This document shows positions 1-33,575 of a stretch of DNA of 33,575 bases, one piece after another. This DNA comes from Planctomycetaceae bacterium. GTDB lineage: Bacteria > Planctomycetota > Planctomycetia > Pirellulales > Thermoguttaceae. The notes below the pieces were generated by a model. It ran no database searches. It saw nothing but the letters and a program-made list of their open reading frames with translations, and was not told the DNA's origin. The stretch spans positions 1 through 33,575 of the forward strand of contig JAITOZ010000262.1 of NCBI GenBank assembly GCA_031289675.1, written 5' to 3'. Positions within the stretch are counted from its first letter, which is position 1. Each line of letters starts with the position of its first letter. Both the position numbers and the translations under genes were made by a program.

Positions 1-332
1 TCCGATGTCAAAGAAAACACCTTGATACCGCCGATTATCCGCAAGAAAATCAGGGCTGACAGCATCATTTACACTGACCATTTCAGGTCGTACAATGCCC
101 TTGATGTCTCCGAATTCAAGCATTGGCGAATCAATCATTCAAAAGAATTCGCCCGCGGAAAATCGCACGTCAACGGCATCGAATCCTTTTGGAGTTATGC
201 AAAACATCGCTCGCAAAATTCAATGGTTGCAAATCAGATAAGTTTGTGATACACTTAAAAGAAACTGAATTCCGCTTCAATCATAGAAACGGAAACCTCG
301 GCAATATTATCAAAAAACTTGTGAAAAAATAA
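1..332 (+). pseudogene. IS1595 (ISXO2-like) transposase, 3' fragment, frameshifted
   Basis: C-terminal part of a DDE transposase of the IS1595/ISXO2-like group; the 5' part lies outside the window. Frame 1 carries the family's middle and late motifs: IIYTDHFRSYNAL (second catalytic Asp region), INHSKEF, and HVNGIESFWSYAKHR (the N-x-I-E-S/N-F-W motif with the last acidic residue). Near position 210-225 the homology moves to frame 3, which supplies FNGCKSDKF, HLKETEFRFNHR and a stop at 330-332. The shift has no obvious slippery run, so decay is likelier than programmed frameshifting. About 15 bp after the stop, TTGTCAAGCCCC (342-353) weakly resembles the IS right end seen at 2057-2081. A second, related fragment lies at 1826-2059. 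Confidence 0.85.
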
Positions 333-362
333 CTCCTAAACTTGTCAAGCCCCAAACAATAT

Positions 363-1706
363 ATGAACAGACGTAATTTTATCACTTCAAGCCTTGCGGC
401 ATCATTTGCTGCGACGCTCAATATCCCTCTTGCCCGTGCTGCAAAAGGCGAAGGCGTCAACATCCGGGATTATTTTGAATGGGAAGACGAAGCGGTTATC
501 CGGTTAACCGAATCCGTCTTTGAAAAATGTATCCTCGGCAAAATTTATCCCCCGAAGGGTGAACTGAAACATCGTTGGCTTGCGCCCGGCGGCGGATACC
601 AAGGACAGTGGATCTGGGATACTATGTTCGTTACCGATTTGTTGAGCATTCTCGACGGACAAAAAGAAATCCTTCACGAAGTGTTTACCAACTACCGCGA
701 TTTTCAGGAACGGTGGAACGCAGCCATGCCTTCCAATATGCACGATATGATTGCGTGCATGTTTATGGCGAACGACAATACCGGAAAATGGAAAGAATAT
801 CCCGCATATTCTCAGATTCCTATTCTGGCATGGGGACTTGAACAGGTCTATAAACGTAATGGAGACATAACATTAGTCAGAGAAAATCTGGAATCACTTG
901 AAAATTTTCACGAATGGTATTGGCGCGAACGCGATGTGACGGGTGTTGGACTTGTCGGCGTAGGCGCTTATTCCGGTGTTGTCCAGCACGCCCGTTTTGA
1001 AACGTTTGATTTGGACGGCACGCTTGATAATCTGACCTTGACTCAGCATCCGACACGCAAGGATGCGCAAGCCACAGATGCTTACGGCGACGTGCTGGTT
1101 GTCGGCAACACCTCCTACCTTGTGCTTGCGGAACAATCGCTGGCTCGCTTAGCGCGGAAAGCCGGCGACAAGGCAATGGCTAAACGGCGTGAATCGCGAG
1201 CAAAGACATGTATCGAATCTATACGTAAAAACATGTGGGACGAAAAGGACGGTGTATTCAAAGCGATCAAACGCGATACGATGGAGAAAATCGACGACCT
1301 GAGCATTGGTTGCTGGATGCCGCTCCTGGCAGGGATTCCGACGAAAAAGCAAGCGGCGCGCATGGCGGAAGTATTCGCTACGCCTGCATGGTTAACGCCG
1401 GTGCCGATTCCCACGATTCCAAGCAACGACCCACGTTACAACCCGAAAGGTTTTTGGCGCGGCGATATTTGGACAGTTACCAATTATCAGATTGCAAAAG
1501 GATTTAAGGCTTACGGCTTTGATGAACTTGCGGCGAACATAGCCGATATAACGATTGAAAACTCTCTCAAAAACGGTGTCAGCGAACATCACAATTCACA
1601 GACCGGCAAGCCGTTAGGAGTTGGTTATCTGGGAATGAGCTGTACCGTCGTCACATTGATGTTGGAAGGTATCAGTAAAAAATATAAATTGAAATTAAAA
1701 CGATAA
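363..1706 (+). CDS. Tat-exported (alpha/alpha)6 glycoside hydrolase, GH63/MGH1-like
   Basis: Predicted secreted glycosidase of the trehalase/GH63/mannosylglycerate-hydrolase-like six-hairpin group; substrate unknown. The start at 363 gives MNRRNFITSS followed by an Ala-rich hydrophobic stretch and ARAA, a Tat-type signal peptide; the longer TTG start at 342 would lie in the IS end and is not preferred. The mature protein opens with GQWIWDTMF, matching the W-D motif that holds the catalytic acid in this clan. FWRGDIWTVTNYQ and SEHHNSQTGKPLG near the C-terminus match the clan's conserved late motifs, including the probable general base Glu. About 447 aa is a normal length for a single-domain member. 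It stands alone between two IS1595 remnants, so it may have been moved or brought under new control by the element. Family call fairly firm, substrate open. Confidence 0.75.
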   Translation: MNRRNFITSSLAASFAATLNIPLARAAKGEGVNIRDYFEWEDEAVIRLTESVFEKCILGKIYPPKGELKHRWLAPGGGYQGQWIWDTMFVTDLLSILDGQKEILHEVFTNYRDFQERWNAAMPSNMHDMIACMFMANDNTGKWKEYPAYSQIPILAWGLEQVYKRNGDITLVRENLESLENFHEWYWRERDVTGVGLVGVGAYSGVVQHARFETFDLDGTLDNLTLTQHPTRKDAQATDAYGDVLVVGNTSYLVLAEQSLARLARKAGDKAMAKRRESRAKTCIESIRKNMWDEKDGVFKAIKRDTMEKIDDLSIGCWMPLLAGIPTKKQAARMAEVFATPAWLTPVPIPTIPSNDPRYNPKGFWRGDIWTVTNYQIAKGFKAYGFDELAANIADITIENSLKNGVSEHHNSQTGKPLGVGYLGMSCTVVTLMLEGISKKYKLKLKR

Positions 1707-1825
1707 CAAAGCATTTCCAAAAAACTGTGCCCACGAATTTCAACCGCTGATTCCAAACCCCCAACAGGGTTGCCTAAACCAAACCCAACGGCCACGACAT
1801 TATTTGAAATGCTCCACAGCCCGTT

Positions 1826-2059
1826 TGCAAAAATCAGCAGTTAAAAGAATTTGCTGAAGACAAAAATCACATTAACGGCATTGAAAACTTTTGGAATCAA
1901 GCAAAGAGACATCCGCGAAGGTGCAACGGAATTCCCAAGAACAAGTTTCATTTGTTTCTCAAAGAAGGTGAGTTCCGCTTCAATTACGGATCGCCGAAAA
2001 AACTATTGACCGCTCTGAAAAAATGGCTTAAAATAACCTCAAAATTGCCTTCCTCTTAG
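1826..2059 (+). pseudogene. IS1595 (ISXO2-like) transposase, C-terminal remnant
   Basis: An open stretch without its own start, reading QQLKEFAEDKNHINGIENFW, then NQAKRH, KNKFHLFLKEGEFRFNYGS and LLTALKKWLK, and ending at TAG 2057-2059. It matches the last third of an ISXO2-like transposase, including the N-x-I-E-N-F-W motif, and is a divergent relative of the fragment at 1-332. Everything upstream of the final catalytic block is missing, so it cannot be active. The terminal inverted repeat follows directly, which marks this as the right end of a deleted IS copy. Confidence 0.85.
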
Positions 2060-2081
2060 GCAATTATCTATGCCAGCCCCT
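2057..2081 (-). repeat. Right terminal inverted repeat of the IS1595-type element
   Basis: The reverse complement of this segment starts AGGGGCTGGCATAGATAA and matches the element end at 33120-33144 over 25 bp with two mismatches. It overlaps the stop codon of the transposase remnant, as expected for a compact IS end. Confidence 0.75.
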
Positions 2082-2207
2082 TAAAGAATTAAAAGAAACG
2101 GGATAGTCAAACGTATTTTTGCGAAATGCGGGGGCTGAAATAATTACGGTGTGCAATAATACAGTGTAAGATAGTATAATGAGAAATGCGTCAAAACTGT
2201 AACCACA

Positions 2208-3416
2208 ATGATTTATCTCGACAATAATGCAACGACCGCAGCGGCTCCCGAAGTTGTTGAAGCCATACAGCCGTTTTTCACCAAAGAATACTTCAATCCG
2301 AGTTCGATGTACGCTGCCGCTCAACCGGCAAGGGATGCTCTCGAATCGGCTCGGAAACAAATTGCCGCTGCTCTTGGCGCAAGTCTGCCCTCGGAACTGC
2401 TCTTTACGTCTTGTGCGACCGAAAGTTGCAACGCTGCGATTTTCGGTACTATCCGCGCCAATCCGAACCGCCGGCATATCATCACGACCGCCGTTGAACA
2501 TCCTGCCGTGTTGGCAGTATGCAAGGAACTGGAACATCAGGGTTTCGATATTTCGTACATCGGCGTTGACCGGCAGGGGAATATCAATCTCGGCGAATTT
2601 GTACGAAATCTCCGCAAAGACACGCTGCTCACTGCCGTGATGCACGCCAATAACGAAACCGGTGCGGTGTTTCCGATTGAGCGGCTTTCCCGCGTCGTAA
2701 AAGAAACCGACCCCAACATCATCTTTTTTTGCGATGCCACGCAATCAATGACGAAGTTGCCTCTCACTATGAGCGGGACATTCCGCAATGTCGATATACT
2801 GGCATTTTCGGGGCATAAGTTTCACGCTCCGAAAGGTATCGGCGGTTTATTTATCCGCAGCGGAACACGGTGCCGGACATTTTTAATCGGCGGACATCAG
2901 GAGTCCGGCAGGCGGGGCGGCACGGAAAACGTACCGTACATCGTCGGAATGGCAAAGGCAATCGAATTAGCGGCGGCAACGCACCATAACGACGTTAAAC
3001 GGATGGAATTGCTGCGTAATAAATTGGAGAACGCTCTTTTGGAACAGATTCCGAATGTTGAAATTAACGGGCGGGAAACACTGCGGATGCCCAACACACT
3101 GAATGTCTCTGTACATTATATTGAGGGCGAAGGTATCTTGTATCAGTTAAGCGGACTCGGTATTTGTGCATCAAGCGGCAGTGCTTGTACCTCCGGTTCG
3201 CTGGAACCGTCGCACGTATTATCGGCAATGGGAGTTCCTTTTACGGCAAAGCACGGCAGTATCCGTTTTAGTTTAAGCCGATATACGGCAGAGACGGAAA
3301 TTGATACCGTGATTGAGGAATTTCCGAAAATCGTTGCCCGGCTCCGCCGCTTGTCGCCGTACTGGGACCAGAAAAACAACAAGCCGCGTATAGCATCACC
3401 GGCGGTCAATCAGTAA
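2208..3416 (+). CDS. Cysteine desulfurase, NifS/IscS type
   Basis: PLP-dependent enzyme that removes sulfur from cysteine as a protein-bound persulfide for Fe-S cluster or other sulfur biosynthesis; cytoplasmic. The start MIYLDNNATT is the classic NifS/IscS N-terminus. EHPAV holds the cofactor-stacking His, HANNETGAVFP the substrate loop, and SGHKFHAPKG the PLP Lys (K204). SSGSACTSGSLEPSHVL contains the active-site Cys (C327) on a short NifS-like loop. Length (402 aa) is normal. No iscU, iscA or nifU lies next to it, so its partner is unknown; LarE and the glycyl radical activase in this window are among proteins related to sulfur or Fe-S chemistry but are not adjacent. Its 3' end overlaps the convergent pseudopilin gene by 11 bp. 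Confidence 0.9.
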   Translation: MIYLDNNATTAAAPEVVEAIQPFFTKEYFNPSSMYAAAQPARDALESARKQIAAALGASLPSELLFTSCATESCNAAIFGTIRANPNRRHIITTAVEHPAVLAVCKELEHQGFDISYIGVDRQGNINLGEFVRNLRKDTLLTAVMHANNETGAVFPIERLSRVVKETDPNIIFFCDATQSMTKLPLTMSGTFRNVDILAFSGHKFHAPKGIGGLFIRSGTRCRTFLIGGHQESGRRGGTENVPYIVGMAKAIELAAATHHNDVKRMELLRNKLENALLEQIPNVEINGRETLRMPNTLNVSVHYIEGEGILYQLSGLGICASSGSACTSGSLEPSHVLSAMGVPFTAKHGSIRFSLSRYTAETEIDTVIEEFPKIVARLRRLSPYWDQKNNKPRIASPAVNQ

Positions 3417-3759
3417 CGGCGGCAGGTTTTTGTTCAATGAGTCTTACGAGCCGATATTTCTGTCTGACCGTTAATTGCAGCACCGACAGACCGGAATATG
3501 GCGACGGAAACGTTTGCACCGAAATCATTTCATTCGGCACGTTGTAAATCGGCAACTCTGCCGCAGCCGGTACTGGTGCCGAAGAAGCCGCATACAAGTT
3601 CATTGCCGAAAGACACGCATTGTGAATGTGCATCATTTCCTCTATCTGATATGAATTTCGTCTTACTGCCGCCGTTGTTTGCAGTATTGCCGCAACACCG
3701 GCAACGAGAACAATCATCGCCAGAAGAACTTCTAAAAGTGTAAATGACCGCCGGTACAT
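3406..3759 (-). CDS. Type IV pilin-like (pseudopilin) small protein
   Basis: About 117 aa with a short basic leader (MYRRS), then FTLLEVLLAM and a hydrophobic helix to about residue 30: a type III prepilin signal with the Glu at +5 after the Phe. Family knowledge: such proteins (GspI/PilV/PulG-like) are cleaved by prepilin peptidase and assemble into a type II secretion or type IV pilus-like fibre. The remainder is small, with ISVQTFPSP and QLTVRQKYRLVRLIEQK as probable beta strands of a minor pseudopilin. The start is taken at the ATG (3759); a GTG two codons upstream is possible. No other secretion gene is adjacent, so it is an orphan here. Confidence 0.7.
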   Translation of the reverse strand: MYRRSFTLLEVLLAMIVLVAGVAAILQTTAAVRRNSYQIEEMMHIHNACLSAMNLYAASSAPVPAAAELPIYNVPNEMISVQTFPSPYSGLSVLQLTVRQKYRLVRLIEQKPAAVTD

Positions 3760-3886
3760 ATTCACGGCACATACTCACAATCATCAATGACAGCGGCAGT
3801 ATAACCGATTTTGGGGCGGTTGACAACGGACGGCAGAGAACGGATAATATACAATCCACTGGAGAAGGATTTGTTTATACCATACG

Positions 3887-5452
3887 ATGACTAGCGAGAC
3901 AGACCGTCCTGAAAACCCGACATTAACCGAAACAGTACCGCCGAAACCGAAACGTCTTATTGGTTCACAGCGCGACCCCGGCGGTTATATTCCGAAACCG
4001 GCAATTCCTGTTGTACGTGGTGCGCCGCCGGCAGAAAAGCCGCATACGGAAACCTATCCGCCGGAGAATAAAACGCTTCCGCCGGCAAACACCGATACTG
4101 CTCCCGATACGGATACCGATGACCTGTATTCGGGCAAACTGTCAAAAGACGGCGGGAAAATTTTGAAGGCAATACCGGCGCAGCCGATACGAAGCGTTGA
4201 TGTGCCGAAATACCGTAACGGTAAGTTGTCGGCAGACCTCGAAGCCGAATTCAATGCGGTCTTCGGCGATAACAGCGAAGGAATCGACCTGCTTATCAAG
4301 CAGACCGAAGCAGCGGGGAATGCGGTTCTCGAACCGGACGCAAAGGTCAATGCAGCGGTTCTGTCGATTCAGCAAGACAACGTTTTTCTCAACGTTGGAA
4401 CAAAGGAGCAGGGTGTTGTTTCGCTGAAACTGTTTCCGCCGGATAAAGAACCGAAGGTCGGCGATGAACTTGAAGTAACGGTTGTCCGTTTTTTGCGTGA
4501 TGAAGGTCTTTATGAGGCGACCGTACCGCTTGCGGCGTTCGATGTCCGGGATTGGTCGCAGGTGCAGGAAGGGATGGTCGTCGAAGCCTTAATCACGAAG
4601 ACGAACACCGGCGGCTTGGAATGTCAGGTCAACAGTCTGCGGGGATTCATTCCGATAAGCCAAATTGATTTATTTCGCGTGGAAAATACCGAAGCCTATG
4701 TCGGTCAAAAATTGACGTGCGTAGTCGAAGAAGTTAATTTTGAGCGGCGCAATTTGGTCCTGAGCCGCAAGTCGCTGCTCATAAAAGAGCGTGAAGAACA
4801 GCGGACAAAACTGCTTTCCGAATTAGAAACCGGTCAAATTCGTGAAGGCTTGGTGCGTAAAATTATTGATGCCGGCGCATTTGTTGACCTCGGCGGCGTT
4901 GACGGCTTTATTCCGATAGGGGCAATGGCTTGGGGACGTGTCCGGCATCCCAGCGACCTGTTAAGCGAAGGAACGCGGGTTAAGGTGCGTATTGCAAAAA
5001 TTGATGAGGTCAGCAACCGCATTACACTGATTTACCGCGATGAATCGAGCAATCCGTGGCTCAACATATTGGAACGTTTTCAGGAAAAAACATTGGCACG
5101 CGGCAAAGTCAGCCGAATAACGGAATTCGGGGCGTTTGTCGAACTGATGCCCGGTGTCGAAGGTTTGGTGCATATCAGCGAAATCTCGAACAAACGCATT
5201 AACAACGTCAAGGACGCACTTACCGAAGGCGACTGGGTTGACGTGTTGATTGTCTCTATCGAAACTGACCGCCGGCGCATTGCGCTGTCGATTAAACAAG
5301 CGGCAGAAGAAAGCGAACCGCCGTCTTCCGGTGCAGAAACACAAGAAGAGGCTGCGGAACAGGAGATGCTGAAAATCAAGAACGCCCATAAAGGTCCGCT
5401 CAAAGGCGGAACCGGCGGCTCTTCGGGCGGGGCATTCGGACTTAAATGGTAA
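3887..5452 (+). CDS. S1-domain RNA-binding protein (ribosomal protein S1-like, four repeats)
   Basis: 521-aa cytoplasmic protein with four S1 OB-fold repeats at roughly residues 145-225, 228-305, 314-390 and 400-470. The last two read most clearly (REGLVRKIIDAGAFVDLGG, VDGFIPIGAM; RGKVSRITEFGAFVELMPG, VEGLVHISEIS). It likely acts as ribosomal protein S1, helping mRNA binding at the 30S subunit, although E. coli S1 has six repeats. The first 110 residues are rich in Pro, Lys, Thr and Asp and look disordered; the tail is Gly/Ser-rich. It sits 7 bp upstream of the HIT gene and probably shares its transcript. Another S1-family regulator cannot be excluded. Confidence 0.8.
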   Translation: MTSETDRPENPTLTETVPPKPKRLIGSQRDPGGYIPKPAIPVVRGAPPAEKPHTETYPPENKTLPPANTDTAPDTDTDDLYSGKLSKDGGKILKAIPAQPIRSVDVPKYRNGKLSADLEAEFNAVFGDNSEGIDLLIKQTEAAGNAVLEPDAKVNAAVLSIQQDNVFLNVGTKEQGVVSLKLFPPDKEPKVGDELEVTVVRFLRDEGLYEATVPLAAFDVRDWSQVQEGMVVEALITKTNTGGLECQVNSLRGFIPISQIDLFRVENTEAYVGQKLTCVVEEVNFERRNLVLSRKSLLIKEREEQRTKLLSELETGQIREGLVRKIIDAGAFVDLGGVDGFIPIGAMAWGRVRHPSDLLSEGTRVKVRIAKIDEVSNRITLIYRDESSNPWLNILERFQEKTLARGKVSRITEFGAFVELMPGVEGLVHISEISNKRINNVKDALTEGDWVDVLIVSIETDRRRIALSIKQAAEESEPPSSGAETQEEAAEQEMLKIKNAHKGPLKGGTGGSSGGAFGLKW

Positions 5453-5459
5453 CGTAATA

Positions 5460-5810
5460 ATGATCATGGCAGAAAAAACGATATTCAAACGCATTATTGA
5501 CAAAGACATTCCGGCGAAGATTGTCTATGAGGACGACCTTTGTTTGGCATTTGACGATGCCCATCCGCAGGCACCGGTTCACGTTTTGTTAATACCGAAA
5601 AAGGAGATTGCATCGCTGAATCAGTTGACGGAAGAGGACACACCGCTGCTGGGACATCTGTATTCTATTGTCCGCAAGTTGGTGAAAGAACTCGGTCTTG
5701 ATAACGGTTATCGGCTTGTTGTGAATTGCGGTGATGACGGCGGTCAGACAGTTTATCATCTGCACTTTCACATTTTCGGCGGCCGCCCGATGTCTTGGCC
5801 TCCGGGATAA
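5460..5810 (+). CDS. HIT family protein (HinT-like purine nucleoside phosphoramidase)
   Basis: 116-aa histidine-triad protein. YHLHFHIFGGRP carries the H-x-H-x-H triad at about residues 100, 102 and 104, with APVHVLLIPK and IFKRIIDKDIPAKIVYEDD as family-typical N-terminal blocks. HinT enzymes hydrolyse AMP-lysine and AMP-amine phosphoramidates; the physiological target is usually unclear. The length matches bacterial HinT. ATG-ATC-ATG offers two starts (5460 or 5466). The gene follows the S1 gene by 7 bp, so co-transcription is likely. Confidence 0.9.
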   Translation: MIMAEKTIFKRIIDKDIPAKIVYEDDLCLAFDDAHPQAPVHVLLIPKKEIASLNQLTEEDTPLLGHLYSIVRKLVKELGLDNGYRLVVNCGDDGGQTVYHLHFHIFGGRPMSWPPG

Positions 5811-5915
5811 CCCATACTGTTGTCTTTTTGAGATTGTTTCGCAAAATTAGCGGCGAACGGCGGGTTTTCGCTCCTGTATTTACCCGCTATTCACTACTCC
5901 TCACTACGCCCTCTA

Positions 5916-6857
5916 ATGTGTCAATGGCAAGCATTAGGATACCGTTATTTTCCGCTTGGTTTGGCGATGCGGCAAACCTTCGGCTGTAATGTTTGGAAAG
6001 TCAGTGTTGATGCCGGTTTTTCGTGTCCGAATATTGACGGAACGCGCGGAACCGGCGGCTGTATCTTTTGCAGTGCGGCGAGTTTTGCACCGAGCCGGCG
6101 GTTTGAAGAGAAACGTTCTATTACCGAACAACTCAATGAGGGAATCAAGCGGGTCAAGCGGCATTACCAACATCGGGCAGAAAAATTTATTGCGTATTTT
6201 CAGCCGTCAACAAACACTTACGGCGAACCGGAGTATCTCCATGCGCTGTATCGGGAGGCATTGTCACATCCCGATGTTGCCGGTATCGCCGTGGGGACGC
6301 GCCCGGACGCACTGCCCGAATCCGTCCTCGATGTATTAGAGCGGATTGCTGCAACGTACTATCTGCAACTCGAAATCGGTTTGCAGTCGATTCATCAGAA
6401 GTCGCTGGACTTTTTAGAGCGGAGACATTCGTATCAGGATTTTCTTGATGCTTATGAACGTACAAAACGGCGGGGCATCCGTACCGGTATTCATTTGATA
6501 CTCGGTATTGCGGGCGAAGACCATAATGACATCCTCGCAACGGCTGGCGAAGTCGCCCGGCTGAAACCGGACTGCATCAAAATGCACAACCTTTATGTTG
6601 TTCGGGAGACACGATTGGCAGAACTTTGGTCGGCGGGGACAATCACGCTGCCGACGCTGCCGGAGTATGCCGCTTTGGCTGTTGATTTTTTAGAGCGGAT
6701 ACCGCCGGACATTGTGATTGAGCGGATTGCAGGCGAAACGGATTCTGCGTATCTGCTTGCCCCGTCCTGGACGGCTGTCAAACACAGGGCGCGTAATGCC
6801 GTTGACCAAGAGTTCCGCCGCCGCAGCACACAGCAAGGCATCTTCGCCGGTTTGTAA
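5916..6857 (+). CDS. Radical SAM protein, YhcC/TIGR01212 family
   Basis: 313-aa radical SAM enzyme. The cluster motif is CPNIDGTRGTGGCIFC, the long-spaced C-x11-C-x-x-C typical of the YhcC (TIGR01212) family, preceded by VWKVSVDAGFS. Later family blocks are visible: FIAYFQPSTNTYG, VAGIAVGTRPDALP, LQLEIGLQSIHQKSLDFLER, GIHLILG and CIKMHNLYVVRETRLAE. The family is related to Elp3-type enzymes; its substrate is not established. It starts about 105 bp after the HIT gene and may extend that transcript. Confidence 0.88.
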   Translation: MCQWQALGYRYFPLGLAMRQTFGCNVWKVSVDAGFSCPNIDGTRGTGGCIFCSAASFAPSRRFEEKRSITEQLNEGIKRVKRHYQHRAEKFIAYFQPSTNTYGEPEYLHALYREALSHPDVAGIAVGTRPDALPESVLDVLERIAATYYLQLEIGLQSIHQKSLDFLERRHSYQDFLDAYERTKRRGIRTGIHLILGIAGEDHNDILATAGEVARLKPDCIKMHNLYVVRETRLAELWSAGTITLPTLPEYAALAVDFLERIPPDIVIERIAGETDSAYLLAPSWTAVKHRARNAVDQEFRRRSTQQGIFAGL

Positions 6858-7135
6858 TGCACACGGGAACCTCTCGAATACCCCTCCTATTAGTTTGCGA
6901 TGAAAAATAGGGGATTTTCGCGGTATTGTCCGCAGAGTTTGTTCCGATGGATGCCGCCCGTTTTTTTCGGTGCGCCCATTCTGTACGGATGAACCTTGAT
7001 GTAAATGCTGTCCAACGGCGGAAGCGGCGGTAAATGGTGAACCGCTTGCCGAAATGCACCGTAAAAGAGGCAAAAAATCAGTCTCTGCCAACAAGAACGG
7101 CACATTAAGCCGCACGCTGCCGGGGGTCCATTTTA

Positions 7136-7963
7136 TCATCTGTTGACTATCGGTAATGTTTCGTTCATACTGCCGGTGCGGTAGCCGAGTAAATCGACAG
7201 CCGTATAAGCAAAGCCGAGTTTCTTAAACTCGGCATATATTTTGTCTCGGAGCGGCTTCGCTAATAATTTCTGCAAACCGGTTTCGTCCGTTTCGATCCT
7301 TGCCAAATTTTGGTGAAATCTGACCCGAACCTGCCGTATGCCGTTGTCGAGCAGAAACTGTTCGGCAGCGTCAATCATTTTCAAACGTTCCGGCGTGATA
7401 CGTTCGCCGTAAGGAAATCTTGACGACAAGCAGGCGAAACTCGGCTTGTCGAACGTCGGCAGTCCCGCCGCTTTTGATAATTCACGTATTTCGTTTTTTG
7501 TCAAACCGGCACTGCACAACGGACTTAAGATACCAAGTTCCTTGATTGCCTGTCTGCCGGGTCGGTAATCGCTGCTGTCGTCAACGTTAGAACCTTCGAG
7601 AATATGCGGTATCTGCCGCTCTTGAGCAATGTTCCGTATTTTCGTAAAGAGTTCCGTTTTACAAAGGTAGCACCGGTTCGGAGGATTTTGAGCGAATCCG
7701 TCAATGTCCAGTTCTTCGGAATCGGCAATAATATGTTCGATGCCGCTGCGGCGGGTAAAGTCAACGGCTTCATTGAGTTCGCGCAGCGGAAAAGTCTGCG
7801 ACCGGGCGGTGATTGCCAGAACATTTTTTCCGAGAACATCGTGCGCTGTTTTGAGAAGGAACGTGGAGTCAACTCCGCTGGAAAATGCAACAGCAACATT
7901 GCCGAGCCGGCGAATGTCGTTTTGTAAGCGGACAAGTTTTGTTTCGGTCGGCATTATCGGCAT
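7136..7963 (-). CDS. larE: LarE-type ATP-dependent sacrificial sulfur transferase
   Basis: 275-aa PP-loop protein. SSGVDS (about residues 28-33) is the ATP-pyrophosphatase loop, NRCYLCK a conserved Cys pair, and PSFACLSSRFPYGERIT the LarE signature; its Cys178 corresponds to the sacrificial Cys176 of Lactiplantibacillus plantarum LarE. Known role: adenylates the carboxylates of P2CMN and donates sulfur while building the nickel-pincer cofactor of lactate racemase and related LarA enzymes. No larA, larB or larC lies in this window, so the partners must be elsewhere or the protein serves another thiolation. It is divergent from the CheA gene, with a 171-bp gap. Confidence 0.85.
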   Translation of the reverse strand: MPIMPTETKLVRLQNDIRRLGNVAVAFSSGVDSTFLLKTAHDVLGKNVLAITARSQTFPLRELNEAVDFTRRSGIEHIIADSEELDIDGFAQNPPNRCYLCKTELFTKIRNIAQERQIPHILEGSNVDDSSDYRPGRQAIKELGILSPLCSAGLTKNEIRELSKAAGLPTFDKPSFACLSSRFPYGERITPERLKMIDAAEQFLLDNGIRQVRVRFHQNLARIETDETGLQKLLAKPLRDKIYAEFKKLGFAYTAVDLLGYRTGSMNETLPIVNR

Positions 7964-8134
7964 TATTAGTCGTTATCGGCAAAGCAAACCGGACAAACGT
8001 CATCGCAGTCTGATTATGAGACCGATTATAAATAATTCTGCTGTAAATTGCCAACACGGGATTTTTGAGGTACAATAGACTCATTGGCATAACGGCGGTA
8101 CCGCCGGTGATTTTTTATTATAACAGTTGTTGTT

Positions 8135-10351
8135 ATGGCTGATACGTCTGCAAATAAAGGTGTTGACCGGATGTTGGTGCGCCTCGAACACCTCGATAAA
8201 CTGCTCAACCTCGCCGGAGAAGTCATCATCACCAGTTCGACTCTGCACGAACTCCAGCGTGATATGTCCGATGCCGTAACGCATCGCCGTCCAATGACCG
8301 AAGGCGATTTGCAGATTATCAAGTCGGCTGACGAAACTTCATCACGAATTTCACAAGACCTCCACGACCTCGTGATGGCTATCCGTATGGTCGAAATCGG
8401 CGAAACATTCAAACTCTTCCGCCGTCCCGTCAGAGACCTCGCAAGGAATCTCAAAAAAGACATCGAACTGAAATTTGAAGGCGATAAAGTCCTCGTTGAT
8501 AAAGCCCTCGCCGAACGGCTTGTCGAACCCGTTCTGCATATGCTGCGAAATGCGGCAGACCACGGACTCGAAACGCCGATTGAACGGCTGCACGACGGAA
8601 AAAATGAAACCGGTATCATTCTGCTCAAAGCCATCGAACACGAACACGAAACCGAAATCGTTGTTTCCGATGACGGACGCGGAATTGATGAACAAAAAGT
8701 TTACGAACGTGCCAAAAAGTTAGGCTTAATTGCTAACAGCGACAGACCGCCGCTCGTACAAGTACTTTGTACGTCCGGCTTTTCAATGAAAGAGAAGGCA
8801 ACGGACACATCGGGACGCGGTGTCGGACTCGATTTAGTCAACACGATGGTCGGCGAATTTAACGGAACAATCGAACTCGAAAGCGTTCCGAAACAGGGAA
8901 CAACGATTCGCCTGCACATTCCGAAACTCAAGGCGGTCAACATTATTGATGCGCTGATTGTCCGCTGTAACAATACGCTGTATGCGCTGTCGATTGACCA
9001 GGTTGTTAGTCTGCAAGGATTCAAGCCCGGCGACATTCAAGCGTCAATGGACAGGGAGCGTTTTATCCGGCATCTCGGTGAGCCGCTGGCTCTGTTCGAT
9101 TTATCGGAGTTGCTCGGCAGCGAAGCGTCGCAACTGGATAATTCCGAAGTCGTGCCGGTCGTCATTATCGAAGGCAAGAAAAGCAAAATTGCGTGCATTG
9201 TTACGGAATTTCTTGCCCCGTCGAAGTTAGTGAACGTGCCGCTTGCCAAAGATATGTTCAACCGCGATATGATGGGCATTGCCGGTACGTGCATCATCAG
9301 CGGCGGACGAGTCGGAATGACCGTGGACATCAATATGGCGGTTGCCAAAGCCGTCGGTGAAGTATTGGACGAAGAGGAAGGACACGAAGATGCGGCGGCG
9401 TTTTCCGGCAATGAAAATGCGCAGGACGCTCAAGAGCCGGAAATGATGATGTCCGGCACCGGTTCTTCGCTGCCGGATTCGACGGCAACGAAACATACGC
9501 AGGACGAATTGATAGCGAAGTCGAGGTTGTCGGCTGTCCGCGACCGGATTGCCAACCGTATCGAGGAGTCCAGTCAAAAAGACCTGAAAGATACGGACAT
9601 TTCCGACTTGCTGCAAGAGTTGTCGCACGGCTTGATGGAGTTGCAGGATGTACTGTTGACGCTGGAAAACGAGAAGAATCCTGAATTGATGAAGGAAGCC
9701 TTCCGCCGGCTGCACGCGGCAAAGGGCAACTTTACGATGCTTGGTGTAACAGTGTCGGCGGATTTGGCGCATCAACTGGAAACGCTGCTCGATTATGTCC
9801 GCAAGGATAAACTCGACCTGACGCAGGAGTTGATGGACATAATGCTTGACGGTGTTGCAGAACTGAATGCGGCAACGAAGATGCTGCCGGCGGGTACACC
9901 GGCGGACAATACGGCACTGCTGGAACGCATTGAAACGGTGATGCAGGAGATGAACAAGGACAAGCCGATAACTGACCCCGATGCTCTGCTGGGGACAACG
10001 TTTACGCTTGTTCCGACGGTGGAACTGCAACTGCTGGGCGTGTTAAAACAAGGCGGACAGGCATACGAAACGTTTATCCGTTTCAAGCCCGGCAGACAGG
10101 CGGCATTTTTGGTAGCGTATTTAACGTTACGAAAATTATGTTATCACGGAACGGTTTTGGCGACGCTGCCGAGCATAGCGGACATTGAGAGCGGCAACTG
10201 CGGTAATGCGGTGAAAGTGCTTTGGGCTTCACCGCTCAAGCCGGACGAATTAAAGGCGGCAATAGACCGCTGGGCAGAACTCTTTAATATCGCCGAGCAT
10301 CAAAGCGTTCCGACAACGGTGTTCCGCTACGATGCCAATGCAGAGATTTAG
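8135..10351 (+). CDS. CheA-like histidine kinase with permuted domains (Hpt at the C-terminal side)
   Basis: 738-aa protein with all main CheA parts in an unusual order. It opens directly with a dimerisation (P3) helix pair (LEHLDKLLNLAGEVIITSST). A CheA HATPase follows (LRNAADHGLE N-box, SDDGRGID, SGRGVGLDLV; about 120-275), then a CheW-like P5 domain (about 285-420). After an acidic linker comes an Hpt domain (about 495-600) with LHAAKGNF, in which His527 is the expected phospho-acceptor. The last 100 residues resemble the P2-like/Hpt-associated module. In classical CheA, Hpt (P1) and P2 come first. The protein probably receives signals through chemoreceptor arrays or an equivalent and phosphorylates a response regulator. 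No CheW, CheY, CheR or receptor gene is adjacent. Confidence 0.85.
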   Translation: MADTSANKGVDRMLVRLEHLDKLLNLAGEVIITSSTLHELQRDMSDAVTHRRPMTEGDLQIIKSADETSSRISQDLHDLVMAIRMVEIGETFKLFRRPVRDLARNLKKDIELKFEGDKVLVDKALAERLVEPVLHMLRNAADHGLETPIERLHDGKNETGIILLKAIEHEHETEIVVSDDGRGIDEQKVYERAKKLGLIANSDRPPLVQVLCTSGFSMKEKATDTSGRGVGLDLVNTMVGEFNGTIELESVPKQGTTIRLHIPKLKAVNIIDALIVRCNNTLYALSIDQVVSLQGFKPGDIQASMDRERFIRHLGEPLALFDLSELLGSEASQLDNSEVVPVVIIEGKKSKIACIVTEFLAPSKLVNVPLAKDMFNRDMMGIAGTCIISGGRVGMTVDINMAVAKAVGEVLDEEEGHEDAAAFSGNENAQDAQEPEMMMSGTGSSLPDSTATKHTQDELIAKSRLSAVRDRIANRIEESSQKDLKDTDISDLLQELSHGLMELQDVLLTLENEKNPELMKEAFRRLHAAKGNFTMLGVTVSADLAHQLETLLDYVRKDKLDLTQELMDIMLDGVAELNAATKMLPAGTPADNTALLERIETVMQEMNKDKPITDPDALLGTTFTLVPTVELQLLGVLKQGGQAYETFIRFKPGRQAAFLVAYLTLRKLCYHGTVLATLPSIADIESGNCGNAVKVLWASPLKPDELKAAIDRWAELFNIAEHQSVPTTVFRYDANAEI

Positions 10352-10663
10352 TGCAGGGAATTGCAAGACGGCAAAAATAGGTTTCAGAAACTTCAGAGAC
10401 GCTAACGCCGACTTGCCTGTTTCAACGGCATTTTTTGCTTTGTCCCGATTGTCCTTGACAGCATTTTCTAAATTAGACAACGAGGGTAAATCGCCGGCAC
10501 GTTATACCTTTTTACTTTAAATTTCGGTATATTTCGGTATTCGATAATGGAAAATCCTTGAAATCAAAGAAAAAGCAATCCATAAAAACCGAAAGTTAAA
10601 GTGTAACGAGTATAACAATGCAGCAGTCGCCGCCTCTTTGCGTTAATATCTCTGCACTCGCCG
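10352..10663. other. 312-bp intergenic region without a convincing gene
   Basis: Lies between the convergent CheA-like and smc genes. A minus-strand reading frame (TTG start near 10480) gives an amphipathic start, MSNLENAVKDNRDKAKNAVE, but runs antisense into the CheA 3' end; I do not call it. No clear terminator hairpin was found. Confidence 0.4.
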
Positions 10664-13600
10664 TTATGCCGCCTTCAACAATTCGCCGTTTTCGGCAACA
10701 TCAACGAACTGCACCGATGCCTGTTTCGACACGCCGCTTTCCTGCATCGTGATACCGTATATTGATGAGGCGTACGCCATCGACTTCTTGGAATGAGTAA
10801 TCATCAGGAACTGCGTTTCCTTGCTGAACTCCTTAATCACATTGTTGTAACGGTCAACGTTTCCTTCATCTAGAGCGGCATCACATTCATCAAGGATACA
10901 CACCGGATTCGGTTTGTAACGGAAAAATGCCAGCAGCAGCGCAAAACACGTCAGCGTTTTTTCGCCGCCGGAAAGCAGCATCACGTTTTTCAATTCCTTG
11001 CCGGGCGGTTTCGCAATAATATCAATACCGCTTTCTAATTGATTATCAGGATTGTCAAGCACCAAGTCCGCAGAACCGCCGCCGAAAAGTTGACGGAACA
11101 TATTTTGAAAATGCTGCCGAACGCCTTCAAAGGTTTCTGAAAAAATCCGCTGACTGTCTGTATTAAGCGTCTCAATTTGCTTCTCTATTAACTTCTTTGC
11201 CGAAGTAATGTCGTTGTAATGTGCCGAATATGTCTTATATTGTATCTCCAAAGCGTCAAGCGTTTCCATCGCTTCAAGATTGACATTTCCGAGACGCTCT
11301 ATGTGTTCCCGGAGCCGCATCATTTCTTCTTTTAACGCTGCCGTATCGGCAGCGGCTGTATCCGCATCGGTCTCTTCGGCAGCGGCTTCCTCTGAATTAT
11401 CGTTACAAATTGTTAAATGACAATCTGTTAACCCGGCTCCGTATTCGTCCCGAATTTTATCGGCAGCCGTTTTTTGTTCCTGCAAATACCGTTCGAGTTG
11501 CAGTTGCAGTGTATTGATTTTTATCCGCTCCGCTTCCCATTCATTGTGCAAACGTTTAAACTCCGTTTGCTTCTTTGACCGCTTTGCCGCTGCCTGTTTC
11601 CGTGCGGCAGAATACTCCGCCGACTGCTGCCGCAGTTGCTCCTTTTGCAAATAGAGCGATGCCGATGACGCTTCCGTGTGTAACACCGACAAAAGAACAG
11701 CATCGAGACGTGATTGCAGCGTTTTACATTGCAGACGCTGCTCCGTAAGCATTTTTTGACGTTCCTTCAACCGGTCTTCATAATGCCGGAGACTTTCCCG
11801 AAGCGAATCCAAACGCTCTTCGCTTTTCGCCAGATTTATTTTCGTGTTCACCGTCTTACGCTGATGTTCCTCGTAATCAGACAAGGCTGCCTCCAATGCG
11901 TGTTTCGTTTCCGCTTGTTCCGTTTCCAAAGCGGTTAATTCATCTGCAAGTTGCGCCCGTAATGTTTTTGTTTGATGCAATTCTTCCGACGTTTCGGCAA
12001 TTTGCAAATCAATTTTTTCTATTTCTGCCGAGCGGTTGTTGTACTGTTCAGCACCTTGTTTGCTTTTTTCCTTTAATGTTACAAATTGATGCTTTTCTGC
12101 TTCATATTCTGTTACTGCTTTTTGATGTTCCCGCATTTCGTCTTCAACGTCAATTTCATCGCTGTTCACTCTGTCTTGGGCAACACTGACAGCAATTTCC
12201 CGTTCGACAACCTCTTTATCAAGTGCCGCCATTTGTTCGCTCAGGTTGCGCAATTCACTGCGCCGGGTGATTAAACCGGCTGCGGTGTTGAGCGGACCGA
12301 CAATCAGCGCACCGTCCGGAGTCAGCATTTCCCCGTTGACCGTAAGGAAACTTGTCCGGTCATCGCTTTCCTTATAGAGTTGTCTCGCAGCGGCAATGCT
12401 GTTGACAATCCAAATCCGTCCCAAGAGGCGGCGTGCCAAGTGTTGAAATTTTGGTTCCGTTTGGACAAACTGGTCGGCACGTCCCAGCACGCCGGCTCTG
12501 CCTGCAAACGGATTGGTTGTCATCCACGGGGCTTCCTGTTCACTGGGGTCAAGCCAAATAAAACCGACACGACCGGCAAAATCACCGGCATTCTTTTCAA
12601 TGTAACGAAACAACTCTGCTTTCGGACTCACGACAATATGCTGCGATACCGAACCGAGGGCTAATTCAATGAGCGATGCCGATTCAAACTCAACGCGGAG
12701 TAAATCCGCAACAAGACCGAAGGCGTGGCGAAACGGACTTTCGGCATCGCGGGATTTTTGTAACACTTCACGCACACCCGGACTTAATCCTTCGTTTTTC
12801 CGTATCAGTTCTTCGAGAAGCGAAATACGCTCTTTCATTCCGCTCTGTCTCTGTTTTAATTCGGAAAGTTGTCCGGTCAGTTCCGCATATTCCCTGACTC
12901 TGCTGCTCTTGCGCTCTTTTGCCTCTTCGAGTTGTTTCTTTTTCTGCTGCGCTGCGGCTTCCAATGCAGCAACGGCATTTTTCCTTTCTCCGAGTTGATT
13001 TTCGTAACCGATATTTTTTTCCGCCTGTTCGGCTAATTTTGCGGTATCCCGCGTTTTCGTCTTTTGCAGCGTTTCAAGCCGTGTTTTCAAGCCGTTGACC
13101 GTTCCGGCAAGTTCTGCATTTTGCTCTTTCCGTCCGGCAATATCACGGTCTATTGTTTCACATTCCTGCTGCTTCGCCTTGCATAACTCTTCCAAAACGG
13201 TATCTTCTTTGAGCGATGTCTGATACTCTGCCGCAACGTCCGTACTGATTTGTTCTGCCTTTTGAATATCATCAGCCGTCTTGAGCCGCATTTCCTCAAT
13301 GCCGGTACTGCGGACACGCAATTCCAGAAGTTGTTGACCGTTTGCGGCAATACCGGCTTCAATTTCTTCCGCCTGCGAAAAAAGCAGTTTTATCGTCGAT
13401 TGTTCTCCGGCAATCCGCTGTCTGACTGCCGCCCATTCGCCTTCATACAGACGGATTTTCTCATCAAGACTTTCCATTTCGCTGCTGCATTGCGTCAACG
13501 CTTTTTCGTTTTCCTCTGCCGCAGCACTTTTTTGTCCGGCATTTTTCGTCAATTCCGTAATTTGATTTTGCAGCACCGCACATTGTACGCCGCAATGCCG

Positions 13601-14299
13601 ATATTCTGCCCTTGCCGATTGAATACGGATTGTTTTGAGCCGGTCGGAGTATTGCCGGTAGAGTTGCGCTTTCCCTGCCTGACTTCGGGCTGACTTTAAT
13701 TGATGTTCGATTTCGTTGACCTTGTCGTTGAGACGCACGAGGTTATGGTCAATGCGTTCATAACGGCGTTGGATTTCCAGTTTTCGGGCATTGAACCGGC
13801 TGATACCGGCGGCTTCATCGAAAAGGATGCGCCGCTGTACTGCTGAACTTTGCAGCAGCGATTCCACCCGCCCTTGTTCGATAATGCTGTATGCCTGTGT
13901 ACTGAGACCGGTGCCGGCGAGCAGTTCTTTGATGTCTTTCAATCGGGAAGCCTGCCGGTTAATAAGATATTCGCCTTCACCGCTTCGATAAACGCGGCGG
14001 GTGATATGCACTTGCGGCGTATCGAGATTGAATGTGTGATTCGAGTTATCGAAACTTAATGTCACTTCGGCACTGCCGAGCGGTGTTCTGCCGGCACTGC
14101 CGTTAAAAATCACATCGGTCGCTTCGCTGCTGCGCAATTTTTTCATTGATTGTTCGCCGAGAACCCATTTGATTGCGTCAACGATATTGGATTTACCGGA
14201 ACCGTTGGGACCAACGATGGCGCAAATTCCTTCGCCGAACTCTAATTTTGTCCGGTCGGCGAAACTCTTGAACCCTGATAATTCGATGGCTGTGAGCAT
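10664..14299 (-). CDS. smc: Chromosome segregation ATPase SMC
   Basis: 1211-aa bacterial SMC. The N-terminal ABC head begins MLTAIELSGFKSFADRT with Walker A GPNGSGKSN, then Q-loop/signature-proximal blocks (STQAYSIIEQGRVE). A long coiled coil follows, with a hinge at about residues 500-660 (GLSPGVREVL, FGLVADLLRVE, VNGEMLTPDGALIVGP) and a return coil. The C-terminal head has LLSGGEKTLTCFALLLAFF (signature) and CILDECDAALDE (Walker B). SMC dimers, usually with ScpA and ScpB, extrude DNA loops and individualise chromosomes. scpA and scpB are not next to it. A 14-bp tandem repeat and a duplicated 125-bp block lie upstream of its start, so expression or replication effects of those repeats would touch this gene first. 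Confidence 0.97.
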   Translation of the reverse strand: MLTAIELSGFKSFADRTKLEFGEGICAIVGPNGSGKSNIVDAIKWVLGEQSMKKLRSSEATDVIFNGSAGRTPLGSAEVTLSFDNSNHTFNLDTPQVHITRRVYRSGEGEYLINRQASRLKDIKELLAGTGLSTQAYSIIEQGRVESLLQSSAVQRRILFDEAAGISRFNARKLEIQRRYERIDHNLVRLNDKVNEIEHQLKSARSQAGKAQLYRQYSDRLKTIRIQSARAEYRHCGVQCAVLQNQITELTKNAGQKSAAAEENEKALTQCSSEMESLDEKIRLYEGEWAAVRQRIAGEQSTIKLLFSQAEEIEAGIAANGQQLLELRVRSTGIEEMRLKTADDIQKAEQISTDVAAEYQTSLKEDTVLEELCKAKQQECETIDRDIAGRKEQNAELAGTVNGLKTRLETLQKTKTRDTAKLAEQAEKNIGYENQLGERKNAVAALEAAAQQKKKQLEEAKERKSSRVREYAELTGQLSELKQRQSGMKERISLLEELIRKNEGLSPGVREVLQKSRDAESPFRHAFGLVADLLRVEFESASLIELALGSVSQHIVVSPKAELFRYIEKNAGDFAGRVGFIWLDPSEQEAPWMTTNPFAGRAGVLGRADQFVQTEPKFQHLARRLLGRIWIVNSIAAARQLYKESDDRTSFLTVNGEMLTPDGALIVGPLNTAAGLITRRSELRNLSEQMAALDKEVVEREIAVSVAQDRVNSDEIDVEDEMREHQKAVTEYEAEKHQFVTLKEKSKQGAEQYNNRSAEIEKIDLQIAETSEELHQTKTLRAQLADELTALETEQAETKHALEAALSDYEEHQRKTVNTKINLAKSEERLDSLRESLRHYEDRLKERQKMLTEQRLQCKTLQSRLDAVLLSVLHTEASSASLYLQKEQLRQQSAEYSAARKQAAAKRSKKQTEFKRLHNEWEAERIKINTLQLQLERYLQEQKTAADKIRDEYGAGLTDCHLTICNDNSEEAAAEETDADTAAADTAALKEEMMRLREHIERLGNVNLEAMETLDALEIQYKTYSAHYNDITSAKKLIEKQIETLNTDSQRIFSETFEGVRQHFQNMFRQLFGGGSADLVLDNPDNQLESGIDIIAKPPGKELKNVMLLSGGEKTLTCFALLLAFFRYKPNPVCILDECDAALDEGNVDRYNNVIKEFSKETQFLMITHSKKSMAYASSIYGITMQESGVSKQASVQFVDVAENGELLKAA

Positions 14300-14410
14300 A
14301 GAAATCCAACGGAAGGATAAGGATTGAGCAGAAAACGGTCAAGAGGAAATGACCGGTTACGTTCCGGCGGACGGTATTGCATACGGGAGCGTAAAACTTT
14401 ATCGGGTATT

Positions 14411-14488
14411 TTTTTTGACAATAATTTTTTGACAATAATTTTTTGACAATAATTTTTTGACAATAATTTTTTGACAATAATTTTTTGA
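14411..14488. repeat. 14-bp tandem repeat, 5.5 perfect copies
   Basis: Unit TTTTTTGACAATAA occurs five times head to tail without mismatch (14411-14480), followed by a partial TTTTTTGA. Each unit contains TTGACA on the plus strand. The array starts 111 bp upstream of the smc start codon. Because 14 is not a multiple of 3, the minus-strand open frame across it (Lys/Asn/Cys-rich) changes phase at each copy and is not a likely protein. Confidence 0.95.
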
Positions 14489-14506
14489 ACATAAGGTTTT
14501 CCTTTG

Positions 14507-14632
14507 TCCGAAACCCTTATTTTTCTCCGGTACCCTTAATAGCACAGGTTCCCATTCATTGCTTCCCCTTATTTGTAAATTAAGGGAATAAGGGTAAGAG
14601 TTTGGAGACGCATTACTATTAAGGGGGCGGAA
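14507..14632. repeat. Direct repeat block, copy 1 (about 126 bp)
   Basis: Nearly identical to 14697-14821; the only clear differences are one extra T in the early T run and G versus T near the end. Inside are several versions of CCCTTA and its complement: TACCCTTAATAG near the start pairs with CTATTAAGGG near the end, and CCCCTTATTTG with AATAAGGGTAAG in the middle. Transcripts could therefore fold strongly. No open frame of interest. Confidence 0.9.
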
Positions 14633-14696
14633 AATGAAAATAAGGGTTATGCAAGTTTTCGCTTCCTGATTTCCCCGCATTACTCGTCACTCGTCA

Positions 14697-14821
14697 TCCG
14701 AAACCCTTATTTTCTCCGGTACCCTTAATAGCACAGGTTCCCATTCATTGCTTCCCCTTATTTGTAAATTAAGGGAATAAGGGTAAGAGTTTGGAGACGC
14801 ATTACTATTAAGGGGTCGGAA
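14697..14821. repeat. Direct repeat block, copy 2 (about 125 bp)
   Basis: Second copy of the block at 14507-14632, 190 bp downstream in the same orientation. The 64 bp between the copies are unrelated. High identity implies recent duplication or an active small element; the internal inverted repeats would suit a MITE-like or REP-like sequence, but no target-site duplication was recognised. Confidence 0.9.
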
Positions 14822-15095
14822 ACAACCCAACCAATACCACGTTCCAACACCGAATTGAGCGTTGCTGCCAACGTTTTCATCTGCCTCCCCGCTCAACATA
14901 CAAAAACTACCATATTTAACAGCGAAACCGTGATATATGATAGTTTGCCCGTGAAATAATCTAGTTTCGTTTGCAAATGCTTTCTGAAAATAAACGCCAT
15001 CTATAAAAAAATAATTTTTTTAATAACAATTACACTCCTTAAAAACAAGAGCAAAACCTCTTTTTTCTTTACAAATACCGGAACGGCGGTCTCTT
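14822..15095. other. AT-rich gene-free segment
   Basis: Between the second 125-bp repeat and the sigma-54 promoter. Rich in A/T runs; I see no gene, RNA gene or repeat in it. It could hold upstream activator sites for the sigma-54 promoter, but none is recognisable by eye. Confidence 0.4.
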
Positions 15096-15111
15096 TGGCA
15101 CGGTTCTTGCA
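15096..15111 (+). promoter_or_regulatory. Sigma-54 (RpoN) -24/-12 promoter
   Basis: TGGCACGGTTCTTGCA fits the RpoN consensus TGGCACG-N4-TTGC[A/T] at every fixed position with correct spacing. It points toward the DUF1559 gene, whose start is about 400 bp downstream. Transcription would begin near 15122, inside the minisatellite, giving a long repeat-rich leader. Sigma-54 promoters need an enhancer-binding ATPase, which is not in the window. Confidence 0.65.
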
Positions 15112-15290
15112 ATAGTTACAGGATAGGAATAGTTACAGGAATAGTTGTTATAGGAATAGTTACAGGAATAGTTACAGGAATAGTTGTTATGGGAATAGTT
15201 ACAGGAATAGTTATGGGAATAGCTATAGGAACAACCATAGGAACGGTTATAGGGATAGTTACAGGAATATATGAATAGTTATGGGAACAG
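15111..15290. repeat. Minisatellite of 12-bp-like units
   Basis: Roughly fifteen imperfect units built on GGAATAGTTACA, with variants GGAATAGTTGTTATA, GGAATAGTTATG and GGAATAGCTATA. Read on the minus strand it encodes a Pro-Val-Thr-Ile/Pro-Ile-Thr repeat, but that frame has no credible gene context. It begins exactly downstream of the sigma-54 promoter, so it probably forms the 5' leader of that transcript. Confidence 0.85.
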
Positions 15291-15344
15291 AGAGGCAGAG
15301 CAAAGGGTGCTGCTGCCGTTAATACTCCATCCTGAAACTGCATA

Positions 15345-15357
15345 AGGGACTGGCATA
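15345..15357 (+). repeat. Solo IS1595-type end fragment
   Basis: AGGGACTGGCATA is identical to the first 13 bases of the IS end at 33120, and AATACTCCATCCTG just upstream (15321-15334) resembles the repeat at 33264-33277 with one mismatch. No transposase follows, so this looks like debris from an IS insertion or deletion. Confidence 0.5.
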
Positions 15358-15480
15358 AAGATAACTTCCGCAGGCAGGGGGTTGTCAAAAAGATAGATAA
15401 CTATACAATAACTCCTACTAATTACATAGGTAAAATAGATAAACAAGTCTATTTAAGAGCGGAATACAAAACTAACTAAC

Positions 15481-15497
15481 CGGTCGCTAGACGACCG
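15481..15497. other. Small hairpin upstream of the DUF1559 gene
   Basis: CGGTCG and CGACCG flank a 5-base loop 22 bp before the start codon; AAAGGATA after it (about 15507-15514) is a reasonable Shine-Dalgarno. The hairpin sits near, but does not cover, this site. Confidence 0.4.
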
Positions 15498-15518
15498 CTA
15501 ACAAAGAAAGGATAGGAT

Positions 15519-16922
15519 ATGTTTACAACAAGTTTGAAACAGCAAAGTGCTGCAAAATTGACCTCACGTAAGAGAGAGAGAGAGAGAGAGACGGGATCCC
15601 GTCGAATCGGCTTCACTCTCGTTGAACTTCTCGTCGTTATTGCCATCATCGGCATTCTAGTTTCGCTGCTCCTTCCGGCAGTGCAGGCTGCACGCGAGGC
15701 AGCAAGGCGAATGCAATGTACCAACAACCTCAAACAGTTCGGCATCGCCATACATAACTATCACGACACACACAACTCCTTGCCGGCAGCAACCTGGCAC
15801 CTCGGATCCCTTGACCGGGCTTACTCGTACTACCGTGATGACCACAATGAATCCGGTACGGCAGCCGCAAACGAATGGCGGGCAGATATGACCACGATGT
15901 GGGGAGCAAACGTTTTCCTGCTGCCGTTTATAGAACAAATTGCCCGATACGAAGCCGTTGTCGAAGTCGCTTCGAAACACGGACCTCAAAATACTATTGA
16001 CCCAACACTGAATACTGCCAACAAGATGCACACAAATCGAATTGCTAAACCTTATTGGGGCTGCTATGACGATGGTTCCTCGGAAGGCGAACGGCACAAT
16101 ATGTCCTATTTTCCAGATCGGAATCAGGCCAACAGAGCATTAATGACTCCAGACCGTATCGCCCTGCTGCAAAGTGCGACCGGCGGCGTTATTGCGGCAC
16201 TGCTTTGTCCTTCCGACCCGGAGGGGAATCGTCCGGGCAGAAACAACACCGCACGAACCAACATCTTCACCTGCCGCGGCGATGGAGTGGACGCTATCTG
16301 TTACTCAACAGACGAGACACTGAATGCACCCTACAAGACATCAAAAAGAGGTTTTTTTACACCGCACGAAAAAAAGGATTTTTCCCGCATTACTGACGGA
16401 TTGAGTAACACGGTTGCCGCATCTGAAAGCATCACAACGCAGATACTCACCGGTCCGGCATCGGAAGCACCAAAGGTTTTATCAGTTGCCGGCAATGTTT
16501 ATGCTGCAACGTCCGGTATTACTCCCCGTGCAGCATTTTTGGCTGCCTCGAATGACGGAAAGCACCTCAATCCGGCCTACCGCAATATATGGCGGGGACA
16601 GTGGTATTCCGACGGACGCGCCACCTGCACAGGGTTCCAAACGGTTATTAAACCGAACGGTCCGAATGTTTCGCCGGGACCGGACGATACCAAGTTAGCA
16701 CCGCAGATATTTGCTGCTCAAAGTTATCATACCGGCGGCGTGAATGTTCTCTTCGGAGACGGTGCTGTCCAGTTCGTTTCCGAGAACATCGACAACGCTA
16801 ATTTAAGCACTCCCAGCGGCGCGGCGGTATCCAAAGACGGACCGATATCCGGTCCCAGCCCTTACGGTGTCTGGGGAGCATTGGGATCGATTGACGGCGA
16901 TGAAGCAGTTGCATTGCCGTAG
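15519..16922 (+). CDS. DUF1559 protein with prepilin-type N-terminus
   Basis: 467-aa Planctomycete-hallmark protein. A basic leader of about 30 residues precedes [20 protein letters not shown], a prepilin peptidase site and transmembrane helix, then [17 protein letters not shown] and NNLKQ, the constant opening of DUF1559. The C-terminus has [20 protein letters not shown], the family's H-x-x-G-x-N-x-x-x-x-D-G motif. The role is unknown; the protein is thought to be surface or pilus associated. The leader is odd: codons 18-24 come from an (AG)10 tract that reads Arg-Glu repeats. The start at 15519 has a Shine-Dalgarno-like AAAGGATA. A sigma-54 promoter lies about 400 bp upstream. A lipoprotein gene follows after 124 bp. 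Confidence 0.93.
15571..15591 (+). repeat. (AG)10 simple sequence repeat inside the DUF1559 leader
   Basis: Ten AG units plus a final A, starting 52 bases into the gene and upstream of the codons for the prepilin cleavage site. A gain or loss of a unit would shift the frame before any functional part is translated, as in known phase-variable genes. Confidence 0.9.
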
Positions 16923-16934
16923 TTCGGGAATGGA

Positions 16935-17020
16935 GAATTGATAATTGAGAATGGAGAATTAGAGGAAAACGGAAAACGGGTTCGGTATAGAATCGTATTC
17001 TAATTATCAATTATCAATTC
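16935..17020. repeat. 14-bp perfect inverted repeat between DUF1559 and lipoprotein genes
   Basis: GAATTGATAATTGA (16935-16948) is matched by TCAATTATCAATTC (17007-17020), 58 bp apart. An extra copy of AATGGAGAATT lies between the arms. It is AT-rich, without a T-tract, so it is more likely a dispersed palindromic element than a strong terminator. Confidence 0.7.
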
Positions 17021-17046
17021 ATTACTAACCTTTAACCATAATACTT

Positions 17047-17568
17047 ATGAAACATTTAATCACCATTACACTGCTTATTGTTACACTAATGCTTTCCGGC
17101 TGCGGTCAGAAGCTGCCGCCGGGGATGCCGAAGTTGTACGAAACGGGATTGACGATTACGCAGGACGGTTCCCCGCTGACCAAAGCCAATGTTACGGTCA
17201 TCAGCGGAGATTATTCCAAACTTCCGTATTCCGGCGGCGGTCAAACGGATGCCGGCGGGCAACTCCGTTTGACGACCGAAGGACGCTACCGCGGACTTCC
17301 AGCCGGTCAATATATTGTCACGGTGTCCAAAGTCGAAGGTCCCGACATTGCACTGCCGGCGAAAGTGGTAACCGATGCAGAAATTGCCGAATTTGACAAA
17401 CTAACAGCGGAAATCAGACAGAAGTCCTTCGAGGTCGTCGGCGAAGAATTTGCCGATACCGAAACATCGCCGCTGCGTTTAGAGGTGCCGAAACGGAAAA
17501 CCTCTGTAACGCTGGATGTCAGCCCCAAGGTACAGCGGAAGTTAGCCGTTGATACAACCGAACGATAA
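17047..17568 (+). CDS. Planctomycete lipoprotein with carboxypeptidase-regulatory-like fold
   Basis: 173-aa predicted lipoprotein. The N-terminal MKHLITITLLIVTLMLSGC is a signal peptide with lipobox LSGC, lipidation at Cys19. The mature part has the beta-sandwich pattern GLTITQDGSPLTKANVTVIS, then GGQTDAGGQLRLTT and GLPAGQYIVTVSKV, as in CarboxypepD_reg-like domains. Small lipoproteins of this type commonly follow DUF1559 genes in Planctomycetes and are suspected to work with them at the cell surface; the function is unknown. It is 124 bp downstream of the DUF1559 gene and 58 bp upstream of the next one, so all three may share a transcript. Confidence 0.75.
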   Translation: MKHLITITLLIVTLMLSGCGQKLPPGMPKLYETGLTITQDGSPLTKANVTVISGDYSKLPYSGGGQTDAGGQLRLTTEGRYRGLPAGQYIVTVSKVEGPDIALPAKVVTDAEIAEFDKLTAEIRQKSFEVVGEEFADTETSPLRLEVPKRKTSVTLDVSPKVQRKLAVDTTER

Positions 17569-17626
17569 ACTTCGGCACCGCGTTTGTGCTGCCGAAAAAC
17601 CTTTAACCCTTTTCCCTTTTGAAACA

Positions 17627-18991
17627 ATGAAAAAAACTTGTCCTTCCCGCCGCGGATTTTTACAGCAGTCATTGACAACTGCCGGTGTCCTTTCTGCCGG
17701 TTTGTCTGTTCCGTCTCTGTCCGTGAGCCGGGCAGCGAACGTTTCCGGTTCCGATGTGATCAAAATCGCATTGATTGGAACCGGCGGACGCGGACTCGGC
17801 AGTGTTATCGACCGCTTCGCTGTCGGCGACAACGTGAAACTCGTTGCCGTTGCTGATGTTGCCGAAAGCATTGCCCGCAAAGCCGTTGCGCAACTCCAAA
17901 AAAACGACAATGTCAAAAGCAAAGTCGATGTCCCGCCGGAACGAATCTTCGGCGGATTCGACAGTTACAAAAATGCCGTTGCCGAAGCCGATGTTATTCA
18001 TATCGCTTCACCGCCGGCATTTCACCCCGTCCATTATCTTTACGCCGTTGAACAGGGTAAGCACGTTTTCATTGAAAAGCCCTTCGGTGTTGATGCCGAA
18101 GGATACCGGCGGAGTTTGAAGGCAAACAAAATTGCCGAAGAGAAAGGATTGACCGTTTGTGCCGGTTTTCAACGCCGGCACGAACAAAAGTACCTCGATT
18201 GGATTAGCAAAATTCAGGACGGGTTCGTCGGCGATGTTCTCGAAACCCGCGTCTATTGGAATACGGCGGCGGCAAAAGTCCGCGGTGTCCGCAACGAAGG
18301 CGAGTCGGAAATTAGTTTTCAGGTGCGGGATTGGTATTTCTTTAACTGGCTCAGCGGCGACCATCTGGTCGAACAGCATTGCCATAACATTGATGTCGGC
18401 AACTGGATTCACGGCAAAGGCGACCCGTCAGCGCATCCGGTGATTGCCAGAGGATTAGGCGGACGGCAATTCCGTAAAATCCCTAATGTTCCCTATAACG
18501 AATGCGGCAATTTGTTCGACCATCATTATGTCGAATACGAATATGCCGACGGCACGGTAATGCACAGCCAAAGCCGCCAGATTCCCCGCTGCTGGAATCT
18601 TGTTTCCGAAAAGGTTCTCGGTTCCGCAGGACGCGGACAAATCGGCTGGCTGGAACCGAAAGGGGCAGAACGCTGGCACCTGCCGAAGTACAAAAACGAT
18701 AACGGTTATGTACAGGAACACGTTCATCAGACAGAGGCAATCCGCAGCGGCACGAAACTTCACGACGGCTGGTTTGCGGCAACTTCCACAATGATTGGTA
18801 TAATGGGCGTGCTGGCAACATACAGCGGCAAAGAAATCAAGTGGGACGATGCGGTTGCCAAAGGTAAGACGTTTTTCCCGTACGATAAAGAACTGACGTT
18901 TGACACGCCGTCTCCGGTAATGCCTGATGCAGACGGAAACTACGAACACACCGTTGCCGTACCGGGACTTTTTGAACCCTTTGACAAATAA
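17627..18991 (+). CDS. Tat-exported Gfo/Idh/MocA family oxidoreductase
   Basis: 454 aa from the chosen ATG, which gives MKKTCPSRRGFLQQS, a Tat signal with hydrophobic stretch and AxA-like end (SRAANV); an upstream ATG at 17549 would bury it. Then IKIALIGTGGRGLGS is the NAD(P)-binding G-x-G-x-x-G, VFIEKPFGVDAEGY the E-K-P motif with the catalytic-region Lys, and GDHLVEQHCHNIDVGNW the substrate-side His/Asp helix. Planctomycetes encode many Tat-exported members, probably acting on sugars or glycosides in the periplasm with a tightly bound cofactor. The substrate is unknown. It converges on the catabolic operon, so a link to sulfosugar use is possible but unproven. Confidence 0.85.
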   Translation: MKKTCPSRRGFLQQSLTTAGVLSAGLSVPSLSVSRAANVSGSDVIKIALIGTGGRGLGSVIDRFAVGDNVKLVAVADVAESIARKAVAQLQKNDNVKSKVDVPPERIFGGFDSYKNAVAEADVIHIASPPAFHPVHYLYAVEQGKHVFIEKPFGVDAEGYRRSLKANKIAEEKGLTVCAGFQRRHEQKYLDWISKIQDGFVGDVLETRVYWNTAAAKVRGVRNEGESEISFQVRDWYFFNWLSGDHLVEQHCHNIDVGNWIHGKGDPSAHPVIARGLGGRQFRKIPNVPYNECGNLFDHHYVEYEYADGTVMHSQSRQIPRCWNLVSEKVLGSAGRGQIGWLEPKGAERWHLPKYKNDNGYVQEHVHQTEAIRSGTKLHDGWFAATSTMIGIMGVLATYSGKEIKWDDAVAKGKTFFPYDKELTFDTPSPVMPDADGNYEHTVAVPGLFEPFDK

Positions 18992-19046
18992 CATTTTCAG
19001 GAGTTCTCTATGTCATTCCGCAGTGCAGCAGTACCGCCGTCATCCC

Positions 19047-19083
19047 GCAGATGAACACTGCCGGAACAGCGGTGTTCATCTGC
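19047..19083. terminator. Strong hairpin between convergent genes
   Basis: GCAGATGAACAC pairs perfectly with GTGTTCATCTGC; inside them one G-T and two G-C pairs extend the stem around a loop of about 7 bases. It lies between genes ending at 18991 (plus) and 19153 (minus). There is no U-run on either side, so it may act with Rho, as a transcript stabiliser, or as a bidirectional pause. Confidence 0.55.
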
Positions 19084-19152
19084 AACTTGAAACGGGCGGA
19101 GTATTTTACTTTGCCGCAGAGCCGGCTGTTCCAGTAGTCCGGCAATGAACCG

Positions 19153-19977
19153 TTATATGTTACGGAAAAAGGATACACATTGCTTGACTTCATCAAGATT
19201 GTCCTCCCAGTGATATTCATATTCGATAATCACCGAGACAGCGGTTTTCTCTTCGGACAACAGATGCAGAATGTCTTTCACTTTTCCCTGTCCTGTTCCC
19301 CACGGAACATCGTGCAGGTTTGCCTTGCCGTCCTTGTTGTCGGGAATGTTCAGGTCTTTCAGGTGTATCTCGAAAATCCGCCCTTTCAAATCCTTGACGG
19401 TCTGGAGCGGGTCAAGTCCGCTGCGGATAAAATGTCCGGTATCGGGACAGAAACCAATAAACGGCGTGCAGTTGTCTAAACGTTTCAGCGTTTCCCTGTA
19501 ATCCCAATACTTGTTCGGCTTGGCGTGATTGTGCAGCGAAAAGCGAACCTTGTACTTCTCCGCCCGCTGTGAGACCTCAACGAGGTTTTCAAACGGCGGT
19601 TCGCCCTGCAAACGCTGCAAAGCGAATTCGGCGGCAAAATCGAACTCCTGCGTTGTTCCCTGACAGCCGCCTAACGAAACGGCTTTGACACCGGTTTCCT
19701 GTAACACATCTTTAATGCGTTTGCGTTCTTCGGCGTTCATTGCCGAAGCCCGCTTTTTTTCACCGCCGATGGTGATACCGCCGGCGATTTCGATTTCATT
19801 CACGCCTGCCTGTTTTGTCTTGCGGATTCCTTCATCGAGGTCAAAAAGCCGGAACGTCCACGTTTGCAGCGCAAGCGTTAGATTCGAGGACGGTGCCGCT
19901 GCTGCGTAACACGGCAGCAAAAGTGAACCGGCAGCGATACCGCCGGACGTTAATAAAAATTCTCTGCGATTGGTCAT
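19153..19977 (-). CDS. Tat-exported sugar phosphate isomerase/epimerase-like TIM barrel
   Basis: 274 aa from the ATG at 19977, giving MTNRREFLLTSGG plus a hydrophobic stretch ending YAAAAP, a Tat signal; the longer frame from 20031 would hide it. The body is an AP-endonuclease-2 type TIM barrel (LALQTWTFR, GVNEIEIAGG, ETGVKAVSLGG, RFSLHNHAK, IGFCPDTGHF, EIHLKDLN, VIIEYEY), with His, Asp and Glu at the usual metal positions. The specific reaction is unknown. It is the last gene of the leftward sulfosugar operon, 23 bp after a similar gene. Candidate roles: periplasmic isomerase or epimerase for a sugar released outside the cell, or an unrelated passenger. Confidence 0.8.
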   Translation of the reverse strand: MTNRREFLLTSGGIAAGSLLLPCYAAAAPSSNLTLALQTWTFRLFDLDEGIRKTKQAGVNEIEIAGGITIGGEKKRASAMNAEERKRIKDVLQETGVKAVSLGGCQGTTQEFDFAAEFALQRLQGEPPFENLVEVSQRAEKYKVRFSLHNHAKPNKYWDYRETLKRLDNCTPFIGFCPDTGHFIRSGLDPLQTVKDLKGRIFEIHLKDLNIPDNKDGKANLHDVPWGTGQGKVKDILHLLSEEKTAVSVIIEYEYHWEDNLDEVKQCVSFFRNI

Positions 19978-20000
19978 TTTTTCATTCGGGTTAAGGATTA

Positions 20001-20918
20001 TCAAACGGATTTTTCTAACCGGACATCGCAAATCTGGACAGCGCGGCGGAGCGACTCCATTCCGTTAAGCGGCGTGAACTCGTGAGCAAGGTAGCCGGTA
20101 AAACCGGTTTCGAGAATCGCTTTTACCACGGCGGGATAATAAATCTCCTGCGTGCCGTCAATATCCTTGCGTCCCGGATTACCGGCGGTGTGATAGTGGG
20201 CGATAAAATCTTTGTACTGACGGATATTATTGATGAGGTCGCCTTCGCTGCGCTGAAGATGATAAATATCATAGAGCAGTTTGACCCGCTCGGAGCCGAT
20301 GCGTTTGCATAATTCCGCACCCCAAGCGGTATGGTCTGCCTGATAATCCTTATGGTCTTTACCCAGCAGTTCCATACACAGCGTTACATTATGTTTTTCG
20401 GCAAGGGCAGCGATTTGTTTCAGTCCCTTTGCGCAGTTATTTAATCCTTCTTCGTCTGTCAAAGCGTTTCGGTTGCCGGAAAAGAAAATCAGGTTCGGAA
20501 CTTTCTTTTCGGCAGCAACAGGAATCCAGCGGCTATAAACTTCGATGAGCAGCGGGTGATTTTCCGGGTTATTCCAGCCCTTGGCAATACCGCCGTGTCC
20601 CGGCACGCGTCCCATTGTAACGGTCAGACCGGCAGCGTTGATGATGTCCCATTCCGGCGGGTCGAGCAAATCAATGCCGTGCAAACCGATTCGTTTCGCA
20701 ACGGCAACCGCTTTTTCGATGCCCAGACGATTGACGATGAATCGGGCAGACGCTTGTTTCAGCGGTCCCTTCGGAACGTATTCTTCCAACGTTTCCAGCG
20801 GGTCGGACTGCGGTTTATCGTCCTTCTTTTGCTGCGCATAAAGCGGAACACCAAACGCAGCGGCGGCAAGTAAAGCGGTGCTGCGTAAAAAATCTCTGCG
20901 GATAAAACGTGCGGTCAT
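20001..20918 (-). CDS. Tat-exported hydroxypyruvate-isomerase-like TIM barrel
   Basis: 305 aa. MTARFIRRDFLRSTALL plus an Ala-rich segment ending YAQQ is a Tat signal (RRDFLR). The barrel has HGIDLLDPPEW, TVTMGRVPGHGG, NVTLCMELLG (Glu ligand), VKLLYDIYHLQ (Asp ligand), HYHTAGNPGRKDIDG (His) and YLAHEFTP (Glu), matching the Hyi/xylose-isomerase-like family. Cytoplasmic Hyi interconverts hydroxypyruvate and tartronate semialdehyde; an exported relative with the same ligands probably acts on another substrate. It begins 23 bp after the RpiB-like gene and is very likely co-transcribed with the operon. Confidence 0.8.
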   Translation of the reverse strand: MTARFIRRDFLRSTALLAAAAFGVPLYAQQKKDDKPQSDPLETLEEYVPKGPLKQASARFIVNRLGIEKAVAVAKRIGLHGIDLLDPPEWDIINAAGLTVTMGRVPGHGGIAKGWNNPENHPLLIEVYSRWIPVAAEKKVPNLIFFSGNRNALTDEEGLNNCAKGLKQIAALAEKHNVTLCMELLGKDHKDYQADHTAWGAELCKRIGSERVKLLYDIYHLQRSEGDLINNIRQYKDFIAHYHTAGNPGRKDIDGTQEIYYPAVVKAILETGFTGYLAHEFTPLNGMESLRRAVQICDVRLEKSV

Positions 20919-20941
20919 TATTTGATGATGAGGTTAAAGGG

Positions 20942-21442
20942 TTAATCCAGATATTCAATTTCCCGCTGCACCGGCTTGGTACCGCGGGCAAGCATTTCGT
21001 TATATGCTTCCAGCCAGAAGTTTTTGATTTCCGGTTTCGCATCGGGATTATTCAGGAATTCTGCCTGAATAAAAGCATCGGCGATTTCGCAGGCAAGTTC
21101 CTGTGTAACAATATCTTCGCCGAGACAGAGACAGTTTGCCCCGTTGACGATTCTTGCCAATCGGGCTGTCTTCACGGATTCACTGGCGATTGCCAGCACG
21201 CCGGAAAATTTGTCGATGCCGATTGCCGCTCCCGTTCCGCTGCCGCAAATGTTGATTGCTAATTCGCCTTCCCCTTGAACCAGTGAGTAGGCAACGCGTT
21301 CTCCTATGGACGGGTACTTGGCGAATTTTTCAGTGCTGTAACAGCCGGTATCGACAATCTGATGTCCCTGTTGGGTCAAATGTTTTTTGAGTGTTTCTTT
21401 CAAAGCAAACCCTTTGACGGGCGAACCGATGATGATTTTCAT
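20942..21442 (-). CDS. RpiB/LacAB-family isomerase, candidate sulfoerythrose isomerase (SqwI-like)
   Basis: 166 aa. NICGSGTGAAIG carries Cys66, the general base at the same number as in E. coli RpiB, and FSGVLAI follows as in the family. Other positions differ: the Asp-His of the CDH motif is Ser7-Pro8, the ring-opening His99 is Val, and the phosphate-binding Arg133 and Arg137 are Pro. This fits a substrate that is open-chain and not phosphorylated. In the sulfo-TK pathway an RpiB-family enzyme converts 4-deoxy-4-sulfoerythrose to sulfoerythrulose, which needs no ring opening. The start codon overlaps the stop of the transketolase C-half (ATGA), implying translational coupling. Assignment by context; not ordinary ribose-5-phosphate isomerase. 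Confidence 0.72.
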   Translation of the reverse strand: MKIIIGSPVKGFALKETLKKHLTQQGHQIVDTGCYSTEKFAKYPSIGERVAYSLVQGEGELAINICGSGTGAAIGIDKFSGVLAIASESVKTARLARIVNGANCLCLGEDIVTQELACEIADAFIQAEFLNNPDAKPEIKNFWLEAYNEMLARGTKPVQREIEYLD

Positions 21443-22407
21443 TTTGATTTTCCTTTATTTTGAACGGATTCTTTACAAGCGGAAATGATGTGTTCCGTAT
21501 TGAATCCGTGTTTGTTGAGCAGGTATTCTTCCGAAGCGATTTCACCGAACTTATCGGGAACTCCCAGCCGTTTTAGATAGACGGGATAGTGTTCCGCCAA
21601 GGTCTCGCAAACGGCACCGCCCAAACCGCCGATAATGTTTTGATTTTCAACGGTAACAACCGTCCCCGTTTTTTTTGCCGAGGCAACAACATCTTCAACG
21701 GGAAACGGTTTGATACACGGACAGTGGAGCCAATCAGCGGCAATACCGTCTTTCTGTAACGATAACACGGCGGGACGGGCAAGGTGCGTGGTATAGCCCG
21801 TAGTGATGAGCGTTACAGCATTTCCTTCGGCTAACCGTTTTGCTTTTCCTTCCTCGAAAACATAATCGGCATCAAAGACGGCGGGGTGTTTCATCCGCAG
21901 CAGTTGCAGATACATTCCGCCGTAATGAGCCGCCATAAAATGCAGGACGGCACGCAGTTCAAAGGCATCGCAGGGGCTGAAAATACGTATGTTCGGCATT
22001 GCCCGCATTATGGCTAGGTCTTGAAAACACATATGAGTTCCGCCGTTGGGTCCCTGCGTAATGCCGGGACCTGTACCGACAATTTTAACATTGGTGTCTG
22101 CATACGCAACGCTTATCGTGATTTGGTCATAGATACGGCGGGAGGCAAAGGAGCAGAACGTAGCGCAAAACGGAATCTTTCCTTCAACGGCTAAACCGGC
22201 GGCAAGACCGAGCATATTCGCTTCGGCAACACCGGCATTAATAAAGTTGGCGGGATGTTCTTGCAGCACGAGCGGATTCGTTCCCGATGCTTTACTTAAA
22301 TCGGCTTCTAAACAATACACGTTTTTGTTACGGGAAATCAGTTCGTTTAGAACGTGTCCATAGACAAAACGTAATTCGAGTTCATGAAAATTTTCCGGTA
22401 AGGACAT
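21439..22407 (-). CDS. Transketolase, C-terminal half (sulfo-TK subunit candidate)
   Basis: 322 aa, covering the pyrimidine-binding and C-terminal domains. INAGVAEANMLGLAAGLA contains the Glu that activates thiamine diphosphate; FCATFCSFASRRIYDQI follows. The usual loop G-E-D-G-x-[ST]-H-Q is here GPNGGTHM: the active-site His remains, but the Asp equivalent to E. coli Asp469, which contacts substrate hydroxyls, is Asn. The C-terminal domain ends with VTVENQNIIGGLG. With the N-half it would form a heterotetramer moving two-carbon units from sulfofructose and sulfoerythrulose to glyceraldehyde 3-phosphate. A normal pentose-phosphate transketolase is the alternative; the operon context argues against it. 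Confidence 0.8.
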   Translation of the reverse strand: MSLPENFHELELRFVYGHVLNELISRNKNVYCLEADLSKASGTNPLVLQEHPANFINAGVAEANMLGLAAGLAVEGKIPFCATFCSFASRRIYDQITISVAYADTNVKIVGTGPGITQGPNGGTHMCFQDLAIMRAMPNIRIFSPCDAFELRAVLHFMAAHYGGMYLQLLRMKHPAVFDADYVFEEGKAKRLAEGNAVTLITTGYTTHLARPAVLSLQKDGIAADWLHCPCIKPFPVEDVVASAKKTGTVVTVENQNIIGGLGGAVCETLAEHYPVYLKRLGVPDKFGEIASEEYLLNKHGFNTEHIISACKESVQNKGKSK

Positions 22408-22438
22408 TGTTAATGAGGCAGGGTAAACAGTGTAAGGA

Positions 22439-23299
22439 TTAGTAAGGCAGCGGAAATGCTCCGCCTGTCAGCGAAGCAAGGTATTGATGATGCGTTTCTC
22501 TGTCGGGAATCTTGATGTTATGACTGCCCGGCTGATTTTCGATGAGCGGACAATCCTTTGCTTTAATCGTATGAGCGATAATCATTGTCGGCTTGCCGTT
22601 GTCGAGTGCTTTGGCAAGCGACAGCGTTTTTTCCAGTTCGTCCCAATGGTGTCCGTGTACGTCAAAGACGTTCCAGCCGAACGTTTTCCATTTTTCGCCC
22701 AGCGGTTCGAGGTCAAGCACGTCTGCGGTGAATCCGTCAATCTGCAGTTTATTGTAATCGGTAATGGCAATCAGATTGTCGAGTTTGTGATGCGGAGCGA
22801 ACAGTGCCGCCTCCCAGTTCTGTCCTTCGTTGCTTTCACCGTCTCCGATAATACAGAAAATATGATGTTTTTTTCCGTCCCGTTTGGCAGCAAGTGCCAT
22901 TCCGCTAGCGGCAGAAAGCCCCTGACCGAGTGAACCGGTGGTCATATCAATTCCCGGCACGGTGCGGGCATCGGCGTGAGACGGCAGATTTGTGCCGTCT
23001 GCATTGAGCGTTCCGAGTTCCTGTTTCGGAAAAAAATTCTTATACGCTAACACAACATATAATACCGGTGCGGCGTGTCCTTTGGAAAGCACAAGGCGGT
23101 CGCGGTCTTCCCAGTGCGGATTTTTCGGGTCAATGCTCATCGCCCGCCAATACAGCGTGATGAGAATTTCAACGAGCGACAACGCGCCGCCGAGATGTCC
23201 CGAACCGGAACGGCAAATCATATCCGTAATAACGTAACGTAATTCCGCCGCTAATGCGTCCAATGACGTATCCGGCAGTGTGCTGGATGATGAACTCAT
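22439..23299 (-). CDS. Transketolase, N-terminal half (sulfo-TK subunit candidate)
   Basis: 286 aa, the thiamine diphosphate-binding domain. Visible motifs: SGSGHLGGALS (His near the cofactor), LSKGHAAPVLY, TGSLGQGLSAASG, GDGESNEGQNWEAA (G-D-G metal and pyrophosphate motif) and DYNKLQIDG. It is paired with the C-half after a 31-bp gap. Split transketolases occur widely; in sulfo-TK clusters they are named SqwG and SqwH. It transfers ketol units while producing xylulose 5-phosphate, feeding the pentose phosphate pathway. Confidence 0.82.
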   Translation of the reverse strand: MSSSSSTLPDTSLDALAAELRYVITDMICRSGSGHLGGALSLVEILITLYWRAMSIDPKNPHWEDRDRLVLSKGHAAPVLYVVLAYKNFFPKQELGTLNADGTNLPSHADARTVPGIDMTTGSLGQGLSAASGMALAAKRDGKKHHIFCIIGDGESNEGQNWEAALFAPHHKLDNLIAITDYNKLQIDGFTADVLDLEPLGEKWKTFGWNVFDVHGHHWDELEKTLSLAKALDNGKPTMIIAHTIKAKDCPLIENQPGSHNIKIPDRETHHQYLASLTGGAFPLPY

Positions 23300-23306
23300 A
23301 ATACTC

Positions 23307-24434
23307 CTATAACAATTCTGAATAAAGTTGCTGTAAATCGGATTCGGTAATGGTTTTCGGATTGTTATTCAGCAAGGGGTGAACGCTTTTCTGGACCAGA
23401 ACCGGTAAATCGTCCGGCGTAATACCTGCTTCTTTCAAGGAACAGGGCAATCCGCCGAGCCGTTTGAAACGGGTGATTGTTTCGTTTAATTTTGTAACGG
23501 AATCGAAACCGCAGGAACGGATAAAATGTTCCATTCGTCCGTTCATAAAAGGGGCATTGAGCCGAATTGCCGCTTCCATTGTCAGCGCACACGCCGCACC
23601 GTGCGGTAAATGAAAATGCTGTGACAGCGGAAACGAACAAGCGTGAATGACGGCATTTTTCGGCTGGTGAAACGCAAGTCCGGCAAGCAAGGCAGCATAA
23701 GAGAGTTGCTCTCTGCCGCGAATATCAAGCGGATTTTTCAGGACGGTTTCGAGATGCTGAAAAATAATACGGGCGGATTCTTCGGCAAGAATATCGCAAA
23801 TCGGCTGATGATTTTTCGACCAAAATCCTTCAACGGCGTGACTCAACGCATCCAAAGCAGTTGCGGCGGTTACGGCAAGCGGAACGGATAACGTTAAATC
23901 GGGGTCAACAACGGCTGTCTTCGGGTAAAACAGCGGCGATGCCAGCGGCAATTTAATGTTCTTCTCTTCGTCATCGAGAACGGCAATCGGCGTAACTTCG
24001 GAACCTGTTCCCGCCGTGGTCGGAACCGCAATCATCGGCAAACATTCTCCCGCAACCGGTTTGCCTTCGGAATGAAACGGACGAATGGAACTGTCCGGCT
24101 GTTTTGCCAGAAATGCTGCGGCTTTGGTGCAGTCCAAGACACTGCCGCCGCCGAGAGCAACAACAGCGTCGGCTTGGGATTTCCGCAAAGCGTTTGCCAG
24201 CGCATCAACATTCGCAACCGCAGGATTCGGTTGAATATCCGTAAAAACAAGCACGGGGGCAAGTTGTTCGATGACATTACGGACACTTTCGATTTTCAAC
24301 GCCGATTTACTGACGGCGACTGCAATACGGGACGGCTGCAAACGGCTGACTGCCGCCGGCAAACGGCTCACCGCTCCGCAACCGAAACGGATTTGAACGG
24401 GAATATGAAATGTCCAATGATTCGTGAATGTCAT
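23307..24434 (-). CDS. Iron-type alcohol dehydrogenase, candidate sulfoacetaldehyde reductase (SqwF/SarD-like)
   Basis: 375 aa, group III metal-dependent alcohol dehydrogenase. VVALGGGSVLDCTKA is the NAD loop, AVPTTAGTGSEVTP the family signature, and TALDALSHAVEGF plus HFHLPHGAA carry the Asp and His metal ligands. Known members SarD (Bilophila) and SqwF reduce sulfoacetaldehyde to isethionate with NADH. Here that would re-oxidise NADH and make the substrate for the divergently encoded glycyl radical enzyme. Its 3' end is 7 bp before the transketolase N-half start; its start overlaps the MFS gene stop by 4 bp. Substrate is inferred from context. Confidence 0.78.
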   Translation of the reverse strand: MTFTNHWTFHIPVQIRFGCGAVSRLPAAVSRLQPSRIAVAVSKSALKIESVRNVIEQLAPVLVFTDIQPNPAVANVDALANALRKSQADAVVALGGGSVLDCTKAAAFLAKQPDSSIRPFHSEGKPVAGECLPMIAVPTTAGTGSEVTPIAVLDDEEKNIKLPLASPLFYPKTAVVDPDLTLSVPLAVTAATALDALSHAVEGFWSKNHQPICDILAEESARIIFQHLETVLKNPLDIRGREQLSYAALLAGLAFHQPKNAVIHACSFPLSQHFHLPHGAACALTMEAAIRLNAPFMNGRMEHFIRSCGFDSVTKLNETITRFKRLGGLPCSLKEAGITPDDLPVLVQKSVHPLLNNNPKTITESDLQQLYSELL

Positions 24435-25807
24435 TGCAGTAATTCCTGTCCTTTCGTTTCTTGGGCAAAAAACAGTACAGCGATGCCGAACAGATAGAGA
24501 ACGCTTAAATAGGCAGCCGCCGTCAGCAGCGGAACACCTTGCGTTTGAATCCAGCCCGTCAGGAACAAAACAGGAACTGCCAAAAGCCGACCAGCGTTAA
24601 AACAAAATCCGGTGCCGGTGCCGCGTAAACGTGTCGGATACAGTTCGGGAAAATATACGGCATAACCGGCGTGCATTCCTGCCGTGAGAAAACCGAACAC
24701 GGGCAGCAAAAACAGCAGCGGCGTTGTCGTATGAACGCATTGAAAAACAAGTACGGCAATCAGAAAACTGCCGATGTGATAAACGAGGAAGGTATTTTTC
24801 CGACCGATTTTTTGGGAAAGCGGACCGAAATACACCTGACCGATACCCAGCCCGACCGTTACGAGAAACATACCGAGCATTTCCCAGCGTTTGAGAATAC
24901 TTTGTTTTTCCTGCGGCGTGATTTCTATCACGTTATCGGCTTCGAGTTGCGTTTGAGCGGTGCGGTACAAAGCATCTTTTCCGTAGATATGGACACCCCA
25001 GAATGTTGCCATTCCGATTGCCGCTAACAGCACGCCGACCGTAGTAGAACGCAAAAACGGTTTGGAAAACAATTCACGGACAACGCCGGTTTGTTGAGCG
25101 GAGTCCTCGGCGGCACGTTTTTTCGCTTCTTTCCAATTTTCCGGTTCCTGCAAAAACATTCGGACGAAGATGATTAACACCGCCGGTACTAAACCGAAGG
25201 CAAAACCGAGCCGCCACGGCAGCGATTCCGGTTCGGCAAATGATTGCGTCCAGCGGAACAGCGGACTGTATGCCCATTGAGCCGCGGCGGGATTGGCTAT
25301 CAAAAGTGTTCCAACCGCAACGGCAAGCAAAGTGCCTAAAACACCGGAGGCGTGAAAAATACTACCGGCGTGAGCGCGGGCTTTGCCCGGAAACACTTCG
25401 GCAACAAACGCTGAAGCAATCGCCCATTCGCCGCCGACTCCTAACGCTACGAAAAACCGCAGAACAGCAAGGTGATACCACTGCTGCGAAAATGCGGACA
25501 TCCAGGTAAAGAACGAATAAAAGAGAATGGTGAACGCCATCGTTCTTTTTCGTCCGAATTTATCGCTTAACATTCCGAAGATAATCCCGCCCAGCGCACC
25601 GCCGACCAGAAACATTCCCAGAGCGATATTATTATAGAGCGGGATATTCTTTTGACTGTCTGCCGAAACAAGCGAAGGCATCGCCTCCCGCATACTGGCA
25701 ACGAAAATCTGCCCTTCAAACGTATCAAAAAGCCAGCCCGTCAATGCGATGAGCAGGACGAACCATTGATAACGTGTGATTCCTGAATACCAGCGTTCTT
25801 GTAACAT
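24431..25807 (-). CDS. MFS transporter, probable sulfosugar or sulfonate permease
   Basis: 458 aa with about twelve hydrophobic helices. The loop 2-3 motif is GMLSDKFGRKRTMA and the second half has a weaker copy (GPLSQKIGRKNT), typical of metabolite:H+ symporters of the major facilitator superfamily. A cytoplasmic insertion with KRAAEDSAQQ lies between helices 6 and 7. Being in the operon between a putative glycosidase and the reductase, it most likely imports sulfoquinovose or its glycerol glycoside. Export of isethionate is less likely because the locus also encodes an isethionate lyase. It is distinct from YihO-type (GPH) sulfosugar carriers by motif. Confidence 0.75.
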   Translation of the reverse strand: MLQERWYSGITRYQWFVLLIALTGWLFDTFEGQIFVASMREAMPSLVSADSQKNIPLYNNIALGMFLVGGALGGIIFGMLSDKFGRKRTMAFTILFYSFFTWMSAFSQQWYHLAVLRFFVALGVGGEWAIASAFVAEVFPGKARAHAGSIFHASGVLGTLLAVAVGTLLIANPAAAQWAYSPLFRWTQSFAEPESLPWRLGFAFGLVPAVLIIFVRMFLQEPENWKEAKKRAAEDSAQQTGVVRELFSKPFLRSTTVGVLLAAIGMATFWGVHIYGKDALYRTAQTQLEADNVIEITPQEKQSILKRWEMLGMFLVTVGLGIGQVYFGPLSQKIGRKNTFLVYHIGSFLIAVLVFQCVHTTTPLLFLLPVFGFLTAGMHAGYAVYFPELYPTRLRGTGTGFCFNAGRLLAVPVLFLTGWIQTQGVPLLTAAAYLSVLYLFGIAVLFFAQETKGQELLQ

Positions 25808-25808
25808 T

Positions 25809-26843
25809 TTAACTTAATAACGTAACTATTTTTCCCGTTTCAGCGGATTTCTGGGCGGCATTGGAAAGGACAACGGCATCACGCGCCTCTGTGCCGGTAC
25901 AATGAATTGCCGCTTTGCCCTGAATTGCGGCGTTCATCACGGCAATTTGTTTCTGCAATTCAAAAATTTCGCCGGTCGGCTCTTCAAACCGGACCTCTTC
26001 AACGTGAATACCGTCCCCGCTCCGGCTTGCAATGCGTAAAAAAAACGAAGGGGTTAATGTCCGGTCTAACACACCGCTCCAATTCGCCCAAAGGGAACCC
26101 TTCGTGCCGGCAACTTTAACCGTCTGATGATGTTCAAAAGCGGAAAGCGTTTGTGCAATGACGGCGTGTGCCCCGTTGGAAAACAGAACCGTTGCACTTA
26201 AATTGTCGTACAAAATGCTGTCCGGCTGGTTCGCCGATGCCGCCGCATAAACCGACACCGGTTTGCCAAACGGCTGCAAATACCAAGTTGCCAAATCGAA
26301 AAAATGGATTGCCTCTTCAAGTATCCAGTTTCCTACCCGCTGTTGATGATAACGCCAGCCGTCTGCGCCTTGCCGATACGGATTACGGGATAATTCAATG
26401 AGAACGTATTTCGGTTCACCGGCAAAACCGGCATCGAGCAGCGATTTAATTTTTCCCCAAAGCGGCGAGAGACGGAATTGATGCCCCGCAACTAACAAGC
26501 GGTTATTCCGTTCAGCCGCCTGAATCAGTTCCTCACATTCCGCAGCCGTTACGGCAAAGGGTTTTTCAATGAGCAGATGTTTTCCTGCGTTCAGTACGTC
26601 CAAGCCGACAGAACAGTGTAAATCATTCGGCGTGCAGACAACGGCAGCGTCAATATCCGTTCGGTTTAATAATTCACGATAATTTTCCGTAACGAAAATA
26701 TCGGGAAAGTCCGCCTGAATTTCCGTTACGGTATCTTTGTTTATGTCCGCAGCGGCAGCGGGTACGCCGTCCGGTGTTTTGCAGACGGCATCCGCATAAC
26801 AGCGTCCCCACGCTCCGAAACCGATGATACCGTATCGAATCAT
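25809..26843 (-). CDS. Gfo/Idh/MocA family protein, candidate NAD+-dependent sulfoquinovosidase (GH188-like)
   Basis: 344 aa, no signal peptide, so cytoplasmic. IGFGAWGRCYAD is the dinucleotide fold, VVCTPNDLH and LLIEKPFAVTAAECEE the central motifs with the catalytic-region Lys, and VGNWILEEAIHFFDLATWY the substrate helix with His and Asp. In sulfosugar clusters a Gfo/Idh/MocA protein (SqgA, family GH188) uses transient NAD+ oxidation to cleave sulfoquinovosides. No GH31 sulfoquinovosidase is present in the window, which leaves this protein as the best candidate for releasing sulfoquinovose. Alternatives: an SQ or inositol dehydrogenase. Start overlaps the upstream isomerase stop by 4 bp. 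Confidence 0.68.
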   Translation of the reverse strand: MIRYGIIGFGAWGRCYADAVCKTPDGVPAAAADINKDTVTEIQADFPDIFVTENYRELLNRTDIDAAVVCTPNDLHCSVGLDVLNAGKHLLIEKPFAVTAAECEELIQAAERNNRLLVAGHQFRLSPLWGKIKSLLDAGFAGEPKYVLIELSRNPYRQGADGWRYHQQRVGNWILEEAIHFFDLATWYLQPFGKPVSVYAAASANQPDSILYDNLSATVLFSNGAHAVIAQTLSAFEHHQTVKVAGTKGSLWANWSGVLDRTLTPSFFLRIASRSGDGIHVEEVRFEEPTGEIFELQKQIAVMNAAIQGKAAIHCTGTEARDAVVLSNAAQKSAETGKIVTLLS

Positions 26844-28201
26844 TGCGGCACTCCTAATTGCAGCGCAACTTTAATCAACTGCGGCTGATATACGGCGGCA
26901 AACTGTTTCAGTTGTGAAGCCCAACGTCCTTGAACGACCGCTATATGATGCGGCATTCCCGCTGTGCAGGCATCAAGGAAAAATTGTTTTACTCCACCGC
27001 CGACCCGAACACGTGCGTAAAAACCGTCAATGTACCGCTGCGGTTTTTCGCTTATCCCCTCAATGATTGCCAAACGGTATTCATTATCAAACCGCCACAG
27101 ACGGAATAACGTTACAGGAATTCCTTCTTTTAGCCGGGCATTGACGACCAGCGGTTTGCCGGTGTTGAAGTGAACATCTAACGACAGCGAATTCGGTTCA
27201 CAAATCGAAAACGGAGTTGCCCCGCCGTGCCAAAGCGTGATGGAAACGTCATCGTGTTCCAGCCAATCGGTGTTAAATGCCGGTGTTTCTGCGCCGAGTG
27301 TTTGTGCAAGCAGGCAGCCGATGGCACCGCCCGCATCGCCTTCTTCACAGATATTAAATCCTTCATCGGCTAATCGGGCAAGAGCGGCATAAGCCCAAAC
27401 GCCTAACTCATTCGGCAATTCTCCCCAGCAGCGGAGTGCAGCGGCATCAAACGCTTCCTCGGCAAACACCTGCCGGAGCGCAAGATAATAACGGGACGAC
27501 CAATTCAACGCTTCTTCGCTGATACGAACGCCGTACCGAACCGGTATATTCAGTGCTTCTGCTTTCTTGCGGTCTTCGGCAACCAAACTATCCGGCAGCG
27601 AGCGGACAATGTTAATGAACTCGTGCAGTCCGATATGTTTCAAGCGGGAACCGAGCAAACGCTGCAGCAGCGAAGCGTCAACCGCCATATTCAGAAAACC
27701 GGGAGCGTGTCCGCCGATGAGACCGATGCGTGCTTGCCGGATTTTTTTCACCGTTTGAGCAATGCAGATTGCCTCGTTCAGTTCACGAACCGTTTCTTTT
27801 TCATTCGGCAGCCCATAAACGATTAACGCCGGTCGATGTACCTGTGCTAAACCGGAAGCCCAATTATGTACGCCGACCAACCCGCAAGCGGAGACCTTCG
27901 GATTATCGGGATTTTCCGGCGTTGCCCAAAGAATAACGGGGGCGTTCCATTCGGAAGCAAATAACGTCCAAAGGTTGCCGTCCCCCATTGTCGGCTGAGA
28001 AATAATCACCGCATCAATCTCGTTTTGCCGGGCGTTATTCAATGCCGTTTTCAAGGCGTGTTCGTCAGCAATCGGACTGTAAAAGAGTGTGTCCGGCAGA
28101 GTCTTTTGTAATTGAGTGCGGATATTTTGTTCGACGAACGCTCCCCAAGCGGGGTCAAAACCGGGACGTTTTCGGCTGATGAAAAAAACGGCAACAGACA
28201 T
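26840..28201 (-). CDS. L-fucose/L-arabinose isomerase-like protein, candidate sulfoquinovose isomerase (SqvD/SftI-like)
   Basis: 453 aa. The N-terminal domain has AVIISQPTMGDG and a lid-type Rossmann region; LIGGHAPGF precedes the central domain. The metal region reads RCWGELPNELG, then CEEGDAGGAIGCLLA and SITLWHGGATPFSI, supplying Glu, Asp and His as in COG2407 fucose isomerase relatives. Such proteins act as SQ-sulfofructose isomerases in the transaldolase and transketolase sulfoglycolysis routes. It is the first gene of the leftward operon, 209 bp after the regulator gene. True L-fucose isomerase is less likely: no fuculokinase or fuculose aldolase is present. The start lacks a Shine-Dalgarno. 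Confidence 0.72.
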   Translation of the reverse strand: MSVAVFFISRKRPGFDPAWGAFVEQNIRTQLQKTLPDTLFYSPIADEHALKTALNNARQNEIDAVIISQPTMGDGNLWTLFASEWNAPVILWATPENPDNPKVSACGLVGVHNWASGLAQVHRPALIVYGLPNEKETVRELNEAICIAQTVKKIRQARIGLIGGHAPGFLNMAVDASLLQRLLGSRLKHIGLHEFINIVRSLPDSLVAEDRKKAEALNIPVRYGVRISEEALNWSSRYYLALRQVFAEEAFDAAALRCWGELPNELGVWAYAALARLADEGFNICEEGDAGGAIGCLLAQTLGAETPAFNTDWLEHDDVSITLWHGGATPFSICEPNSLSLDVHFNTGKPLVVNARLKEGIPVTLFRLWRFDNEYRLAIIEGISEKPQRYIDGFYARVRVGGGVKQFFLDACTAGMPHHIAVVQGRWASQLKQFAAVYQPQLIKVALQLGVPQ

Positions 28202-28410
28202 TCGGCAGCAAACAGTAAGGAGGGCAGCAAACGGCCGGGTATAAAACGGTAAACAGAGATGAGTATAACATCAACGGCACAAGATAATTGCTGACGAACG
28301 GCAAAAATCCGATTTTTGAACAATAAGGTCAGGATACTGAACAAAAAGATAGGTTTTGCAAAGAGGCAGGGGAAGCATATAACAGACCGATGCTGTTTGG
28401 CAAGACAGAG
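28202..28410. promoter_or_regulatory. Probable promoter region of the sulfosugar operon
   Basis: Gap between the regulator stop and the first operon gene, both leftward. It contains the operator candidate at 28317-28362 and, on the minus strand, TATACT (28262-28267) as a possible -10 without a convincing -35. The operator would lie 50-100 bp upstream of that -10, a usual place for an AraC-type activator. Confidence 0.5.
28317..28362 (+). promoter_or_regulatory. Operator candidate B: 21-bp-spaced direct repeats
   Basis: TGAACAATAAGG (28317) and TGAACAAAAAGATA (28338) are direct repeats one 21-bp step (two helical turns) apart, followed by TTGCAAA at 28356. The same arrangement occurs at 29591-29633. 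Direct repeats spaced by whole helical turns are typical for AraC/XylR-family binding. Confidence 0.6.
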
Positions 28411-29565
28411 TTATTTCTGACTCGACCGATATTCGCTCGGTGTGGTACCGGCTTCTCTTGTAAAGGCGCGGCTAAAGTATTCCGGTGTCTGATACCCTAT
28501 CATTTTCGCAATTTCTGTAATGGAAACATCGGTACTTCGGAGCAGGTCTTTTGCCCAATCCATTCGGACACGCAGGATTTCCTGCAACGGCGTTGTGTGA
28601 AGATATTCCATAAAAAGAACATTTAAGGTGCCTCTGGAAACGCCGACCTCCTTGGCAACATCGCTGACCCGCAGATTTTGGGCAACTTCGTTGCGGATAA
28701 ACCAAAGTGCTTTCGCTAACAGAGGATGCCGGATAGCGATATTATCCGTTGACTGCCGCAACGCAACGCATAACGGTTCGACATACTCCGTTTGCTGCGG
28801 CAGCGGCAGGTCGTTCATCAAAGCGTCCAGAATTTCGGCGGCTCTATAACCAATCAGACGGGCATTCGGGTCAATACTCGACAGCGGCGGCAGCGTTGCG
28901 CTGCATAAACTTTCATCGTTATCGACACCAAGTATTGCCGCTTCCTCCGGCACGCCGATTCCGTGAAACCGGCAAAGATTGACAAGATAAAAAGCGTGAT
29001 GGTCATTGGCGCAAAGAATCCCTATCGGCTTGGGAAGTGTCCGAATCCATTGCAGAACGGAGTCATCAAGTTTCGTCCACCATAGTGTCGGCAGCGTCCG
29101 GTTCGTTTGTTTTTCGGCTTCAGGACAGAGAAAACAACCCGCCTCGTACCGGCGGGACGCATCGGCAAAACAGTTGTAACGAAATTGAGACCAGAAGGTA
29201 TGTCCAATAGAAAAGTAACCGAAATTCCGGTAGCCGCGGGAGAAAAAATGTTCCGCTGCCATCTGGGCGCATTTTTCGTTATTGAGCCGGATATGTATCG
29301 GCAGCGTCTCGTCATCGGCGGTTAAATTGATTTTTTTACCGCGGAATGTCTGAAAAAAGCGGCGGATATTTTCGTGATTACATCGGGCAATCAAACCGTC
29401 TCCGTCCCACGAAGCAAGCCAATGTGTATCTTGACAAGCGGCATCGTGGTCGCAAAGAAAAAAACTCCACCGGCGGTGTTCAACGGCAAATCGGGTAATG
29501 CCCTCAATGAGATGCCTCCCGAACCCGCGCGATGTTTCAACGATAATCAGAACCCTTTTTTTCAT
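28411..29565 (-). CDS. XylR-type transcriptional regulator (sugar-binding plus AraC HTH domains)
   Basis: 384 aa. The first 270 residues are a LacI/periplasmic-binding-protein-like effector domain (KKRVLIIVETSRGFGRHLIE, IGILCANDHHAFYLVNLC, AAILGVDNDESLC, PLSSIDPNARLIGYRAAE). The last 100 are an AraC double helix-turn-helix (RVSDVAKEVGVSRGTLNVLF; ITEIAKMIGYQTPEYFSRAF). This is the architecture of E. coli XylR and of many Planctomycete carbohydrate regulators. It lies between the operon and the divergent islAB-like genes, and the same direct-repeat motif occurs upstream of both, so it very likely controls them in response to a sulfosugar or intermediate. Its own promoter shares the divergent region. 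Confidence 0.88.
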   Translation of the reverse strand: MKKRVLIIVETSRGFGRHLIEGITRFAVEHRRWSFFLCDHDAACQDTHWLASWDGDGLIARCNHENIRRFFQTFRGKKINLTADDETLPIHIRLNNEKCAQMAAEHFFSRGYRNFGYFSIGHTFWSQFRYNCFADASRRYEAGCFLCPEAEKQTNRTLPTLWWTKLDDSVLQWIRTLPKPIGILCANDHHAFYLVNLCRFHGIGVPEEAAILGVDNDESLCSATLPPLSSIDPNARLIGYRAAEILDALMNDLPLPQQTEYVEPLCVALRQSTDNIAIRHPLLAKALWFIRNEVAQNLRVSDVAKEVGVSRGTLNVLFMEYLHTTPLQEILRVRMDWAKDLLRSTDVSITEIAKMIGYQTPEYFSRAFTREAGTTPSEYRSSQK

Positions 29566-29590
29566 TGATTCGGCATCATTCCAAACATAT

Positions 29591-29633
29591 CATTCAAAAA
29601 GACATTTTTATTGAACAAAAACGATATTGCAAA
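29591..29633 (+). promoter_or_regulatory. Operator candidate A in the divergent regulator/islA promoter
   Basis: CATTCAAAAAGA (29591) and TGAACAAAAACGATA (29612) are direct repeats with CAAAAA elements 21 bp apart, followed by TTGCAAA at 29627. Matches operator candidate B. It lies about 90-130 bp before the islA ATG and 26-70 bp before the regulator ATG. The TTG at 29611 falls inside it, a reason to place the islA start downstream at 29722. Confidence 0.6.
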
Positions 29634-29721
29634 AAACAATCTGCGGCGCAACAATATACAAGTGATGATGAACAGACATTGTAGCAGTTTCACCGTCAAC
29701 ATCAACGCTTTACAAACGAAT

Positions 29722-32211
29722 ATGACTTCGATAACGATTCTCTCTCCGCACGAACAACGTTTATTAGATAAGAACACCGGAAAAGACAGTCCGTTCCGTG
29801 AACAGCACCGGCGGGCGTTTCGGATTCTCGAAAGTTTTGAAGGCACCCGTCCGCAAATTGATGTGGAACGCGCTCAATACTTTACCGAATCAATGAAACA
29901 GACGGAAGGCGAACCGCTGGTTTTACGCTGGGCAAAAGCGTTGTATCACATCGCCGGACACATCACGGTTTCTATTGATGACTATCAGTTAATCGCCGGA
30001 CGTATCGGACCGCAGGGACGCTACGGTATTCTGTATCCTGAACTGGACGGCGATTTTCTTGATGCTGCTGTGAAGGATTTACCGAACAGAACCGAATCGC
30101 CGTTCACCATCACTGCCGAAGATGCTTGGACGGTCGTAGAGGAAATCGCTCCCTATTGGAAAGGCAAAACCTATCACGAGGCATTGAACGCCGCGCTGCC
30201 GCCGGAAATACACCGTCTTACTTACGATGACCCGCAGGGTTTGCGTTCCCGATTCATCGTCAACGAAACGTCCTCGTTCCGCTCGTCAATTCAATGGGTT
30301 CACGATTACGAAAAAGTTCTCAAACGCGGCTTCAACGGCATCAAAGCCGAAGCACAGACAAAACGGGATGCGCTTGACCCGAACAGTCCGCTTGACCAAT
30401 GCGAAAAGAAACCGTTTCTCGATGCCGTGATGATCGTTTCCGATGCCGTCATTCTTTGGGCGAACCGGCACGCTGCCGCAGCACGGGAACTTGCCGAAAC
30501 AGAAACCGATGCACAGCGAAAAAAAGAGATTCTCCTTATTGCCGCTCACTGTGAGCGGGTTCCTGCCGAACCGGCACGGAATTTTCACGAAGCCGTGCAG
30601 TCGCAATGGTTCGTTCAGATGTTTTCCCGATTGGAGCAAAAAACCGGTACGATTATCTCTAACGGACGAATGGACCAATACCTTTATCCGTTTTATAAGA
30701 GAGACAAAGAACAGGGGCTGCTTACCGATGAGCAGACATTAGAATTGCTTGAATGTCTTTGGGTTGGACTGGCGCAATTCATCGACTTGTATATTTCACC
30801 GGCAGGCGGCGCATTCAATGAGGGCTACGCCCACTGGGAAGCGGTAACTATCGGCGGTCAGACACCGGACGGATACGATGCAGCCAATGAACTCACCTAT
30901 TTGTTTCTGCAATCCAAACGGGAGTTTCCGTTACATTATCCCGACCTGGCAGCGCGGATACATACCTTGTCGCCGGAACGCTATCTTTGGGAAGTTGCCG
31001 AAACGATTAAAGACGGTTCGGGTTTTCCGAAACTGGTTAACGATGAAGAAGTCGTGCCGCTCTATGTCTCCAAGGGCGCAACGTTTGAAGAAGCATACGA
31101 TTACGCTGTTTCCGGCTGCACGGAAGCCCGAATGCCGAACCGTGATACATACACCAGCGGCGGGGCTTATGTCAATTTTGCGTCAGCACTCGAAATGGTG
31201 TTTTACAACGGGCAGGTGAAAAAATATCCCGGTCAGTTATTGAGCATCGAAACCGGCGATGCTGCCGCTTTCACCAGTTGGGAACAACTCTGGAACGCTT
31301 ACAAAACGCAGCACCTTTGGTTTTTGCGGACGGCATTTATTCAGCAGTACCTGATTATCAAACTTCGGGCAGAACATTTCGCACAACCGATGGGGTCGGC
31401 ACTTCATAATCTTTGTATGAAATACTGCCTCGATTTGCATACACCGCAGATTCCCGAAGGAATTAACCTCGGTTATTTTGAATACATCGGTTACGGAACG
31501 GTCGTTGATTCACTCGCCGCGGTGAAATATCTTGTGTTCGATAAAAAACGGCTGACGATGCCGGAAATCCTCGATGCGATGGCGGTCAACTTTGAAGGCA
31601 AAGAAGACATTCGGGCGTTGCTCCGTTCGGCACCGTCTTACGGTAATCACGATTCCTACGCCGATGAAATTGCCAAAGAAATTGATTTGCTGTCGCTGGA
31701 TTACAGTAAAAAATACTCGGCGGAATTAGGAATTCATAACGATTTGCGTTATGTCCCGTTCACGTCGCACGTTCCTTTCGGCAAAGTCGTTTCGGCAACC
31801 CCCAACGGACGCTTAGCGTGGACCCCGCTTTCCGACGGAACCTCGGCATCGCACGGACAAGACGTGAACGGTCCCACGGCGGTACTGCTGTCCAATTATG
31901 TAACGAAAAATTACCGTTACAAAAACAGAGCGGCTCGTATGTTAAATATCAAATTCACACCGCAGTCATTAAAGGGTGCGGAGGGGACACAGAAATTGGT
32001 TTCATTTATCCGAACCTTCTGCGACTTAAAACTCTGGCACGTTCAGTTTAACGTGGTCAACGAAGAAACGCTTCGCTCTGCACAAAAGAACCCCGATTTA
32101 TATCGGGGACTGATTGTCCGTATCGCCGGTTACAGTGCTTACTTCACCGATTTATCGGCGGATTTACAAAACGACCTGATAGCCCGGACTGCCCATAATG
32201 AACTGCATTGA
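29722..32211 (+). CDS. islA: Glycyl radical enzyme, isethionate sulfite-lyase
   Basis: 829 aa from ATG 29722. The radical loop is [10 protein letters not shown] (Gly803), the thiyl motif VSGCTEAR (Cys466, Glu468). Residues I recall from IslA structures (R189, Q193, W374, C468, E470, R678, F682, G805) are all found here at positions smaller by exactly two: R187, Q191, W372, C466, E468, R676, F680, G803. Known reaction: isethionate to acetaldehyde plus sulfite, by radical C-S cleavage; strictly anaerobic. The choline lyase and glycerol dehydratase motif G-C-V-E-P is absent. It overlaps its activase gene by 14 bp and is divergent from the regulator. A longer TTG start at 29611 is possible but lies in the operator. 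Dihydroxypropanesulfonate lyase is the main alternative. Confidence 0.85.
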
Positions 32212-33076
32212 ATCGGACGGACAGCAGAGCGGAACCGTTTTTAATATCCAGCGTTTTTCCGTTCACGATGGTCCCGGTATTCGGACGGCGGTCTTTTTCA
32301 AGGGCTGCCCGATGCGCTGCCGATGGTGCTGCAACCCGGAATCGCAGCACTTTGAACCGGAAGTCGGATATAATGAACAACGCTGTTTGGGAACTGCCCG
32401 CTGCGGACACTGCCTGCATAATGTACCCGACGGAATTATTTCTTGCAGCGAAAATGAAAAAATCACGGTGAACCGCTCGGCTGATGCAGAATGTTTTCGT
32501 CAAGCCGCTGCCGAATGTCCTGCGGAAAGTCTGTTCATTTACGGCAAACGAAAAACCGTTGCGGAAATTCTGGACGATGCGGAAAAAGATGCCGTTTTTT
32601 ATATCCGTTCCGGCGGCGGTATCACTCTTTCCGGCGGTGAACCGTTTGCCCAAGGCGGCTTTTCAGCAGCATTACTGCGGGAGGCAAAACGCCGCCGGTT
32701 TCATACTGCGGCGGAAACGGCGGGCTTCGTGCCTTGGGAAACATTGCAAACCAACTGCCGGTTTTTGGATTATCTTTTTTACGATATAAAAACGCTCAAT
32801 CCGGCGAAACATCTTGAACAGACGGGTGTTCCGCTTGAACCGATTCTCGACAACTTCAAGGCGGTCTTATCGGAATATCCTGCGCTGCCGGTTTGCGTCC
32901 GTACGCCGGTGATTCCCGATTTTAATGACACTTCGGAAGAACTTGCCGAAATCGAACACTTTGTTGCGGGTTTTCCGAACATCCGATATGAACGGCTGCC
33001 GTTTCACCGCTTCGGCACGGCAAAATACCGCTTTCTAAACCGAATTTTGCCGTATTGTGTTGCCATATCCTCTTGA
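32198..33076 (+). CDS. islB: Glycyl radical enzyme activase (radical SAM)
   Basis: 292 aa. [20 protein letters not shown] leads to the radical SAM cluster motif C37-x3-C41-x2-C44, and [15 protein letters not shown] is the SAM-binding G-G-E region. A ferredoxin-like insertion provides Cys at 63, 69, 72, 83, 99 and 107, more widely spaced than the usual C-x2-C-x2-C-x3-C pattern, so the auxiliary clusters may differ. It installs the glycyl radical on the partner enzyme. The C-terminus ([12 protein letters not shown], then [10 protein letters not shown]) ends soon after the family's H-R-x-G-x-x-K-Y block, shorter than most activases; the IS end begins 44 bp later. Translation is coupled to islA. 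Confidence 0.88.
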
Positions 33077-33173
33077 CAGTGCGAAAAGGATTAGGGGACA
33101 CTTAACGACTCTTAATTTTAGGGACTGGCATAGATAATTGCTTAGAACAGGAGTGTATAATATGCTGTAGGGT

Positions 33174-33575
33174 ATGAAAATCAAGGGTTGTCGTCTCGGT
33201 TTGAGCCGGTCGCAAAAGTTGCTCGAGTTTTTTGTTGCCGGCGAAACCGCTGTCTTGCCGCAGAATGCTCCATCCTGTCTCCAGAATGCTCCATTCTGTC
33301 TCCAGTTTGACTCATCCTGTCTCCAGTTTAAGGTTGCCGCTGCAATCGTTCTGATAGTTTGTCCGCCTACGGGTAAAACCAGAATTCTTTGTAGAATTAT
33401 TTCGTTTTACCCGATTGCCTATCCGACTTTCCACGAGATAGTCCACCAAGTTTTGGACGAGAAAGGGGTGGCAGAAGCGGCTGACTTTAACCAAGGATGT
33501 TCCAGTTTTGGCATAAACCCGGACGGTATTTTTATGTTTGCCCCTAACAAATCCGGTGCTAACGGAATTGATCCA
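33174..33575 (+). pseudogene. IS1595-type transposase, 5' part, rearranged, incomplete
   Basis: Open from ATG 33174 to the window edge (134 codons). LGLSRSQKLLEFFVAGETA matches the start of ISXO2-like transposases (L-S-x-x-Q-x-x-L-x-x-F-V-A-G-x-T-A). Then comes a 63-bp in-frame insert of three 21-bp repeats, after which the expected helix-turn-helix and the D-E-S-Y-F-G-G motif of the first catalytic Asp are not recognisable; only SSFGINPDGIFMF resembles the following strand. It is probably inactive, though still open. Confidence 0.55.
33262..33324 (+). repeat. Three 21-bp tandem repeats inside the transposase frame
   Basis: Units AGAATGCTCCATCCTGTCTCC, with T for C at base 13 in unit 2 and a changed start (AGTTTGACTC) in unit 3, then a partial AGTTTA. 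The unit is a multiple of three, so the frame stays open. Confidence 0.85.

Follow-up and report, generated by a model that had tools for sequence, protein, structure and literature searches.

Organization of the Locus

The window analyzed here, by which we mean the whole stretch of 33,575 nucleotides, comes from a Planctomycetaceae bacterium whose genome is available as a draft metagenome assembly (3.6 Mb in 309 contigs). The gene of interest lies at 15519..16922 on the forward strand and encodes a DUF1559/H-X9-DG prepilin-like protein of 467 amino acids, in frame (ON) in the assembly. This assignment comes from profile matches: the open reading frame (ORF) matches PF07596 (E 6.7e-49) and PF07963, and lies above the cut-off for both TIGR04294 and TIGR02532. 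The protein carries a GFxxxE prepilin signal at its N-terminus and the H-X9-DG motif at its C-terminus. To our knowledge, DUF1559 has no established function. With 68 paralogues, it outnumbers every other paralogous family in Planctopirus limnophila (PMC10632474).

Ahead of the gene are found, in order, a set of palindromes, a predicted sigma-54 promoter, a minisatellite, and a sigma-70-type promoter with its leader, and a dinucleotide tract is present in the first part of the coding sequence. Farther upstream, the window holds a perfect 5.6-copy array of TTTTTTGACAATAA (14411-14488) ahead of an smc-type gene (10664-14299, reverse strand), each unit of which gives a TTGTCA -35-like hexamer on the reverse strand. 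Two near-identical MITE-like elements of ~115 bp, with arms CCCTTATT and AATAAGGG, lie at ~14509-14620 and 14700-14815.

The Probable Sigma-54 Promoter

The predicted sigma-54 (-24/-12) promoter, TGGCACGGTTCTTGCA, occupies 15096..15111 on the forward strand. It combines TGG and TTGC at the standard spacing, with the GG of the -24 element and the GC of the -12 element both present, and is the only match to TGGYWY-N5-TTGC on either strand of the window; the full RpoN consensus match of the original prediction is therefore borne out. If C15110 is taken as -12, the predicted +1 falls at 15122.

The exact 16-mer is present in four copies in the whole genome, and the strict pattern TGGCACGNNNNTTGCW at six sites, compared with none for the reversed pattern. 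Behind all six strict sites are genes for exported proteins, four of them DUF1559 and two PEP-CTERM, so that the search for RpoN sites ahead of other DUF1559 genes, which had been proposed as a check, gave a positive answer. Across 21 genomes of the genus, strict sites outnumber reversed-pattern sites by 49 to 15 (p ~1e-5), the latter forming a small control set (n=15).

The box belongs to a module of ~220 bp, here called U, which consists of the UAS region, an AT-rich spacer, and the sigma-54 box (14890..15110, forward strand) and is present in six genomic copies with 83-90% identity (alignment A1). Matches to the five other loci stop no more than about ten bases from the -12 box. Invariant columns in the six-copy alignment make up 93% of the 15-bp promoter, 38% of the preceding 21 bp, and 27% of the following 11 bp, with 54% in the AT-rich spacer and 72% in the UAS region, and all 10 of the -24/-12 core positions tested are invariant; it is important to remember that these six modules are recent paralogues and not six independent cases, and that recurrence in the genus is the more independent observation. 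Module U, or the downstream module P described below, is found in a minority of the ~70 DUF1559 genes of the genome.

The genome also encodes RpoN (PF04552, E 8.4e-58) and has six strong matches to Sigma54_activat enhancer-binding proteins (E 1.4e-66 or better). Because the box is kept across six paralogues, because RpoN and enhancer-binding proteins are encoded, and because the arrangement recurs in the genus together with an upstream palindrome, the original reading of this element as an RpoN promoter ahead of the DUF1559 gene is well supported at the level of sequence, and we infer that TGGCACGGTTCTTGCA is active as a promoter.

Upstream Palindromes

Two direct UAS-like elements of the CCGTGAWAT type lie upstream of the box on the forward strand, spaced 21 bp (two helical turns) from one another. 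Element 1, CCGTGATATATGATAG, at 14928..14943, is an imperfect palindrome with the genus consensus CCGTGAWATATSAYRG, and element 2, CCGTGAAATAATCTAG, at 14949..14964, is seen in alignment A1. An inverted degenerate copy, AACTACCATATTTAACAGCG, is found in the same alignment at 14905..14924 on the reverse strand, and may have an operator role. Sites for sigma-54 activators are expected ~80-200 bp upstream of the box, and the palindromes lie 147 and 168 bp from it. We regard these elements as candidate activator binding sites.

Counting our own genome and the genus together, 36 distinct instances of the UAS-like element are located ahead of sigma-54 sites. In relatives, the palindrome CCGTGAWATATSAYRG lies upstream of 12 of the 43 strict sigma-54 sites and of none of the 15 control sites. 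Seven of these 12 have a DUF1559 N-terminus ~180-240 nt downstream (control, 0/15), and at three others the contig ends before any such N-terminus could appear. Taken alone, 7/43 against 0/15 is a small contrast, and its weight comes from the coincidence of palindrome, box, and DUF1559 at the same loci. At three further loci of relatives (L086, L087, and L088), the sigma-54-like box behind the UAS is a looser one. A UAS search across the whole sequence collection gave four matches, one of them within the genus.

Among the enhancer-binding protein genes examined, none was found to have a UAS and sigma-54 pair nearby, and an autoregulated activator was rejected on these grounds. At one locus of a relative (L197, genome G012), the UAS and sigma-54 site precede a secreted protein with FG-GAP-like repeats and not a DUF1559 gene; the regulon may therefore be wider. 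In addition, TGGCACGTCAGTTGCAATA is kept in three relatives (L164, L167, and L199), without a UAS, before genes that are not recognizably DUF1559.

The 12-bp Array

A 12-bp minisatellite of GGAATAGTTACA-type units occupies 15112..15287 on the forward strand and, when split into its units, includes two of 15 bp and degenerate ones at the 3' end. TRF reports 13.6 copies at 15123-15287 (score 136), together with a 39-bp higher-order period (score 175). By eye, the array starts at 15112, or -10, adjoining the -12 box, and its first, imperfect units overlap the predicted +1, as expected from the earlier suggestion that the repeats begin at the transcription start. From +1 to the ATG at 15519 is 397 nt, ~165 nt of which are repeats, in good agreement with the ~400 nt of leader and 170 nt of repeats originally estimated.

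The sister leaders of C256 and C110 have just one unit where the array would be, GGTTATAGGAACAGAGAGG and GGTTATAGAAACAGAGAGG, respectively, and the array can therefore be read as a local tandem expansion. It is expanded in one of the six paralogous leaders, and searches elsewhere in the genome and in 20 relatives returned only scattered, chance-like matches with two to three mismatches. By this comparison, slippage has expanded a unit in tandem at the sigma-54 start site, as a one-off event confined to this copy. The array RNA folds no better than shuffled sequences (z -1.3), for which reason we rejected it as a structured RNA; the whole leader folds mildly more strongly than its shuffles (z -2.1).

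Is the array then a rheostat, as in hmw1A, with copy number altering the output of the sigma-54 promoter? The transcribed start region could change, as could the stability of the leader or the read-through into the sigma-70-type promoter. We consider this unlikely. Although the presence of an expanded array in this copy alone means that slippage has occurred there, the degenerate units at its 3' end suggest that change is old and slow. Similarly, although the array runs from -10 between two promoters, such that one transcript would carry repeats and the other would not, as in hmw1A, it stops 95 bp short of the sigma-70 hexamers and does not overlap them, and the phase of the unit at +1 is constant whatever the copy number. 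The one-in-six occurrence, the relatives that have the same promoter without an array, and the fold statistic all argue in the same direction. Tuning by copy number, which the original prediction had raised, is a weakened proposal, and the array probably plays a passive role or, at most, tunes expression weakly.

The Downstream Promoter

Module P (15376..15518, forward strand; six-copy alignment A2) comprises a sigma-70-type promoter, a leader, and a ribosome-binding site. The promoter, TTGTCA-N16-TACAAT at 15382..15409, is conserved in the copies of the module, with its -35 hexamer 95 bp beyond the end of the array; paralogues have TTGACA-N17-TACAAT or TTGTCA-N16-TATAAT, and a weaker version is found in C37. 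It is followed on the same strand by a leader hairpin, CGGTC-N7-GACCG (15481..15497), which is kept in paralogues according to alignment A2 and folding, and by the ribosome-binding site AAAGGA (15507..15512), 6 nt before the ATG.

The two promoter modules can be separated, as each occurs without the other in some paralogues: module P is missing from C156 and C70, which have U and a short leader of ~60 nt, and module U is missing from L046 and L048, which have P. The DUF1559 mRNA had been expected to carry the array. With a sigma-70-type promoter downstream, this would hold for the sigma-54 transcript only, whereas a second, sigma-70-type transcript would start beyond the array and lack it. At one locus (L042 1490-2250, own contig C145), U leads into what is apparently the 3' end left over from a DUF1559 gene, beyond which lie P and a new DUF1559 start; such a recombined locus suggests cassette exchange among paralogues.

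The existence of P also raises the question of whether the sigma-54-like site is used at all. It could be a relic of module duplication, with the promoter at 15382 acting alone, as this strong, conserved promoter is closer to the gene and suffices as the visible one in L046 and L048. In meningococcal class II pilE, it is likewise the sigma-70 promoter alone that is relied upon (PMC6755734). However, L002 and L041 have U without P, leaving U as the sole visible promoter there; the box has been kept while its flanks drift; and the layout of UAS and sigma-54 site is repeated in the genus. An unused box is, in our judgment, quite unlikely.

The Coding-Region Tract

An (AG)10 tract at 15571..15591 (forward strand; TRF and frame table) lies between the ATG and GFTLVE, ~18 codons into the gene, and the frame of the prepilin signal depends on its length. 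The original prediction, which was concerned with the array, overlooked this tract. It is the likelier on/off switch of the two and, from the sequence comparisons that follow, much the better supported candidate for phase variation.

The tract is part of a 5' cassette common to ~40 DUF1559 loci of the genome at 80-90% DNA identity, although the proteins behind it are no more than ~52% identical among those compared. The 24 anchored distinct copies in the genome have 4-10 AG units and are distributed over the three frames as 5 (in frame with GFTLVE), 11, and 8, that is, with 19 out of frame, bearing in mind that consensus tract lengths from a metagenome assembly may err and that contigs break at the repeated cassette. 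In the out-of-frame copies, a stop codon precedes any start in the GFTLVE frame, and the downstream ORFs, where fully covered, are open for 341-474 amino acids. Two pairs allowed dN/dS to be measured, each including at least one OFF copy, with values of 0.34-0.39.

At the same position, 28 of 46 copies examined in relatives have poly-G (7-15) or AG runs, mostly poly-G, a proportion that is not an unbiased frequency, as it was resemblance to the cassette and to sigma-54 sites that brought these copies into the sample. Where a start is recognizable (n=26), nine are ON and 17 OFF. Combined, the ON copies number 14 of 50, near the one third expected of a random frame.

A draft metagenome assembly, with contigs that often break off at the 5' cassette, could, of course, produce out-of-frame copies by error, and others might be pseudogenes, in which case no phase variation need be invoked. 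Yet about eleven of the out-of-frame copies in our genome lie inside contigs, and the downstream ORFs remain open where fully covered. Similarly, the ON counts of 5/24 and 9/26 fit a random frame of about one third, unlike genes that are always in frame, and two different tract types are found among relatives. We give this explanation little credence, and infer that the tract is subject to switching.

Several other tracts were observed in the genus. In G020 (L148/L171), a DUF1559 gene has an (AG)11 tract, with TGGCACGGGATTTGCT 19 nt ahead of it. Very long GA runs (26-76 nt) are present at L132, L133, L140, L143, and L152, in some cases close to the starts of genes that are not recognizable as DUF1559, and suggest that there are more slippage-controlled genes in the genus. 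In G007 (L162, L187, L190, L191, and L192), the first codons of DUF1559 genes, WHxxCW, hold a perfect sigma-54 consensus that abuts a G8-G9 tract. The match may be a coincidence of the coding sequence, or else a promoter in which the tract separates -12 from +1; as examples of repeats at sigma-54 starts, we rejected these sites as promoters because they are inside the coding motif.

Interpretation

Taken together, we think it likely that this gene belongs to a phase-variable family of prepilin-like genes, that sigma-54 drives it, and that its leader array is passive or weakly tuning. This joint reading builds on what was directly observed, namely the sequence elements, their conservation, their recurrence in the genus, and the frame statistics. 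An enhancer-binding protein would bind the CCGTGAWAT palindromes, 130-170 bp upstream, and open the sigma-54 promoter under some condition, and the sigma-70-type promoter between the array and the start codon would supply a basal transcript. The array would only lengthen the sigma-54 leader, and may be neutral. Slippage in the (AG)n tract would then bring the prepilin signal into frame or take it out, such that the AG phase decides whether the protein is made.

A translated upstream ORF within the array, starting at an ATG at ~15188 and encoding a glycine-spaced hydrophobic peptide of 29 residues that would act through upstream translation or as a small membrane peptide, is highly improbable and considered incidental: the period of 12 and the two +3 insertions do preserve frame, and an AGGA lies ~9 nt ahead of the ATG, but two of the three frames are open merely because the unit has no stop in them, differences between units are mostly non-synonymous, and paralogues have no counterpart.

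A frame-switching repeat at many DUF1559 copies of the genus, with a shared sigma-54 promoter and upstream palindrome at some, suggests alternative surface proteins of which a few are expressed at once. A larger proposal would make DUF1559 in the genus a stochastically switched surface repertoire, combining up to three layers: sigma-54/activator control through a shared palindrome, an AG/poly-G frame switch in the coding region, and, at the present locus, tuning by a minisatellite at the sigma-54 start site. This is speculative, and we would rate it as doubtful. If true, such a repertoire would help to account for the dozens of DUF1559 paralogues that planctomycetes retain. Most known contingency loci come from animal-associated pathogens, and we found no report of them in Planctomycetes in the literature searched.

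Comparison with Known Systems

Contingency loci in Neisseria, Campylobacter, and Haemophilus carry tracts of poly-G or of dinucleotides close to the start codon. The loci described here resemble them in that the tract lies between the ATG and the functional part, and in that paralogues are found in and out of frame with their downstream ORFs intact. They differ in belonging to a planctomycete, in the dozens of paralogues that share one 5' cassette, and in having DUF1559 prepilin-like genes as targets.

For the sigma-54 promoter, an experimentally known case is pepA of Aquincola, a PEP-CTERM gene under sigma-54 control (PMC9850573). There, as here, the pepA and flocculation genes combine a -24/-12 box, an upstream enhancer-like element, and exported surface-matrix proteins (PMC9850573), and two of the six strict sites in our genome likewise precede PEP-CTERM genes. 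Our locus differs from Aquincola in the repeat array at its start site, and our genome in having DUF1559 prepilin-like genes as the main targets. Closer in taxonomy, a report on the predicted sigma-54 regulon of Planctomycetia finds pseudopilin genes (COG2165) to be enriched among the predicted targets (PMC12316311), and so places sigma-54 promoters ahead of genes of the pseudopilin type in the same class; its text does not mention DUF1559, and the passages on which we draw describe neither the UAS palindrome, nor the leader array, nor the coding-region repeat.

The array is best compared with hmw1A of Haemophilus influenzae, in which more 7-bp repeats lead to lower expression (PMC8262952). 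In hmw1A/hmw2A, as at our locus, tandem repeats lie between two promoters and are carried in the leader of the upstream transcript (PMC8262952). Here, in contrast, the upstream promoter is of the sigma-54 type, and the array is clear of the downstream promoter, whereas repeats of the hmw1A type would be expected to overlap elements of both. Because the hmw1A repeats tune expression from such a place, tuning by the array is a rival reading that deserved to be weighed. Finally, both sigma-70 and sigma-54 control have been tested for class II pilE of Neisseria meningitidis, and it is the sigma-70 promoter that drives the gene (PMC6755734). Our locus is similar to pilE as a pilin-type gene for which promoters of both types come into consideration, and is distinguished from it by the 12-bp-type repeat array, which is found here only.
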